The notes under the pieces: model-generated
Databases searched by the model: none
Seen by the model: only the letters and a program-made list of their open reading frames with translations
What the model was told of the DNA's origin: nothing
Assembly (NCBI GenBank): GCA_019694795.1
Contig: JAIBBF010000001.1
Coordinates: 128,370 to 192,369 of the forward strand
Origin: Flavobacteriales bacterium
GTDB lineage: Bacteria; Bacteroidota; Bacteroidia; Flavobacteriales_D; UBA2798
Reading direction: 5' to 3'
DNA length: 64,000 nt
Position numbers and translations under genes: made by a program
In this document: one piece after another, positions 1 to 64,000 of the stretch
Numbering within the stretch: the stretch's first letter is position 1
Layout: the number at the start of each line of letters is the position of its first letter

Positions 1-39
1 TATAGGTACAAACGATCAACGAAACACGAATGCTGCTCA

Positions 40-2805
40 TTAAGCTGCTGTTTTACGCGAACGTCGGAATTCCATGTAACCAAATAATGCAACTGCAATC
101 AATAACATCAGATTACCTGCAAGATTTATTTTCTTCATGGATTTAAAGTTATCCGGCTCAAAGGTGAATTCAATCACGTGATCGCCTTTAGGAACATCCA
201 TTCCGCGAAGAATATAATTTACACGAACATAATCGGCAGGCTGACCATCAATGGTTGCTTTCCAGCCTTTGTCGTAATAAATCTCGGAGAAGACCACAAA
301 TCCATCCTGCGAATTTTTGGTTTTATACACCAGGTGATTCGGCAAATACGATTCCAATTGAACCGATGCGTTGGAATCAAGCACCACATTACTGAATTTG
401 ACTTTATCCTTAAACCGCACATCCGCGATCACCGAATCTTCAATCGCAAAATTGGTGATTTTAAATGCAACCGAATCCACCTGTTTCCCTTCGTGTACAA
501 CCTGTAATGTTTCTGCCGGCACAACATTGGATACCGCCATCACTTCTTCATTGGCATCATTTACAAAACGCACATTCGAAGCAAACCAGGCTGGTCCTTT
601 CGCTTTCGGATTGACTGCTGCGGGAATACCCGGATTTAAAACGATGTATTTTGTATTGAGCATATTGAGCAAATGCGTGCGCTCAAAAATTCCGGTGCTT
701 GGCATAATGGTGGACAATTGCTCAACCGGTACATTGTTCTTCAGCATTTGATTCAGCAATCCATAACACATATTGTGTTCGCGGCGAATACCGAATTCAA
801 TCAGTTCCTGATAGCGCTTTAATTTTGCACCGTGATAGCCGCCAACCGATTTATGGAAATAAGAAATGGCAGAAGAATTAAACGGATCTCCCACACCCAA
901 TACACGGTAATTCGAATTGAAATTCAAAGCCGGAAATGCACCTTCAATCATTTGTGCTACCTGCAAATCTTTTCCTTTTTCAGCCTGCACCGATTGCATT
1001 TCAGTCTGAATTTTTTTCATCAGCTCAGGATTGTTGGTCACTTCCTGATTTAAAATAGAAATGTCACCATTGGAAGGCATATAAGGATACTCACCTGCCT
1101 TTTGCCAGGAAATGTATTCCGAACCTTGTTTTTCATCGTTCAGATAACGACGATCAAACGAATATAAATCGGCAGTAATAATTACACCTATACCAATTAA
1201 CATCACCGACTTCGGCAGATTATTGTAGATGTAAAAATAGATCAGGGCAAATCCTAACAAAATAATTCCAAGCGAACGAAATGCATCTCCACGGAATAAT
1301 TCCATACGGTAGGCCACCAGCTCCTCCTGTAAATCGCCTAATTGCATCGCCATAGGTGAGCCGAATAAGCGCATATCATTTTCACTCAGGAAGGAAATAA
1401 ATGAAGATGGAACAGCTACTACCAATAATAAAACACCGAAAACACTTCCGGCAGCAATGAGAAATTTCTTCTTTTCGCGCACAAACCGATCTTTATCTTC
1501 AATCAATTCCTTAATGAATAAAATAGCCATGAAAGGCATGGTCAGTTCAATCATCGTAATGATCATCGAAACCGATCTGAATTTATTGTAACCCGGGAAG
1601 TGGTCGATAAAGAATTCGGTGAAGCCCATAAAGTTTCTACCCCAACCAAGGAATAAGGCCAAAACAGAGGCAGCGAGAATGGCCCATTTTAGTTTATCCT
1701 TAACAAACACAAAACTGAGAACAAAAAGGAAAACCACTAATGCACCCATGTAGGTGGGACCACTGGTAAAGGGCTGATTTCCCCAATAAGAATTAATCGG
1801 AGCGCCTTGTTCGGCCAATGAGCGGATCAATCCTTTATTACCGCTACTGATCGCTTTCGTTTTTGCAAAAGCCTCTTCATTTCCTATGAAACCGGAAGAG
1901 GGACCATTTGCACTTGGGAAAACAAAAGACCAGGATTCGGCAATACCATAACTCCAATCGGTGATATACGCTTTATCCAATCCCTGATCGGCCTGTGAAA
2001 TAATTCCATCACCACTTATGGTGAGCTCGGAAGGACCACGCGTTGTATCTTTTCCATATTCGTAGGTATTCCACAAATTGGAAGAGGAAGCCATAATTCC
2101 CAATGCAGCGCCGATGACTAAAAATCCACTCCGCGTAAAAAATTGCATCAGGTTTTTCTTTTCGACTATGGTATTTACGAGTTCTCCAATTCCAACGATG
2201 AGTAAAAGAATAAACAGATAGTAAGTGATTTGAACGTGATTCGACTGCAATTCCAATCCAAAAAACAAGGTAAAAATTGCAGCACCCAGCCACATGTTTC
2301 CACGCAGGAGCATTATGAATCCACCCAATACGGCAGGGGCATAAGCCAATGCGTGAACCTTGGTATTGTGTCCTGCTTCAACAATAATGATGAAGTAGGA
2401 TGAAAATGCATAAGCAACGGCCCCAATAATGGCCAGCCATGGATCCACTTTCATGCATAACATGAGAATGTAAAATCCTAAAAACAGCAATAGAAAATAA
2501 CCAACTACTCCCGGAAACCATAATTGAAGTGCCCGGTCAACCTCATGCAGCAAATTGGTGTTATTATAAACATCAATCTGATAGGCCGGCATACCACCAA
2601 ACATGGAATTGGTCCATAAAGGCTCATCACCATACGTTTTCCGGTAATCATGGATCTCCTTGGCCATTCCCTTGTAATTGATGACGTCGGCCTGACGCAG
2701 CTCATAGCCCTTTGTAATCGGAGAAAAATAGCTTAGCGTAAGAGCTACAAATACCACAAGGGCAGCCAGATAAGGCAAAAACTTTTTAAAATCGATGTTT
2801 TTCAT
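40..2805 (-). CDS. YfhO-family multi-pass membrane protein
   Basis: Large integral membrane protein of about 921 residues. One N-terminal helix is followed by a large external loop (residues about 30-90, with a WTNSMFGGMPAYQ segment), then about 12 hydrophobic helices, a C-terminal soluble domain (about 560-890) and one last helix before a basic tail (RRSRK). This architecture and the GMPAYQ loop are typical of the YfhO family, a GT-C-like group linked to glycosylation of lipoteichoic acid in Firmicutes; the substrate in Bacteroidota is not established. I start it at MKNIDFKKF rather than 12 codons upstream, because the upstream frame runs into the TAnnTTTG box at 2827-2834 and the basic-plus-hydrophobic N-terminus begins here. 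It is transcribed after the carB pair but has its own putative promoter. Confidence 0.85.
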   Translation of the reverse strand: MKNIDFKKFLPYLAALVVFVALTLSYFSPITKGYELRQADVINYKGMAKEIHDYRKTYGDEPLWTNSMFGGMPAYQIDVYNNTNLLHEVDRALQLWFPGVVGYFLLLFLGFYILMLCMKVDPWLAIIGAVAYAFSSYFIIIVEAGHNTKVHALAYAPAVLGGFIMLLRGNMWLGAAIFTLFFGLELQSNHVQITYYLFILLLIVGIGELVNTIVEKKNLMQFFTRSGFLVIGAALGIMASSSNLWNTYEYGKDTTRGPSELTISGDGIISQADQGLDKAYITDWSYGIAESWSFVFPSANGPSSGFIGNEEAFAKTKAISSGNKGLIRSLAEQGAPINSYWGNQPFTSGPTYMGALVVFLFVLSFVFVKDKLKWAILAASVLALFLGWGRNFMGFTEFFIDHFPGYNKFRSVSMIITMIELTMPFMAILFIKELIEDKDRFVREKKKFLIAAGSVFGVLLLVVAVPSSFISFLSENDMRLFGSPMAMQLGDLQEELVAYRMELFRGDAFRSLGIILLGFALIYFYIYNNLPKSVMLIGIGVIITADLYSFDRRYLNDEKQGSEYISWQKAGEYPYMPSNGDISILNQEVTNNPELMKKIQTEMQSVQAEKGKDLQVAQMIEGAFPALNFNSNYRVLGVGDPFNSSAISYFHKSVGGYHGAKLKRYQELIEFGIRREHNMCYGLLNQMLKNNVPVEQLSTIMPSTGIFERTHLLNMLNTKYIVLNPGIPAAVNPKAKGPAWFASNVRFVNDANEEVMAVSNVVPAETLQVVHEGKQVDSVAFKITNFAIEDSVIADVRFKDKVKFSNVVLDSNASVQLESYLPNHLVYKTKNSQDGFVVFSEIYYDKGWKATIDGQPADYVRVNYILRGMDVPKGDHVIEFTFEPDNFKSMKKINLAGNLMLLIAVALFGYMEFRRSRKTAA

Positions 2806-2820
2806 TGGCAGAATTATGCG

Positions 2821-2850
2821 AATGACCAAATGTAATAACAAATGGTCATT
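2821..2850. repeat. Inverted repeat over the yfhO promoter
   Basis: AATGACCA (2821-2828) and TGGTCATT (2843-2850) form a perfect 8-bp inverted repeat with a 14-bp spacer. The spacer and left arm contain the minus-strand -7 box of the downstream membrane protein gene. The layout resembles a repressor operator more than a terminator, because no T-run follows on the minus strand. Inference only. Confidence 0.4.
2827..2834 (-). promoter_or_regulatory. -7 box TACATTTG upstream of the YfhO gene
   Basis: Minus-strand TACATTTG matches the Bacteroidota primary-sigma -7 consensus TAnnTTTG exactly. It lies about 22 bp before the chosen ATG at 2805, giving a short leader. No clear -33 element was identified. 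Confidence 0.5.
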
Positions 2851-2898
2851 TCCATACCCTTCACCGAGTGAATAAAACCTTAATGCTGTTAATAATGC

Positions 2899-3120
2899 TT
2901 AATCCTTGACTTCCTCGTAATCGATGTATTCGGAATTATCATCACCGTATTTTCCCGGTTTAGAGGGCTTGTGCTGCCCCCCGACTTGTTGTCCGCGGTT
3001 TTGCCCGGTAGCTGGGTTTTGTGTTTTATTGGCTGATGCAGATAAACGTCGGAAATAGCCAAGAAGCCACATAATGGCAATCAAAATAACCAGTGCTTCA
3101 ATGATGTTGACTTTCCCCAT
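2899..3120 (-). CDS. Small one-helix membrane protein, DUF4834-like
   Basis: This 73-residue protein has an N-terminal hydrophobic helix (residues about 6-22) and a long polar, Gly/Gln/Asn-rich tail ending in the acidic motif EYIDYEEVKD. The layout and acidic end recall the small DUF4834 proteins of Bacteroidota, whose role is unknown; that assignment is tentative. Only four bases separate its ATG from the carB stop codon, so it is almost certainly co-transcribed with carB. A second open frame in this stretch (2889-3080) lacks the helix-plus-tail layout and is less likely to be real. Confidence 0.6.
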   Translation of the reverse strand: MGKVNIIEALVILIAIMWLLGYFRRLSASANKTQNPATGQNRGQQVGGQHKPSKPGKYGDDNSEYIDYEEVKD

Positions 3121-3124
3121 TTAT

Positions 3125-5941
3125 TTATCGGCTCAGGTAAAGATTTCGTTCCGAATAAATCTGACGGAAATAAGGATCTTTCAAATCATCAATGAAACGT
3201 ATGGCTTCGCCGGTGGATTTCATTTCAGGACCTAATTCCTTGTTCACGTTCGGGAATTTCTCGAAGGAGAACACCGGAATTTTAATGGCATATCCTTGCT
3301 TACGCGGATTGAATTTAAAGTCTGTTACCTTATTTACACCCAGCATCACCTTGGTGGCGTAGTTGACATAAGGTTCGTCATAAGCTTTTGCAATGAAAGG
3401 CACCGTACGTGAAGCACGTGGATTAGCTTCGATGATGTAAACGATTTCATCTTTTATTGCAAACTGAATATTAATTAATCCAACCGTGCGCAATGCAACC
3501 GCAATTTTTCGGGTATGATCCTCAATTTGCTGCATTACTAAATCGCCCAGATTATACGGAGGCAATACCGCATACGAATCACCGGAGTGAATACCGGCAG
3601 GTTCGATGTGTTGCATTACACCGATAATGTGTACGTTTTCTCCGTCGCAAATTGCATCTGCTTCAGCTTCGATAGCACCGGAAAGGAAATGATCCAACAA
3701 GATTTTATTCTCCGGCATATCGCGTAAAATATCCACCACATGCTTTTCGAGTTCGTTCTCGTTGATTACAATTTTCATTTTTTGTCCGCCCAATACATAA
3801 CTCGGACGAACCAATAATGGAAATCCAAGTTCCTTGGAAAGTTCTATGGCTTGTTCGGCCGACTCCACCACTCCGAATTTCGGATAGGGAATATTATTTT
3901 CTTTCAAAAGCGTAGAGAAACTACCACGGTCTTCAGCTAAATCCAGTGCTTCAAACGACGTACCGATAATTTTAATTCCGTAGCGATTCAGTTTTTCGGC
4001 TAGTTTCAGCGCGGTTTGTCCGCCCAATTGCACAATAACACCTTCCGGTTTTTCATGCAAAATGATTTCATAAATATGCTCCCAGAAAACAGGTTCAAAA
4101 TAAAGTTTATCTGCCGTATCGAAATCGGTAGAAACCGTTTCCGGATTGCAATTGATCATAATGGTTTCAAAGCCACATTCGCGCGCGGCTAACACGCCAT
4201 GTACGCAGGAATAATCAAACTCAATCCCTTGTCCGATTCGGTTGGGACCTGAACCTAACACTACAATTTTCTTTTTATCGCTCACCACCGATTCATTTTC
4301 CTGTTCGAAGGTAGAATAATAATACGGCGTTTGCGCTGGGAATTCGGCGGCACAGGTGTCCACCAGTTTGTATACGCGACGAATACCTGAATCCTGGCGA
4401 CGGTTAAACACTTCACTTTCCAGGCAACGGAGGAGATGTCCTAATTGACGATCTGCATATCCTTTTTGCTTGGCTTCGAAAAGTAATTCGTGAGGAATGG
4501 TTTGAATAGTATATTTTTCAATTTCCTTTTCCATCATCACCAATTCTTCAATCTGGCGAAGGAACCATTCATCGATTTTGGTTTTCTCCTTGATGGTTTT
4601 AAATGGAATTCCAAGTTTAATGGCATCGTAAATATGGAACAAACGGTTCCAGCTTGGATGCTCTAAACTTTGCAATATTTGATCTTGATTCGTTAGCTCT
4701 TTTCCGTCAGCACCTAGTCCGTTGCGACGAATCTCGAGTGATTGACATGCTTTTTGTAAGGCTTCCTGGAATGATCTTCCGATTCCCATTACCTCACCTA
4801 CCGATTTCATTTGCAAACCGAGTTCACGATCTGCACCCTGAAACTTATCGAAATTCCAGCGTGGAATTTTTACGATTACATAATCGAGTGTTGGTTCAAA
4901 ATAGGCAGAAGTTGTTTTTGTAATCTGGTTGCTCAACTCATCCAGTGTATAACCAATCGCTAATTTCGATGCGATTTTTGCAATGGGATAACCGGTTGCT
5001 TTCGATGCAAGTGCAGAAGAGCGCGAAACACGGGGATTAATTTCAATGGCAATAATATCCTCATTCACATCATCACTCACCGCAAACTGCACATTACAAC
5101 CTCCTGCAAAATTCCCGATGGAACGCATCATCTTGATGGCCATGGTACGCATTTTCTGATAGGTCTTATCCGAAAGCGTCATTGCAGGTGCCACAGTAAT
5201 GGAATCACCGGTGTGAATACCCATCGGATCAAAATTCTCGATGGAACAAATGATGGCTACATTATCATTTTTATCGCGCAACAACTCCAACTCAAATTCT
5301 TTCCAGCCAATCACTGCTTTATCAATCAACACTTCGTGAATGGGTGAAGCATGCAATCCACGGGTAAGCAAACGATCGAAATCTTCCGCTTTATGAACAA
5401 AAGAAGCACCTGTTCCACCCAGGGTGAAAGAGGGCCGAATTACCAATGGAAATCCGATTTTCTGCGCAATTTCTTTTCCTTCAAGGAATGATTTAGCAAT
5501 AAATGAAGGGGCCTGGCCAATTCCGATCTGGTTCATCAACTGGCGAAACTTCTCACGGTCTTCCGTGATTTCAATGGCTTTAATGTCGACACCAATCAAC
5601 CGGACATTGTATTTTTCCCAAATTCCCAGCTCTTCACATTTCATACAAAGATTCAAACCGGTTTGTCCGCCCATCGTTGGCAGCACCGCATCAATCTTAT
5701 GTTGTTGCAAAATGTACTCGATGGACTCCGGTTCCAGGGGTTTCAGATATACATTATCCGCAACCACCTTATCCGTCATAATCGTAGCCGGATTGCTGTT
5801 AATGAGTGTGACTTCTATACCTTCTTCACGTAGTGAACGGGCTGCCTGTGAGCCGGAATAATCAAATTCGCAGGCCTGTCCGATGATGATGGGTCCCGAT
5901 CCGATGATCAGGACGGATTTAATGCTTTGGTCCTTAGGCAT
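3125..5941 (-). CDS. carB: Carbamoyl-phosphate synthase large subunit, without allosteric domain
   Basis: Makes carbamoyl phosphate from bicarbonate, ATP and ammonia delivered by CarA, feeding pyrimidine and arginine synthesis. The N-terminus carries the first synthetase half (GSGPIIIGQACEFDYSG near residues 14-30; ATP-grasp loop FTLGGTGASF). An oligomerisation segment follows, then the second half (GSGPNRIGQGIEFDYS near 560; YVLGGQKM). The protein is 938 residues, whereas E. coli CarB has about 1073. The chain ends right after the second ATP-grasp unit, so the C-terminal MGS-like regulatory domain that binds UMP and ornithine is missing. Shorter CarBs of this kind occur in Bacteroidota, so this is probably lineage-typical rather than a truncation. 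carA is not in the window. A good -7 box lies 27 bp upstream. Confidence 0.96.
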   Translation of the reverse strand: MPKDQSIKSVLIIGSGPIIIGQACEFDYSGSQAARSLREEGIEVTLINSNPATIMTDKVVADNVYLKPLEPESIEYILQQHKIDAVLPTMGGQTGLNLCMKCEELGIWEKYNVRLIGVDIKAIEITEDREKFRQLMNQIGIGQAPSFIAKSFLEGKEIAQKIGFPLVIRPSFTLGGTGASFVHKAEDFDRLLTRGLHASPIHEVLIDKAVIGWKEFELELLRDKNDNVAIICSIENFDPMGIHTGDSITVAPAMTLSDKTYQKMRTMAIKMMRSIGNFAGGCNVQFAVSDDVNEDIIAIEINPRVSRSSALASKATGYPIAKIASKLAIGYTLDELSNQITKTTSAYFEPTLDYVIVKIPRWNFDKFQGADRELGLQMKSVGEVMGIGRSFQEALQKACQSLEIRRNGLGADGKELTNQDQILQSLEHPSWNRLFHIYDAIKLGIPFKTIKEKTKIDEWFLRQIEELVMMEKEIEKYTIQTIPHELLFEAKQKGYADRQLGHLLRCLESEVFNRRQDSGIRRVYKLVDTCAAEFPAQTPYYYSTFEQENESVVSDKKKIVVLGSGPNRIGQGIEFDYSCVHGVLAARECGFETIMINCNPETVSTDFDTADKLYFEPVFWEHIYEIILHEKPEGVIVQLGGQTALKLAEKLNRYGIKIIGTSFEALDLAEDRGSFSTLLKENNIPYPKFGVVESAEQAIELSKELGFPLLVRPSYVLGGQKMKIVINENELEKHVVDILRDMPENKILLDHFLSGAIEAEADAICDGENVHIIGVMQHIEPAGIHSGDSYAVLPPYNLGDLVMQQIEDHTRKIAVALRTVGLINIQFAIKDEIVYIIEANPRASRTVPFIAKAYDEPYVNYATKVMLGVNKVTDFKFNPRKQGYAIKIPVFSFEKFPNVNKELGPEMKSTGEAIRFIDDLKDPYFRQIYSERNLYLSR

Positions 5942-5967
5942 AGAGCAATGAACTGTTTTGAATCGCG

Positions 5968-5975
5968 CAAAGGTA
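5968..5975 (-). promoter_or_regulatory. -7 box TACCTTTG upstream of carB
   Basis: Exact TAnnTTTG match on the minus strand, 27 bp before the carB ATG. The same octamer stands before yidC at 61368-61375. Confidence 0.55.
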
Positions 5976-6302
5976 ATGGCTCAAAGCAAAAAAGCGTAGG
6001 AAAAAAGAGAAATAATGGACTGAACTTTTAAACAAAAAAGGGGATATCGTGGAAAACCATCTAGAATAAAATTCGAAAGCGCGACTTATTGACTGAAAAT
6101 CAAAAATAGACCGTTGAAACACAGGGCAAGTATCCCTATTGATGTACTTCCAGCGTGGAGCATAAAAATAATTTATCGGCTTAGAAAAAAGGATTTATGT
6201 GACTTATGACGGGAAATGGAAATAGCAAAACAGTCCGTTCAATTCAAAAATCCTGAATAATGGACAGAAAAACAAAAATGACTAAAAGACCTTGATTGTT
6301 TC
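5976..6302. other. Intergenic region between carB and the alpha/beta hydrolase gene
   Basis: AT-rich divergent spacer of about 330 bp. Apart from the carB promoter at one edge and the hydrolase promoter at the other, no stem-loop, RNA gene or convincing reading frame was seen. The open frames here are short and lack recognisable protein features. Confidence 0.5.
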
Positions 6303-6310
6303 TATTTTTG
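6303..6310 (+). promoter_or_regulatory. -7 box TATTTTTG directly before the hydrolase start
   Basis: Exact TAnnTTTG match. Only four bases separate the box from the GTG at 6315. Transcription would start at or next to the start codon, giving a leaderless or nearly leaderless mRNA. Confidence 0.45.
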
Positions 6311-6314
6311 GGAG

Positions 6315-7133
6315 GTGGAACGGTCGCAATTTTCGAAGGGGCCCTTTGTGCTCGATTATTTAAGCTTTGGAAGTGGTCCAAAAACCTTAATCTGTTTCCA
6401 TGGATTCGGTCGAAGAGCAGAAGATTTTTTATACTTCCGCAAAGAGCTCGAATCAACTTACACCGTGTATTCTTTTTTCTTTTTTCACCACGGGCGATCG
6501 GAATATCCCGGTGATCGGATCGATAAAAACACACTCAGAGCAGAAGAATGGAATGAACTGATCCGGGACTTCCTGAATGAAAAAAAAATAGATCGCTTTT
6601 CTCTGATGGGATACAGTATGGGAGGCAAACTGGCGCTTTCGATTTTGGAACGGCAATCTGCCCATGTAGATGAAATTTTTCTGATGGCACCGGATGGAAT
6701 AAAAACCAATTTCTGGTATCGCTTTACAAGTAAAAACAAATTGGGAAATATGATTTACCGAAGGGTTTTAAAAAATCCTAAACCATTATTCTCCCTCATG
6801 AATCTAATGGTAAAATTGCGATTGGTTTCATCGAAATTGGTTCGGTTTGCTCAAAGTAATTTAGAAACAAGAGAAAAAAGAGAATTGGTTTATAAAGTTT
6901 GGCTTACGCTCCGTCATGTAGAACCCACCGTTAAAACCTGCTCCCGTATCATAGCGCATCAATCGATTCAATGCTATCTGCTTTTTGGGAAATATGACAA
7001 CGTAATTTTACCCTCTACAGGAATCTGGTTCCAAAAATTGAGTGAAGGAAAAGCAAAATTTTTCGAAGTGGAATGCGGACATAACATGTACAATGAGAAC
7101 AGTAAAGCCGTATTAAAAAAGATCTTGAGCTAA
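6315..7133 (+). CDS. Alpha/beta-hydrolase fold protein
   Basis: A 272-residue single-domain hydrolase. The oxyanion-hole segment HGFG follows the first core strand (FHGFGRRAEDF near residue 30). The nucleophile elbow GYSMGG (near 98-103) carries the catalytic Ser. A late FGKYDN segment (near 225) and CGHNMYNE (near 255) would supply the acidic residue and the catalytic His. There is no signal peptide, so it should be cytoplasmic. The substrate cannot be told from sequence; esterase or C-C hydrolase activity is possible. The GTG start is the only initiator that keeps the first core strand, and it sits just after a promoter box. The gene converges on the M28 peptidase gene with four bases between stops and no terminator. 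Confidence 0.85.
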   Translation: MERSQFSKGPFVLDYLSFGSGPKTLICFHGFGRRAEDFLYFRKELESTYTVYSFFFFHHGRSEYPGDRIDKNTLRAEEWNELIRDFLNEKKIDRFSLMGYSMGGKLALSILERQSAHVDEIFLMAPDGIKTNFWYRFTSKNKLGNMIYRRVLKNPKPLFSLMNLMVKLRLVSSKLVRFAQSNLETREKRELVYKVWLTLRHVEPTVKTCSRIIAHQSIQCYLLFGKYDNVILPSTGIWFQKLSEGKAKFFEVECGHNMYNENSKAVLKKILS

Positions 7134-7137
7134 ATCT

Positions 7138-8388
7138 TTATTTTAATTTCCGTAAAAACGTATCGACCAATTTTGTTATGCCATCAAATGCAAAAAGTGA
7201 TAATTGATCGGCCTGATCATTGATATCATGATACGCTTTTGATCCTCCCATGGTGTACATAAAAAAAGCAGGAACTCCTTTTTGTGAGAAGGGATAATGA
7301 TCGGAATTGGCAGCAGTACCACGCGGCTTAATCTGCACCAGCGATTTCGTTTTTTTATTCAGATTGGTCAGTAATTTAAACTCCTTTTCATGCAAAGTTG
7401 CATTGACAATCGTCGCTCCTTCTTCACCAGTGCCTTGTAAATCGAGATTAAATAGAAAGCGGATTTTTTTTAAGTCCACCGGACAATGATCTGCCATATA
7501 GGAAGAACCCAGCAATCCTGCTTCTTCTCCCGCAAAAGCGACAAAAATGACATTGAATTTTTTAAGCGGATTTTTAACTATTCCTTTTAGCAGGGACAAT
7601 AGCTGAGCAATTCCGCTGGCATTATCATTTGCACCATAAAAACAGGCTTGTGTACCCATCATACCCAAATGATCATAGTGAGCAGTGATCAGAATATATT
7701 TATCCGATTTTTTCTTTGCAGGGACGATAGACCATACATTTCGTGTGCTGTATTTGGGAATAAATCGGTTATTGATTTTTACATGAAGCATCTCAGCATT
7801 TTCAGGAAAAGAAGAAGCAAGCATATCCAGCTTTACGACGTCAGAAACTTTTCGTCCCACGCTCCATGTCAGTTTATTTTGCAGGCGAATAACCGGATAT
7901 TTTTCGGAACAGGATTTCAAAATTTCCTGATATCGTTTTAAGGAATCTTTATCCGTAATTCCCTTCGAAGAAAAGACCAGAATTTCATCGGATGAATGTC
8001 GCGTTAATGCATTTTCCCAATGAGCGGGATCGTAAAATTTTATTTTATAAGTGGCGTTTACTGAAGGACAATTCGGATCTACTATATAATCGGTTCCCGG
8101 AATTAATGTTTTTCCATCCATCTTCAGTTCGATGGTATCCGGAAAAGTATTCACTCCGAATTGAAAGGGCTGAAAATAGGAATTAAGAACAGGTAGGGCA
8201 CCGAGATTTTTCATTTCGGCAGCAATGTATTCGGCAGCGAGTGAATCGCCATGATTTACATAACCGCGGCCAAACAATTCCGGAGAAGCAAGATCCTTGA
8301 TCCACTTACGGGAATCGTTGGATTGTGTCCATGCAAAAACATGGATTCCCAAAAACAGAATCGTAGCTAGTGTCCGAATAAAAAACAT
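7138..8388 (-). CDS. Secreted M28-family zinc peptidase
   Basis: Predicted exported metallopeptidase of about 416 residues, of the aminopeptidase/glutaminyl-cyclase-like M28 type. The metal and catalytic residues are visible in order: TAHYDH (His and Asp), GANDNASG (bridging Asp), AGEEAGLLGS (catalytic and ligand Glu), FNLDLQG (Asp) and a C-terminal KAYHDINDQ (His). The chosen ATG at 8388 begins a clear signal peptide (FFIRTLATILFLGIHVFAWTQ). The longer frame to 8493 would place 35 unrelated residues before the signal and overlap the upstream gene. The upstream stop and this ATG are arranged as TGATATG, one base apart, which suggests translational coupling to the coiled-coil protein. Confidence 0.88.
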   Translation of the reverse strand: MFFIRTLATILFLGIHVFAWTQSNDSRKWIKDLASPELFGRGYVNHGDSLAAEYIAAEMKNLGALPVLNSYFQPFQFGVNTFPDTIELKMDGKTLIPGTDYIVDPNCPSVNATYKIKFYDPAHWENALTRHSSDEILVFSSKGITDKDSLKRYQEILKSCSEKYPVIRLQNKLTWSVGRKVSDVVKLDMLASSFPENAEMLHVKINNRFIPKYSTRNVWSIVPAKKKSDKYILITAHYDHLGMMGTQACFYGANDNASGIAQLLSLLKGIVKNPLKKFNVIFVAFAGEEAGLLGSSYMADHCPVDLKKIRFLFNLDLQGTGEEGATIVNATLHEKEFKLLTNLNKKTKSLVQIKPRGTAANSDHYPFSQKGVPAFFMYTMGGSKAYHDINDQADQLSLFAFDGITKLVDTFLRKLK

Positions 8389-8389
8389 A

Positions 8390-9127
8390 TCAGGAATATC
8401 TGCGTTCCACCAATTCCGTAAACTGAACGACGGATTCCGATTCAAGGTCCCAGTTATATTTCGTTCCGAGAGATAACAGGAGATTTTTGGCATCGTCCAT
8501 AGAACTCATTGAGTTCAGTTGATTCACAGCTTCGTTATAGGCCGTGTTTTCTCCTTCGAATAAATCATTCATGAAGAGAAATTTCTGATTCAGACCTATG
8601 GCTGTTTTCAAATCTGAAATCGGTTTCTTCTGAAGTTTTTCTGCCAGTGAAACCTTTTGTTGTTGTTGCGATAATTTATCGTTGAGCGAACCAATATCAG
8701 TGCTGCTGCTTAATTTCTCTTCCACTGCAACAGGAGCTTGTTTAGTCTCCAGTTTAGGCTCTACAACCGGTTTAATTTCCTCCTTGGTTTCCTTCATTTC
8801 GGGAACCTCAGCATCTAAAATACTGGTTTGTGAAGTTGGCGTTTTAACCGGGTTCGACATGTTGATTTTAAAGGTGGGGACATCCACTTTTTCCTCTGCT
8901 ACTTCCTGTTTTTTCTCCAGCACCACCGGAGCTTCCTTTACCGAACCGATAATTTGTTTTTCGAGCGCTTTATACCTCAATACCACAAGGCGTTCATACA
9001 ATTCCCGGCTCTCCTGCACAAGGTTTTCCAATTCGGAAGCGGCTAATTGTCCACCCTCCAGACGGGCCAATTTGGACTGTAGGTTATCAATGAGTTCTTT
9101 CATGCTGCGATAAGCATTGGTATCCAT
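8390..9127 (-). CDS. Conserved-type hypothetical coiled-coil protein
   Basis: A 245-residue cytoplasmic protein of unknown function. The N-terminal 65 residues are a predicted coiled coil with regular Leu spacing. A long low-complexity linker rich in Glu, Lys, Val and Pro follows (about 65-165). The C-terminal domain (about 170-245) carries a segment beginning KTAIGLNQKFLFMNDLFEG and ends in a helical region. I recall proteins of this shape being widespread in Bacteroidota without a function. It lies head-to-head with tdk and one base upstream of the M28 peptidase gene. A TATCTTTA box (9146-9153, minus strand, one mismatch to TAnnTTTG) is a possible promoter. Confidence 0.75.
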   Translation of the reverse strand: MDTNAYRSMKELIDNLQSKLARLEGGQLAASELENLVQESRELYERLVVLRYKALEKQIIGSVKEAPVVLEKKQEVAEEKVDVPTFKINMSNPVKTPTSQTSILDAEVPEMKETKEEIKPVVEPKLETKQAPVAVEEKLSSSTDIGSLNDKLSQQQQKVSLAEKLQKKPISDLKTAIGLNQKFLFMNDLFEGENTAYNEAVNQLNSMSSMDDAKNLLLSLGTKYNWDLESESVVQFTELVERRYS

Positions 9128-9242
9128 GGATCTAAAGCTTTTGGGTAAAGATAAACAAAAGGCATAAACAGAACGCCGTAAATGGAATTGTGTTATCCAC
9201 TAAGCGTCTTTTTTGCTATTTTCACATTTAAATCGCGAATTG

Positions 9243-9821
9243 ATGTTCCTCGAGCACAATAATCAGGGAAAAAAAAGGGGCTGGATCGAAGTGATCTGTG
9301 GCTCGATGTTCTCCGGTAAAACCGAGGAATTGATCCGTCGTTTAAAGCGGGCTGAATTTGCGCGACAAAAGGTGGAGATTTTTAAACCTACCATCGACAA
9401 GCGTTACCATGAAACCGAAGTGGTATCGCATGAAGGAACAACAATTCGTTCCACACCCGTGGAATCCTCTTCCGAAATTTTACTTTTGGCCACCGATGTT
9501 GATGTGGTGGGTATTGATGAGGCACAATTTTTTGATGAAGAATTAGCCAATGTCTGCAACCAACTTGCCAATAACGGCGTGCGGGTTGTGATTGCCGGTT
9601 TAGATATGGATTTTCTTGGAAAACCATTTGGCGTGATGCCTAAATTATTGGCAATAGCAGAATATGTCACCAAAGTGCATGCGATATGTATGGATTGCGG
9701 TGAACTGGCCAATCATTCACATCGTACCAGTAAAGAAGAAAAACTGGTGCTACTCGGCGAAACAGATCATTATTTACCGCTCTGCCGATCTTGTTTTAAT
9801 AAAGCAAGAGGTCAACAATGA
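9243..9821 (+). CDS. tdk: Thymidine kinase
   Basis: Phosphorylates thymidine with ATP in pyrimidine salvage. At 192 residues it is the usual length for the type II, tetrameric, zinc-binding family. The P-loop [11 protein letters not shown] (near 21-31), the DEAQFF motif (near 100) and a zinc site from paired Cys (CMDC and CRSC) are all present. The ATG at 9243 is preferred over an alternative ten codons upstream, since family members begin about 15-20 residues before the P-loop. The stop overlaps the next ATG as ATGA, so it is coupled to murF-alr. Confidence 0.95.
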
Positions 9822-12283
9822 ATTCAGTTAGTCCACAACAACTCTGCAGCATTCTGAAAGGAACCATAATTTCTTCGGGGAAGGATTGTTTTATCACTTA
9901 TCCTTTGCTCGACAGCCGGATTCATGCTGTTGCAGGACGTGAAGCTTTTTTTGCCATCAGAGGAAAAAATCACGATGGACACCGCTATATCCCTGAGATG
10001 ATTGAAAAGGGCATTCAGGTCATTGTAGGCGAAACATTTGATCATATTACTTCGAATGATTGCTGGCTGATTCAGGTAGAAAATAGTTTGGAGGCCCTGC
10101 AACGATGGTCGGCCTACCACCGTTCGTTTTTTACTGCACCATTAATCGCCATAACCGGCAGCAATGGAAAAACGATTGTGAAAGAATGGCTCTATCAAAT
10201 TCTTCGTAAGGATTTTAATATTGCGAGGAGTCCCAAAAGCTACAATTCCCAGGTTGGCGTTCCGCTTTCATTGTTATTGTTAAACGAACAGCATGAATTA
10301 GCCCTCATTGAGGCCGGAATTTCTCAGCCGGGTGAGATGGAAAAATTACAGACCATCATACAGCCGGATATTGGGATTTTGACCAATGTGCGAAATGCGC
10401 ACTCAGAAAATTTTGTCGACCGAAAGGAACATATTCGTGAAAAAATTGAATTGTTCAAGAGTTGCAAAACCATCATTTACGGGAATGATGACGAACAACT
10501 GGACGAAGAAATCCGAAACCAATTTCCGGAAAGGGAGTTGATTACATTCGGAAAAAACAAAGATGCCTTTCTGCACGTGATCAGTCAACTGAACAGCGGT
10601 TCAAAAACAAAACTCGAACTGAATTCACCCGCAGGAAATTTTTCGCTCGACCTGCCCTTTACCGATATCGCCTCAATCGAAAATGCACTCTGCTGCATTT
10701 GCTGCGCAATACGATTACAAATTGAGCCCTCCATTATTTCAGAACGCATTGCCCAATTAACACCCATTGAAATGCGACTGGAATTATTAAATGGAGAAAA
10801 TCATTGTACACTGATTAATGATAGTTATAATTCCGACATCGCCTCCTTATCCATTGCGCTTGATTTTATGAATCAGCACCACAGAAAAGGGAAAAAGACG
10901 GTGATATTATCGGATATATTGCAGGACAAACAAGCTGAACTAGAACTATACCGGCAGGTAGCGCATTTGCTGAATGAGAAAAAAGTGGATCGTTTAATTG
11001 CCATTGGTGATAAAATAAAAATCTGCAGTACATTTTTTCAGGGTTCCTCTTCCTTTTATGAAAGTACCGAAGCCTTTTTAAAAGAAATTTCTGTTGACGA
11101 TTTTAATCAGGAAACGATTTTAATCAAGGGCGCCCGCTCTTTCGGTTTCGAGCGCATCACTCAACGCCTGCAGGAAAAAGCGCATGAAACCGTTTTGGAA
11201 ATCGATTTGAATGCGCTGGCACATAATTTAAATTACTACCGGAATTTAATTCCCCGCGAAACAAAAATCATGGGCATGGTGAAAGCATTTTCCTATGGAA
11301 GCGGTAGTAAAGAAGTAGCCGAAGTGTTGGAATTTAATCGTTGCGATTATTTAGCTGTTGCCTATGCGGACGAAGGAGTTGAATTGAGAAAAGCAGGGAT
11401 TTCTTTACCCATCATGGTGATGAATCCCACAGAAAGAAGCATCCGTCAAATCATCGATTTTCATTTGGAACCAGAAGTATATTCGTTCAAAATTCTTCAT
11501 GAAATTCGCGATTATCTGATGCAGCACAGCGAAATTTTTATTCGTGTCCATTTGAAAATTGACACCGGTATGCATCGTTTGGGATTTCTCCCGGAAGAAA
11601 TTGAACAACTCTGCCAGGAATTAAAATCGGTTCCCCGACTGAAAGTGGTCAGTATATTTTCTCACCTTGCAGGAAGTGATGATCCGCAACTGGATGAATT
11701 CTCCCTGCAGCAACAACATGAATTGGAAGCTGCAGCATTACAGATTGAACTTTCCCTCGGATACAAACCCATGAAACATTTACTGAACAGCGCAGGAATT
11801 GCACGTTTTCCAAATGCTAGTCTGGACATGGTTCGCCTGGGAATTGGATTATACGGCGTGGGATCGCAGGCTCAGGAACAATTACAACTTCAAAATGTAA
11901 GCAAACTACGCTCAATCCTTTCACAAATAAAATCCATTCCCGCAGGAGAAACAGTGGGATATAACCGAAATGCGAAATTGAATCGCGACAGTAAAATAGG
12001 AATTGTTCCACTAGGATATGCCGACGGATTTTCGCGTTTATTGGGTAATGGAAACGGTGATGTAATAGTAGCCGGAAAACGCGCTCCCGTTGTTGGTAAT
12101 GTATGCATGGATATGCTGATGATTGATCTCACCGATATTCCCGAAGCAGCAGAAGGAGATGATGTCATTATTTTTGACTCCGCCGATCGATTAAAAGAAT
12201 TAGCTCAAAAGTCGCACACCATCCCCTACGAAATCCTAACCTCCGTATCGGCCCGGGTAAAACGGGTTTATTTGCGTGAATAA
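9818..12283 (+). CDS. murF-alr: Bifunctional MurF ligase / alanine racemase
   Basis: An 821-residue fusion of two peptidoglycan-precursor enzymes. Residues about 1-450 are a Mur ligase that adds D-Ala-D-Ala to UDP-MurNAc-tripeptide (ATP loop [13 protein letters not shown] near 112-124; LINDSYNSD near 330). Residues about 455-821 are a PLP-dependent alanine racemase ([11 protein letters not shown], then [11 protein letters not shown] with the PLP Lys; [26 protein letters not shown]). The fusion is characteristic of Bacteroidota and gives D-Ala production and D-Ala-D-Ala attachment in one chain. One oddity is [13 protein letters not shown], where Thr-Ile replaces the usual Thr-Thr after the P-loop Lys. 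It is coupled to tdk through a 4-bp overlap. Confidence 0.95.
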
Positions 12284-12352
12284 AAATTTAAAGTCTTGCT
12301 TTTCAGCGAATTAATGATTGAATAATTTCAGCTTTCGTTTTAAAAAAAATCC

Positions 12353-12360
12353 TATTTTTG
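12353..12360 (+). promoter_or_regulatory. -7 box TATTTTTG upstream of the His-rich miniprotein
   Basis: Exact TAnnTTTG match, 21 bp before the ATG at 12382. It also covers the TTG that would start a longer version of the miniprotein, which argues for the downstream ATG. Confidence 0.5.
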
Positions 12361-12381
12361 AAGCATCAAAATCATAATACT

Positions 12382-12540
12382 ATGAGCCACGACAATCACG
12401 GACACGATCAAGAGCACGACCACGGACATGAACACGGTAGCGAGCACATCTTTTTTGATGGCGGCGGAGTTGCAGGTGTGGGATGGATTTATTTGATTCT
12501 TGCGCTCGGTATTATTTCCTATATGGTATTCCTGGGCTAA
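12382..12540 (+). CDS. His-rich single-helix membrane miniprotein
   Basis: A 52-residue protein in two parts. The first 22 residues are dense in His, Asp and Glu (HGHDQEHDHGHEHGSEH, eight His in 17 residues). A Gly-rich turn then leads into one hydrophobic helix (about 33-51) that ends the protein. There is no signal peptide, so the His-rich arm is probably cytoplasmic if the helix inserts as a tail anchor. I do not recognise a family. The His cluster suggests binding of Zn, Ni, Co or Cu, but this is inference. It has its own promoter box and is followed by a strong terminator, so it is expressed as a single short transcript, which supports its being real. Confidence 0.7.
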   Translation: MSHDNHGHDQEHDHGHEHGSEHIFFDGGGVAGVGWIYLILALGIISYMVFLG

Positions 12541-12564
12541 AAAAAGCCTACTTGTTTTTAATAG

Positions 12565-12592
12565 AAAGCAGATACAGTGATGTGTCTGCTTT
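12565..12592. terminator. Bidirectional terminator between the miniprotein gene and asnB
   Basis: AAAGCAGA (12565-12572) pairs with TCTGCTTT (12585-12592) around a 12-base loop. T-runs lie on the plus side and A-runs on the minus-facing side. It sits between the convergent miniprotein gene and asnB and can serve both. Confidence 0.75.
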
Positions 12593-12594
12593 TT

Positions 12595-14469
12595 TTATTT
12601 CAGGTTGGTGTTGATCCAATGTCCCAATACCACTAAATGCCAAACGCGCGACCAGCTCACGCGTGGATCATCCTTTAAAAATGCATTCCACCAATTTCTG
12701 ATTTCTTCCGCATCAAAATGTTCATCCTTAACCAACACCTGAATTCCATCTTCGCAAAATGATTTTAATTCATTTTTCATCCAGTTTTTCCATGGCAATG
12801 TAAATCCCATTTTAGGGCGATCCCAGATTTCTTTCGGTAATACATCATTCATGGCATCCACCAGTAATTTTTTTGGTCGATCCGGATACTTATACCGGTT
12901 GCGAACACCCAGTACATATTCAATTAAATGATGATCCAAAAATGGTTCGCGAATTTCCAATGCATGTGCCATACTCATTTGATCCGCATCACGCAATAAG
13001 ACATTCTGCAGATAACTGTACATTTCTGCATACGAAATTTTACTCAATTCATGCATCGAAACACCGGCAGTACCTGTGCCAATTCCGCTTATTAGAATTT
13101 CTTTTACACTGCGTGACGGTAATTTCTTTTGATCAAGCAATTGAGCAATGACCACATCTTTTAACACCTGACGATTCAATGGATATACATGTTCGAGATC
13201 AAAATATTCCAAACGCAAAAACTCATCGATTTTATCAGATGCAATTCCAGGTTTAAATTTTCGATAGGAAAACCCTGCCAGTTTGCGTAATCCCATTGGG
13301 AAATATTGCAAGTATTGTTTGGAAGAAAGTCCACTCAATCGTTTAAACACATCGTAGCCTGCAAACAATTCATCTCCGCCAATACCCGACAAAGCCATGC
13401 TAATCCCATTTTGTTTTGTAGCACGCGAAACAATCCAGGTATTGGGACCATCACCCGAAGGGTGATCCATATCCTGAATAGCTTGAGGTAAATCGTTTAA
13501 AAAATCTTCGGGCTTTAATTTTATTTCGGTGTGACGCGTAGAAAATTTTTCTGCAATAGTTTTTGCGAATTGTGCTTCACTAAACTCCTGATCATCGAAA
13601 GTAACTGTAAACGTTGAAACCGGCTCGGATGAAACCTCTGCCATCAATGCAACAACAACGGAAGAATCAATTCCACCGGAAAGAAATGCGCCGAAAGGGA
13701 CATCAGCTACCAATCGTTTTTTCACTGAAGCTTTCATTAGAGCACGGACATCCGCTGTTACCTCTTCATAGGATTTACCCTCACTGCGATAATTTACCAA
13801 TGCAGCTGCGTTCCAGTATTCTTCCGTTTTTACTTCACTGTCCTGTATCACCATATAATGACCAGGCATCAGCATTTGAACCTGCTTTAAAATAGTTGAA
13901 GGAGCGTGAACGGTTTGATACCGCAAATAATCCACCAGGGATCTTTTATCCATTTCTTTCGACACCAATCCCGATTGAATAATTGCCCGGATTTCACTAC
14001 TGAAAACAATCGATTTTTCCGTTTGTGCGATATAAAGTGGCTTTACCCCCATTCGATCGCGGGCTATAAATAATTCCTGTTTCGCTGTATTCCAAATGGC
14101 AAAAGCGAACATTCCTTCCAAGCGCGATAAACAGTGGACGCCCCACTTTAAATAAGCGGCCATCAACACTTCAGAATCACTTTGTGTTTTAAAAGGATAA
14201 TCGCTCAACTCATTTTTTAGTTCACGGTAATTATAAATTTCACCGTTAAACACCATCACCACCTGACGATCCTGCGAATAAAAAGGTTGATTGCCATCGG
14301 CAGAAACATCAATGATAGAAAGTCGGCGATGACCTAATACTATCATGGAGTCTGCAAACACACCTTCAGCATCCGGACCACGATGCGCAATGGCTTTGTT
14401 CATGCGACCTAAAACCTGCGATGGATCCACAATTCCATCTAGACCAAAAATTCCGTTAATTCCGCACAT
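12595..14469 (-). CDS. asnB: Glutamine-hydrolysing asparagine synthase
   Basis: Cytoplasmic amidotransferase of 624 residues that makes asparagine from aspartate, ATP and glutamine. The chain begins MCGINGIFG with the catalytic Cys2. The class II glutaminase domain covers about 1-210 (AHRGPDAEG, FNGEIYNY, DSEVL). The synthetase domain follows with the PP-loop FLSGGIDSS (near 265) and SGIGGDELFAGY (near 360). AsnB paralogs sit in many glycan loci and may amidate sugar acids or peptides rather than make free Asn; the position here, next to a surface-glycan region, leaves that open. The start is fixed by the need for Cys2. The short leader contains an unusual hairpin. Confidence 0.93.
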   Translation of the reverse strand: MCGINGIFGLDGIVDPSQVLGRMNKAIAHRGPDAEGVFADSMIVLGHRRLSIIDVSADGNQPFYSQDRQVVMVFNGEIYNYRELKNELSDYPFKTQSDSEVLMAAYLKWGVHCLSRLEGMFAFAIWNTAKQELFIARDRMGVKPLYIAQTEKSIVFSSEIRAIIQSGLVSKEMDKRSLVDYLRYQTVHAPSTILKQVQMLMPGHYMVIQDSEVKTEEYWNAAALVNYRSEGKSYEEVTADVRALMKASVKKRLVADVPFGAFLSGGIDSSVVVALMAEVSSEPVSTFTVTFDDQEFSEAQFAKTIAEKFSTRHTEIKLKPEDFLNDLPQAIQDMDHPSGDGPNTWIVSRATKQNGISMALSGIGGDELFAGYDVFKRLSGLSSKQYLQYFPMGLRKLAGFSYRKFKPGIASDKIDEFLRLEYFDLEHVYPLNRQVLKDVVIAQLLDQKKLPSRSVKEILISGIGTGTAGVSMHELSKISYAEMYSYLQNVLLRDADQMSMAHALEIREPFLDHHLIEYVLGVRNRYKYPDRPKKLLVDAMNDVLPKEIWDRPKMGFTLPWKNWMKNELKSFCEDGIQVLVKDEHFDAEEIRNWWNAFLKDDPRVSWSRVWHLVVLGHWINTNLK

Positions 14470-14472
14470 ATA

Positions 14473-14499
14473 AAAAAAAGGGAGGGATTTCTCCCCCCC
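14473..14499 (-). terminator. GC-rich hairpin with GAAA loop and T-run before asnB
   Basis: On the minus strand a G-rich arm (14493-14499) pairs with a C-rich arm (14479-14486) around a GAAA tetraloop and is followed by eight T residues. It ends two bases before the asnB ATG. It has the form of an intrinsic terminator for the T9SS gene upstream. It also lies just after the TATATTTA box, so it may be the 5' end of the asnB transcript. Confidence 0.6.
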
Positions 14500-14507
14500 T
14501 AAATATA
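14500..14507 (-). promoter_or_regulatory. Possible asnB -7 box TATATTTA
   Basis: One mismatch to TAnnTTTG. It is placed so that transcription would begin at the G-rich arm of the following hairpin. Weak call. Confidence 0.3.
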
Positions 14508-14522
14508 GCGTGTTTTATTTCT

Positions 14523-16616
14523 TTATTTAACCAAAAATTTGATGGTTTTCATTTCAGATCCAATCATGATTTTTGCAAAATAAATTCCAGATGAAAATTC
14601 TGTTCCTACAGGAACCGATAAGAAATTACCACCAACATTGGAATTGTATTTAGAAGAGTGAATTAGCTTACCGGAAATATCAATAATATCAAGTGAAATT
14701 AAATTCCCTTCCATTGACGTTGGCAATTCAAAAGATAGATTTACAAATCCTCCAACTTCTGTTGGATTAGGATATAAATTGAAATCAGAAATTGTTGAAG
14801 CATCATTTATTTCCATTGAGCGTTGAACTTCAATAATCTCATCCATTGCAACGGCTGATGCAAGCGTAATTGAACAACGAGTTGAATAAGAGCCCCAGGT
14901 AGTTCCAATTTTTGCACGAACATCAACATTGTAAGAATTTCCTGCAATTAACCCTTGAATGTTTCCGAGTGTATTTGTTGTTCCACCTGTAGTTACAGAT
15001 GTAACTAATGTATTTCCATTATAAAATCTCCATTGGTAATTTACTGCTGAAGCTACAGAAGTACAAGTAATGGTTCCGGTTGATCTGCTTAATCCGGTTG
15101 CACCACAACTTGCACCATCAAGTGTAGTTGTTGGAACACCACCATTTAAAGTAATCTGACAAGTTGCTCCGGGATCAGTCCATGCGCCATTGATGTAAGC
15201 CCTAACAGAAACATCATAGGTGGTTCCATAAATCAAACCTGAAAAAGCTGACAAGGAAATATTTGGTAAACCCTGACCTCTATATTTCACCTGTGAATAG
15301 CCCAATGATGTATTTGTAAGGGTAAACTCATAATTATCTGCACCTGCAATAGAATTACAGGAAATACTGCTATTGGTAGAAATACCAGAAGCACCACAGA
15401 ATGTTGGAGTCAATTGAGTGGTTGGTGCAACGGCTTGTAATGAAATAGAACAAATACCTGAAAAATCACCCCAAACTCCACCAACTTTTGCTCTAACTCT
15501 TACATTATACGTTTGACCATATAACAAACCCGGAACAGCACTTAATCCAATACTTGGTACGGCTTGACCTCTAACACGGTTTTGCGAGTAGCCTAAACCT
15601 GAATTGGTAAATTCGAATTCATAATCTTGTGCCTGGTAAACATTGTCGCAATAAATATAACTCGACATACTAAGATTTACTGCTCCACATGATGCAGTAG
15701 TTAATGCGGTTGTTGGAACACAGGCTGAAGAACTTACTGTGATATTGGAAGTAGCAAAATTAGAAATACCGTTACCATCTGTGTAGGTATAGGTGAGTGT
15801 ATGTGTACCCGCACCGGCTACGGCAGGATCGAATGTATTTCCTACAACGCCCGGACCTGAATAAACCCCTCCAATAGGTTGACCATCCGACAAGACAAAT
15901 GATGGCGTGTTAATACAAACACTTGACAATGGACTAAAAGTAACTAATGGAATACTCGTAACGCTAATATCATCCACAAACAATGTTGAAGCGTTGGTAG
16001 AAGCGCCTGACACAAAATAATAAACCCATCTGATTTGTACTACGGATTGATTATCGCAGGAAGCAGGAAGAGTTACAGGACCAAAATTGGTAGATCCTAC
16101 TCCACTTACACTGCTGTACTCTCCGCCACCAGAAATTACATCGGTCCATGACCCTGAAGTTCCAATTCTATATTGAGCGCGAATTGCATATTTTCTTATT
16201 TGCACATTTGTACAACCTGCGGTCCAAGAAACCTGAACATTTGTTCTGTCTGTTGTGTTAACCGCGAGGATAGCATGTCCGCCTCTGTTCGTTTGATATC
16301 CCGTATTATCTGGAGTAGTGTTGGAATTGGTAAAGCTAAATCCGCCGGCGCCTAATCCATTCATGCGTGTTTTGGTAGACAGGCTATACGAACCAGTAAT
16401 ATTCCCTACTTCAGTGGAAGATAAATTTGGATTGACTTGTGAAAGCTTGTGAAAAACCATAGAAGTAGGATAGGTTCCTGCAGTACTTGTAGAAGCCCAA
16501 TCCGTCATGGAATAATTTCCAAGTAAAGCTAAATTATAAGGTGTTGGATAGGTCTGTCCTATAGCCGTATAGCTTAATAAAAAGGCAATAAGAACAGAAA
16601 AAGTAAACTTTTTCAT
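14523..16616 (-). CDS. T9SS-exported protein with three tandem FN3-like repeats
   Basis: A secreted surface protein of 697 residues. A signal peptide (KKFTFSVLIAFLLSYTAIG) leads into a beta-rich region (about 20-230). A Gly-rich segment with PVGGVYSG-like sequence follows (about 230-300). Three related repeats of about 90-95 residues come next (about 300-590), each with a CGA motif, a YEF or YQW strand, and a closing YNVRVRAKVGGVWG-like strand and Cys. The C-terminus is a type A sorting domain of T9SS (FNLYPNPTEVGG, then SGKLIHSS, ending GIYFAKIMIGSEMKTIKFLVK). It is therefore predicted to cross the outer membrane by T9SS and be attached or released after CTD cleavage. Ligand unknown; adhesion or glycan binding is plausible. 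A TAACTTTG promoter lies upstream. Confidence 0.85.
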   Translation of the reverse strand: MKKFTFSVLIAFLLSYTAIGQTYPTPYNLALLGNYSMTDWASTSTAGTYPTSMVFHKLSQVNPNLSSTEVGNITGSYSLSTKTRMNGLGAGGFSFTNSNTTPDNTGYQTNRGGHAILAVNTTDRTNVQVSWTAGCTNVQIRKYAIRAQYRIGTSGSWTDVISGGGEYSSVSGVGSTNFGPVTLPASCDNQSVVQIRWVYYFVSGASTNASTLFVDDISVTSIPLVTFSPLSSVCINTPSFVLSDGQPIGGVYSGPGVVGNTFDPAVAGAGTHTLTYTYTDGNGISNFATSNITVSSSACVPTTALTTASCGAVNLSMSSYIYCDNVYQAQDYEFEFTNSGLGYSQNRVRGQAVPSIGLSAVPGLLYGQTYNVRVRAKVGGVWGDFSGICSISLQAVAPTTQLTPTFCGASGISTNSSISCNSIAGADNYEFTLTNTSLGYSQVKYRGQGLPNISLSAFSGLIYGTTYDVSVRAYINGAWTDPGATCQITLNGGVPTTTLDGASCGATGLSRSTGTITCTSVASAVNYQWRFYNGNTLVTSVTTGGTTNTLGNIQGLIAGNSYNVDVRAKIGTTWGSYSTRCSITLASAVAMDEIIEVQRSMEINDASTISDFNLYPNPTEVGGFVNLSFELPTSMEGNLISLDIIDISGKLIHSSKYNSNVGGNFLSVPVGTEFSSGIYFAKIMIGSEMKTIKFLVK

Positions 16617-16651
16617 ATAAAATTTGGTTTTGGGGTTTTAATTTCTGAGGC

Positions 16652-16659
16652 CAAAGTTA
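16652..16659 (-). promoter_or_regulatory. -7 box TAACTTTG upstream of the T9SS repeat protein
   Basis: Exact TAnnTTTG match on the minus strand, 36 bp before the ATG at 16616. The rest of the 16617-16849 spacer shows no other clear element. Confidence 0.5.
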
Positions 16660-16849
16660 TCGTTTTAAGCATGGACAGAAAAATGACCTCACTCAGTACC
16701 GGGTACACGGAATTATGACATCGATTACCTTTGAAAATAAAATCAACTGATTATCAACATCAATTCGCGAAACAGAAAAAATCTAAGCAATTTCAGGTTA
16801 AACAACTAACTGAATATCAATAGATAAATTTCGACCAATTTTTTTTAAG

Positions 16850-17911
16850 TTAGTGAATATTAAGCAATTTATCCGTCCAAACCTGCGGGGTGATTTTGCT
16901 TGAAAGTAAATGGCTGTGCACCGACATGGACAATAGAGAATCCTGATTCAAATTCATGCATTTAGTTAGGACCTCTTTAATTGAATTTTTATTTCCTGCC
17001 TCAATCAAAAAGCCATTTTTATTTTCCTCAAGAAACACTTCCGATGCACCAACATTGGGTGTGCAAATAAGAGGAAAACCACTTGCTGCAAATTCATGTA
17101 CCACTACTCCCCAGGGTTCAAATTGACTGGGCAAAATAAACACACCGGTTTGAGCAATGATTCCGGAAATCTCATTCGGTTGAACAAAACCGAAGTGCTT
17201 TATTTTTGGATGCTCCACTTTTTTATCCCATAAATCACCCGTTCCTAAACACCACAATTCCCATTCATTCGGATGTTCATTTTGTAATTCAACAAAAGCA
17301 TCCCATAAATCCTGAATACCTTTAAATGGTAAATAACGGCCTACATAAATAAATCGTTTCGGAAAGTGAGAAGTTCGAAGGGGTAATAATTCATTATAGA
17401 TTTTAAAAAAATGACGCGTATCTGCCGAATAAAAACCGGTCGAAATATTTTTTTCGGGAATCCCCAATCGCCTTGCAAATTTTTTCTGTCGCTCGCCCGG
17501 CACCCAGGCGTGACTAAAATAGGGACGAATCAATTTAAAGCGAAACAATGATGCGATGCGTTGACGAAAACTTCCATCCCATTGATTATCGAGTCCAACA
17601 ACCACCGGAATTTTGAATCGGAATTCCTTACAAACTTTCAGGTAACCTTTATCCACCCAACCACTACAAAAAATTAAATCCGGATTAAAATTTTTAGCCA
17701 TTGCCAGTAATTCATCATCCTTGATTTCATTTCGTTGTAGCACCTTAATACCATCCGGAAATTTAAAATCGAACGGAGCTTCTTTGTTGAGGGGCCAACG
17801 TACTAAAATTACTTCTGTAGAAGTAGTATTCACTAATTCATCGATACAGCTCAGAATATAACCGGCTAATTCGGTGTACAAAAACAGAATTTTACGTTTT
17901 GAATCGCTCAT
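16850..17911 (-). CDS. Family 4 glycosyltransferase
   Basis: GT-B fold transferase of 353 residues, likely cytoplasmic and working on lipid-linked sugars. The second Rossmann half is recognisable: PKRFIYVGRYLPFKGIQDLWDAF (near 185-207), then the nucleotide-binding region with QFEPWGVVVHEFAASGFPLI, where the E-x7-E-like motif of GT4 is present. Donor and acceptor cannot be read from sequence. It is the last gene of the DUF4956-CotH-ligase run and overlaps the phosphoesterase gene by ATGA. Confidence 0.85.
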   Translation of the reverse strand: MSDSKRKILFLYTELAGYILSCIDELVNTTSTEVILVRWPLNKEAPFDFKFPDGIKVLQRNEIKDDELLAMAKNFNPDLIFCSGWVDKGYLKVCKEFRFKIPVVVGLDNQWDGSFRQRIASLFRFKLIRPYFSHAWVPGERQKKFARRLGIPEKNISTGFYSADTRHFFKIYNELLPLRTSHFPKRFIYVGRYLPFKGIQDLWDAFVELQNEHPNEWELWCLGTGDLWDKKVEHPKIKHFGFVQPNEISGIIAQTGVFILPSQFEPWGVVVHEFAASGFPLICTPNVGASEVFLEENKNGFLIEAGNKNSIKEVLTKCMNLNQDSLLSMSVHSHLLSSKITPQVWTDKLLNIH

Positions 17912-18918
17912 TTCTTTCGGCGTTTAAACATAAAACGAATCAGCACCAATGGCAACAACAAACAAATTACACCATACCAGAAATAACGATGACCGATCGC
18001 TTGTTTGGTATAGAGCGGTACCAGTCGCCAGTTAAAGGCAGGCTTTGTTACTTTGTGAGGCGCATAATAGTCGAGATCATAAAATTCGGGCGACATAGCA
18101 AGCGGAAAACTTTCCAATTGGTATTGATCTCCCTTTATGTTCACTTTTAAAAGCGCATCCCTTGGCGTATCGCGAATGGCGGTTGCGACGTATTGAATAT
18201 TACCTTCGCGATGCACAAAAAATGACGTGGGAACATTTCCCATGGAACCGCCCATGAAACAGACTTTTTTGGTGGCAGATAATTGTTCAAGTAAGGGTAA
18301 GATATCTTTTCTGTAATTGGAGGGATGAGAACCTCGGGTATTATCCGTAAATAAATCTTTGAGCTGCGGATGTTCTTCAGCCCAGATTAAGCGATGTGCA
18401 AACAAAAACACACCATGTAACGAATCGGCAAGATTTAATTCCGATTTTAAAAAATCTAATTGTTCTCCTTCTATTGAACCATCATTCAGTTCCGTATCGA
18501 GAATAATAAATTTCCAGCGGCCAACTACCATGGAAAACCAGGTGGCTCCGTAATTTTTCTGATAAACATCTGAAGACAAATCGTGATTTCCGACTGCATT
18601 ATAAAGCGGGATTCGCAAGGGATTTAAAATATCGCTGGTATAATTCGGAATATCATTCTTTACATCCAGAAAAAAATCACCCAGGTGAATCAGAAAAAGT
18701 GAACTGTCTGCATTTATTTTTTGAAGATTGGAGGTGATGGTTTTTGCAGGGTGACCGGTAGTATTGTTGGAACTACCGTGAAAATGTCCGCTGACAAAAA
18801 ACGAAAAGGAATCGCCAGTTACTGTAGGAAGCGATTTCCCATTCATGGCATGCCCGAATCCGAATTGCACCTGAACGAATACAGCTAAAATGGAAACTAC
18901 AATTTTAATGCGATTCAT
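17908..18918 (-). CDS. Calcineurin-like phosphoesterase with degenerate metal motifs, membrane anchored
   Basis: A 336-residue envelope protein. An N-terminal signal or anchor (RIKIVVSILAVFVQVQFGFG) is followed by a metallophosphoesterase fold and a C-terminal helix with basic tail (about 312-333, RFMFKRRKK). Motifs II and III are kept: HLGD (residues 78-81) and GNHD (110-113). His175 is present in FAHRLIW. Motif I, normally D-x-H, reads HFH (45-47), and the final GHxH region reads GGSMGN (223-228). The dinuclear metal site is therefore altered and activity is uncertain. It is coupled by 4-bp overlaps to the beta-helix CotH-like gene upstream and the GT4 gene downstream. Confidence 0.75.
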   Translation of the reverse strand: MNRIKIVVSILAVFVQVQFGFGHAMNGKSLPTVTGDSFSFFVSGHFHGSSNNTTGHPAKTITSNLQKINADSSLFLIHLGDFFLDVKNDIPNYTSDILNPLRIPLYNAVGNHDLSSDVYQKNYGATWFSMVVGRWKFIILDTELNDGSIEGEQLDFLKSELNLADSLHGVFLFAHRLIWAEEHPQLKDLFTDNTRGSHPSNYRKDILPLLEQLSATKKVCFMGGSMGNVPTSFFVHREGNIQYVATAIRDTPRDALLKVNIKGDQYQLESFPLAMSPEFYDLDYYAPHKVTKPAFNWRLVPLYTKQAIGHRYFWYGVICLLLPLVLIRFMFKRRKK

Positions 18919-21395
18919 TGCTTAAGGATTTCAAGTTTACAATCCTCTTCCACCTCATCCAATTGATCAACTTCGGTTGACTTCAGCGATTTAATTGTGC
19001 CGGAAGCGGGACCAAATACTTGTCCCTTATGATGCACTTTCAATCCTAATTTTAATTGCGACAGATTTAATTTTTCCACGTTCAGCACCGAAGAATTACT
19101 GAGATTAATTCCAAGTGGACCCTCACTTAAATCTAAAGTGTTAGAGCGTAACGTTGAATAATCTTCGATCTTCAATAATTCATCCTCTGTTTTCGAAATT
19201 TTTAATTCTTCGGCGCGAACAATGGCATTGTTCAATACGATTCCATTATCGCCGCATTTTTTTACCGTGATTTTATTCAGTGCTGCATTACCAAAGAAAA
19301 AGCGAATTCCATCGGAAGAGCAATCATAAACATACACGTTTTGAAGTCGGGCATTGCATCGTACAAAACTTAATCCTGCGCCTTTGCATTCTTCCACCAG
19401 GCAGTTTTTCATTTCAACGGATGAACCATAAACATTGAATACTGCATCATGCGAAAAATCACCCTTTTTGGGTCGCGACAATTTTTTAAAATGAACAAAA
19501 TTAAAATGGTTTTCACCGGAAGTTTCCAGTAGTATTATTCCCATTCCTGTTCCATCTTCCGAACTAAACACAATTGGATTTCCTTCTTCTCCATTGGCAT
19601 CTATGGATGAATGAGAAATAATTTTTGCTTTATCCTTTAAGTTGAATGAGGTTTGAGCTAATATCACCACGGTGTAACCAGAAGGAATAATCATGTCGCG
19701 ATCTAGGGTATGATGCCCCGGCACAACATGAATGGTTTTGCTCGACTCCTCTACCACCATAAATGGAAACTCCGATAAATTGGCAGGCTGATTCAAATAA
19801 GCATCTTCTGCCTTGGAATAGCTATAAGCAGAATATGTAAATGATTTTTCTTCTTTACGTTCAGTTCTTCCAGGCAATGAATACTCAAATACAAAATCAG
19901 TTTTTTCAGTAATGGCTAAACCGGCAGGACGTCCGATTTTTATTTTTTTATAATTCACATAATCATCCGGCGTCTTGGAAGGGACAACCATTGGTTGCGC
20001 TAATGGAATACGAAGAGAATCAATTTTTAGCGCATAAATAACCGAAGGCAATGACTCTATACCTCCAATACTAAACTCCAATGAATCATCTTTGATTTTC
20101 TCGAGATGAGCATAAAATCCTTTAGGTGATTTTAAAATAGCCGATATGCTCTTGGCATTGTTATAATATAAATTGGGATCATATTTTTTGAAAGGGAATT
20201 CAGCATTCAGAATGGCCAAATGCGATTTTAAAACGGGATCAACAGAAGTTAAAAACTGATCGAGCCATTCTTTGGTGGCAATCCGATCCAAGGCCCGGAT
20301 ATAAGCCGCGAAAAATGCCGTATCATTAAAAAGTGCATTGTGGTGATCATTGATGTATTCCTTTTTTCCGGTAAAACGATATGAACCTGCCAGCTGATTG
20401 GTTTTTCTTACGCTGAAACTTTCATACGAAACAGGTTCCAGTAATTGGGTTTGAGAATTATAATAATACTTTACATCACTCCAATCGAGAGAATGGTGTC
20501 CACCAACCAAATCGATAATCGCATGAAAGCGTGCTAATTTTTCGATATCGAAAACTTCCGAAGTAGTTAAATCGCCGCGACGAAATCCTTCTAAGCGTTC
20601 CATGGCATTGACAAACAATTTACGCAGGGAAGAATCTTTTAAGGTATTCTTGGTATCGTAAGGTTCAAAGTAGGAAGACTGCATTTGTGCATATTCTTCC
20701 GTAATATTTATTTTATTTAATTCATTCAATCGATACACCCAATATAATTCCGGATTGTAACGGATAATGGGTCCTTTTAAACGTTCATTGTTTTCCACTA
20801 ATTCCTGACCGAAATGTTCTTCCAGCGCATATACACCCCAGTTTTCTCCGTTTACGTTTACATGTAAAAACATATAGCGCAATGCCATAATGTCTTCATG
20901 TTCCATCATGGTGTGAAAAATCCATTCGTAAATATAATTGCGTGTTCCGGGATGCTGGAGTGAAAAGCGTTTCATCCCTAAAAAGGCATCCCCCTTTTTC
21001 GTCTTCACCCGGAAGGACCATTTTTTTTCCTGCAAATGATCAAGCATGTGTCCCTTTAAGCGCAACTCTGCACGAATGGGAGTACCGTTATGTTCAAGTA
21101 AGGCATCTACATAACTGTCCTCTTCATTCACCATGACTCCCCGCTCCAGCGATCGTTCCCTTTGTTGTTCGAGTTTTTTAAAATCAGCTTCATCAATGGT
21201 GATGGACAATGTTTCGTATTGTGCTTTAAAGCTTCCGGCATAATTTGAACTGGTAGTAGTAATAAACTCCCAGAGGTTGGAATAACCTTTGGATTTCACC
21301 CAACGATTGGCAAAAAATCCCCCAACTAGAGAAAATGCAAATAATCCAAGAAATCCGTAAAAAATCCGCTTACGCGTTTTGGGTTGCAGAGCCAT
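18915..21395 (-). CDS. CotH-like protein fused to a right-handed beta-helix; kinase motif lost
   Basis: An 826-residue protein with a basic N-terminus and one membrane helix (about 9-30), so most of it is probably periplasmic. Residues about 60-340 follow the CotH fold: LKGHMLDH...KWSFRVK near 113-131 and VNGENWGVYALEEHFG near 181-196 match its conserved parts. The Asp-x-Asp metal site expected near 324-326 reads Tyr-Glu-Ser (EPVSYESFS), so phosphotransfer is doubtful. Residues about 560-800 are right-handed beta-helix repeats (GMGIILLE, HDAVFNVYGSSVEM, GAGLSFVRC, SDGIRFFFG, DNGIVLNN), a fold common in polysaccharide-binding proteins and lyases. It overlaps the phosphoesterase gene by ATGA. 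Confidence 0.75.
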   Translation of the reverse strand: MALQPKTRKRIFYGFLGLFAFSLVGGFFANRWVKSKGYSNLWEFITTTSSNYAGSFKAQYETLSITIDEADFKKLEQQRERSLERGVMVNEEDSYVDALLEHNGTPIRAELRLKGHMLDHLQEKKWSFRVKTKKGDAFLGMKRFSLQHPGTRNYIYEWIFHTMMEHEDIMALRYMFLHVNVNGENWGVYALEEHFGQELVENNERLKGPIIRYNPELYWVYRLNELNKINITEEYAQMQSSYFEPYDTKNTLKDSSLRKLFVNAMERLEGFRRGDLTTSEVFDIEKLARFHAIIDLVGGHHSLDWSDVKYYYNSQTQLLEPVSYESFSVRKTNQLAGSYRFTGKKEYINDHHNALFNDTAFFAAYIRALDRIATKEWLDQFLTSVDPVLKSHLAILNAEFPFKKYDPNLYYNNAKSISAILKSPKGFYAHLEKIKDDSLEFSIGGIESLPSVIYALKIDSLRIPLAQPMVVPSKTPDDYVNYKKIKIGRPAGLAITEKTDFVFEYSLPGRTERKEEKSFTYSAYSYSKAEDAYLNQPANLSEFPFMVVEESSKTIHVVPGHHTLDRDMIIPSGYTVVILAQTSFNLKDKAKIISHSSIDANGEEGNPIVFSSEDGTGMGIILLETSGENHFNFVHFKKLSRPKKGDFSHDAVFNVYGSSVEMKNCLVEECKGAGLSFVRCNARLQNVYVYDCSSDGIRFFFGNAALNKITVKKCGDNGIVLNNAIVRAEELKISKTEDELLKIEDYSTLRSNTLDLSEGPLGINLSNSSVLNVEKLNLSQLKLGLKVHHKGQVFGPASGTIKSLKSTEVDQLDEVEEDCKLEILKQ

Positions 21396-21433
21396 GGGGT
21401 AAAAATACTTGAAAATGAAGAATAAATGATTAA

Positions 21434-22759
21434 TTAATTCTTAATCTGTATCGCTTCATTTAAATTTTCTTCAGATTCCTGAATTTCAGGTATAATTTCA
21501 GGCGAAATTAAGATTGTAATCGTGCAGAATAAAATAATGGTAAATGGGTTGAGTGAACCTGCCAGCCAACTTTCATAAGTTATAGAAAACAAGGTTGCGA
21601 ACAGGACAGGTATAGCTACACGGTTTTTTCTTGCCCCCTGAATAAATAGCTTAATAAAATTGGTAAAATATAGGACTAGTCCGATAATTCCTACATCGAA
21701 CCACAATGTTAAATAAGAATTGTGTACCCCTCCCTGATGCCCCAGCTTTGCAAGCATACCGTAATTCTGCCTCATAATAAATTCATCGTTACCCATACTG
21801 CCTCCAATAAAGAAGAAATCCTGAATTTTTTGCCAGGCAAAACCCCATGCAACGAAACGGCCGGAACCTTCTTCCAATGTATTTAACCGGAAGTATTGCT
21901 CAAGGCCCAATGTTTGAATGATGTAAACCAGATTTTGGAAAATCAATTCCAGCGAAAACATAATGATGATTAAAATAATAAAACCAATAAACGGAGAGAA
22001 GCGATAAAGCCGGGTGAAAAGCAGCAATATAAAAACGGATAATAGTGCCGTTCTGGATCCACAAATCAATAGTGCATAAATAAAAATGATATAAAAAAAT
22101 CTTTTCTCATTTCTGGTAAATAATGAGGGATACAAAGTTTGCAATACAAAGAAATAGGCAAACGATAAAAATAGATAAATACCAACACCATTAGGATTAC
22201 CAAACAAACCTCGAAATCGTCCTGCCAAATAAGAAAATTCTGGATTGACTATCCTAAATAAAATCCCAAACAAGGTTATTAGGACCATCAGCCAGGCCAA
22301 ATCTTTTAGTCCGATTAGTCCTTTCTCCCTATGAATAACAACTACATAAAAAGGAACAACCACAAGTAATAAAAAATAAGAAATTGTTTTTTGAAGTGAA
22401 ACAGAAAAATTCCCTGCGTACATCAAACCAATGGTTGCAATAATTAAAAAAGGTATAAATCCAACATGGATAGTTGGAAAGGGTGAAAAATATTTTTTAC
22501 GCGTGAAAATCGTAATAAACAAAAACAGAATATATACGTTTTTAAAAGATTTTGCGAAAGTAAAGTGATCTAGATTATCTGAAAAAACCAGGACCAGCAA
22601 AAATCCCATCAATAATTCGAGATACCTTTCACTTTTCCAAAATAATAAAAGTGATAAGGAAACCACCATCATGGCTCCAACGGAAGAAAACCAACCCACG
22701 ATTCCCCAAATCAGAAAAATCACATATGATTGAATATGTCTGCTTAAATGATCTTTCAT
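21434..22759 (-). CDS. O-antigen ligase / polymerase family membrane protein
   Basis: A 441-residue inner-membrane protein with about 10-12 helices. The features of the Wzy_C/WaaL family are present: GLFGNPNGVGIY (near 185-197), CGSRTALLS (near 233-241) and a large external loop ending GGVHNSYLTLWFDVG (near 340), with the His used by WaaL-type ligases. It could attach a finished glycan to lipid A-core or protein, or act as a Wzy-type polymerase; sequence alone does not decide. It overlaps the upstream CotH gene by ATGA and lies 38 bp before the second CotH-like gene. Confidence 0.82.
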   Translation of the reverse strand: MKDHLSRHIQSYVIFLIWGIVGWFSSVGAMMVVSLSLLLFWKSERYLELLMGFLLVLVFSDNLDHFTFAKSFKNVYILFLFITIFTRKKYFSPFPTIHVGFIPFLIIATIGLMYAGNFSVSLQKTISYFLLLVVVPFYVVVIHREKGLIGLKDLAWLMVLITLFGILFRIVNPEFSYLAGRFRGLFGNPNGVGIYLFLSFAYFFVLQTLYPSLFTRNEKRFFYIIFIYALLICGSRTALLSVFILLLFTRLYRFSPFIGFIILIIIMFSLELIFQNLVYIIQTLGLEQYFRLNTLEEGSGRFVAWGFAWQKIQDFFFIGGSMGNDEFIMRQNYGMLAKLGHQGGVHNSYLTLWFDVGIIGLVLYFTNFIKLFIQGARKNRVAIPVLFATLFSITYESWLAGSLNPFTIILFCTITILISPEIIPEIQESEENLNEAIQIKN

Positions 22760-24378
22760 TTTGAAGCTTTTTCTGCCCTTATACTTTCTTCGGAAACATC
22801 ATTTTTATAATGCTTCATTATTTCCTGATGTCTATTCTCCAAAAACTCGATTTGAAGTTGCAGAAAATTTTTCCATTCCTCCATTCCAAGAGGTCTTCTC
22901 CATCTCCGGATCTGTTGAGGCATTACCGGTTCAATGCGATCTGACATTTGCTGAAAGGAGGAAATCAGCGTCTCCGAATTTAATTTAGGATCCTGATTCA
23001 AGGTTTGGCCAAACATCTGCTTGAATTCTAAGGAATGATCCAGCGATTTAAACAAGATTCCTATTGGAGATTTCGAATTTCGAATTCGTTGAATCATGTT
23101 TGTGGTAAAAGCATCTTTCCCTGAGTATGCCATTCCATAATCCATATCCCAAAGCACGAAATTCCATTTTTGCATGGAGCTGTCAGCCTTTGAATCATTA
23201 ATGCGAAAACACTTTACATTGTTAGCCGGCCAATCCGTATTTGCCACATAGATTTCAGTTACTAAATAGGCAACAAAGGCGGGAATGTTTAAACGTTGCT
23301 TTACGTAATTGTAATTTTCCTCTAGCGAAAGATCTTTTGTGCGACAAAAATCCAGCAATTGGTTGAAATCATCTACATCGCGTTTATTTCCATGACTCAA
23401 GGTTGTACCTTCGATAATGGCGACATCCTTTTTTGAGACGGAGAAACGGTTGGATAAATAATCTTCATTGATACGCTCTCTTAAATTATGTAGTCCCCAA
23501 TATTCCCCATTGATAAATAATTCAACCGGAACATAGCGTTGAGCAATCAGGTGGACACCTAACTCCGGCCAATGCGAAAAATGGCGATGAATAAATTCAT
23601 CGGAAATCATGGTGCGATCCCAGTCGTTACCACCATTCCGTAAAATCAAATCTTTCCATTTTCCAGCTTTTCCTTCCGAAAAAACATCACCCGTGAAACC
23701 GGTGTTTTTCTTTTTGCCTTTTGCACTTAAGCGAATGGATTTTTGCGGATAAGCCCTTGTAGCATTTCCGTGAATCCGCGCTGATGCATCCGACTCAAAA
23801 ACCAGATTTCCATTGGCATCATTCATCATCACATGCACACCTCTCGCCCACTTTTTGCCTCTGAGTTTATAATTTGCCGGACGTTCCCACCAGGGAGTTC
23901 CTGTTGGAACATTGGTGCTGAAATAGGATGTATTTCCCATTACATATATTCCACTTTCATTGCTGAAAAAATCATCCGGATTGATCCATAATGCCATTTG
24001 GGGAATTCCGGAAGTGCTTAATGAATGGAAATGATAGTTTAATGCTGAGCGCTTTTTATTTTTCCGATCCACCTGACATGAAACGTAAAAATCACAAGCA
24101 GGGAAATTTCCGACAGGAGCTTTCCAACGAATGGACGTAGATACGGCACTTAAGCGATGAATTCCTTTCGGAAGAAAAAATTTCAATTGCGACTGGTCCT
24201 TCACCCAGTGATGACCATCGGTTGAATAATAGGTTTCAGCATCTGAAGAAAATTCATGCTTAGCATCAATCGCATAATTGGGTAATTCGGTCCACTTAAC
24301 AGCAGGCGACATGAATGCATAGGAAACACCAATCACCAGCAGGAAATAAATAAAAGCGATATTGACTTTTGATCTCAT
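22756..24378 (-). CDS. CotH-family protein kinase with intact motifs
   Basis: A 540-residue CotH-type protein. A signal peptide or anchor (SKVNIAFIYFLLVIGVSYAF) puts the domain outside the cytoplasm. N-terminal beta-rich segments (about 35-170) include FN3-like or chitobiase-C-like pieces (YYSTDGHHW). The kinase region shows ARIHGNATRAYPQKSIRL, then VELFINGEYWGLHNLRERI, then NTDWPANNVKCFR and finally FVLWDMDYGMAY, with the metal-binding Asp-x-Asp. CotH of Bacillus and Fam20-like kinases phosphorylate secreted proteins; here the substrate is unknown. The ATG at 24378 overlaps the preceding stop as ATGA, so the longer frame to 24462 is rejected. Confidence 0.85.
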   Translation of the reverse strand: MRSKVNIAFIYFLLVIGVSYAFMSPAVKWTELPNYAIDAKHEFSSDAETYYSTDGHHWVKDQSQLKFFLPKGIHRLSAVSTSIRWKAPVGNFPACDFYVSCQVDRKNKKRSALNYHFHSLSTSGIPQMALWINPDDFFSNESGIYVMGNTSYFSTNVPTGTPWWERPANYKLRGKKWARGVHVMMNDANGNLVFESDASARIHGNATRAYPQKSIRLSAKGKKKNTGFTGDVFSEGKAGKWKDLILRNGGNDWDRTMISDEFIHRHFSHWPELGVHLIAQRYVPVELFINGEYWGLHNLRERINEDYLSNRFSVSKKDVAIIEGTTLSHGNKRDVDDFNQLLDFCRTKDLSLEENYNYVKQRLNIPAFVAYLVTEIYVANTDWPANNVKCFRINDSKADSSMQKWNFVLWDMDYGMAYSGKDAFTTNMIQRIRNSKSPIGILFKSLDHSLEFKQMFGQTLNQDPKLNSETLISSFQQMSDRIEPVMPQQIRRWRRPLGMEEWKNFLQLQIEFLENRHQEIMKHYKNDVSEESIRAEKASK

Positions 24379-24770
24379 GAACGCTTTTGCAGCCACAACA
24401 ATGGCAACACAATGAGAATAAATGAAAGGAATGTTAAAATAACATATCCCGCTCCGCAACAAATTCCGGCTACAGCACTGGCCAGGTACAGGATAAATGC
24501 CGCATCATCTTTCCAGAAGCGCATAAAACGCACACTGAATAAAACAGCAAGTACAAGCACCATGATGGAAAGCGGAAAAGAATATTTTACCAATGCGGTT
24601 AACACGGCGAATAAGGAAGAAAATAAAGCAGAAGAATAAATTTTCTCATCACTTTTGCTGAATAATCCAGCCAGAAGACCCAAAATAGCAGCACTGGCAA
24701 TCTGTATCAGGAATAATGGCACATCAGACAGTGCAAAACCATTGAGTAAATCAGAAAAAAGTGCTTTCAT
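24375..24770 (-). CDS. DUF4956-like four-helix membrane protein
   Basis: A 131-residue hydrophobic protein with about four helices. The segment SVRFMRFWKDDAAFILYLASAVAGICCGAGY resembles the most conserved part of DUF4956 (VRFRT...DprD...F...A.G...GaG), a family often encoded beside CotH or VTC-type polyphosphate polymerases. It is shorter than usual for that family and the call is by eye only. The start at 24770 is 22 bp after a TATTTTTG box on the minus strand; the longer frames (24812, 24854) would start upstream of that promoter. It is coupled by ATGA to the CotH gene. Confidence 0.6.
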   Translation of the reverse strand: MKALFSDLLNGFALSDVPLFLIQIASAAILGLLAGLFSKSDEKIYSSALFSSLFAVLTALVKYSFPLSIMVLVLAVLFSVRFMRFWKDDAAFILYLASAVAGICCGAGYVILTFLSFILIVLPLLWLQKRS

Positions 24771-24791
24771 CGATAAAATCCTGTTACTCAA

Positions 24792-24799
24792 CAAAAATA
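24792..24799 (-). promoter_or_regulatory. -7 box TATTTTTG for the DUF4956-CotH run
   Basis: Exact TAnnTTTG match on the minus strand with a TTG 18 bp upstream as a candidate -33 element. It gives a leader of about 15 bases and decides the start at 24770. Confidence 0.55.
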
Positions 24800-24833
24800 A
24801 CCTTTTTACCATTAGACCAATGCGAATAGCAAG

Positions 24834-24841
24834 TATATTTG
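24834..24841 (+). promoter_or_regulatory. -7 box TATATTTG for the epimerase gene
   Basis: Exact TAnnTTTG match, 18 bp before the ATG at 24860. It is divergent from the minus-strand box at 24792-24799, so one spacer drives both directions. Confidence 0.5.
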
Positions 24842-24859
24842 CAGCTACACACACTGGCT

Positions 24860-25780
24860 ATGAGTAGAATTTTTATCACCGGAGGCGCCGGGTTTATTGG
24901 GAGTCACCTGGTAAAACGACTGGTTAATGAGGGGCACGACGTGATTGTTGCCGACATTTTGCTTCGGGGAAACAAAATAGAACCTGAAATTTTCAGAAAA
25001 ATACAATTTCATCATGCGGATGTAAGAGACCATAAATTAATGCATGAGCTCTCTGCGGGATGTGATTTAATCATCCATTTTGCCGCTGTTCTCGGGGTAG
25101 ATGTTGTAGCCGATAATCCGGTAGAAACCATGGACACCGAAGTGATTGGCATGCGTAATATTTGTGAAGCCGCATTACAAAACGGAATCAAAAAAATAAT
25201 GTACGCATCCACCAGTGGGATTTACGGACATTCCGCCATTGATCAAACCGTTACGGAAAACATCGTTGTAGATCCGCGCACAAGTTATGCCATTGCGAAG
25301 CGCTACAATGAAATTTATCTTGCCGCTTTACATCAGGAAAAAGGATTGCAATCGGTTTCCCTTCGCTTTTTTAATATTTATGGTCCTGCCCAGGACAACC
25401 GCATGGTTATTCCGCGCTTTATTGAACAAGCGAAAAACAATGAAGCTATCACCGTTTATGGATCAGGTTCGCAAACCCGCGACTTTACTTATGTTGACGA
25501 TACCATTGAGGCTTGCATGCGCTTAATGCAAAACATTCAGGGTTGTGAAATATACAATGTGGCCAATGAACGCGAAATAAAAATCAAAGATCTGGCTCAA
25601 ACCATTATCGATATTACGCAATCGAAATCTGAAATACATTTTATAGAATCACCCAGTAAACGCTACGACTATGAAGTAGGTCGCCGCTGGGGAAGTTCGG
25701 AGAAATTATTTAATGCAACGGGGTATAAACCGGAGACGGGGTTAACAGAGGGAATACTTAATACTTTAAAAAATCCCTAA
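24860..25780 (+). CDS. NAD-dependent sugar epimerase/dehydratase
   Basis: Extended short-chain dehydrogenase of 306 residues acting on a nucleotide sugar. The NAD motif ITGGAGFIGSHL is at the N-terminus. The catalytic Ser-Tyr-Lys set is present (STSGIYG near 117-123; SYAIAKRYNE near 145-154). The substrate-side RFFNIYGPAQDNRMVIPRF pattern and QTRDFTYVDD follow the UDP-glucose 4-epimerase / UDP-glucuronate decarboxylase-like group. Exact product not decidable. The ATG at 24860 is preferred over one seven codons upstream because it brings the NAD motif to the usual distance and leaves a promoter box free. It is the only plus-strand gene inside the glycan region. Its stop overlaps the stop of the converging GT4 gene. 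Confidence 0.88.
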   Translation: MSRIFITGGAGFIGSHLVKRLVNEGHDVIVADILLRGNKIEPEIFRKIQFHHADVRDHKLMHELSAGCDLIIHFAAVLGVDVVADNPVETMDTEVIGMRNICEAALQNGIKKIMYASTSGIYGHSAIDQTVTENIVVDPRTSYAIAKRYNEIYLAALHQEKGLQSVSLRFFNIYGPAQDNRMVIPRFIEQAKNNEAITVYGSGSQTRDFTYVDDTIEACMRLMQNIQGCEIYNVANEREIKIKDLAQTIIDITQSKSEIHFIESPSKRYDYEVGRRWGSSEKLFNATGYKPETGLTEGILNTLKNP

Positions 25781-26913
25781 GCGCCCACATCCATTGACTG
25801 AACAATGGAATTCCATGTAAACTTTGCAGCATGGGAAAGGGACGCCTGTTTCATGTTTAACAATTCTTCATCACTCATTTCAATCCCCTTTTTTATCCCA
25901 GAATAAAGGGCTTCGGTCGAGCCAGGTATTATCAATATGCCATTTTGAGTAGTCACCAACTCCGACACCGCTCCAACATCCGTAGAAATTAAGGCACAAG
26001 AACGGCTCATGGCTTCTAATAAAAACGTCGGCATTCCCTCTGAATAACTCGAACAAATAGCGAAATCCATTTTGTCCATTAAGGATCGCATTTCCGTCTC
26101 ATCAGAAATTACACCATGAAAAATGATGTTTGCATTATTTTTTGATTCCGAAGAATTAAATGGACCAACAAAATGAAATTCCACTTTATCTGTGGTAAAC
26201 ATGTTGAGGACAGGGAATAATAAATCCAAGCCTTTCACCTTATCATTCCGACCAACAAATAAAATCTTCCTTGGGGTATTTATTTTTATTTTTTCAGTAT
26301 TCTCATACCAAAATTGATCTAAACCATTCGGCTGAACCAAAATTTTAGAGGAGGAAATTCCCATTTCCAATAAAATTTCAGTCAATCTGCCGCCTAAAGA
26401 AATAACTTTATCTGCCCGTTGCAATTGTGATTTCACAGGACCGCGTAACATAAATGATTCTAGTTGAGCCCTCCAACCAAAGGATTTTTGAAACATGTTT
26501 AATCCATGAAAATTGACCCAAACCGGAGCCTTGCGCATTTTGTTTTCAAGAATTGTCCAGCCAGTAAATCCCTGACAATAGATTAAATCGACCTTATATT
26601 GATTTAATTGTCGGGCTATCTCACGGGAGAATCGTTTTGATCTTCGGAGATAATGTCCAGGTACCTTTCCAGCTGCAGGAAAAATCACCGTGTTGATTTC
26701 CGGTAATACCGGAGGCAAATTTCCATTAGGAAAAATAGCCTGGACGACTTCCTCATTGGAGGGAACAGGATTTCCTTCTGGTATGCCATGAAATAAAATG
26801 ACTTTTACCCCACTCCATGCTAATGCACGACATAAACCTAAGCTGTGCTTTTGCATGCCTCCCAAAACGAAAGGATGAATTCCATCGGTTAAAAGTGCAA
26901 TTGATTTTATCAT
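25777..26913 (-). CDS. Family 4 glycosyltransferase, last gene of the 24-gene array
   Basis: A 378-residue GT-B transferase. The N-terminal half begins with DGIHPFVLGGMQKHSLGLCRAL, the Gly-rich acceptor-side loop of GT4. The C-terminal half has KILFVGRNDKVKGLDLLFPVL (near 215) and SSYSEGMPTFLLEAMSRSCALISTDVG (near 292), containing the E-x7-E signature. Donor and acceptor unknown. It overlaps the gene before it by ATGA and ends on the epimerase stop with no terminator between them. Confidence 0.88.
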   Translation of the reverse strand: MIKSIALLTDGIHPFVLGGMQKHSLGLCRALAWSGVKVILFHGIPEGNPVPSNEEVVQAIFPNGNLPPVLPEINTVIFPAAGKVPGHYLRRSKRFSREIARQLNQYKVDLIYCQGFTGWTILENKMRKAPVWVNFHGLNMFQKSFGWRAQLESFMLRGPVKSQLQRADKVISLGGRLTEILLEMGISSSKILVQPNGLDQFWYENTEKIKINTPRKILFVGRNDKVKGLDLLFPVLNMFTTDKVEFHFVGPFNSSESKNNANIIFHGVISDETEMRSLMDKMDFAICSSYSEGMPTFLLEAMSRSCALISTDVGAVSELVTTQNGILIIPGSTEALYSGIKKGIEMSDEELLNMKQASLSHAAKFTWNSIVQSMDVGA

Positions 26914-28085
26914 GACAAAATAAAATCAAAAAATGAGGAATAAAATTGTACAGTATTTGTTTCAGAATAATCCGACTTTATCCGATGCTGAAGTTTTAGA
27001 CATTGCTCATCATATCTGTTCGAATCTGTAATTAAGACCCTCAATGAAGCAACCAATTGATCCTTGCTATTTTCTTTAAATAATAATACCTCTTTATCCT
27101 TTCCAAAGAGATCATGTATCGTTAAAGTATCAGGAGCCACAACAGCTAATCCAGCTGCTCCATATTCAAAAATTTTATTTGGAGCTCCATACCAATTGGA
27201 ACCAGGCATAACACCTATATGCATCTTCCTTTTTTCACTGGCTAATTCAGCACCATCAAGGTAACCTAATAATTCAATTTGATTTGAATCGGGTCCGGAC
27301 ATCACTTTGCTTTTTATCCGATCAAATTCCATTCCAGCTCCAACCAACTTTAAGCGAATATTAAATCCATCCTTTCTTAGATCACTAAATGCTTCCAATA
27401 AAAGATCTACGTTATGCCATTTTAAGAATGAACCAATAAAACCAATACACATTTCATTAGAAAAAGGTTTAGGTTCAAAAAATTCAAACCGGGAAAAATC
27501 AACATTCTGATGAATACGGATCTTTTCCTTTACTGCACCAATCCCCGCAACAAAATCTTTCATGCTTTCTGAGTAAACTACTATTCCTGAAGCATGTTCA
27601 ACAGAAGCTTTTTGCAACTTTAAAATTTTATTCCTGCCAACTATTTTTTTACCGTTAAAAAACTCATACTCTTCCAACACCGGAGCATCAAACACTAAAC
27701 AGTATGGTTTATTGTAGTAGGCACTGACTTTTAATGAAAGATCCGAGCCATAGGTGTAAAACTCCATAATTAAATCAGGAGAATTCGGCAAGGAAATGCA
27801 ATCCTTGTAAACTAATTCGTTTCGACGAAAAAGCTTTTTGTCGCGCAAAACATCTTTGATAAAAGAAGGGACAAATTTTCCAACGCTGAATTTCTTCCGG
27901 CTTTTTAAAGTACCTGGCTTATCCGAAGAAATGACTAATGAATCGAAAGGATCTTTATTGATAAATACCTTCCACCCATTTTTCTCCAACAAACCACATA
28001 AACAAAAGATATAAGAACCCAAAGCAGATTGCCGGTTCAATATTTCATTGCTTCCTTTTGAATATATTAACTGTAAAACCGGCAT
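26910..28085 (-). CDS. Glycosyltransferase, GT4-like
   Basis: About 391 residues, GT-B type. MCIGFIGSFLKWHNVDLLLEAFSDL and the EYGAAGLAVVAPDT segment mark the donor-binding half; the E-x7-E pattern is weaker than in its neighbours. The start at 28085 follows the acyltransferase stop as TGATATG, the same junction seen at 8388. Starts at 28103 or 28136 would overlap that gene by up to 50 bp and add residues with no match to the fold. Specificity unknown. Confidence 0.8.
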   Translation of the reverse strand: MPVLQLIYSKGSNEILNRQSALGSYIFCLCGLLEKNGWKVFINKDPFDSLVISSDKPGTLKSRKKFSVGKFVPSFIKDVLRDKKLFRRNELVYKDCISLPNSPDLIMEFYTYGSDLSLKVSAYYNKPYCLVFDAPVLEEYEFFNGKKIVGRNKILKLQKASVEHASGIVVYSESMKDFVAGIGAVKEKIRIHQNVDFSRFEFFEPKPFSNEMCIGFIGSFLKWHNVDLLLEAFSDLRKDGFNIRLKLVGAGMEFDRIKSKVMSGPDSNQIELLGYLDGAELASEKRKMHIGVMPGSNWYGAPNKIFEYGAAGLAVVAPDTLTIHDLFGKDKEVLLFKENSKDQLVASLRVLITDSNRYDEQCLKLQHRIKSDYSETNTVQFYSSFFDFILS

Positions 28086-28086
28086 A

Positions 28087-28707
28087 TCATTTCCACTTGA
28101 CATCTTGCTTGATAACTCGTGCGGGATTTCCGGCAATTAACACGTGAGCTGGGAAAACCCCTTTTACAACACTTCCTGCCGCTACAACACTTCCTGATCC
28201 GATTTCTGTACCTTTTAACAGGGTAACGTTACATCCGATCCATACATTATCACCAATAATAACTTTTTCTTCAGCAGAGATTTTTCCTTCATAGTCCAAT
28301 TCATGGTGATCAGAATCAATTATAGTGGATCCCCAGCTAATTGCACAATTATTTCCTATGGAAATTTGTTTGCAACATTCAAGATGTAAATCGGAAGTAA
28401 AGTAAGTACCATCGCCAATCTTTAATTCCGCATTTTGTTTGACAACAATATGAACTCCCGGTCCAACACTTACTGAATGACCAATTTGTACAACGCTGTT
28501 ATCTGCGAAATCTATATTTACTTTAGTTGCAGAAACACGTTGTTTGTTTCGCCCCGGTGCACCTATAAATAAACGTCCGTGCAGGACGAGATTATTTGTT
28601 CTTATTTTAATTCGGGCAGGAATAGAAACAACAAACGGAATAAATTTTCCGGAAATGGATGGATACCTCAATGCATACAGAATGGTTCTCCAATTCATAT
28701 CATTCAA
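28087..28707 (-). CDS. Left-handed beta-helix acyltransferase
   Basis: A 206-residue hexapeptide-repeat acetyltransferase of the maltose/galactoside O-acetyltransferase group. Hexads run from about 70 to 190 (VQIGHSVSVGPGVHI, IGDGTYFTSD, IGNNCAISWGSTIID, IGDNVWIGCNVTLLKG, IGSGSVVAAGSVV). The active-site His lies in the SDHHEL segment and the chain ends in the usual ALIAGNPARVIK-like tail. It probably O-acetylates a sugar of the surface glycan. It overlaps its upstream neighbour by 8 bp. Confidence 0.88.
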   Translation of the reverse strand: MNDMNWRTILYALRYPSISGKFIPFVVSIPARIKIRTNNLVLHGRLFIGAPGRNKQRVSATKVNIDFADNSVVQIGHSVSVGPGVHIVVKQNAELKIGDGTYFTSDLHLECCKQISIGNNCAISWGSTIIDSDHHELDYEGKISAEEKVIIGDNVWIGCNVTLLKGTEIGSGSVVAAGSVVKGVFPAHVLIAGNPARVIKQDVKWK

Positions 28708-29632
28708 ATTTAAACATAGGTAATAGTGGACTCATTTTAAACTTCGATTTTCCCATTATAAATTTCAAGCATCGATATGCAAAAACATACATAGCATAAA
28801 ATGAATTCGCGAAACCATTAACAAAGGCTGAAATAATAAATTTAGGAATACGGGTAGCTAAATAAATTTTCATTTTCAGAACCTCTCTCCTGTAATGAAA
28901 AGCTTCAGGGTAACCGCCTCCAAAGTGCATGATTACAGGCTCAACCTTAATATTATGTTTGAGAAAAGAACAATATCCTTTTAAGATATCCATTCGAAAA
29001 ACACCTTTCTGACCAACAGGTGTACGCATACCTTTCCCATTATCGTTAATTGGACTCAGACCAAATTGAGCCATCGAAAGTGACATTAGAGGCTCTTCAT
29101 TTACCTGCCCTCTCAATCTTGCAATACCAATGGTGTCATAGGCTTCAATTAACTTCTGAGCATTAGAAAAAACGGCAGCGGCGGTATCATTTTTTTTAAA
29201 GTAATAAACACCTCCGTTCAATTGAACGATGTAAGGCAACTTCAATCGGTCACATGTTTCCGTTACAGACATTCCGGCCCAGTTTCCATCTATGAGTTTT
29301 TCTCCAATTGCAGAAACATCATTTCCTTGAAAAAGATCCCACAGAAAAGAAAAATCATTCACCACCAAACAATCCGAATCAATAAAGATCGTTTCAGAAA
29401 AAGGTGAATAATCATATAAGTAAACCTTTTGAACCAGGCCCAATCCATGACGAGGATTCACAGGCACTACATAATCGAACCACTTTTTCATTTCGGCCTC
29501 CGGGCGATCCGTGATAACTGCAATGGGTAAACCAGGAGAATTTAAACGAATTGATTTAGCAAGATTAACTGCCATATCAATATATCGTTGTTTGCCTTGC
29601 GCTAAGGTTATTATGCCACGGTTAAACTCCAT
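28700..29632 (-). CDS. GT8-like nucleotide-sugar transferase
   Basis: A 310-residue GT-A fold protein. The start GIITLAQGKQRYIDMAVNLAKSI and the metal-binding FIDSDCLVV (near 101-109) fit GT8-like enzymes, as do QLNGGVYYFKK and the late IMHFGGG segment. The C-terminal 50 residues are basic and amphipathic or hydrophobic, suggesting membrane contact. It follows the widest gap of the array (89 bp, 29633-29721), where a weak internal promoter could sit but none matches TAnnTTTG well. Confidence 0.78.
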   Translation of the reverse strand: MEFNRGIITLAQGKQRYIDMAVNLAKSIRLNSPGLPIAVITDRPEAEMKKWFDYVVPVNPRHGLGLVQKVYLYDYSPFSETIFIDSDCLVVNDFSFLWDLFQGNDVSAIGEKLIDGNWAGMSVTETCDRLKLPYIVQLNGGVYYFKKNDTAAAVFSNAQKLIEAYDTIGIARLRGQVNEEPLMSLSMAQFGLSPINDNGKGMRTPVGQKGVFRMDILKGYCSFLKHNIKVEPVIMHFGGGYPEAFHYRREVLKMKIYLATRIPKFIISAFVNGFANSFYAMYVFAYRCLKFIMGKSKFKMSPLLPMFKFE

Positions 29633-29721
29633 GAAGCAGGTTCAATTTAAATCTCCAATTGAGAAGATGATCGTTGTACGGATTATTAAACTATGAAGAT
29701 AATGAAATATGGAAATGATTC

Positions 29722-30645
29722 TTAATTCCGGGACCTAATCCTGTCCAGTAATTCAAGAAAACGAAGACCAATGACTTTTGCAATGACTCTTTTCATTCCT
29801 GAATGGATAAAAGAGACCCGATTCTCAGCCCAAAATCTCATTTCAGTCCTATAAAAGCTTCGGTTACTAACTTTTTTACTATGGACCAACGTTAAATAAT
29901 AAACAGAAGCCAAATAATCCCCCACCTTTATCGAATAAAGGGAATGATTGCGAATCCCGGACTTTAATTGTGGTAAATGATCGCAAGCCGTTTCATACAC
30001 TTTTACCCAATTTGATGAAATGGAATCGGACATTTTGCGAATTATAAAAAACTCGCCGGGAATATATGAAAACGTTGAACCCGAAAGAAACAATCGAATG
30101 TGAAAATCCCAATCCTGTGCAGCAGATAAATCCGGGTTATACCCCCCAATTTTCTTTACTGCTTCAGCCCGGTAAAGAGGGTTTCCTGAGGTTAAAATCT
30201 GCCTGAAAACGGAATAAAAAAGATCATCACCGAATGATTTAAAATTCTGATGTTCTAAAATTTTGTTCTCATGAAATGAATCAATCCGAAGATCAGAATA
30301 TACCACATCAACATCCGGTGAAAATCCCTGTAACTGTATTTCAATTTTATTAGAAATGATTAAATCATCCGCATCCAAAAATTGGATGTAATTTCCGGTT
30401 GATATGGCCAAACCTGCATTTCTGGCTGCAGCAGCTCCTTTTGCAGGGTTTAACATAACTTTTATTCTGGAAGGATGGAGCAATTGCAATTTCTCCAATT
30501 CGGAAAATGTAGAGTCCGTAGAATGATCATCAACCAAAATCAACTCCCAATTAGAATGGGTTTGGCCAATAACTGACTGTACCGCATCCTTAACATAAAG
30601 TGAAGCATTAAAACAAGGGATGATTATGGACACTAAATCATTCAT
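29722..30645 (-). CDS. Family 2 glycosyltransferase
   Basis: A 307-residue GT-A enzyme. The N-terminus VSIIIPCFNASLYVKDAVQSV, the first Asp pair (LVDDHSTDST) and the metal motif QFLDADD (near 93-99) are all present, followed by AAQDWDFHIRL (near 160). It adds one sugar to a lipid-linked acceptor on the cytoplasmic face. It overlaps the upstream GT4 gene by 8 bp. Confidence 0.88.
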   Translation of the reverse strand: MNDLVSIIIPCFNASLYVKDAVQSVIGQTHSNWELILVDDHSTDSTFSELEKLQLLHPSRIKVMLNPAKGAAAARNAGLAISTGNYIQFLDADDLIISNKIEIQLQGFSPDVDVVYSDLRIDSFHENKILEHQNFKSFGDDLFYSVFRQILTSGNPLYRAEAVKKIGGYNPDLSAAQDWDFHIRLFLSGSTFSYIPGEFFIIRKMSDSISSNWVKVYETACDHLPQLKSGIRNHSLYSIKVGDYLASVYYLTLVHSKKVSNRSFYRTEMRFWAENRVSFIHSGMKRVIAKVIGLRFLELLDRIRSRN

Positions 30646-31822
30646 TGGTTAATTGTTTCGCAAATTGATGAAAAACAACTTCTGCATTATAACCTTCTTT
30701 CCAAACTTCGCGCACTGCTAATCGCTTTTCTTTATTCCGGGAATAGGTATTGAGCAGCGATTGCAATTGCTCAGTTGCTATAGGCACATCAACAGCATGA
30801 TTAAGCAAAATACCTGTTCGCTCCGAAACAATTTCCTTAACACCCCCGGCATCTGCTGCCAAAACAGGGATTCCAAAACTAATGGCTTCCTGGATTGAAA
30901 CAGGAACTCCTCCTTCCGACTCACTCATATGAAGAAAGGCATCAACAGCATTTTCCTGGTAAAATGACAAAATAATATCATTCTTCACATGGCCCATTAA
31001 TTTTAACTCAACCAGTGGAAAAGAAGCTACTTTTTGCATGATTTTTTCACGTTCTACCCCATCGCCAAAATGAACCCATTTAATTTTTCGATTTAAGCTA
31101 CCTAAAATCTCAGCGATCAAATGAACACGCTTGAGAGGAATAAGATTGGAACAGGATACAACAATGGGAATAGCGTCTTCATTGATGGAGGTGATGCCAC
31201 GATCAAAAACACCAAGACTAGCTTTCACATATTTTGATTTGTGTTCAGGATATTTATTATCGAGATATATTTTTCCAGCCTCGGAAACAGGAAAAATGCG
31301 TGTTGCTTGCTTAATTACAAACGATCGAAATGGAATTTTACCCCCACTTGTACGTTCTTCAAACAAATCATATCCATGTACCCTGAAATAAAATGACTTA
31401 ATCTTTCCTTCCGACTTAAGGAGGGCTAATGCTAATGACCATTCATCACCCCAATACGAATAATAGATTTCTGTTTTATTTAATCCATTCTTTTCAAGAA
31501 ATTTTTTTCTGTTCAAGGCCTCAGCATAATAACCTAACCAAAATTTTCTCTCCGGTGACGGTAAGGAAAAAATGGATTTTAAACATAAGGGGGATAAATA
31601 AGCCCCAAATTTTTCCTTTTTACCTGCTCCCTTTCCTAATGAAACAGAATGGACATTTTCAGGAATGGACCTTTGTGTTAAAAAACGAGAATCAGCATTA
31701 ATTACAGTGATTGTTTTGAATTCCAAAGCCAGCACCTTCAATTCATTTTCAAGGAAAACTTCTGCCACACCGAAGGGATAGGATTGGGAGAGGATGGTAA
31801 TATTTTTATTTACCATTTCCAT
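30638..31822 (-). CDS. Family 4 glycosyltransferase
   Basis: A 394-residue GT-B enzyme. VVSCSNLIPLKRVHLIAEIL (near 225) and MSESEGGVPVSIQEAISFGIPVLAADAGG (near 300-330) contain the E-x7-E donor site. The ATG at 31822 (or 31816, two codons later) lies inside the end of the GT10 gene, a 17-bp overlap. Sugar unknown. Confidence 0.85.
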   Translation of the reverse strand: MEMVNKNITILSQSYPFGVAEVFLENELKVLALEFKTITVINADSRFLTQRSIPENVHSVSLGKGAGKKEKFGAYLSPLCLKSIFSLPSPERKFWLGYYAEALNRKKFLEKNGLNKTEIYYSYWGDEWSLALALLKSEGKIKSFYFRVHGYDLFEERTSGGKIPFRSFVIKQATRIFPVSEAGKIYLDNKYPEHKSKYVKASLGVFDRGITSINEDAIPIVVSCSNLIPLKRVHLIAEILGSLNRKIKWVHFGDGVEREKIMQKVASFPLVELKLMGHVKNDIILSFYQENAVDAFLHMSESEGGVPVSIQEAISFGIPVLAADAGGVKEIVSERTGILLNHAVDVPIATEQLQSLLNTYSRNKEKRLAVREVWKEGYNAEVVFHQFAKQLTNE

Positions 31823-32753
31823 ATTTAAATTTTGAAATCAGTTTGTGTAGAAGGCTTTTATTAAAAGGATCTTTCGGGATAAATAAATTCTTTCTTTTAT
31901 TAGAAACTTCAAGTTGTTCTATTATATTCACTAATCTAGGATAAAATTGAAGGCGGTTTAATATTATATTTCTAGCCTCACTTAATTGATCAATATTTTT
32001 ATCCCAAAACTTTCCGGTCATAGCTAATTCAATTTCCGAAACTGTGTCTAATGGAGATTCTATATTCACGGGGATAAAGGAATTCGAGGGTAGATACTTA
32101 CCTAAATTAGGACAACCGTAGTAAAAGGGGACATTCCATGAAAGTATAGCATCCTGAATCTTTTCAGTCCAATAATCATTACCGATAAAATTTTCCGCTG
32201 CTATTGTGTATTTTGAATATTTTAAAACTTCAATTTTATCATCAATTGGATTAAATCCTCTTCCAAAAAGCTTAAAGGGGATTGATGTATTTTTAAGATG
32301 TTCAATTAAATTTAATCTCAATTGATGTGCAGGAAATAAATTAATATTACTTGTTATCCATGAGACTTCATCTTTTTTATCTTCTAAACTAGACACATCA
32401 GATTTTAATAATTGATCATAGGTCAAGTTAATGTGCCATGGCAATGCAGCTTGCTCATGTATTATTTTTACTTTGGGGAAATCAAAATGAGAAACAACAA
32501 GGTCAAAATAAGGGAAGTACTCTCGATTATATAAATTTCTCTCTAATGGAGGTTCTTGGACAATTAGAACTGACCCGCCTTTTTTAATTTTGCAGTTAAC
32601 ATCCTTTAAAGGATAATTTAAAACTACCAAATAATCAGCCTCGGGAATTTCTTCCTCAGTAAAAAAATATCCCTTCCATTCTGAACTACAACCAGGCGAT
32701 TGTCTAGCAATTTCCGGAAATTTGTAATTTCTTACTAGCCGAACTATTGGCAT
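31806..32753 (-). CDS. Family 10 (alpha-1,3/4-fucosyltransferase-like) glycosyltransferase
   Basis: A 315-residue protein whose C-terminal half carries the GT10 donor-binding signature: KYTIAAENFIGNDYWTEKIQDAI (near 185) followed by NVPFYYGCPNLGKYLPSNSFI. In known members this binds GDP-fucose. The N-terminal half is divergent. Genes for GDP-fucose synthesis (gmd, fcl) are not in the window, so the donor is not confirmed; other GT10 donors are possible. The stop-start junctions with its neighbours overlap by 1 and 17 bp. Base composition looks more AT-rich than the flanks. Confidence 0.78.
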   Translation of the reverse strand: MPIVRLVRNYKFPEIARQSPGCSSEWKGYFFTEEEIPEADYLVVLNYPLKDVNCKIKKGGSVLIVQEPPLERNLYNREYFPYFDLVVSHFDFPKVKIIHEQAALPWHINLTYDQLLKSDVSSLEDKKDEVSWITSNINLFPAHQLRLNLIEHLKNTSIPFKLFGRGFNPIDDKIEVLKYSKYTIAAENFIGNDYWTEKIQDAILSWNVPFYYGCPNLGKYLPSNSFIPVNIESPLDTVSEIELAMTGKFWDKNIDQLSEARNIILNRLQFYPRLVNIIEQLEVSNKRKNLFIPKDPFNKSLLHKLISKFKYGNGK

Positions 32754-33589
32754 TATCGTCTAATTATTTTTTTAACAACTCGTTTAATATTTTCTTTTAA
32801 AAGAAACTGCCTATTCCACTTTCTATTTTTCTTTTGAAATTTATCTAGTAATTCTTCCCCATTGATTACCTTATCCCATTCGCCTTCAAAAATTTTTCGA
32901 ACCTCATCATAAAATATCACATCGTAAGAATGGATTTTATTATAAAGATTTATTAAATTATCTGAAATTTTAGTGCGATCATAATTATTCGCAACATTAC
33001 GCTTTAAATACTTTTCAATATTAAATCCTTCGTATTGATTTAATATTATACATGTCCGATCAAACTCTTCGGTTAACCCAACATGAAAATATTGATCTTT
33101 TATGATTTTCAATGCCACTGTCAACATTTCATCATTAACTTCAACTGTAGGATCAGGAATATTTAGAAACGTTTTTAGTTGAGGATTTTTCCCATAATAA
33201 ATATCTCCCATTCTAACGTATTCCTCTAAACTGGGTGGAGATTTTACAAACTCGATCCTTTCTTTTAGTTCCGGCTTAACCTTTAAAATCTGATAATATC
33301 CAGAGATATGCCGTTGTGCGGGTTTCCGCAATATTGTAAGATATTTTACTGTGCCACTAAAAAGTCGATCCATTCCATATGTTCGGTGTCCCTTTAAAAG
33401 ATCAATTGAATCAATCACATTTTGAGGAAGGCCAGAAAACTCTTTTTTTGAATCATCATGTTCTGTCTGATTGCCATTAATAGTATAGACTTTTCCGGAA
33501 AATGAGTTGTCAATTATAGAATAAAGTGTGGTGCCAGCTGTTTTGGGAATATGGTGAAATATAATATGATCCGCGGCTTTAATTTTCAT
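32753..33589 (-). CDS. Sulfotransferase family 2-like protein
   Basis: A 278-residue protein with the two PAPS-binding motifs of carbohydrate sulfotransferases. The 5'-phosphosulfate loop is HHIPKTAGTTL (near 11-21). The 3'-phosphate motif is LTILRKPAQRHISGYY (near 86-101). It most likely transfers sulfate to a sugar of the surface glycan from the cytoplasmic side, since no signal or membrane helix is seen. A basic C-terminal tail ends the chain. It shares single-base to 4-bp overlaps with both neighbours. Confidence 0.78.
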   Translation of the reverse strand: MKIKAADHIIFHHIPKTAGTTLYSIIDNSFSGKVYTINGNQTEHDDSKKEFSGLPQNVIDSIDLLKGHRTYGMDRLFSGTVKYLTILRKPAQRHISGYYQILKVKPELKERIEFVKSPPSLEEYVRMGDIYYGKNPQLKTFLNIPDPTVEVNDEMLTVALKIIKDQYFHVGLTEEFDRTCIILNQYEGFNIEKYLKRNVANNYDRTKISDNLINLYNKIHSYDVIFYDEVRKIFEGEWDKVINGEELLDKFQKKNRKWNRQFLLKENIKRVVKKIIRR

Positions 33590-34383
33590 TTTTTAGAACA
33601 AATTACAATTTCTGTTGAAGGCCCTTCAGTTTTTAATTTCGTAAATAATAATTCCAAAGGATAAAAAAATGACCCAACGATTGAACTGAACCGCTTATTC
33701 CTATAAATAAGTTTTTCCTGAGTTACCCATATCCATTTTAGAAATTTTCCTCTCGCATCAACAGGAGCGTTCATGAAAACAAATGCAGGCTTACGATATT
33801 CAACTTTAAAACCTGCCTCATTTAATGCATTGTAAAATTCATCTATATTCCTAGAAACATGATGTTGGCTTCTAAATGTTTTATCGTGAATAAAATTATC
33901 AGTTAATATCAGCTTCCCATTTTTATTAAGAAGTGCATTGATATTTTTTAACGCATTTAAAAATTTCTCATCATCAACTATGTGAAATAACACATCAAAA
34001 ATACTTATTACATCATAAGTACCCTGATTTAAGGTTTTAACGTCATTGCTTGATGAAATGTCTAAGCAGTAAAAATTATTTTCAGGAAATTTCTCTTTTA
34101 AATTTTCAACCGCCACTTGTGTGATATCAGCGCCTTCAACATTCTTTATTTTTTGCTTATTCCATAAATCAATATAAAATCCAGTTCCTGATCCGATATC
34201 CAAAACATTTGTTGAAGAATTATTCAAAGAAATTTTTTTTATAGCTCTTTTAAAAATTCTGGTCCTCACCTTATACATCCATTTATTATATTCCTCACCC
34301 AGGCCAATATAACCTACACCATGAAGGCTATAATCATTTTTTAGCCTCTTTTCCCAATATTCCTTTGCGTTAAAATCTGACAT
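33586..34383 (-). CDS. Class I SAM-dependent methyltransferase
   Basis: A 265-residue cytoplasmic methyltransferase. Motif I is VLDIGSGTGFYIDLW (near 60-74), followed by the acidic loop GADITQVAVENL and YDVISIFDVLFHIVDD (near 120). It would methylate a glycan or nucleotide sugar. It lies 33 bp after the GT2 gene and overlaps the sulfotransferase gene by ATGA. Confidence 0.85.
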   Translation of the reverse strand: MSDFNAKEYWEKRLKNDYSLHGVGYIGLGEEYNKWMYKVRTRIFKRAIKKISLNNSSTNVLDIGSGTGFYIDLWNKQKIKNVEGADITQVAVENLKEKFPENNFYCLDISSSNDVKTLNQGTYDVISIFDVLFHIVDDEKFLNALKNINALLNKNGKLILTDNFIHDKTFRSQHHVSRNIDEFYNALNEAGFKVEYRKPAFVFMNAPVDARGKFLKWIWVTQEKLIYRNKRFSSIVGSFFYPLELLFTKLKTEGPSTEIVICSKK

Positions 34384-34416
34384 TTCTGGTTTTTATTAAT
34401 TCAAAAATAATAAATA

Positions 34417-35418
34417 TTAATGGTTATTTCTTTTCAATTTTGACCTCAAAACCAATAGGATCCGTTTAAATAAAGTTTCATTTTTAGTAGAAATCCAGAT
34501 AATTGCACCGTTCCCCGTCGCTTTCGCACGATTAACAAATCGAGACTCCATTATTTTATAATGAAAATTCATGGCAAATTTAGTCAGCCCCAGATTAACA
34601 TCGAAATGAGAAAATCTTAATTTTTCCAACCAAGTAATGTAATTTGTAATTTCTTTTTCTTCAAAATTTAATAAATCAGTATATCCCAAATGTATTTGCA
34701 AAAGGTTATTAGTACATTCAATCCCAAATTCTGGGAATAATTCTTCATAAAACCTAGTTACTCTTTCTGATAATGTCTCCCGATTCCTTACCGTAACATT
34801 ATGTTCCAAAATCCGGTATTTATATAATGCTTCCTGCAGATTGTGAAATTTGGCAATGGAAAACAAGGAAAGCCACATTACGCGATCTTCCATGTGAATA
34901 TGACGTTCAGAATATCGGATTTGGTGATGGTTTAAAACTGACATCCGAAAAATTGCACTGGCGTGACCAACCATACTTTTATAAAAAATACAAGGTCGAA
35001 TCATCTCATCTGTTTCATTGTATTTCCAAATGGAATTATCATTCCCAAAAGTTTCAATGAATGATCCGCAAACACCGATTTCCGGATGAGATTCCATAAA
35101 GTCCAGGAGTTTTGCAAGACGATCAGGTGTGCTGATATCGTCACCGTCCATTCGGACCATATACGGGGTAGAAATACAGTCTAATCCTCTGTTTAATGTG
35201 CCAACCAAACGGAGATTGGTCTCATTCTTTAAATAAATAATTCTGGGGTCGGAATAAGATAAAATGATATCCTCAGATTTATCGGTTGATGCGTCATTGA
35301 TAATTAAAAAATCAAAATCAGCATAAGTTTGATTTAAGATACTATCAATGGCTTCCTTTAAATACGGCTCACAATTGTAAACCGGCATTAACACTGTAAT
35401 TTTTTTATTCGAATTCAT
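34417..35418 (-). CDS. Family 2 glycosyltransferase
   Basis: A 333-residue GT-A enzyme with VLMPVYNCEPYLKEAIDSIL at the N-terminus, the nucleotide-site NDASTD, and the metal motif MVRMDGDD (near 88-95). Specificity unknown. Its ATG overlaps the stop of the S74 protein gene as ATGA, so a cytoplasmic sugar transferase is translationally coupled to a secreted protein. Confidence 0.88.
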   Translation of the reverse strand: MNSNKKITVLMPVYNCEPYLKEAIDSILNQTYADFDFLIINDASTDKSEDIILSYSDPRIIYLKNETNLRLVGTLNRGLDCISTPYMVRMDGDDISTPDRLAKLLDFMESHPEIGVCGSFIETFGNDNSIWKYNETDEMIRPCIFYKSMVGHASAIFRMSVLNHHQIRYSERHIHMEDRVMWLSLFSIAKFHNLQEALYKYRILEHNVTVRNRETLSERVTRFYEELFPEFGIECTNNLLQIHLGYTDLLNFEEKEITNYITWLEKLRFSHFDVNLGLTKFAMNFHYKIMESRFVNRAKATGNGAIIWISTKNETLFKRILLVLRSKLKRNNH

Positions 35419-37364
35419 TCTTCTTCCAACAAAGCATTTTCTAATCTTTTTAAGCGCTCTTCTAAAGCTTTGTTTTTTTCTTCTGCTAGTTTTATTCTTC
35501 GTTCCAAATCATCAATTTCTTTCTCTTTTAGTTTAAGCTCTGCCGTTTTTACTTCCAATGCTTTAATAGCCGCAAAATTTACTCCATCTGCATCTACCAA
35601 TGAAATCGTAGAATCGCTTTCTCCCATTTTAAAGGCAGCATAAAAATCCTGAGCCATGGGCCCCATGTGGATGATCGAAGAGTCCTGCGTTTTGTAGCTC
35701 CAGGTATATACCGGAAGTGCCTTTAATCCCTCTAAAATATGATCTGAATTTACCTTTCTAATATTATTCTTCATTTGCCGGTCGCTTAATGTAGACCATG
35801 ATCCTCCCCCGGCAGCAAGACTTACCCCAGAAGTAAGAGCCGTATTTGAATACAACATATAACCACCTGAAGCACGCACCATAAATTGGTTGTCTGCCGT
35901 ATTTGTTGTTACTGCAGCAGAAGAAGCATCTGCAAATACAAAACTACCCCGTTTGCCCCCCGTTGAACTATTATATCCCATCGACAATGAATAATCGCCG
36001 GAGGCTGTAGTTTGATAACCGAAGGCTAAGGATGCAATCCCTGTGGAATTACAATGATATCCTATACAAATCGACATCGAATCATTAGCGATAGGTCCCC
36101 TTCCTAATGCAATTGCATATGGACCACTTGCCTGTCCACCCGAACCAACCGCAAAACTATTAAAACCAGAAGCGATATTACCCCATCCTATAGCAGCTGA
36201 ATTCGTTCCTAAAGCCTGATTTTGTTGTCCGGAAGCAAATGAATTATCCCCCTTTGCAATATTGTTAAAACCTCCCGCAAATGAGTTGTTTCCTATATTA
36301 GAAATATCCCATTCCGAAGCAGAAACTGTTCCCGCTCTAAATGCTGCTTTAGAAGGAAACCACATCATTCGTGTTCCGGCACCTGAAATAGGTAAAGTTG
36401 CTCCATTTCCAAAAGTTCCTGCTGCAATAAACCCATTTGGTGACTCCAGATGTAAATCCGCTAGTGGATTTACCGTTCCGATTCCGATCCGGCCGGTTGA
36501 AGTAAATCTTGCTCTTTCCACATTATTTGTACGCAGTACCAAATCAGTTGCGTCCGTAGTACCAAGAAATTGAGAAGATGAATTTATCCCCGAATTTCCA
36601 CTTAACAACCAGGAAGCAGGGATGTTTCCGCAATTCCATGCAAATGTAGAGGAGTCGGAATAGTAAGCATAATTTGAACTATCAGAGAAAGATGAATTAT
36701 TGCTGAATAAGGACGAATCTGCATACGTAGAATATAAAACTGAATCAGGTTGATGAATCAAATAATCAGCAACAATTGCAGTATCTGCATGCGTGGCAAC
36801 TGAACTTGTATAGGCAAACAAAACCGTATCCACTACCATTTCATTTTGTGGAACCCAATTGAAACCATTCCATTTTAATACCTGTCCAACCTGAACTCCT
36901 GAGGTGTCCACATCAAACAAATCATTTATTGAAAGAGGATTTAATAAGGCATTTGCTTTTAAAGCATAAAGTGAATAAGGAACAGAATAAAATTGAAGTG
37001 TGTCGATAAAAGTATATACACTTCCGCCGTTTATATCTACCTCCACTTGGATAAAGTGCGGACCACTACCCCAATTAATTGCACTAAACGAGGGTTGTGA
37101 CCCTGTATTTGTGGAAGTACCCGTACCAATTACTACGAAAAACAAACCTTGCTCATTGGTTGTTGTTTGATGCACTTCTTGCCAAACATTTTGACCATTT
37201 ATTGATCCTTCAAGAATGGTAAAACGCAAACTGATGGATTGGGTGGTGACCAAAGAACCACCTGTATTCCGAAGGAGCCCCTGGTAGCTGATACCTTGAG
37301 GAACACTTTGAGCAAAAAGTGATCCAAATAAAAATATCAAAAGGCTTGAAACAATATATTTCAT
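35415..37364 (-). CDS. Secreted protein with YadA-like head repeats and S74 chaperone domain
   Basis: A 649-residue exported protein. A signal peptide (residues 1-19, ending LFAQ) is followed by a beta-rich N-terminal region shared with the next gene (ISYQGLLRNTGG...). A linker of ADS/YADSS repeats covers about 180-245. Head-like repeats of about 14 residues follow (355-480; NSFAGGFNNIAKGDNSFASGQ pattern). The C-terminus is an intramolecular chaperone of endosialidase type (S74) starting at SDRQMK, with the Ser527 and Lys532 expected of the self-cleavage dyad. A trimeric coiled coil closes the chain (about 600-649). It probably forms a surface trimer. No T9SS sorting domain is seen; the route over the outer membrane is unknown. 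Confidence 0.85.
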   Translation of the reverse strand: MKYIVSSLLIFLFGSLFAQSVPQGISYQGLLRNTGGSLVTTQSISLRFTILEGSINGQNVWQEVHQTTTNEQGLFFVVIGTGTSTNTGSQPSFSAINWGSGPHFIQVEVDINGGSVYTFIDTLQFYSVPYSLYALKANALLNPLSINDLFDVDTSGVQVGQVLKWNGFNWVPQNEMVVDTVLFAYTSSVATHADTAIVADYLIHQPDSVLYSTYADSSLFSNNSSFSDSSNYAYYSDSSTFAWNCGNIPASWLLSGNSGINSSSQFLGTTDATDLVLRTNNVERARFTSTGRIGIGTVNPLADLHLESPNGFIAAGTFGNGATLPISGAGTRMMWFPSKAAFRAGTVSASEWDISNIGNNSFAGGFNNIAKGDNSFASGQQNQALGTNSAAIGWGNIASGFNSFAVGSGGQASGPYAIALGRGPIANDSMSICIGYHCNSTGIASLAFGYQTTASGDYSLSMGYNSSTGGKRGSFVFADASSAAVTTNTADNQFMVRASGGYMLYSNTALTSGVSLAAGGGSWSTLSDRQMKNNIRKVNSDHILEGLKALPVYTWSYKTQDSSIIHMGPMAQDFYAAFKMGESDSTISLVDADGVNFAAIKALEVKTAELKLKEKEIDDLERRIKLAEEKNKALEERLKRLENALLEEE

Positions 37365-37369
37365 GCTAA

Positions 37370-39304
37370 TTATTTCTTAGTGTTTAACTTTTCTTCAAGA
37401 ATTTTTATTCGTTTTTCCTGTAGAGATTGATCCGTTTCTAACTGTGTTGTTCTGTTTTTTAAATCAGCGGTTTCAACTTTGATTAAATAGGAATTTATTC
37501 TATTGTTAATGCCTTTTGCACAAACCAGAATTACGCCATCCATATCTGAACATACAATGGAAGACTCATTTTCACCTAAACCAAATACCTTGTAAAAATC
37601 CTGAGCATATGGTCCAATATGATTAACACCTTTTTGCGATTTATAACTCCAAAAATAAACAGGAACGGAACGCACCAATACCAATACACTTTCGGGATTA
37701 ACTAATTGAATATTTCGCTTTTTTGTACTGTCACTAATACTTGACCAACTTCCTGAACCGGGAAACAAAACAACACCCATTGTATTTAATGGATCAGTAT
37801 AAAAAACATACCCACCATCAGCACGGGTAACAAACATATAATTGGCAGAAGGAACGGTGTTTACCACTGCACTGCCATCACCCCAGATAAAACCACCTAA
37901 TCTTGTTCCCGAACTAACCGTTGAACCTAAAGCGGAAGAAAAATTTCCTTGTGCAGTAATCGCAACTCCAAGTGCTGTTGTAACATTTCCTAAAGCATTT
38001 GCCTTATGTCCGATAGCTACTCCGGTTGTATTCGTGCAACGGTTATGCCGACCTATGCACACCGTTCTTATACCTGTGGCCAAGCAACTATCACCCATGG
38101 AAAACGAAGTTCCTGATCCTGCAATACCTGTTGCGGTTGATTTGTTCACCCTTCCAAAGGAAACACCATTGTCACCCGAAGCATCATTTCCTGAGCCTGA
38201 GGAAAAAGAATAATCTCCTGAAATATTATTTTCGCCAAAAGCAATGGAATATAATCCTGTATTTAAACTATCCCATTGGATCGCATCTGCTTTTCCTGCT
38301 CTAAATGCACTTCGCGTACCTGACCATACCATGGAAGCTCCAGGAGAAAATGGATGAGTTCCTGTACCAGGACTTCCTTTCATTAAAAAACCCAGGTTAG
38401 AATATAATGCATATCCCGGAATACTGGTTCCACTACCTTGTACAAAATCACCAGCAGGATTTATCGACCAAATCAAATTGTTATTAGTTTTAACAAGAAA
38501 AGAAATAGAATCATTCGTGCCAATGTAATTTTGATTGCATTGAAGATTACCATCCAATTCCCAAAGTTGATTTGGATAATAAATGGCATAATTTGCAGTA
38601 TCTGCAAAAACAGTATGTATGGTTGAATCTGCTGTTCCGCTATTTAACGCAAACAAAACAGAATCAGAAAAAGCTGCATATGAAACTGTATCAATGACAA
38701 AATCCCAAACAAAATTCGAGCTATCTACATGGTTTGCTAATAAAGAATTCCATGCAAACAAAACAGTATCACTCGTGTGATCGATTGAATTATAAAATTC
38801 AATTCCATCATAGGAAATTAAATCTCCTTGTTGAACATTTAAAATAGTAGCATCAGAAAGTTCTTCCAGTGTTGGATTTTGGTCCAATGCAACCGCTGTA
38901 TCAGTTTCCAAAGCATAGGGCTGTGCGAACAATCTTACATCACCAAGTGATTGAAATACGCCTGTTCCACTGGTGTCGAAATCGATGTGTAAGCTGATCT
39001 CAGCATCTAACCAGGGAATTTGATCAAAGGATAATACGCTTCCGGCATTGGTGGAAACACCGGTTCCGATAATCGTTGTAAGTAATCCCTTAGAGTCGGA
39101 AATCAATGAATGATCCTCTTGCCAAAAAACAGAAGATGGAACCAGGGTATTAAAAAAACTGAAACGAAGGGTGACGGAATGATTCGAAATTGGCCATGCA
39201 TTGATATCGCGCATTACAGCCTGGTAATAAAAACCATTATTGGTTTGGGTCGATCCCACCAAAGCGCTTAAAACTAAAAAGAATAGAAGGGCCAGCCGTT
39301 TCAT
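37370..39304 (-). CDS. Secreted protein with YadA-like head repeats and S74 chaperone domain (paralog)
   Basis: A 644-residue paralog of the adjacent downstream gene, five bases away. The order of parts is the same: signal peptide (LALLFFLVLSALVGSTQ), N-terminal domain with FYYQAVMRDINAWPIS, ADT/ADS linker (180-245), head-like repeats (350-480) and S74 domain with SDSTKK, giving Ser524 and Lys529 at the same +5 spacing. A short coiled coil ends it. The two differ strongly outside the motifs, so this is an old duplication or a hetero-trimer pair. Its ATG overlaps the stop of the T9SS-sorted protein gene by 4 bp. Confidence 0.85.
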   Translation of the reverse strand: MKRLALLFFLVLSALVGSTQTNNGFYYQAVMRDINAWPISNHSVTLRFSFFNTLVPSSVFWQEDHSLISDSKGLLTTIIGTGVSTNAGSVLSFDQIPWLDAEISLHIDFDTSGTGVFQSLGDVRLFAQPYALETDTAVALDQNPTLEELSDATILNVQQGDLISYDGIEFYNSIDHTSDTVLFAWNSLLANHVDSSNFVWDFVIDTVSYAAFSDSVLFALNSGTADSTIHTVFADTANYAIYYPNQLWELDGNLQCNQNYIGTNDSISFLVKTNNNLIWSINPAGDFVQGSGTSIPGYALYSNLGFLMKGSPGTGTHPFSPGASMVWSGTRSAFRAGKADAIQWDSLNTGLYSIAFGENNISGDYSFSSGSGNDASGDNGVSFGRVNKSTATGIAGSGTSFSMGDSCLATGIRTVCIGRHNRCTNTTGVAIGHKANALGNVTTALGVAITAQGNFSSALGSTVSSGTRLGGFIWGDGSAVVNTVPSANYMFVTRADGGYVFYTDPLNTMGVVLFPGSGSWSSISDSTKKRNIQLVNPESVLVLVRSVPVYFWSYKSQKGVNHIGPYAQDFYKVFGLGENESSIVCSDMDGVILVCAKGINNRINSYLIKVETADLKNRTTQLETDQSLQEKRIKILEEKLNTKK

Positions 39305-39813
39305 AACTTTACGAGTTTGAATTGATAGGTCCTGCCACTATTCACACCTAGAATATTCAGAAAATAGTATCCTGAATTTAATGCCGGTAAATCTGGTTGG
39401 TACAAATTAACCCCAGTATTTAATTTGCTTTGAAAAACAATTTGTCCGCTCAAGGAATACAATTTTACTTCCAAAGCTTCATCACTTCCTTCAATGCGCA
39501 TGGTAAATGAATCCGAAAAGGGATTTGGAAAAACATATAAGTTGATTGGGTTCAATTCCGGTATTCCAACCGTGTAAATTTCAGGTTGAAGAAATCCTTG
39601 AGTAAAAGTAATTCCATTAGAAGAAAGTGTACTGGAAATTAATTCGCCGGGATTCGAATTTAATTCAATCTGTGCGTTGGAAGCTACTCCTGCCGATGAG
39701 CTTATTACATATGGAGTAATAGACTGCGCATTTATTCCATAAAAATGAAATAAAAAGAAAAAACTAATGAATGAAATTTTTCCAAAAATTATCGTAGTTC
39801 TTTTCCCAGGCAT
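39301..39813 (-). CDS. Short T9SS-sorted surface protein
   Basis: About 170 residues: signal peptide (FISFFFLFHFYGINAQ), a short region (ITPYVISSSAGVASNAQIELNSNPGELISSTL) and then, for most of its length, a type A T9SS sorting domain (YVFPNPFSDSFTMRI, YSLSGQIVFQS, SGYYFLNILGVNSGRTYQFKLVKL). Only about 60 residues are left as cargo. The ATG at 39813 lies within the last 50 bp of the DUF5672 gene; the frame to 39960 would add 49 residues before the signal peptide. The adjacent S74 genes suggest a shared surface structure. Confidence 0.78.
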   Translation of the reverse strand: MPGKRTTIIFGKISFISFFFLFHFYGINAQSITPYVISSSAGVASNAQIELNSNPGELISSTLSSNGITFTQGFLQPEIYTVGIPELNPINLYVFPNPFSDSFTMRIEGSDEALEVKLYSLSGQIVFQSKLNTGVNLYQPDLPALNSGYYFLNILGVNSGRTYQFKLVKL

Positions 39814-40549
39814 GACATCCAAAAGGCAATTGTTGATGATTCTTTTCAAATAATTCTTGCGGAAAGCGATCAAAGCCGAATGCAATTTCTTCGGAAAATG
39901 GCGCCACTCTAAAGCCCTTGTAAATTTGGGCTGCCCAAACCGACCAGAAAACATCTTCATTGTTACCGAATTCCTTCACGAAATTTAGTGAATTGTTACG
40001 ATACCCTGCCATTCTGGCTAATATAATTGGTGAACGGAGCAAAAGACCTGACCAATTATGGAATTTTTGATGTTCCTTCCATACATTTTTAGGGGAATCC
40101 ATGATTCTCCATTTTTTTAAGACCCTAAGGGAGGCTTCGATATTCCGTAAAGAAAAACCTCCGTTGCCCCCATATGGCATCCATGTCCCATCCTTTCCCT
40201 GAATGGGGGAGCCAATGTAATCGTAGGATAATTGCATCCAATTATCCAGTTCATCCCGAAAAACCCAGGTATCGGTTTGACAAATCAACATATGACTATA
40301 GTCCGAAAATCGCTTGAAAAACTCTATCGACATTAAAAGGCGATTATAGCCGGAAATCGAGGAAAAAAAAGAGGGATGGAAGAATTCGAATGGTAATTGA
40401 AATTTTTTGTAGGCGCTAATATCAAGCCCAAAAGGAGCGACAAATAAAATTCTTCGTTTTGTCAAAACAGAAGTTATGGAAGTAATAGATTTTTCCTCTA
40501 AATCACTAGGATTAGATTTATAAACTGGTATAATAATAACAGCGTTCAT
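39764..40549 (-). CDS. DUF5672-family protein, probable glycosyltransferase
   Basis: A 261-residue protein. The N-terminus VIIIPVYKSNPSDLEEKSI, a central MLICQTDTWVF with an acidic pair, and the segment IGSPIQGKDGTWMPYGGNGGFSLRN fit DUF5672, a family found in glycan loci and thought to be GT-A-like. The pattern GNNEDVFW near 195-202 is also typical. Role in sugar transfer is inferred from family and context. Overlaps GT2 upstream by ATGA. Confidence 0.78.
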   Translation of the reverse strand: MNAVIIIPVYKSNPSDLEEKSITSITSVLTKRRILFVAPFGLDISAYKKFQLPFEFFHPSFFSSISGYNRLLMSIEFFKRFSDYSHMLICQTDTWVFRDELDNWMQLSYDYIGSPIQGKDGTWMPYGGNGGFSLRNIEASLRVLKKWRIMDSPKNVWKEHQKFHNWSGLLLRSPIILARMAGYRNNSLNFVKEFGNNEDVFWSVWAAQIYKGFRVAPFSEEIAFGFDRFPQELFEKNHQQLPFGCHAWEKNYDNFWKNFIH

Positions 40550-41508
40550 TTTCTATTGGAAATAATTGAAATAAACCTGTGAAATATGGACTTCCGGGAA
40601 AAATTACTAGACCTTTTCTTCTTTGAATAAATATTTTTCAAAATGCAAGACGTCTTTACTGAGGCCAATTGTAATTCAAATTCCTTCACTTTACCTAATT
40701 CATTTTCTTTCTTATAATATGAAATCAATGAATTTAAAATTTCTTCCTGTTGATACAGTAGATTTGATCGTATTGGTTCACCAAATACAGTAGAGAATTC
40801 ACTTAGCATATCATTCCATTCCAAATTCCTGGAAATAGATTTGTAATTACTCCAAATACCACCTTCATGAATTCGATAAACTGCCATATTTCGATTAATA
40901 AATATTCCATGGCCAAATGAGGCATTGATTAAGTGTAAAGCATAATCGCCTACAGGTGCACTAAAAAGAATTTTATTTATTTCTCTTTCAAAATTATTCC
41001 GAAAAACAACACTGCAAGTTCGGATTATATTTCCTTTCGCAATCAGAGATGGTTCTACAATAGTGGGAGTAAATTCATTAAGGTAATCCTGAGAAATTTC
41101 CCCTCCTTTAAGTATTTGTACCGGATGAAATGAAAATGAAGCAGAAGGAGATTTTTCCAATGCTTTTACCTGAAGGTTTAATTTAGTTGTATCACTCCAA
41201 TAATCATCACCTTCAAGTAAAGCGATAAATTCCCCTTTTGCGGATTGCAAAAGATCTAGAAAATTTTTTCTTCCGGTTCTTCGTCCATTAATATTTATCC
41301 CACTTGATCTATCCCTAATAAAATGGGTTATCAAATCAGGATACATTTTAGCATATTTCTCACAAATCATAGAGGTTCCATCTGTTGATCCATCATCACC
41401 AATTAAAATCTCCATCTCAAAATCATGCTTTTGATCAATTACGGAAGAAATTGCTCTTTCGATATAATCGAAATGGTTATAGGTTATGATACAAACACTA
41501 ATTTTCAT
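40546..41508 (-). CDS. Family 2 glycosyltransferase
   Basis: A 320-residue GT-A enzyme with VCIITYNHFDYIERAISSV, GDDGSTDGT and the metal motif LLEGDDYW (near 96-103). Members with this EGDDYW form are common in O-antigen and capsule loci. It overlaps a sulfotransferase gene by 4 bp on one side and the DUF5672 gene on the other. Confidence 0.88.
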   Translation of the reverse strand: MKISVCIITYNHFDYIERAISSVIDQKHDFEMEILIGDDGSTDGTSMICEKYAKMYPDLITHFIRDRSSGININGRRTGRKNFLDLLQSAKGEFIALLEGDDYWSDTTKLNLQVKALEKSPSASFSFHPVQILKGGEISQDYLNEFTPTIVEPSLIAKGNIIRTCSVVFRNNFEREINKILFSAPVGDYALHLINASFGHGIFINRNMAVYRIHEGGIWSNYKSISRNLEWNDMLSEFSTVFGEPIRSNLLYQQEEILNSLISYYKKENELGKVKEFELQLASVKTSCILKNIYSKKKRSSNFSRKSIFHRFISIISNRK

Positions 41509-42152
41509 GTTTTATTCTCCCATGGAAATTCATCCCGAACAGGTGTTCTTTCAAGAAACTCACAAAAACGATGGTAATCTTCTTTTTTTGCAACATTTAT
41601 TTCCAATAATTGATTTGGAATATGTCTGAAAAATTCTCTAACACAGTTATTATGAGAAAGGTAATAGTTTACCAAATATTCACGATTATACAAATCATTT
41701 TCAGGTGTACTATAAAGTAATCTATTAGAAATATATGGTCTGCCTTTAAAAATATAAGTTCCATTTTTCAAATCCTCTGCATTTGGAACGCGTTTCCCGT
41801 CTGAATAAAGTTTTGAATGAAATCGTATTAAACTGTCAGCCCAATCATCTGGACTATCTCTTTGCGTTAAAATAAATTTTGCTTTGGGATATTTATGATG
41901 AAGGTGAATGAACGTATAAGGTAAACAAAAAGGGACATCTTGAAAAGCTTCAGCAGTATCGCAAAAATCAAGTATATCAGAAAATTCTCTTTTCGCCCAA
42001 TTCTCAAGAAGAAGCTCCCCTTTCCGTTGATCTCCTAATAAAAATCCTAATTCCTTTAGGGCAAGTTCAGTTGATGTTGTACCTGTTTTACCAAGTCCAA
42101 TTACAAAAATCTTTTGCTTATAAATTTTATTTTTTCTGAAAACAAACATCAA
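41505..42152 (-). CDS. Sulfotransferase-family protein
   Basis: A 215-residue protein with the 5'-phosphosulfate loop GLGKTGTTSTELAL (near 19-32) and the 3'-phosphate region AKFILTQRDSPDDWADSL (near 100-117). The length and the DxxxFQDVPF segment match small bacterial sulfotransferases. It would act in the cytoplasm on a sugar or lipid-linked glycan with PAPS as donor. Overlaps both neighbours by ATGA. Confidence 0.78.
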   Translation of the reverse strand: MMFVFRKNKIYKQKIFVIGLGKTGTTSTELALKELGFLLGDQRKGELLLENWAKREFSDILDFCDTAEAFQDVPFCLPYTFIHLHHKYPKAKFILTQRDSPDDWADSLIRFHSKLYSDGKRVPNAEDLKNGTYIFKGRPYISNRLLYSTPENDLYNREYLVNYYLSHNNCVREFFRHIPNQLLEINVAKKEDYHRFCEFLERTPVRDEFPWENKT

Positions 42153-43210
42153 AAATTCAAATTAAAATATGAAGAAGGAAGTTGTATTCCTGATAATTCT
42201 TGAAAATTATGATTTGCTGCTTCAAAATAAATTTTCATTTTTTCACTTATTTCAGGGCTGCAATAATAATCTAATTTGACTTTCTCTGAATTTGACATTG
42301 CAGACTTTGCTTCTGCAATTAATGATCGTTTCTTAATTACATCTTCATACAAAATAGATTCAGCCTCTACCAGCTTTAAATCAATAATTAAGTATTTTTT
42401 CAATCTATGTTTTTCAGCTGCACCATATAATTGCTCACCAAGATCATGTCGAGCATTTTTATTCAATTGAGACTTCATTCTGATCTCATTATCAGTTAAT
42501 GCTTCGTTATAATGTTCAAAATCAACTTCCAGATATTCTACACCAATGGAATCACACAGATCATTAATCAGCTTAACCTTACTTTCGGACATGATCATAG
42601 ATTTTGACTTTTCATTACGGTAATCTTCAAATAAAAAGACAGAACACGAATCTTTTCCAAATTCCTTTTCAATTGCTTTAAAAACCAAATCATATGAAAA
42701 ATCGAAGTAATAACTACGATCCTGATATTTATATACCGAATATATGTATTCAGCAAAACTCCCAATGTAACCAACCCTTACAGATTCTCTGTATAAAGAT
42801 TTGAAAACCTCAAATTGATTCCTTATGATCATGATAAAACCCAGGTCTTCACCAAACAAGGCTTTCAATCTTTTCAACTTTTCATTGAAATCAATAGAAT
42901 CAAACGTAAATGAAAAGGAAAGATGTTCACTTGAAACGGACAACACCTTTTTTGACGAATTTTCTGCTTTTTGAATTAGTTTTTCTATATGTACTTTTAA
43001 TCGTGGAAATTCTCGTTCAAAAAGAAAATTTTTACTCGTTTTTAAATACAATTCAAATATAGTATCGACAACATCATCAAAGTAACCAAGATTATCTTCT
43101 AAACCTATACCAAGATGAAACACATCTGGGTGCAAGGAAAAGAAATTCCGTTGTAAAGAGGTTGAAAAATTTTTAGGATATCCAATATGTACTACTTTTT
43201 TCATACTCAA
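42149..43210 (-). CDS. Divergent sulfotransferase-like protein
   Basis: A 353-residue protein. HIGYPKNFSTSLQRNFF near the N-terminus has the place and shape of the PAPS 5'-phosphosulfate loop, with Asn-Phe-Ser where Thr-Gly-Thr is usual. IMIIRNQFEVFKSLYRES (near 125-142) matches the 3'-phosphate motif. The remainder is Lys- and Glu-rich and not recognised. Sulfotransferase fold is likely, activity less certain because of the changed loop. Overlaps the genes on either side by 4 bp. Confidence 0.6.
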   Translation of the reverse strand: MSMKKVVHIGYPKNFSTSLQRNFFSLHPDVFHLGIGLEDNLGYFDDVVDTIFELYLKTSKNFLFEREFPRLKVHIEKLIQKAENSSKKVLSVSSEHLSFSFTFDSIDFNEKLKRLKALFGEDLGFIMIIRNQFEVFKSLYRESVRVGYIGSFAEYIYSVYKYQDRSYYFDFSYDLVFKAIEKEFGKDSCSVFLFEDYRNEKSKSMIMSESKVKLINDLCDSIGVEYLEVDFEHYNEALTDNEIRMKSQLNKNARHDLGEQLYGAAEKHRLKKYLIIDLKLVEAESILYEDVIKKRSLIAEAKSAMSNSEKVKLDYYCSPEISEKMKIYFEAANHNFQELSGIQLPSSYFNLNF

Positions 43211-44154
43211 TGAAACTTTAACTCCATTACTCCAAAACCGGCGCCTCCAAAACCATCCCCATTATAAAACACCAAAAATTTTCCATTTTCCTTTGTTGGC
43301 AAAACACTTGTATATTCATTCATAATGGATTCCCATGGGGTATCCTTAGGAACTTTAAAGTCTACATCTTGATTCCAATCTATCCCATTATCCGAAACTG
43401 ATAAACAAATCCTATAACCAGATTCAGGCTTATCTCTGTAACCATCAGCCTTTCTATTTGAATGTAACATATAGTATTTACTATTAAATCGCCAAACACA
43501 AGGCCGACCAATAGCATCAGTGTTTAAATCAAAATCAATACACGTTTTTTCTAAACGCATCCAATTTACACCGTCAGTTGACTCTGCATACCTTACATTA
43601 TAAAAAGGTTCTGGCCTACCTGAGATTATTTCTACTTTAGAACAAGATAAATACCACATTTTCCACTTCCCATCTTCATTCATAACACAAGGTTGACCCA
43701 CCCAAACCTGATCGGCGGGACCTCTATCCAAAATTGGTCCGGTAAACTTTCTTTTAAATGTGATTCCATTATCCAAGCTTTCGGCTAATCCAATTGCCAG
43801 GCGATATGCAGCAGATTCACTTTTATTCCAACCTGTATAATATAATAATAATGAATTGTTGTCCTTAATAAACCAGGAAGGCATTGCACCTGTTTCATCA
43901 AACATTCCAATTCCACCGTGCTTAAAACATAAATCATTATGAACATAATCTACCTTGGTCGGATCCTCAAAACTTACTTCAACAAAAGAAACACCTGATT
44001 GGCCAAATTGATCTCTTGTAGAAAAGTAAACTCTGATTTTTCCATTGCCCATATCCATTGCAAAGGGAACCTGAGCATGTGAAGTTGACCAAGCCTGATC
44101 ACCTTTTGGTTTAAATACCCAACCTAATTTTCGTATTTCGACTTGAGATTTCAT
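43207..44154 (-). CDS. Five-bladed beta-propeller glycosidase-like protein
   Basis: A 315-residue protein without signal peptide. Repeated motifs of the GH43/GH32/GH130-like propeller are visible: KIRVYFSTRDQ, LLLYYTGWN, GKWKMWYLSCS, YAESTDGVNWMRLE and SVSDNGIDWN. The WYLS/AxSxDG-x-W pattern is the clearest. A cytoplasmic glycosidase-like or phosphorylase-like protein in a capsule operon is unusual; it may bind, cleave or phosphorolyse a sugar intermediate. The start at 44154 follows the acyltransferase stop by one base. Confidence 0.65.
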   Translation of the reverse strand: MKSQVEIRKLGWVFKPKGDQAWSTSHAQVPFAMDMGNGKIRVYFSTRDQFGQSGVSFVEVSFEDPTKVDYVHNDLCFKHGGIGMFDETGAMPSWFIKDNNSLLLYYTGWNKSESAAYRLAIGLAESLDNGITFKRKFTGPILDRGPADQVWVGQPCVMNEDGKWKMWYLSCSKVEIISGRPEPFYNVRYAESTDGVNWMRLEKTCIDFDLNTDAIGRPCVWRFNSKYYMLHSNRKADGYRDKPESGYRICLSVSDNGIDWNQDVDFKVPKDTPWESIMNEYTSVLPTKENGKFLVFYNGDGFGGAGFGVMELKFH

Positions 44155-44155
44155 A

Positions 44156-44812
44156 TTAATAAGCATCAATACTTTTTACACCGTCTTTTAGTTTAGCAGG
44201 ACTACCCATGTACACCCCCCAAGGTTCGGTATCTTTTGTAATACTGGCTGACATTGCTACTAATGTTCCTTCTCCAATTTTTGTGTAGTCTCTAATTGTT
44301 GCATTTACTCCAAAAAAAGAATAAGATCCAACATCACAATGTCCGGAAAGCACAACATGAGAAGTAAAAAAAACATGGTCGCGAATTATGCCATGATGAC
44401 CAATGTGATTCCCTGACCACAATACAACATTATTTCCGATTTTTGTAAATGGCTGAAGTGTATTATCCTCCAGGATAAAGCAATTCTCGCCGATATCGTT
44501 ATTACAAACAGTTGCTTTTGAACTAATATAGGAGACGAATGAATAGCCCATTTCTTTTCCTTTTAAATAAATACTCTCACGAAGTGTATTCATTTTTTTT
44601 GCAGTCATCGGAGCGAATAATGCGTATTCGTTTGGAGGGTAAAAATCGTTAAGCTCTTCAAATGGAATAACAGGAAGTCCTTTAAAATGCTTCTCTTTTA
44701 AATATTCTTTATTTACTGTAAAAGCAACTACCTCATGAATTGAATCATGAGTTAAATAGTAATGGGCAAGTTCTGCAGTATCGAGAACACCAAAAATGAC
44801 AACTTTAGCCAT
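44156..44812 (-). CDS. NeuD-like sugar O- or N-acyltransferase
   Basis: A 218-residue protein with two parts: an N-terminal Rossmann-like domain (VVIFGVLDTAELAHYYL, about 1-90) and a C-terminal left-handed beta-helix (ATVCNNDIGENCFILEDNTL, IGNNVVLWSGNHIGHHG, VGSYSFFGVNATIRDYTKIGEGTLVAM). The His pair in NHIGHHG is the expected catalytic region. Such enzymes acetylate amino sugars made by DegT-type aminotransferases, and one lies two genes upstream. Overlaps WbqC gene by 8 bp. Confidence 0.85.
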   Translation of the reverse strand: MAKVVIFGVLDTAELAHYYLTHDSIHEVVAFTVNKEYLKEKHFKGLPVIPFEELNDFYPPNEYALFAPMTAKKMNTLRESIYLKGKEMGYSFVSYISSKATVCNNDIGENCFILEDNTLQPFTKIGNNVVLWSGNHIGHHGIIRDHVFFTSHVVLSGHCDVGSYSFFGVNATIRDYTKIGEGTLVAMSASITKDTEPWGVYMGSPAKLKDGVKSIDAY

Positions 44813-45506
44813 GATTAAGATTGTATTTTGACAGCATTAATTTTATTGAATCAACATTATTCCACATTAAAACATCAATCATTGATAAATATGGTACGAA
44901 AGGAAATTTACCTTGACTATATTCTGAATTTTGCATATCAATAAAACAAAGTTCTATCCCGTTTTCCTGAAATTTATCCGCATGATAGAGATGTTTTCCA
45001 CCAGGCAGATTAACATACATTTCTGCATTATGGTGAAGACAGATGGATATAATTCGCTCTTCACCTTTTACGTCAATATTCGATAAAGATGATGATCTTG
45101 AGAATTGTTTTTGAAATCCTAAATAGGATGAAACATTAATAATTGATTTTTCAGCCCAGGTTGAAATCCGTTGATCATTTAAATCGATGGAAGAATCAAT
45201 AATATCAAGAGTATTGGAATAAAATGGAGCCTTTTTATAATTCATTTCAATTGTCTTTAGAAACTTTGTACGCCACGCATCCGCATTAGCAACCTTCACA
45301 TTATTTATCATTTCATTTTGACTTCCATTAGATAATGGAATGGTAAATAATGAAGGCTTTCCGTTAACTAAAATATTATTCCGATTAATCCATCCTTTAT
45401 TTATATAGTTAACATTATCCAGAAATACAAAATGATCTGTTGCATTTAACAACTGATAATACCCTAAATAAGGGAAAAAATAAGGTTGCATAACCGCCAA
45501 CTTCAT
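44805..45506 (-). CDS. WbqC-family protein
   Basis: A 233-residue protein. MQPYFFPYLGYYQLLNATDHFVFLDNVNY at the N-terminus and the NRNNIL motif are diagnostic of the WbqC family. The family is common in O-antigen loci and usually near aminotransferases. Its biochemical role is not settled; a function in amino-sugar modification is generally suspected. Overlaps the DegT aminotransferase gene by ATGA. Confidence 0.85.
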   Translation of the reverse strand: MKLAVMQPYFFPYLGYYQLLNATDHFVFLDNVNYINKGWINRNNILVNGKPSLFTIPLSNGSQNEMINNVKVANADAWRTKFLKTIEMNYKKAPFYSNTLDIIDSSIDLNDQRISTWAEKSIINVSSYLGFQKQFSRSSSLSNIDVKGEERIISICLHHNAEMYVNLPGGKHLYHADKFQENGIELCFIDMQNSEYSQGKFPFVPYLSMIDVLMWNNVDSIKLMLSKYNLNHG

Positions 45507-46582
45507 AGGTTGGTTTTAATAAGATTTACGATTCTAATTTGATCTTCCCTATTTAAATCATGATAAAGAGGCAAACACAATACTCTGCGTGAAATATCTT
45601 CAGATATTGGACACGAATTCCCATTTACAAAAGATAATTCGTTCAATGAAGGATAAAAATATCTTCTAGGAAAAATATTTTCATTATTCATTTCTTTAAT
45701 AACCTTCAAAACAATTTCTTCCGATGTAAAAACTAAAGGAAAATAGGAGTAATTATAGGAAACATCAGGAGAAACGGTAAGGGAATAAACAGTTCCTTCC
45801 TCAATAAATGATTCATGGTAGAATTCCCACTGTTTTTTTCGAACTTTCAAAATTTCATCAATACTATCCAATACACAATGGCCAACTGCTGAATGCACTT
45901 CGGAGTTTTTTCCATTGATCCCTAATTGATGGTAATTCTCACCTCTATGACCAAAACTCTTTAATAAAAACAATTGTTCCATTTTGGATAGATCTGAGGT
46001 AATAATAGCCCCGCCTTCAACCATGTGAAAGATTTTTGTAGCATGAAAACTTAGCGTACTCATGGCGCCAAAATTCAAAATTGATTTGCCCTGTAACTTC
46101 ACTCCGAATGCGTGAGCAGCATCATAAATTACAGGTAAATTATATTTTTTTGAAATCTGTTCAATTCGTTCAACATCACAAGGAAATCCATAAACGTGGG
46201 TAAACAACATTCCTTTAACATCCTTATCAATATACTTTTCAATTAAATCAACATCTACATTGAAGTCAGTAGTGTTAATATCTACGAAAACAGGAACACA
46301 ATTTTCCCATAAAATTGAATTTGTAGTAGCAACATAGGAATAAGGTGTTGTAAGAACTTTTCCACCATTTTCAATCCCCAAAGCACGCATAGCAATTTGA
46401 ATAGCAATTGTGCCATTAGAGACAATTTGCAATCCAGAAACATTTAAATAGGAGGACAATCGAGATTCCAATTCATTTAATTGGGGGCCATTATTTGTAA
46501 GATGACCCGAATTCCAAACCTGAGATAATCTTACTTGCAATTTTCCACTTTCGGGAATAAAAGCTTTGGTTACAGTTATCAT
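45503..46582 (-). CDS. DegT/DnrJ/EryC1/StrS sugar aminotransferase
   Basis: PLP-dependent transaminase of 359 residues that converts a keto nucleotide sugar to an amino sugar. The fold is clear: QIVSNGTIAIQIAMRAL near 55-70, VIYDAAHAFGVK near 150-161, and SFHATKIFHMVEGGAI near 180-195 with the Schiff-base Lys. Together with WbqC and the NeuD-like acyltransferase it forms an amino-sugar modification set: amination, then acylation. The keto-sugar dehydratase is not in the array. Overlaps wzt by 4 bp. Confidence 0.9.
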   Translation of the reverse strand: MITVTKAFIPESGKLQVRLSQVWNSGHLTNNGPQLNELESRLSSYLNVSGLQIVSNGTIAIQIAMRALGIENGGKVLTTPYSYVATTNSILWENCVPVFVDINTTDFNVDVDLIEKYIDKDVKGMLFTHVYGFPCDVERIEQISKKYNLPVIYDAAHAFGVKLQGKSILNFGAMSTLSFHATKIFHMVEGGAIITSDLSKMEQLFLLKSFGHRGENYHQLGINGKNSEVHSAVGHCVLDSIDEILKVRKKQWEFYHESFIEEGTVYSLTVSPDVSYNYSYFPLVFTSEEIVLKVIKEMNNENIFPRRYFYPSLNELSFVNGNSCPISEDISRRVLCLPLYHDLNREDQIRIVNLIKTNL

Positions 46583-47853
46583 CTTATTGACGAATTTTCA
46601 ATTTTCCAATCAAGTTTAGGAGCAAAATATCCTTTTGCTTTCCCCAACCATTGACCTTCTTCTTTTTGACCATCAACTATTGTAAAAGACAAAATACTGT
46701 CTAATGAAGTAATAACTTCTCTTCTATTTTTGACCATTAATAAATTTACTTCGATTGTGCCTGAATTAAAAAGATTTTCCGGCACTTTCAAAACTGCTTT
46801 ATTGTATCCAATGTTTCCCTGATTTATTGTTAAACCACCAGTACCTGTTGCAAATAAAATCTCTCCTTCTGGGCCCTTAAATTGCAATGTAAAATCATGG
46901 CGATCCTTAATGTCAGACAAATGATAGGAAATTTCAATTCCAAGCATGTCATCCATTGAAATTGGGGCATCCGATTCTTTAGAAAAATTAACAACTTGAA
47001 TGGAAATTAATTTACAATTTTCATTGCCAAATGCGCTGTTTAATTCCCAGCTATGAAATTTACGTTGCCCAACTTCCCCTCCTAAATATTTTGAAACTGC
47101 AGAATCAGGACTTCCGTCAAATATTAATTTTCCCTCTTCCAATAAAACACAACGAGTACACAAGGATCTAACTGCAGTCATATTATGGCTTACAAAAAGT
47201 ACTGTACGTCCGCTTTGTGAAACGTCTTTCATTTTACCAAGACATTTTTTTTGAAAATCAGCATCACCTACTGCCAGGACTTCATCAATTACAAGTATCT
47301 CAGGTTCTAAATGTGCTGCGACTGCAAAACCTAAACGAACTTTCATTCCTGAAGAATATCTCTTTACGGGAGTATCGATATGGTGTTCAATACCTGAAAA
47401 AGAAATAATTTCATCTAATTTAGAGCGAATTTCAGACTTAGTCATTCCTAAAATGGCCCCATTCAAGAAAATGTTCTCTCTACCTGTTAGTTCAGGATGA
47501 AAACCTGTGCCAACCTCAAGTAAACTTGCAACTCGACCTTTTAATTTTATTTCACCTTGCGTTGGCGAGGTGATTTGCGACAAAATTTTTAATAAAGTTG
47601 ATTTTCCTGCTCCATTTTTACCAATGATGCCTAATATTTCTCCTTCTACAACTTCAAAATTAATATCCCTCAATGCCCAAAAATCACCTTTTTCATTTGA
47701 CCTGGGGCCAATAATGTTAGAGTCCGCTTCCTTTCCTTTAAGCTTCGAAATGAATTGGCTAATATCTTCACGTAAGGTTCCACTTCCGAAAACTCCAAGT
47801 CGATATCTCTTGGTTAAATGTTCTACTTTAATGACTGTTTTCCTGGAATTCAT
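46579..47853 (-). CDS. wzt: Polysaccharide ABC exporter ATP-binding subunit (Wzt-like)
   Basis: A 424-residue ATPase that powers export of an undecaprenyl-linked glycan across the inner membrane with the adjacent permease. Walker A GKNGAGKST (near 77-85), signature YSSGMKVRLG (near 165-174) and Walker B ILVIDEVLAVGD (near 184-195) are intact. The C-terminal domain of about 150 residues (270-424) is the position where Wzt proteins carry a carbohydrate-binding domain that recognises the finished chain terminus. Its ATG overlaps the permease stop by one base (TAATG). Confidence 0.92.
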   Translation of the reverse strand: MNSRKTVIKVEHLTKRYRLGVFGSGTLREDISQFISKLKGKEADSNIIGPRSNEKGDFWALRDINFEVVEGEILGIIGKNGAGKSTLLKILSQITSPTQGEIKLKGRVASLLEVGTGFHPELTGRENIFLNGAILGMTKSEIRSKLDEIISFSGIEHHIDTPVKRYSSGMKVRLGFAVAAHLEPEILVIDEVLAVGDADFQKKCLGKMKDVSQSGRTVLFVSHNMTAVRSLCTRCVLLEEGKLIFDGSPDSAVSKYLGGEVGQRKFHSWELNSAFGNENCKLISIQVVNFSKESDAPISMDDMLGIEISYHLSDIKDRHDFTLQFKGPEGEILFATGTGGLTINQGNIGYNKAVLKVPENLFNSGTIEVNLLMVKNRREVITSLDSILSFTIVDGQKEEGQWLGKAKGYFAPKLDWKIENSSIR

Positions 47854-48707
47854 TATACAGTATCATTAAAACTACGTTCAACCTTATTAAATATGATAAC
47901 GCCTCCCAAAACCATAATTAAGGTAATTACCAAGCTATAGGAAAGATGAAGCCAATTAAACTCACCTGTGCCCAAAAGACTATAGCGAAATGCTTCAATA
48001 ATGGGCGTCATCGGATTCGCTAAAAGCAAATATTTCAATTTTCCTTCAACCGTATCAAGTGGGAAGATTACTGGACTGAAATACATCATTAACTGAACTC
48101 CAAACCCTACAAGAAATGAAATATCTCTATATTTTGTTGTTAAAGAAGAAACAAGAATTCCAGCTCCAAGAGCTAAAAACGCCATAAGTATCAACAGTAA
48201 TGGAAGAAAAATTATGGTGATATTTCCATTAAAGGAATAATTTTCAACCAAAATAAAATAAAGTAAAAACCCAAAAAAAGTCAACAGTTGAATTCCAAAT
48301 GAAATTAAATTAGAAATCACAATAGAGATAGGAACACTTAATCGAGGGAAATATACTTTGCTAAAAATATGAGCATTCGAAATAAATGTTGTAGAAGTTT
48401 TTGTAAGTCCTAAGGAAAAATAACTCCATGCAATGATACCCGATAAATAAAATAAAATTTTTGGACTCCCATCAGTGCTTAAACCCGCAATATTCCCAAA
48501 AATTATGGTAAACGTTAAGGTCGTAAGAAGCGGCTGAATAATATGCCAAAGTGGGCCAAGAACAGTTTGCTTATAATTCGCTACAAAATCTCGTCTTACA
48601 AATAAAAAAACTAAATCCCTATACCTCCAAAGTTCAGAGAAACCAAAATGCCATAGCTTTCGGTCAGACTTTATGATAACATCCCAGTCTTTAGTATTAT
48701 CCTTCAT
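47853..48707 (-). CDS. wzm: Polysaccharide ABC-2 exporter permease (Wzm-like)
   Basis: A 284-residue inner-membrane subunit with six hydrophobic segments. The entry motif DLVFLFVRRDFVANYKQTVLGPLWHII followed by the first helix is typical of the TagG/Wzm/KpsM group. It pairs with the ATPase encoded immediately downstream. It overlaps the end of the tyrosine kinase gene by 11 bp, in a different frame, directly beside the Tyr-Gly repeat region. Confidence 0.92.
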   Translation of the reverse strand: MKDNTKDWDVIIKSDRKLWHFGFSELWRYRDLVFLFVRRDFVANYKQTVLGPLWHIIQPLLTTLTFTIIFGNIAGLSTDGSPKILFYLSGIIAWSYFSLGLTKTSTTFISNAHIFSKVYFPRLSVPISIVISNLISFGIQLLTFFGFLLYFILVENYSFNGNITIIFLPLLLILMAFLALGAGILVSSLTTKYRDISFLVGFGVQLMMYFSPVIFPLDTVEGKLKYLLLANPMTPIIEAFRYSLLGTGEFNWLHLSYSLVITLIMVLGGVIIFNKVERSFNDTV

Positions 48708-51114
48708 TACCGTCTCTTTTCTTCTTCCTTTTCACTGAAGCATTTTCCTTCTTATTGTCCTCTCCATAACCACTTCCATAACCACTTCCATAACCATAGC
48801 CGTAACCATAGCCATAGCCGTAGCCGTAGCCATAGCCGTATCCATAACCATATTTCGCGTAATAATACTGAATGCGTTTCATCTTAATGCTGTTCAGAAC
48901 CAGACCTACGGAAGTTTGTGTTTCTTTGGATAGGATTTCTTCCAAAAACTTCACCGCATTTCTGGTGGCGTATTTGGTATTCATTACAATAATGGCAGTA
49001 TCCACTTTCGGTATTAATGACAATGCATCGCTGATTAATCCAATTGGTGGGGTATCCACAACTACAACATCGTATTTCGATTTACCAAATTCAATCAGTT
49101 CATCCACCAATTTTTTCACCACCAGCTCTGAAGCATTTGGAGGAACGGGTCCTGCAGTGATTATATCCAAATTATCCACATCTGAATGATGGATAATGGT
49201 TTCTATGGAATCTCTTCCGATCAGGTAAGTAGATGTACCTTTTGAGTTCTCCATTCCCATCGTCTTGTGCACCTTTGGCTTGTGGAGGTCAAAGTCAATT
49301 AACAAAACTCTTTTTTCAGACTTGGCGAGAATATATGAAAGGTTAATAGAGCAAAATGTTTTTCCTTCACCGGGGTGTAAAGAGGAAACCAAAAACACTT
49401 TAGGTTTCGAAAAATCTCCATAATACTGTAAGGTTGTCCGGAGACTTCTGAACGATTCAGTAATTTGAGATTTTGGTTGTTCTTTAATAATGATTTTATC
49501 GTCGGAAACATTTGCAGAAAATGGAATCCCTGCCAAAATATTTAAACTTGTAAGGGACGACAACTCTCTGATATTTTCAATTCGTTCGAAGAAAATATGC
49601 CTGAAAAACGCTACAATAGATGCTAAAACCAATCCGATCAAAAGAAAATATAAAACCTGCTTTTGTTTTCGGCCGGGATTAATTAATCCCACTACCCGTG
49701 CAGATTCAATCAGGCGAACCTGAGGAATAATACCCGCGCGGGCAATAACAGTGGATGCACGTTTTTCTAATAGAAAAACATATAATTTCTCATTCACTTG
49801 AAGCTTACGTTCAATGCCAATCATATCCCGCTCCGATTTCGGAATAGCCTTAATTAAGCCTTCGTAATAGTTGATTTGCTTTTGAACATCATTCATGCTT
49901 TCACCAATCGCTTTTCGGGTATTCTTTATGTAAATCAATAAATCCTTTTTCAGCAATTCCATTTTTCGGTCAACAGCCTTTATGATCTCACTGGATTCTG
50001 TAACACTGTGTTTTTGTTCTATGCGCTTCAGTTGAATATCATATAGCTCATTGAGTGTGGATTCTAAATAATTATCCTTATCCAAAATATAAAACGATGG
50101 AGGCAATAAGCGTTCATTATCGTTCATAAAGACGTAATCCTCCAGTGAATTAATACTTTCAATTTTCAGTTCCAGTTCTCGCTTTTTTGCGTCATAGCGT
50201 ACCAACTCCTGAAAATATTGTTCACTTTCCTTCGGAAGATCAATAATTGCTTTTTTCGTTCGGTATAATTCCAATTCTGTTTCAATGGAATCCATAATTG
50301 AAGTAACCTCATCCAATTGCTTTTCTATATACAACCGGGTACGTTCATTAATTTCCATTTCCGACCTCAGGGAATAATTGACATAAACATCCGAAAGTGT
50401 ATCTAAAAACATTTTTGCGCGTTCCGGAACCTCATCCTGAACTGTGATGGTTAAAATGGAAGTGTATTCTTCATTTTCGATGCTTAGTCCATTCAAAAAT
50501 TTACGAATCAGATTTTCTCTGCTATGAACGGTAAACTGGTAATGATTCATGCTAAGTTTCTCAACCGTTTTTTTATTGAGAAGCTCATTGGTTACCACTC
50601 TCATTCTAAAGTTTTCATCAATAATTTCTTCGTTAAATGGAAAGGTTTTAACAAACTCATCGCCATTTTTAGAAAAACTTACTGTGAACGTTTTGAGGTC
50701 GTTTATTCTGAAATCAATAGGGAACTCATATAATCCATCATTGATTAGATCGATGTCCCTAACGTGGAAGGGCATTCCACCAAAAAGCTCTGTGGTTTTA
50801 ATTCGACCAACAATGTAATAGGATACTTTAAAATCTAACCGATCAAGTGCATTACCAATGATATCTCTCGATTTCAGAATCCGCATTTGATTATTGATAT
50901 CATTGTAAACACCATAGTACCCAAGCCCTTTATACAATGGATTTTGGTAATCATAGGTTTCTCCGGATTTAAGCAGAATCTGACAGCTTGCTCCGTATTG
51001 TTCAGATTTTCGGTGCGCAAAGAAATATCCTATAATGGCTAACATTAAGGGGAGTCCAATAAAAATCCACCAATTTTTAACCAGAATCCTGAGGATTAAT
51101 CTCAGGTCTTCCAT
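48697..51114 (-). CDS. wzc: Wzc-type polysaccharide copolymerase and tyrosine autokinase
   Basis: About 805 residues. An N-terminal Wzz domain is framed by two helices (about 8-40 of this start, and near 480-500), with periplasmic coiled coil between (ERTRLYIEKQL..., AVDRKMELLKK). The cytoplasmic BY-kinase follows: Walker A SSLHPGEGKTF, Walker A' VLLIDFDLHKP and Walker B VVVVDTPPIG. The tail holds Tyr-Tyr-Tyr and then Tyr-Gly repeats before a basic end. It sets chain length and export by cycles of tyrosine phosphorylation. I start it at ATG 51114 (MEDLRLILRIL); the longer frame needs a TTG at 51180 that overlaps a likely -7 box. The first gene of the array. Confidence 0.9.
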   Translation of the reverse strand: MEDLRLILRILVKNWWIFIGLPLMLAIIGYFFAHRKSEQYGASCQILLKSGETYDYQNPLYKGLGYYGVYNDINNQMRILKSRDIIGNALDRLDFKVSYYIVGRIKTTELFGGMPFHVRDIDLINDGLYEFPIDFRINDLKTFTVSFSKNGDEFVKTFPFNEEIIDENFRMRVVTNELLNKKTVEKLSMNHYQFTVHSRENLIRKFLNGLSIENEEYTSILTITVQDEVPERAKMFLDTLSDVYVNYSLRSEMEINERTRLYIEKQLDEVTSIMDSIETELELYRTKKAIIDLPKESEQYFQELVRYDAKKRELELKIESINSLEDYVFMNDNERLLPPSFYILDKDNYLESTLNELYDIQLKRIEQKHSVTESSEIIKAVDRKMELLKKDLLIYIKNTRKAIGESMNDVQKQINYYEGLIKAIPKSERDMIGIERKLQVNEKLYVFLLEKRASTVIARAGIIPQVRLIESARVVGLINPGRKQKQVLYFLLIGLVLASIVAFFRHIFFERIENIRELSSLTSLNILAGIPFSANVSDDKIIIKEQPKSQITESFRSLRTTLQYYGDFSKPKVFLVSSLHPGEGKTFCSINLSYILAKSEKRVLLIDFDLHKPKVHKTMGMENSKGTSTYLIGRDSIETIIHHSDVDNLDIITAGPVPPNASELVVKKLVDELIEFGKSKYDVVVVDTPPIGLISDALSLIPKVDTAIIVMNTKYATRNAVKFLEEILSKETQTSVGLVLNSIKMKRIQYYYAKYGYGYGYGYGYGYGYGYGYGYGSGYGSGYGEDNKKENASVKRKKKRDGNEG
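48763..48852 (-). repeat. (Tyr-Gly)n hexamer repeat at the end of wzc
   Basis: Fifteen consecutive 6-bp units encode 11 Tyr-Gly dipeptides and then Ser-Gly, Tyr-Gly, Ser-Gly, Tyr-Gly. Codons vary (TAT/TAC, GGT/GGC/GGA), so it is an imperfect microsatellite. It would multiply the autophosphorylation sites in the kinase tail. Confidence 0.85.
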
Positions 51115-51177
51115 TTCAATTAGTGCATTATTGTTTTTCAAGGTTTTAGCCACGAGAGGATGAAAATTGATGAATGA

Positions 51178-51185
51178 CAAATTAA
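51178..51185 (-). promoter_or_regulatory. Possible array promoter, -7 box TTAATTTG
   Basis: One mismatch to TAnnTTTG on the minus strand. It is the best candidate within 100 bp ahead of the first gene and gives a leader of about 60 bases to the ATG at 51114. Weak call. Confidence 0.3.
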
Positions 51186-51272
51186 CCCAAAAAAAACGAA
51201 TTCTCCATTGAAAAAAATGATGAATTATCAGTGGAAATACTGTTTTTACACGATAAAACCACCGATTTATGG

Positions 51273-51280
51273 TATTTTTG
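51273..51280 (+). promoter_or_regulatory. -7 box TATTTTTG for the T9SS cargo gene
   Basis: Exact TAnnTTTG match, 50 bp before the ATG at 51331. A second near match (TAAATTTA, 51304-51311) lies closer. Confidence 0.45.
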
Positions 51281-51330
51281 TCGTTTTCAAAATAATTCTT
51301 TAGTAAATTTACCCATTAAGAAATTGGGCT

Positions 51331-53700
51331 ATGTATAGATTTGTACCACTTATTTTTGTTCTTGCAATATTATCTAATTCAAGTATTGCAGGCACGTTTA
51401 CCTCCAATGGAACCGGAGCCTGGGACCAACCCGGAACTTGGATTTTTTCCGGAGATGCCAATGGGATTCCAGATGCAGATGATGATGTTACTATTCTATC
51501 TGGCCATGTAGTTACTGTTGGTGGCGGCATCAACGGGAATTGCCTGACATTAACCGTAAACAATGGCGGTAATATCGCTATTGGTTCTGCCGTACTTTAC
51601 ATTTGGGGTGATTATACCAACAACGGTATAGAAAGCAGTTCGGGTGCTATTTCCTTTAAAAATTCCGGCCTTATTAGCGGGACAGGTACGTTTGGTGCTA
51701 GTGTTCGTTACACTATCGCAAATACCAGAACTATCAGTGCCGGTACAGTTATAACAAAAAACGTAACTGTTCGTTTCCTCGACAATGTGGTTGTAACTAA
51801 CAATGGATCTCTTACTTTAACATCAACCGTAAACGGCAACAATGTTACTTTTACCAATGGAGCAACAGGAAGTTTAACGCTTAAAACGACCGGATTTTTA
51901 AACGGAGCCGGAAATGTATTTAACGCTTCAGCGTCAGGAAATACGGTCACCGTTCAATACAATTCCAGTACGCTACCTGCAGCCAGCTCAAGTACATTTC
52001 ATCACCTGGTGATCAATGGAACAAATATTACCCAGCCTTCTTCTTCCGTTGTAAATGGTAACTTTACAGTGAACGCATCCAGGAGTTTCTCCATGAACGG
52101 CTTCGATTTTAGCGTTGGTGGAAATTTTGCGAATTCAGGAACATTTACCGTTTCTACCGGTAATGTAACATTCAATGGAACAAGTGCTCAAAACGTGACT
52201 TCCTCTTCTGCAATTGCCTTCAACAATGTAACGTTTAACAATGCAAGCGGGGTTAATGTAAACTCTGGCACTTACACCATTAGCGGAGTAATGACTGTAT
52301 CGGCTGGAAACGTAAACACAGGAAGCAACCTGATTACACTTCTCTCCAATGCAGGATCTACTGCCCGTATAGCCCCTGTTACTGGTTCCATCTCCGGATC
52401 CATGACAATCCAGCGATTTATCTCTGCCCGCTCGGCAGGATATTCAGATATGTCCAGCCCTGTTGTATCTTCCACCTTTCAGGATTGGGATAATGAGTTA
52501 TTGCTAATCTACCCGTATAATCCTCCCGGATCATATCCATCCCAATGGTCGTACAATGAAGATGTGCAATTTGATTATGTTCCGATTACATCAGCTGCAA
52601 CTGCACTTACTCCAGGAGTTGGATATGAGGTGTATTTAGACTCGGACGGAGGTTATACCACCTTTAACGCCACCACCTTAACAACAGTTGGAACGCCGAA
52701 TACAGGAGCCGTGAATGTAACTGTGACCCGGGTTAATGATGGATGGAATTTAGTTGGAAATCCGTTTGCTTCTTATGTTTCCATTAATACTCTTAGAAGC
52801 CAGAATTCTGGCGAAATCGCAGCTACCTGGGGTTTTTATGACGAAACCATTTCAGACTTTTCATATACCACCGGTGGTGAGGTTGCTCCTCATCAGGGAT
52901 TTTGGGTAGAATCGAATTTAGCCTCTACAACCTTAACCTTTAATGAAACGGCTAAAACAACGACTACCTCGAGTACCTTTAGAAACAGCGAAGAGGTTCG
53001 ACTTGCGCTTAAGCTGGAAAGTGAAGGTTTAACCAAATTTACTTCTAGTACCTATTTCGAGTTTTTAGGTAATACCTCAACGGAATATGAACAAGGCACG
53101 GATGTTACTTTCAAAAAAGTACCTCATCAGCATGCTCCTGCTCTTTATTCATATAGCACAGATGGAAAAGCGCTACGTATTTCCAAAATGCCTTTTGAAC
53201 TGGAAAAGCAAATCCCCCTCGAATACAACGTTGGCATTGAAGGTTTCTATACGCTTTCGATTAACGACATGAGTATTGCGCAGGATTTGGGTTATAGCTG
53301 CGTGGTGTTGGAGGATAAAAAAACTGGTTCGTTCCACGACCTCAGCTCGGGGGCTTACCGTTTTAATGCAAGTCAGAATGAAAAATCGCGTTTTGTACTG
53401 CACCTCAGCAACAACAACAGCGCCTGCGAAAAAATTCAAAGCTCAGCAGTTGCCGCATTGGAAGGTGTTAACATCAATCGCACCAGCGAAGGTGTGTTTG
53501 TGGAGTACAATTTAGATAGCGACCAAAGCTCGGTGATTTCTGTTGTAAATGTACTGGGTCAGGATATCGTTAATGCCCGCAGCGTTAGCGTATCCACCGG
53601 AAAAATCCGCATCCAGTTACCGGCCGACTACAGTGGTATTTTCATTGTAAACGTGCAACTTGGCGATAAAATGATCAGCAAAAAATTCTTTAATCTCTGA
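51331..53700 (+). CDS. T9SS-exported beta-solenoid-like surface protein
   Basis: A 789-residue secreted protein. A signal peptide (YRFVPLIFVLAILSNSSIAG) leads into a G8-like start (GTFTSNGTGAWDQPGTWIFSGDANGIPDADDDVTIL) and long repeats rich in Asn, Gly, Thr and Val (about 60-340), such as GNFANSGTFTVSTGNVTFNGTSAQNVTSSS, that suggest a beta-solenoid. A domain at about 350-540 resembles those found before the sorting region in Bacteroidota T9SS proteins (DGWNLVGNPFASYVSINTL). The end is a type A sorting domain (VVNVLGQDIVNARSV ... IFIVNVQLGDKMISKKFFNL). Cargo function unknown; adhesion or matrix role is plausible. It is immediately followed by the exosortase substrate gene. Confidence 0.82.
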   Translation: MYRFVPLIFVLAILSNSSIAGTFTSNGTGAWDQPGTWIFSGDANGIPDADDDVTILSGHVVTVGGGINGNCLTLTVNNGGNIAIGSAVLYIWGDYTNNGIESSSGAISFKNSGLISGTGTFGASVRYTIANTRTISAGTVITKNVTVRFLDNVVVTNNGSLTLTSTVNGNNVTFTNGATGSLTLKTTGFLNGAGNVFNASASGNTVTVQYNSSTLPAASSSTFHHLVINGTNITQPSSSVVNGNFTVNASRSFSMNGFDFSVGGNFANSGTFTVSTGNVTFNGTSAQNVTSSSAIAFNNVTFNNASGVNVNSGTYTISGVMTVSAGNVNTGSNLITLLSNAGSTARIAPVTGSISGSMTIQRFISARSAGYSDMSSPVVSSTFQDWDNELLLIYPYNPPGSYPSQWSYNEDVQFDYVPITSAATALTPGVGYEVYLDSDGGYTTFNATTLTTVGTPNTGAVNVTVTRVNDGWNLVGNPFASYVSINTLRSQNSGEIAATWGFYDETISDFSYTTGGEVAPHQGFWVESNLASTTLTFNETAKTTTTSSTFRNSEEVRLALKLESEGLTKFTSSTYFEFLGNTSTEYEQGTDVTFKKVPHQHAPALYSYSTDGKALRISKMPFELEKQIPLEYNVGIEGFYTLSINDMSIAQDLGYSCVVLEDKKTGSFHDLSSGAYRFNASQNEKSRFVLHLSNNNSACEKIQSSAVAALEGVNINRTSEGVFVEYNLDSDQSSVISVVNVLGQDIVNARSVSVSTGKIRIQLPADYSGIFIVNVQLGDKMISKKFFNL

Positions 53701-53707
53701 TTTTAAT

Positions 53708-53715
53708 TAGATTTG
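53708..53715 (+). promoter_or_regulatory. -7 box TAGATTTG directly before the PID-CTERM gene
   Basis: Exact TAnnTTTG match in the 19-bp gap after the T9SS gene. It ends four bases before the ATG at 53720, so transcription would start at or beside the start codon. Confidence 0.5.
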
Positions 53716-53719
53716 CACC

Positions 53720-53947
53720 ATGTCGAAGAAATTCCTCTTACTTATTTTTCTGGCCTTTCTGGCAACGCAAATCAACATGGCTTATGCCGGTATGGGTATG
53801 GGTCCTCCCAACCCTCCATGCGGAGTAGCGCCTTATCCTCCATGTCCGGTGCCTATTGATGGCGGACTTCTTTTCCTGGGGGCAGCCGGTGCCGCTTTTG
53901 CCGGTAAAAAGCTTTACGATAAGAACAAAAAACAACCTACTGCATAA
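53720..53947 (+). CDS. Minimal PID-CTERM exosortase substrate
   Basis: A 75-residue protein consisting almost only of sorting signals. Residues 1-23 are a signal peptide ending AYA. Residues 24-44 are Gly/Pro-rich with two Cys (Cys34, Cys42; MGMGPPNPPC, PYPPCPV). Residues 45-49 are PIDGG, followed by a hydrophobic helix (50-61) and a basic tail (KKLYDKNKK). The PIDGG-helix-basic order is the PID-CTERM signal recognised by Bacteroidota exosortases. Cleavage near PIDGG would leave a mature peptide of about 25 residues. The two Cys could form a disulfide or link to other molecules. The exosortase gene starts 40 bp downstream, across a terminator. Confidence 0.85.
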   Translation: MSKKFLLLIFLAFLATQINMAYAGMGMGPPNPPCGVAPYPPCPVPIDGGLLFLGAAGAAFAGKKLYDKNKKQPTA

Positions 53948-53951
53948 TACG

Positions 53952-53978
53952 ATCCCCGGTCCTCCGGGGATTTTTTTT
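53952..53978 (+). terminator. Intrinsic terminator between substrate and exosortase genes
   Basis: ATCCCCGG (53952-53959) pairs perfectly with CCGGGGAT (53964-53971) around TCCT and is followed by a run of eight T. The exosortase ATG is only nine bases beyond, and no promoter box is seen between, so the exosortase is probably expressed by readthrough at a lower level than its substrate. Confidence 0.85.
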
Positions 53979-53986
53979 CAACGAAT

Positions 53987-54508
53987 ATGGACCTGAATCT
54001 CCGGCATCCGATCGCAAAATTTCTGCTTCGCTTTGCAGGACTGTATTTGCTCTGGTTCCTGCTTTACGATTTATGGCTTCACCCGAAGGGTGATTTGGAC
54101 TCGGGTGTTGTTTTTTACACCATCTGGATGGCAGAAGATCTCCTGGAATTGCTCGGTTATTCGGTAGTAACCTACAGCAGCAGAATTCTTGCGGTGGAAG
54201 GAACCTCCGGTCTATCGGTTGGTGATGCCTGCAATGCCGTAACGCTGATTGCATTATTTGCCGGATTTATGATTGCCTATCCCGGAAAAATAAAACGCAA
54301 ACTCTATTTTATTGCACTCGGTTCCATTTCTATTTATGTACTCAATGTATTGCGCATTGTTGCACTTGCCGTGATGGAAACCATTTCCAGAAGTGTTACG
54401 GAATTCAATCACAGTTACACCTTCACTTTTCTGATGTACGGCTACATTTTTTTCCTCTGGTATTGGTTTATCCGTAAAGAAGAAAAAGAAAATCGACAGG
54501 CAGCATGA
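53987..54508 (+). CDS. Exosortase (archaeo/exosortase family, XrtX/XrtF-like)
   Basis: A 173-residue integral membrane transpeptidase-like protease with about five helices. The family's three catalytic residues are visible: Cys82 in GDACNAVTL, Arg123 in LNVLRIVAL and His142 in FNHSYTFTF. It is expected to cleave the C-terminal signal of PID-CTERM proteins at the outer face of the inner membrane and join the product to an unknown acceptor. The length is that of the short Bacteroidota exosortases. The subtype (XrtX or XrtF) is not decided. Overlaps the next gene as ATGA. Confidence 0.88.
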   Translation: MDLNLRHPIAKFLLRFAGLYLLWFLLYDLWLHPKGDLDSGVVFYTIWMAEDLLELLGYSVVTYSSRILAVEGTSGLSVGDACNAVTLIALFAGFMIAYPGKIKRKLYFIALGSISIYVLNVLRIVALAVMETISRSVTEFNHSYTFTFLMYGYIFFLWYWFIRKEEKENRQAA

Positions 54509-54999
54509 ATCGTTGGCGAATGGTTGGTGGTATTCTTGCAATGATTTTCCTCTTTGCATGTTGCGGTTTATACCGTGATGCCTTTTTTCGTCACCTCAAC
54601 GCGCAGATTTCTGTGCTCGAATACGGAACCGATTCCTTCGAATTTCAATTTGGACTCCAATTCATGGGTAACCTGAGTCTTGCTGCCCTGCTGAAACTAA
54701 AATGGATAGCTACATTGGGATTTTCATTGGTGTTTTTTGGAATTTCCTGTTTGGGAATCCGCATTTGGTTTCATCGCCGTGAACATTATTTCTGGCTGAT
54801 TTTAATTTACGCTGCAGCCATTGTTTTATCGGCACTTGCCATGCTGGTGGGAAAAATTTCGGGGATGCAAGAGCAATGGTATTATTTTGCGCGCTGGATG
54901 ATGGGTGCGGCACAATCGCCGGTATTATTTTTGATTGTTGCGGCATTATTGCTTTCGCCATTGGCAAAAACAACATCTTCTACTCAAACACCGGAATAG
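54505..54999 (+). CDS. Exosortase-associated membrane protein
   Basis: A 164-residue protein with four hydrophobic helices (about 8-24, 50-80, 92-115, 132-152). It is coupled by a 4-bp overlap to the exosortase gene; Bacteroidota exosortases are regularly followed by a small membrane protein of this type (XrtF- or XrtX-associated). The role is unknown, perhaps as a partner subunit. It has no motif I can name. Its last 20 bp overlap the end of the convergent spermidine-synthase-like gene. Confidence 0.7.
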   Translation: MNRWRMVGGILAMIFLFACCGLYRDAFFRHLNAQISVLEYGTDSFEFQFGLQFMGNLSLAALLKLKWIATLGFSLVFFGISCLGIRIWFHRREHYFWLILIYAAAIVLSALAMLVGKISGMQEQWYYFARWMMGAAQSPVLFLIVAALLLSPLAKTTSSTQTPE

Positions 55000-56515
55000 A
55001 TCCCTGATACGGATCTTTTTTGAGCGATTGAATAACGGCCCTGCGCCACGATAATCCCGCCGGAGCATTGATGATTTCATAGAGTGGATATTCATCGCTC
55101 AACACCAGTGCATCCTCTAAATTCAATTCTTTTTCCGAATAAAAAACAGCATTGTCGGGTATAGGATTTCTCCCTGCAACAAAAACCAGATTTCGTGTTT
55201 CCACATCTTCATGCGTGGGCCAGATAATCGCTTCCAATCCCGCATGGCGTATGGTTTTAAAAATACAACGGGCACCTCTTCCTTTTTCTCCATCAATAAA
55301 ACCGAAACTGTTGATCAGTAAAATTCCATTTTCCGAAAGCAAGGTTTTGATTTCCTCTATGCTTTCACGGGTGATTAAATGACTGGGGGTATCTTCTCCT
55401 TTAAACGTATCGAATAATATTAAATCGTATTTATTTTTCGTAGTGCGGATAAAATGCCGGGCATCGTCGATGTTCACCTTCACCTCGGGTGATAGTCCAA
55501 AATAGTTCCGAGCCACGTATTCCATTCGCGCATCGAGTTCGCAAACTTCTACCTGAAACCCCTGGCGGTATAACATCTGGGCAGCGGATCCTCCTCCTAA
55601 GCCCAATACTAATGCCTTTGGTTGTTCTATGCTAAAGGTATCAGCAAGCGTCTCCAGTTGATGAATGTAACTGAAATACATTTCTTCCCCGGCGGCGGTA
55701 TCGGCATAGGGATTATACATCGATTGCGAAACGCGGTTTACAAATAACCAGCGGGTGTATTGGCCGTGGCGAGAAGTGTCGCCCGAATAAATATCATTGG
55801 GAAAATCGAGGATCATGACTTGTCCCAATAACCCTTCTGAGTTGTAAACTAATTTTACTGCATTGGCCAAACGGGGAGCTGCTGCAAATTGTAGCATCCA
55901 GAAAAAAAAGAAAAGCAAGGCTAATCCGCTAAAGTCTTTTTTTTTTAAAAGCAGAATTGCCGGATAAATTCCCAATACAATTCCGGTGATGATGGCCGGG
56001 TAGCTGAGTCCGAAATAAGGAATAATCCAAAACCCAAATGCAAAAGTGGCAAGGATTCCTCCCAGTGTAGAAATAGCGTAAATGGTTCCGGCCGCTTGTC
56101 CGGCATGCTCCACATCGCGTGTAATATTCCGGATAATTAATGGCGAAACCATTCCCATCATAAACACCGGAGGGAATAAGATGATGAGTGAACTAATGGT
56201 AACGGCCGGCAAGAGGGATAAATAACCGAATAGGTGCAAAGTGAATTTTCCGGTAAAGGGTAACAGGATCATAAAAACCGCAGCAAGCACCAGCACTTTG
56301 TACAAGGCCTTTTCCGGATCTTTTTTCGAAGAGAAAAATCCGCCCGTAAAATATCCACCGGCTAATCCACCGAGGGTAATGGCCATTACGGCCGACCAAA
56401 CATAGAGTGACGAACCGAAAAAGGGTGCCATCATTTTGGCCCCGATCAATTCCGCGGCCATCACCGAGGCTCCTTCGAGAAAGGAAAGTAAAAGAAATGT
56501 TTGAGCGGCTTTCAC
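54980..56515 (-). CDS. Membrane-fused spermidine-synthase-like protein
   Basis: A 511-residue protein in two parts. The first 210 residues are about six membrane helices of a half-MFS type (LLSFLEGASVMAAELIGAKMMAPFFGSS at the start). The rest is a spermidine-synthase fold: KALVLGLGGGSAAQMLY (SAM-type nucleotide loop, near 300), VEVCELDARMEYVA (acidic residue, near 320) and KVNIDDARHFI (near 345), then YDLILFDTFKGED. Proteins of this kind are common in Bacteroidota and not all make polyamines; the exact aminopropyl or methyl transfer is unproven. GTG start at 56515, close after a TATTTTCG box. Confidence 0.85.
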   Translation of the reverse strand: MKAAQTFLLLSFLEGASVMAAELIGAKMMAPFFGSSLYVWSAVMAITLGGLAGGYFTGGFFSSKKDPEKALYKVLVLAAVFMILLPFTGKFTLHLFGYLSLLPAVTISSLIILFPPVFMMGMVSPLIIRNITRDVEHAGQAAGTIYAISTLGGILATFAFGFWIIPYFGLSYPAIITGIVLGIYPAILLLKKKDFSGLALLFFFFWMLQFAAAPRLANAVKLVYNSEGLLGQVMILDFPNDIYSGDTSRHGQYTRWLFVNRVSQSMYNPYADTAAGEEMYFSYIHQLETLADTFSIEQPKALVLGLGGGSAAQMLYRQGFQVEVCELDARMEYVARNYFGLSPEVKVNIDDARHFIRTTKNKYDLILFDTFKGEDTPSHLITRESIEEIKTLLSENGILLINSFGFIDGEKGRGARCIFKTIRHAGLEAIIWPTHEDVETRNLVFVAGRNPIPDNAVFYSEKELNLEDALVLSDEYPLYEIINAPAGLSWRRAVIQSLKKDPYQGSIPVFE

Positions 56516-56519
56516 ACAA

Positions 56520-56527
56520 CGAAAATA
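56520..56527 (-). promoter_or_regulatory. -7-like box TATTTTCG for the spermidine-synthase-like gene
   Basis: One mismatch to TAnnTTTG on the minus strand, four bases before the GTG start. Confidence 0.3.
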
Positions 56528-56556
56528 GTCAATTCTTTATTCCTTATTTAATCCCC

Positions 56557-56564
56557 TATCTTCG
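56557..56564 (+). promoter_or_regulatory. -7-like box TATCTTCG for the GT39-like gene
   Basis: One mismatch to TAnnTTTG, two bases before the first ATG at 56567. The same octamer occurs before glyA. Confidence 0.3.
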
Positions 56565-56566
56565 TT

Positions 56567-57892
56567 ATGATGGTAGAGCATTGGATATATGGAATAAAAA
56601 GCGGTAAAGGAAAAATCCTTCTCCTTGCCTTTTTCTTGCGTTTACTCTGGCTTCTGACCCTTCCCCATCCTGAAAACAGCACGCGACTGGCCGATTCCGA
56701 GGGCTATATTGCTATTGCGCAAAACATCATGAACGGAAACACCTACAGCATGAGTGTTGAAGAACCTTATTATCCCGATGTATTCCGCACGCCACTTTAT
56801 CCCTTGTTTTTAATATTAAGCGGGGGTCAATCGGAGCTATACTTTTTCACCCTGGTGCTACAGCTATTCATGTCGCTCTGGATTATTCACCGGGTGATGC
56901 AATGGACCGAACAACTCAGCGCTAATAAAAAAATAATTTACCTGATGGGTTTGTTGCTGGCAATGGATATTCCTTCTATTGTTTTTTCCACCCTGGTGAT
57001 GACGGAAACCTTGTTTTCTTTTTTGCTGATTGAAGCATTTTACCAATGGAAACAAGCATTCGACAGCGGCAGGCCAAGACTTTTTTTATGGGGATCGTTC
57101 TTGTTGGGACTCGCCGTTTTAACCCGCCCGATTCTGCTTTATTTTCCGGTCCTTCTCAGTGTTTTTTTATTGGTAATTACTCTCAGAAAAAAAATAGGCT
57201 GGCGCATTTTTATTTACATGCAAATTCCTTTTTATGGAATGATTTCACTGTGGATGCTACGTAATTTCATGATCATGGGTCATTGGTATTTTTCCTGCAT
57301 TGGTAGTTTTAATATGGCCTATTTTTCGGCTGCCCAGCTTCGCTCGGAACAGGAACACATTTCACTGAATGAAGCGCGTCATCAATTATTCGAAGAAGCA
57401 CATCAGCACATCGGGAAAAATCCCTATGAATATCCCTTAGAATTTTACGGCGCATTACAGGAACTGGCATTGCGGGAAATAAAAAATCATCCGTCATCTG
57501 CCATCTACCATGCACTCGGTGCTGAACTTCGGCTTTGGTTTTATCCCATGCGCGGATATCTGCTCCAACAACGCTCGGGCGAAGCAATGCAACAAGCCTG
57601 GAGAAATACCGAAACTGATCCCTTCACCTTCCTGCTCATCATCGTGCAAGAGTTGCAAACAATGATGATTTGGACCGGCGTAGTATTGGCTCTTTTCTCG
57701 ATTAAAAACTGGCTGAACCTAACTTATTTCACACTTCTTATTCTGCCCCTCATTTATGCCTTCATCACCGGTAGCGGTGCAGAAATGGAGGCCCGTTTTC
57801 GCATTCCCTGGCTGCCTTTTTTACTGGTTTTAGCAGCATTGGGTTATTATCACCGGGTGATGAAAAAAGGAATAGGCGCAGAACAAGCTTAA
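56567..57892 (+). CDS. GT39/ArnT-like membrane glycosyltransferase
   Basis: A 441-residue membrane protein with about 10 helices. The external loop after the first helix carries the acidic motif typical of polyprenyl-phosphate-sugar transferases ([16 protein letters not shown], then [12 protein letters not shown]). The large C-terminal loop and closing helices fit the PMT/ArnT superfamily. It would transfer a sugar from a lipid-phosphate donor to a lipid, glycan or protein at the periplasmic face. No lipid-sugar synthase lies nearby, so donor unknown. Confidence 0.78.
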
Positions 57893-57908
57893 AGGATAAT
57901 TTTCTTTT

Positions 57909-57916
57909 TATCTTCG
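57909..57916 (+). promoter_or_regulatory. -7-like box TATCTTCG for glyA
   Basis: One mismatch to TAnnTTTG, 17 bp before the glyA ATG. Confidence 0.35.
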
Positions 57917-57933
57917 CCCCATATTTTTCCTCT

Positions 57934-59208
57934 ATGAAACGCGACGAAACCATTTTCCATTTAATCGATGAAGAAAAAGAACGTCAGACTCGTGGTATCG
58001 AGCTGATTGCTTCTGAGAATTTTGTAAGTGAACAAGTGATGCAGGCCATGGGTTCTGTACTCACAAATAAATATGCAGAAGGACTTCCCTCCAAGCGTTA
58101 TTACGGTGGTTGCGAAGTAGTAGATAAAGTGGAACAATTGGCAATAGATCGTTTAAAACAATTGTTCGGTGCAGAATGGGCCAATGTACAACCTCACTCG
58201 GGTGCTCAGGCAAATGCCGCTGTAATGCTGGCGGTTTTAAATCCGGGAGATACCATTCTCGGTTTCGATCTGAGTCACGGTGGTCACCTCACACACGGTT
58301 CACCGGTTAACTTTTCAGGAAAATTATATCGTCCGAATTTTTACGGTGTAGAAGAAGCTACAGGTCGTGTTGATTATGATAAAGTGGAAGCCAAGGCCAA
58401 AGAATGTATGCCAAAACTCATCATCTGCGGTGCCTCTGCCTATGCGCGCGATTGGGATTATGCCCGTTTGCGCAAAATTGCAGATGGAATTGGTGCTTTG
58501 TTAATGGCCGATATTTCTCACCCTGCGGGATTAATTGCTGCGGGATTACTGAACGATCCGATGCCGCATTGCCATATCGTTACCTCAACCACACACAAAA
58601 CCTTGCGCGGACCACGCGGTGGAATCATTATGATGGGGAAAGATTTTGATAATCCGTGGGGACATAAAACACCAAAGGGTGAAATCAAAAAAATGTCGGC
58701 ACTTTTAGATGCAGCCGTTTTCCCGGGAACACAGGGTGGTCCGTTGGAACATGTGATTGCTTCCAAAGCTGTTGCTTTTGGTGAAGCACTTTCGCCTGAG
58801 TTTAAAGAATACGGAAAACAGGTAATAAAAAATGCAGCAAAAATGGCGGAGGAATTTATTGCCCGCGGATATAAAGTGATTAGCGGAGGTACCGATAATC
58901 ACAGCATGCTGATTGATCTCCGTTCTAAAAACCTGACCGGTAAAGCCGCAGAAAATGCCTTGGTACTCGCCGATATTACAGTAAATAAAAACATGGTTCC
59001 ATTCGATGACAAATCGCCTTTTGTTACTTCGGGAATTCGTGTTGGAACGCCGGCTATAACTACACGCGGACTGAAAGAAAACGACATTCCGAAAGTGGTG
59101 GAACTGATGGATAAAGTGTTAATGAATATGGACAACCAATCGGTGATTGATGAAGTGAGAAAAGAGGTGAATCAACTGATGGGTGGTCGCCCGCTGTTTG
59201 CATGGTAA
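57934..59208 (+). CDS. glyA: Serine hydroxymethyltransferase
   Basis: PLP enzyme of 424 residues that interconverts serine and glycine with tetrahydrofolate, the main one-carbon source. The usual landmarks are present: [18 protein letters not shown] near the N-terminus, [14 protein letters not shown] near 85-98, SHGGHLTHG near 110-120, and [13 protein letters not shown] near 215 with the PLP Lys. [14 protein letters not shown] closes the fold. Full length. It is a single gene with its own promoter and a strong terminator. Confidence 0.97.
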
Positions 59209-59210
59209 TT

Positions 59211-59236
59211 GAAAAGGACTCTTCGGAGTCCTTTTT
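59211..59236 (+). terminator. glyA terminator with UUCG tetraloop
   Basis: A 10-bp perfect stem (59212-59221 with 59226-59235) closed by a C(TTCG)G loop and ending in a T-run. Confidence 0.88.
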
Positions 59237-59287
59237 CTTTACAACCTTTTGCTCTTCGCTGCGTCTTGCTTTTGTTATATTTATACA

Positions 59288-60403
59288 ATGATCCCTTTTC
59301 ATCGTCCCACGCTTACCGGCCTCGAAGAAAAATACCTGGCCGATTGCATCCGTGAAAATCACTTTTCCGGTGGTGGTTCATTTACCCGGGCGTGTACTGA
59401 TTTTTTGAAAAAGGAATTTTCTTTTCCCGAAGTTTTTCTCACCACCTCATGCACGGCTGCACTCGAAATGGCAGCTTTGCTGATCGATATTCAACCCGGC
59501 GATGAGGTGATTGTTCCCTCCTACACTTTCGTGAGCACGGCCAATGCCTTTGCATTAAGAGGAGCACAAATACGCTTTGCCGATTCCTGCAAAGATCATC
59601 CGAATATCGATCCGCAATCGGTTCGCAAATTGATCAATGAAAAAACAAAAGCGATAGTGATTGTGCACTATGCAGGAATGGCTTGCGATATGGCAGCTAT
59701 CATGAAACTGGCTATGGAGAAAAATATCTTTCTCATAGAAGATGCTGCCCAATGCGTTTTTTCGCAGTACAACGATACACCTCTTGGAAGCTTTGGAGAT
59801 CTGGCGGCTTTTTCTTTTCATGAAACAAAAAACATTCACTGCGGAGAAGGCGGTGCTTTGGTGGTGAACAATAAAAAACTAAGAGCTCAGGCAGAAATTC
59901 TATTGGAGAAAGGAACCAACCGCATCGAATTTTTACGAGGTAAAGTGTCATCGTACGAATGGAAATCGATTGGTTCTTCGTATACACCTTCAGAATTAAA
60001 TGCTGCTTTTTTACTGGCACAACTCACAGCGGGAAAAGACATCACGCAACAACGCATCAGTAACTGGAATTTTTATTTCGAGCAACTACATAATGTAAAA
60101 AGCGAACACTGGGGACTTCCACAGGTAGAAGATTATATGCGGCACAATGCGCATCACTTTTTTATTCGTTGTAAGGATAAGGAAACGCGCGACCGGCTTA
60201 TTTCATGGTTTGCAAAAAACGATATCAAAGTGGTGTTTCATTATTTGCCTTTGCACCAAAGTGAATTTGCAAAACAACATTATGGAGATGTATCCCTACC
60301 GCATGCAGAAGCTTTTGGCGATGCATTAATTCGTCTCCCACTTTATCATTCCATTACAAAAGCAGAAATGGAACAAGTGATAAAAACCTTGCTTGCGTTC
60401 TGA
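59288..60403 (+). CDS. dTDP-4-amino-4,6-dideoxygalactose transaminase-like (WecE/RffA type)
   Basis: A 371-residue DegT-family aminotransferase. IPFHRPTLTGLEEKYL at the N-terminus, TTSCTAALEMAALLI, IEDAAQCVFSQYND and SFHETKNIHCGEGGAL (with the PLP Lys) are all close to the WecE pattern, which makes dTDP-Fuc4N for enterobacterial common antigen. In this organism the amino sugar probably serves another glycan. The ATG at 59288 is preferred over one 13 codons upstream because family members begin at this Ile-Pro-Phe. It stands alone, with no rml or wec genes, and its stop is three bases from the convergent TonB-like gene. Confidence 0.88.
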   Translation: MIPFHRPTLTGLEEKYLADCIRENHFSGGGSFTRACTDFLKKEFSFPEVFLTTSCTAALEMAALLIDIQPGDEVIVPSYTFVSTANAFALRGAQIRFADSCKDHPNIDPQSVRKLINEKTKAIVIVHYAGMACDMAAIMKLAMEKNIFLIEDAAQCVFSQYNDTPLGSFGDLAAFSFHETKNIHCGEGGALVVNNKKLRAQAEILLEKGTNRIEFLRGKVSSYEWKSIGSSYTPSELNAAFLLAQLTAGKDITQQRISNWNFYFEQLHNVKSEHWGLPQVEDYMRHNAHHFFIRCKDKETRDRLISWFAKNDIKVVFHYLPLHQSEFAKQHYGDVSLPHAEAFGDALIRLPLYHSITKAEMEQVIKTLLAF

Positions 60404-60406
60404 TGC

Positions 60407-61165
60407 TTATTGCTGAATATAGCGGTAAGTGATGGTTCCCTCCTGAGGTTCCGGCGCAGTAGATGAGGCTTCGAATTTTGCACGGTACACATAGGTCATG
60501 GCCGCACTGCGCATGCAATCGTCGGTGACATTCGACTTTGAATTATCGATACTCGCACTTGTTACTTTTCCGCTGCGGTTCACTTTTATTTTCATCACAA
60601 TGGTGCCACTACCGATACAGGTATACGAAGGCTTGGGAAGTTTTTCGTGTCTTCGTCCGCCAAGATCATAGTCCACTGTAGTTGTTCCCTTCATCGCCCC
60701 GGAAGAACTACCCTCGTTATTTTTTTTGTCGTTGGGATCGGGATTCGGATTGGGATTGACTTTTTCTTTTTGCGTATTGGTTTGAATCGCATTCGGATCG
60801 CCGCCTCGCTCGTTAGCCAGTTTATCAAACTCCGCTTTCTCCATGGCTTTTAATTCCTCGTACACACTTTTCTCTACACTCGACTTATCGAAACGTGCAT
60901 CGTATTTCTGAGTACTTGCTTCCTGTTTATCGGCCTTATTAAATTCGGTATTGATAATTTTTCCATTGGCATCTGTCTGCATCAATTCTTCGGGTTTAGG
61001 ATCTTCCTGCACCACTTCTACGGGAATAGAACTTTCCTCCTCCAGCTGCAGCGCCGGAACGTATTTGGTGACCACCACACTCTGGCTATACACCAGAAAG
61101 CCCATGTGCAACACAAAGGTTCCGATAATTCCCCAACGGTGTTTTATGATAAAATCACTAATCAT
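60407..61165 (-). CDS. TonB-like energy-transducer protein
   Basis: A 252-residue envelope protein. A single N-terminal helix (about 12-30, after KHRWG) anchors it in the inner membrane. A long charged linker rich in Glu, Lys, Asn and Pro spans the periplasm (about 40-165). The C-terminal domain (about 175-252) has the TonB-type strand pattern IVMKIKVNRSGKVTSASIDNSKS. TonB_C normally engages the TonB box of outer-membrane receptors with ExbBD energy; exbBD are not here. Some Bacteroidota TonB-like proteins act as structural linkers instead. A TAGATTTG box lies just upstream. Confidence 0.78.
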   Translation of the reverse strand: MISDFIIKHRWGIIGTFVLHMGFLVYSQSVVVTKYVPALQLEEESSIPVEVVQEDPKPEELMQTDANGKIINTEFNKADKQEASTQKYDARFDKSSVEKSVYEELKAMEKAEFDKLANERGGDPNAIQTNTQKEKVNPNPNPDPNDKKNNEGSSSGAMKGTTTVDYDLGGRRHEKLPKPSYTCIGSGTIVMKIKVNRSGKVTSASIDNSKSNVTDDCMRSAAMTYVYRAKFEASSTAPEPQEGTITYRYIQQ

Positions 61166-61173
61166 TTACGCTA

Positions 61174-61181
61174 CAAATCTA
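61174..61181 (-). promoter_or_regulatory. -7 box TAGATTTG for the TonB-like gene
   Basis: Exact TAnnTTTG match on the minus strand, eight bases before the ATG, giving at most a few bases of leader. The same octamer stands before the PID-CTERM gene. Confidence 0.45.
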
Positions 61182-61367
61182 CGTTTCCTGCCTATCAACT
61201 GTTACCCTTTTCCTTGTGTTTCGTTCACAAAAGTGAAATCAAAAAATAGAAATCCATTTAGAAACAAACACAACAATCTAATAAACAGTTGATTACGATA
61301 TTAATGGTAAACATTCAAAATATTAATCCTGCCTCATTCGTCTTACTGTTCAATTAAAGGGAATCAT

Positions 61368-61375
61368 TACCTTTG
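61368..61375 (+). promoter_or_regulatory. -7 box TACCTTTG for yidC
   Basis: Exact TAnnTTTG match, 25 bp before the yidC ATG and identical to the carB box. Confidence 0.5.
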
Positions 61376-61400
61376 CCCCTTCTAAAAAACAACACGTTCA

Positions 61401-63365
61401 ATGGATAGAAATTCCGTTATTGGATTAATCCTCATCGCCGGAATACTGGTGATTTTTTCCATTTTCAATTCGCCTTCGGAAGAAGAGCAGCGTTTAATTG
61501 CTCAACAACGCGATTCAATTGCCCGCGCCGAAGAGGCAGCTCAGAAAACAAAACTTCAGGTTGAAAAAGACAGCAGCAAAACTGCCGTTTTGAACAATGC
61601 AGGAAATGAAGTAGTGGTTCCGGCAACAGATTCAAGTTTAATTGGCTTAAATGCTGATTCCCTTTCTGCCGTTAGAGATTCAATTCAAATGGCACAGGAA
61701 AGTTCTAAACTGAATGAGCGTTTTGGAATTTTTTCTGCTTCTGCCAAAGGAGAAAAGAAATATGCCGTTATCGAAAACGATAAGATCCGTGTAACCACCA
61801 CCAATCAGGGTGCACGCATTGTAAGTGCCGAGGTAAAAAATTACCGCACCTATAGCGATTTCGTTGCCAATAGCGATCAGCCTTTACGTTTGTTCGATGA
61901 AGATTCTACCAGCATCGGGTTGCGTTTTAACATGGGCAACCTGCAACTGAATACGCTTGACCTTTTTGCTCAAACCACTTCCGGACCTTTGCTAAAAGTC
62001 AGCGGCGAAAACAATAAAATCACCTACCGCTTTGCAACTGAGAATGCAGGGAAATACCTCGAAGTAGTCTATACGCTTCCAGAAGATGGATATGCCATTA
62101 AAATGGATATAAATGTGGTGGGATTGGAAAGTGAAGGCGTTGCATCATCGTTGGAGATGAACTGGAATTCGAAATTACTCTCTACCGAGCGATTGGTGGA
62201 TAATGAAAAAATCACTTCCTCTGTATTCTTTAAATACACCGAATCCGGAAGATCTTATTTAAGTGAATCATCTTCCGATCAATTGACCCTGGAAGCAAAT
62301 GCTTCATGGATTGCCTTTAAACAAAGTTATTTCTCGGCAGTAGTGATGTCGGAAAAGGGAATTAATTACGATGGATCTCAAATTTCCATCAACATGATTA
62401 ATTCTAAAAAGTACATCAAAGAATACAATGCCGATTTAAATATTTCCACTGCAGATGCTGCAAAAAGTAATGTGGCTTTACAATTCTATTTCGGTCCCAA
62501 CGACCGTGATGAACTGGCGAAGTTCAACAATGGTATGGAGGACATCGTTAACATCGGTTGGGGAATTTTCGGTTGGGTGAATAAGTGGCTGGTTATTCCG
62601 GTATTTAATTTACTGGATTCACTGGGCATCAATTACGGTTTAATCATTATCCTGTTGACCCTGATCGTAAAAATCATCATTATGCCATTGACTTATAAAA
62701 ACTATAAGTCGAGCGCAAAAATGCGTGTTTTGAAACCGGAAGTAGATGAAATCGGAAAACGCATTGGAACGGATGATCCATTGAAAAAACAACAAGAGGT
62801 AATGGCCCTCTACCGTAAATCCGGTGTAAATCCTATGGCGGGTTGTATTCCTATGTTAATTCAGATGCCGGTATTGATTGCCGTGTTCCGCTTTTTCCCA
62901 TCGGCAATTCAGTTACGTCAACAAGGCTTCCTGTGGGCTGAGGATTTATCTTCCTATGATTCTGTTTTAAATTTCGGATTCAGCATTCCATTGTATGGCG
63001 ATCATATTTCATTGTTCGCTTTATTAATGGCTGTATCTACCATTTTAATTACACGCATGAACAGTGGACAGATGGACACTTCCATGCCAGGGATGAAATT
63101 CATGATGTACTTCTTCCCGGTAATGATGATTTTCTTCTTCAACAGCATGGCTTCCGGTTTGAGTTTCTATTACTTCATCTCAAACATCATGTCGCTGGTA
63201 ATTATGTGGGGAATTAAAAAATGGTTCATCGATGAACAAAAAATTCTGGCTCAAATTCACGAAAACAGAAAAAATCCGAAGACTCAAAAGAAATCCGCAT
63301 TCATGCAACGTCTCGAAGAAGCTCAGCGCATGCAACAACAGAAAAAAAATGGCGGTAAAAAATAA
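61401..63365 (+). CDS. yidC: Membrane protein insertase YidC
   Basis: Inserts and folds inner-membrane proteins, alone or with SecYEG. The 654-residue chain has the Gram-negative layout: an N-terminal helix (about 6-24), a large periplasmic beta-sandwich domain (about 85-370), then the five-helix insertase core (about 385-625), including IIILLTLIVKIIIMPLTYKNYKSSAKM and the GCIPMLIQMPVLIAVF segment. A basic C-terminal tail (EEAQRMQQQKKNGGKK) can contact ribosomes. It has its own promoter and is followed by a strong terminator. Confidence 0.96.
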   Translation: MDRNSVIGLILIAGILVIFSIFNSPSEEEQRLIAQQRDSIARAEEAAQKTKLQVEKDSSKTAVLNNAGNEVVVPATDSSLIGLNADSLSAVRDSIQMAQESSKLNERFGIFSASAKGEKKYAVIENDKIRVTTTNQGARIVSAEVKNYRTYSDFVANSDQPLRLFDEDSTSIGLRFNMGNLQLNTLDLFAQTTSGPLLKVSGENNKITYRFATENAGKYLEVVYTLPEDGYAIKMDINVVGLESEGVASSLEMNWNSKLLSTERLVDNEKITSSVFFKYTESGRSYLSESSSDQLTLEANASWIAFKQSYFSAVVMSEKGINYDGSQISINMINSKKYIKEYNADLNISTADAAKSNVALQFYFGPNDRDELAKFNNGMEDIVNIGWGIFGWVNKWLVIPVFNLLDSLGINYGLIIILLTLIVKIIIMPLTYKNYKSSAKMRVLKPEVDEIGKRIGTDDPLKKQQEVMALYRKSGVNPMAGCIPMLIQMPVLIAVFRFFPSAIQLRQQGFLWAEDLSSYDSVLNFGFSIPLYGDHISLFALLMAVSTILITRMNSGQMDTSMPGMKFMMYFFPVMMIFFFNSMASGLSFYYFISNIMSLVIMWGIKKWFIDEQKILAQIHENRKNPKTQKKSAFMQRLEEAQRMQQQKKNGGKK

Positions 63366-63383
63366 TAAAGCATAAATCGATAT

Positions 63384-63414
63384 AAAAAAAGACGACCAAT
63401 GGTCGTCTTTTTTT
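63384..63414. terminator. Bidirectional terminator after yidC
   Basis: A perfect 14-bp stem (63384-63397 with 63401-63414) with a three-base loop. Its outer seven pairs are A-T, so it provides a T-run in both directions, serving yidC and the convergent DUF4139 gene. Confidence 0.9.
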
Positions 63415-63440
63415 ATTATAGTACAGCTATTTTAACCGAT

Positions 63441-64000
63441 TTAATCCAATCCTATAAATGTCCCCTTCGGATGTTTTACACTATACATCAATTTAAACTG
63501 ATTGTTTTGTCCGGGTTCCAATTTTATTTTCCAGGTTACCACACCGGTTTGATCATTCAGTGACCCGCCACTTTTTTCTTCCCGTTTAACTTCAATAGAA
63601 GAAACAGAGGATAATGGAAACTGATCCTCGATAATAATATCGATGGCTTTGTTTTTACCATTGCGTACTGTAATATCCCATTGTCTGGAAGTGGTTTGAT
63701 CATTACCGATAAATTGTCGTTTGCTATATTCTTTCACTTTTTTTCGTTCAACCCGCACGCCTTTATCGCGACCTAATGAAATATCGAGTGTATCCTTCAG
63801 AAATTTTGTATCGAGTAAGGTATTGCCGATAAAGGTATTTTCGAAAAATACATTCGCTTGTCCTTCCAGAAAATTGTATTGCTCCCAATCACTCATGCGT
63901 GCAGTGAGAAAAACATCTTTATCTAACCGCGGAGCGCAATAATATTGATATTGAGCAGGAGCTAGAATACTTTGAATTTGCACGGTGTAAGATTGCTGAT
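63441..64000 (-). CDS. DUF4139-domain protein, C-terminal part (cut by window edge)
   Basis: The last 186 codons or so of a larger gene that runs past the right edge; the open frame continues without a stop to the final base. The visible part is beta-rich: QYQYYCAPRLDKDVFLTARMSDWEQYNFLEGQANVFFENTFIG, then SRQWDITVRNGKNKAIDIIIEDQFPLS and a final WKIKLEPGQNNQFKLMYSVKHPKG. These patterns are typical of the DUF4139 mucoidy-inhibitor-like family. Function unknown. The in-frame GTG at 63983 is unlikely to be the true start. Confidence 0.8.
   Translation of the reverse strand, partial: QQSYTVQIQSILAPAQYQYYCAPRLDKDVFLTARMSDWEQYNFLEGQANVFFENTFIGNTLLDTKFLKDTLDISLGRDKGVRVERKKVKEYSKRQFIGNDQTTSRQWDITVRNGKNKAIDIIIEDQFPLSSVSSIEVKREEKSGGSLNDQTGVVTWKIKLEPGQNNQFKLMYSVKHPKGTFIGLD

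Follow-up and report, generated by a model that had tools for sequence, protein, structure and literature searches.

Recurrent gene pairing of PID-CTERM micro-proteins with module-bearing T9SS type A proteins

Genes for PID-CTERM micro-proteins, which consist of an exosortase sorting signal and very little else, are recurrently paired with genes for T9SS type A proteins that carry a rare module of approximately 200 residues. This pairing is the new observation of the present analysis, and it suggests that the exosortase and T9SS systems work together at the cell surface. One such pair is found in the 64,000-nucleotide stretch of Flavobacteriales DNA analysed here (termed the window), in which the gene for a 75-residue micro-protein is situated between the gene for a 789-residue secreted protein and the gene for a membrane exosortase, exosortase X (XrtX). 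We propose that two sorting systems act on one surface assembly, with the short peptide made by XrtX serving as the dedicated partner or anchor of a module-defined subclass of T9SS proteins, and we give this reading an even chance of being correct.

The targets and the purpose of the exosortases of Bacteroidota are an open question, as is the case for XrtF, which is needed for biofilm formation and whose substrates are unknown (PMC10936215). With one 75-residue substrate per genome, this question becomes tractable with a single deletion, and the pairing proposes a concrete partner and joins two sorting systems that are usually studied apart. If the proposal is correct, XrtX gains a function and exosortases become linked to the T9SS. 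The PID-CTERM and XrtX annotations that were consulted are silent on the emptiness of the micro-protein body, the Cys pair, and the T9SS pairing described below. A literature search, the coverage of which lacked most subscription journals, found no papers on PID-CTERM or XrtX, and because of that coverage the absence of such reports is not proof of novelty. No literature report joining an exosortase and the T9SS in one gene pair was found.

Results

The micro-protein and its exosortase

The micro-protein (75 residues; 53720..53947, + strand) matches the NCBIfam model NF046080 (PID_CTERM) at 30.9 bits over residues 44-68 (cut-off 26). By inspection, the N terminus comprises a Lys residue, a long hydrophobic stretch, and an AYA cut site, an arrangement that resembles a signal peptide. 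The putative signal peptide is followed by a Gly/Pro-rich part of 21 residues that contains two Cys (GMGMGPPNPPCGVAPYPPCPV), the PIDGG motif, a TM helix, and a basic tail. The initial annotation of this DNA had described the protein as a signal peptide and a CTERM signal with two Cys and a nearly empty body between them, and this description holds. The near-emptiness extends across the PID-CTERM family, in which the distance from the signal peptide to the PID motif is typically 11-30 residues (e.g. QPGLPSAPSQA-PIDGG). A body that amounts to little more than a sorting signal is thus the family norm, and the protein of the window is not unusually empty.

XrtX (173 residues; 53987..54508, + strand) is encoded directly downstream and matches NF046081 at 179.1 bits (cut-off 170). 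The predicted catalytic residues Cys82, Arg123, and His142, which had been picked out previously from the single sequence, are invariant across 21 aligned XrtX sequences. The XrtX gene overlaps by 4 nt the gene for a 164-residue membrane protein (54505..54999, + strand), in agreement with the coupled membrane protein of the initial annotation. As judged from its profile match (47.3 bits, E = 1.7e-12), this protein is a relative of the XrtX-associated family NF046082 in the right place, under the equivalog cut-off of 75. Relatives are found in 18 loci of the order to which the window's genome belongs (referred to below as the order), and the protein may help XrtX to recognise its substrate or to hand it on. 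AF2 models were obtained for XrtX (pLDDT 92.9) and for the associated protein, which folds into a helical bundle in its model (pLDDT 92). Neither model has a fold match in the PDB, in which no solved structure related to XrtX was found. A collection scan with a two-sequence XrtX alignment matched only the sister species (Flavobacteriales UBA2798) and a Hymenobacter, and no plasmid match was found. In the sister species, a Phd/YefM-YoeB toxin-antitoxin pair (L176:9333-9884; PF02604, E = 7e-15; PF06769, E = 1.5e-32) lies between the XrtX gene and the XrtX-associated gene.

In the genome of the window, which is 99.9% complete, the micro-protein and XrtX are paired one to one. A single PID-CTERM protein was detected and exactly one XrtX, the gene of which adjoins that of the micro-protein; no substrate of this membrane exosortase other than the 75-residue protein was detected. 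The initial annotation had named two findings that would count against it, and the data go the other way in both cases: homologs do lie next to exosortases, and no large PID-CTERM proteins were found elsewhere in this genome. Among 395 genomes of the phylum, PID-CTERM proteins occur in 59 above the cut-off and in 62 at E ≤ 0.001, and all 62 are among the 116 genomes with an exosortase of the XrtX superfamily. In a sample of 150 genomes of the order, 62 have PID-CTERM, 61 of them as a single copy, and every order genome with PID-CTERM above the cut-off also has XrtX. Up to 9 copies per genome are observed outside the order. These counts, like those that follow, were taken over related genomes without accounting for phylogeny, and gene starts in the analysed loci were called mechanically.

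The search also exposes a family of tiny, easily overlooked genes. Among XrtX-bearing genomes of the order without a match to NF046080, at least 9 have an intact, diverged micro-ORF directly upstream of XrtX that escapes the curated model (e.g. L178:3124-3333, L182:5239-5433, L189:413-595, and L191:4856-5044). These proteins still have two or more Cys (e.g. L178, L182, and L189-L191), and in some the motif is changed (e.g. PVSD in L178). Further diverged motif forms are PIDS and PLGG. The one very long PID-CTERM frame of the phylum sample (L146:10118-12973) was rejected as a large PID-CTERM protein. It is a 952-residue MSEP-CTERM protein (TIGR04286, 743 bits) whose C terminus passes the PID-CTERM cut-off (28.9 bits compared with 26), which shows that a model this short can also pick up the signals of other exosortases.

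The very small body, together with the one PID-CTERM match on the 952-residue MSEP-CTERM protein, could be taken to mean that the micro-protein is a vestigial substrate, a functionless remnant of a once larger exosortase target. We consider this scarcely credible, because one intact copy per genome across the order, an invariant Cys pair and a conserved promoter box (both described below), and up to 9 copies elsewhere form the pattern of a gene that is kept.

A module-bearing T9SS protein is encoded upstream

The 789-residue secreted protein (51331..53700, + strand) comprises a module of approximately 200 residues followed by a degenerate T9SS type A C-terminal domain, and its ORF ends 19 nt upstream of the micro-protein gene. 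At full length it has no NCBIfam match, and PF18962 gives only 17-21 bits, under its cut-off; the C-terminal 330 residues match TIGR04183 at 32.5 bits (cut-off 23). The 123 T9SS-A domains encoded in this genome imply that a T9SS is present. The 789-residue protein is likely the operon and functional partner of the micro-protein.

This arrangement recurs. Upstream neighbours were collected for 52 PID-CTERM genes that either lie outside XrtX cassettes or come from the family of the window, and 43 of these neighbours encode a T9SS type A domain (TIGR04183 and PF18962 each give 43), against a background of 49-150 such domains per genome, or roughly 2-4% of genes. At a 3% background, the binomial p value is about 1e-56, which is indicative only, given that the genomes are related. 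The partners share the module ahead of the T9SS domain, and in the scans run it has no Pfam or NCBIfam name. The module HMM was built from 30 sequences, none of them from the order of the window. Because these sequences are partners of PID-CTERM genes, figures are given for held-out and non-training proteins. Held-out matches include the partner in the window (E = 2e-24), that of the sister species (1e-18), that of L094 (6e-18), and those of Hymenobacter-type genomes.

The module marks a small subset of T9SS cargo. Module proteins number 1-13 per genome, compared with 49-150 T9SS-A proteins. The window's genome has two, compared with its 123 T9SS-A domains, and one of the two is encoded directly upstream of the sole PID-CTERM gene. 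The sister species has one module copy, and genomes with five or six PID-CTERM genes have 10-13; among five genomes without XrtX, four have none and the fifth has two. Over the 395 genomes, module and exosortase occur together in 97, the module alone in 33, the exosortase alone in 19, and neither in 246, such that 33 of the 130 module-bearing genomes have no detected exosortase homolog. The module is present in 60 of the 62 PID-CTERM genomes. A PID-CTERM gene lies no more than 1.5 kb downstream of 40 of the 60 best module matches in the 395 genomes, and of 23 of 42 when the 18 training members are left out; roughly one in three of the best-scoring module genes is not followed by a PID-CTERM gene.

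The T9SS and micro-protein genes of the sister species remain paired, and XrtX is located 7 kb away on the opposite strand. The T9SS-PID pair recurs in no fewer than eight GTDB families, its sequences are strongly diverged, and the T9SS gene precedes the PID-CTERM gene in every case. In three loci of the order (L168, L173, and L177), the micro-protein gene is likewise placed behind a gene for a module protein; no T9SS domain was detected in the module proteins of L168 and L177, the two of the three that were scanned. Adjacency to a T9SS gene is not universal, since the partner is not adjacent to PID-CTERM in the large families of the order.

Passive linkage, in which duplication spread copies of an ancestral T9SS-PID gene pair whose products do not cooperate, would be in keeping with the tandem duplicated pairs of L135 and L140 and with the module genes that occur apart from PID-CTERM. 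Such a history is improbable in our estimation, as it fits poorly with a pair that is found in so many families, with one gene order and very diverged sequences, and that persists where XrtX lies elsewhere.

In addition, L206 has runs of neighbouring module-bearing T9SS genes that lack any PID-CTERM micro-gene, which points to a wider use of the module.

The polysaccharide neighbourhood

Divergent from the cassette, the window encodes a Wzc-like copolymerase/tyrosine autokinase (48697..51180, - strand; TIGR01007, 158.6 bits over its cut-off, with Wzz and GNVR matches). Beyond it lie an ABC-type polysaccharide exporter (46579..48707, - strand), which is composed of an ATPase (46579-47853; PF00005, E = 5.5e-24) and a permease (47853-48707; PF01061, E = 6.6e-22), and genes for an aminotransferase, a WbqC-like protein, and a hexapeptide transferase. 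Of 19 loci of the order, 17 have a divergent Wzc-like gene next to the cassette. The Wzc synteny and the nearby export locus support a link of the cassette with a surface polysaccharide.

The initial annotation had placed the mature peptide in this setting as a product in its own right, an anchor, cap, or crosslinker of the neighbouring polysaccharide with no T9SS role. The Wzc synteny and the adjacent export genes speak for the glycan side of that model, as does G491, in which the PID-CTERM gene follows an exopolysaccharide sugar transferase gene, and exosortases generally accompany exopolysaccharide (PMC1569441). The T9SS pairing was missed, however, and a glycan-only role leaves unexplained both the placement of 43 of 52 PID-CTERM genes immediately after genes for T9SS type A proteins that bear a rare module and the persistence of the T9SS-PID pair in the sister species. 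We regard the stand-alone model as unlikely, though a serious candidate. In view of the T9SS-module pairing, the peptide is more likely to be the partner of a surface protein that is secreted than a cap acting on the glycan by itself.

Two further features of this region were observed. At the C terminus of the Wzc-like protein (48697-51180) is a Tyr-Gly repeat (YGYGYG...) of great length, which exceeds that of the usual tyrosine cluster. Within the polysaccharide region (35415-39304), two adjacent proteins of approximately 645 residues have C-terminal Peptidase_S74 (endosialidase chaperone) domains, and one of them has YadA head repeats.

An order-specific Cys pair

At least two Cys are present between the signal peptide and the PID motif in all 69 distinct proteins of the order (68 and that of the window) and in none of 48 outside it. 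Cut sites for this count were set by a simple rule, and the count is hardly sensitive to their exact place. Patterns in the order include CWPPPC-(I/V)-P(I/V)DGG and CGPPFGPAC-PIDGG, and that of the window is CGVAPYPPC-PV-PIDGG. The Cys pair is thus a trait of the order and not of the PID-CTERM family, and it was rejected as a hallmark of the whole family. The earlier expectation that homologs would stay adjacent to XrtX and keep both Cys therefore holds within the order and fails, for the Cys, beyond it. In the XrtX tree, nearly all members of the order group together, which is compatible with a single origin. In three genera of family f3 (g202, g212, and g213; L168, L169, L170, L173, L174, and L186), the PID-CTERM bodies are longer and Cys-rich, with 7-14 Cys in the ORF in place of the pair.

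The retained Cys also bear on whether the membrane part alone matters. The micro-protein could be mainly a membrane peptide, whose CTERM helix acts as a regulator of XrtX, of the XrtX partner, or of the T9SS machinery and is simply removed by cleavage. The helix and tail are indeed the largest conserved part, and some families have only 11 residues beyond the signals. A purely membrane role would have no need, however, for the two Cys and the CWPPPC- or CGPPFGPAC-type patterns that the order keeps outside the membrane part, and we judge it decidedly improbable. The preferred reading, in which the trimmed peptide is the product and not a remnant, is argued for by the equally short body throughout the family and by the Cys pair that the order always keeps.

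Transcription of the micro-protein gene

A Bacteroidota-type -7 box (TAGATTTG; 53708..53715, + strand) is positioned just ahead of the micro-protein start, as previously annotated. No -33 TTG matching this box was seen. The consensus TAnnTTTG occurs within 45 nt of the start in 48 of 68 other PID-CTERM genes of the order, which exceeds chance, since shuffled sequences give a mean of 2.1 and a maximum of 6; outside the order it occurs in 2 of 49.

Between the micro-protein and XrtX genes is an intrinsic terminator or attenuator (GATCCCCGGTCCTCCGGGGATT-TTTTTT; 53951..53978, + strand) with a stem of 9 pairs, 6 of them G-C, and a T tract. Sites that fit this loose terminator class often arise by chance, with 3.9 expected per 3.5 kb. 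The strong terminator of the initial annotation is real in the window, but it is not kept across the family: among 65 distinct adjacent substrate-XrtX pairs of the order, a hairpin with a T tract separates the two genes only in the window, in its family member L094, and in L063, L066, L070, and L085, which belong to a single f58 genus. In 38 of the 65 pairs the two genes are no more than 10 nt apart or overlap, with many overlapping. Transcription of the substrate apart from its exosortase is not supported as a general arrangement by this comparison, and the terminator was rejected as a conserved design. Given the many tight pairs, the few terminators, and the displaced substrate gene of the sister species, separate regulation is a local change that has repeatedly been added to an operon and not a design feature. 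We propose that in the window's family the terminator locally adjusts the ratio of substrate to enzyme. No terminator is present in the 19 nt between the 789-residue ORF and the micro-protein gene, so that co-transcription of these two is also possible.

Discussion

The proposed pathway begins with the 75-residue protein as a dedicated XrtX substrate. Its architecture would direct it to Sec for export, and the PID-CTERM helix would hold it in the inner membrane. XrtX, together with its partner membrane protein, would then cut at or near PIDGG and probably transfer the new C terminus to an envelope acceptor, leaving a Gly/Pro-rich peptide of 10-30 residues. In the order, the Cys pair would probably close a disulfide loop or cross-link the peptide. 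As suggested by the gene linkage, the peptide most likely docks or anchors the T9SS-exported module protein encoded immediately upstream, and, as suggested by the synteny, it may help to tie that protein to the surface polysaccharide of the neighbouring locus. The proposal that the peptide trimmed by XrtX serves the module-bearing T9SS surface protein as a small anchoring or docking subunit, tying it to the polysaccharide exported next door, is in our view as likely to be right as wrong.

The window shares with the PID-CTERM/XrtX system (NF046080, NF046081, and NF046082) its sorting signal, exosortase family, associated protein family, and gene order. With the T9SS type A cargo processed by the sortase PorU, it shares the T9SS-A signal of the partner protein, and in both systems the envelope is where a C-terminal signal is trimmed. 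PorU works at the outer membrane on T9SS cargo, whereas XrtX works at the inner membrane on the micro-protein. Related attachment chemistry for exosortases and the T9SS sortase has already been speculated on (PMC7468200).

The PEP-CTERM/EpsH system (exosortase A) likewise combines an exosortase with a tripartite C-terminal signal and a link to exopolysaccharide. Its targets are multiple and diverse, with a median of eight per genome (PMC1569441), in contrast to the single target with almost no body observed here. The MYXO-CTERM/myxosortase system has an invariant Cys near the sorting motif, as is the case in the order. In MYXO-CTERM, the Cys forms part of the motif itself and processing falls to a CPBP-type protease (PMC11980579), whereas in the micro-proteins the Cys lies 0-4 residues before the motif at a variable distance, is one of a pair, and accompanies an exosortase. 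A MYXO-CTERM-like Cys sorting signal was rejected, as the Cys is outside the motif and absent outside the order.

The closest functional comparison is with XrtF and its associated protein in Flavobacterium johnsoniae (Fjoh_1448/1449), in which, as in the window, a related exosortase is encoded beside a coupled small protein. The XrtX of the window scores 84.7 bits against the XrtF model (cut-off 90). Unlike with XrtX, a search downstream of the module genes in one Flavobacteriaceae-type genome that has only XrtF yielded no PID-CTERM-like micro-protein, other tiny ORF, or XrtF substrate. Both xrtF and Fjoh_1449 are needed for biofilm formation and surface colonization, and their deletion abolishes biofilm and zorbs (PMC10936215), which fits a surface role for the XrtX system.
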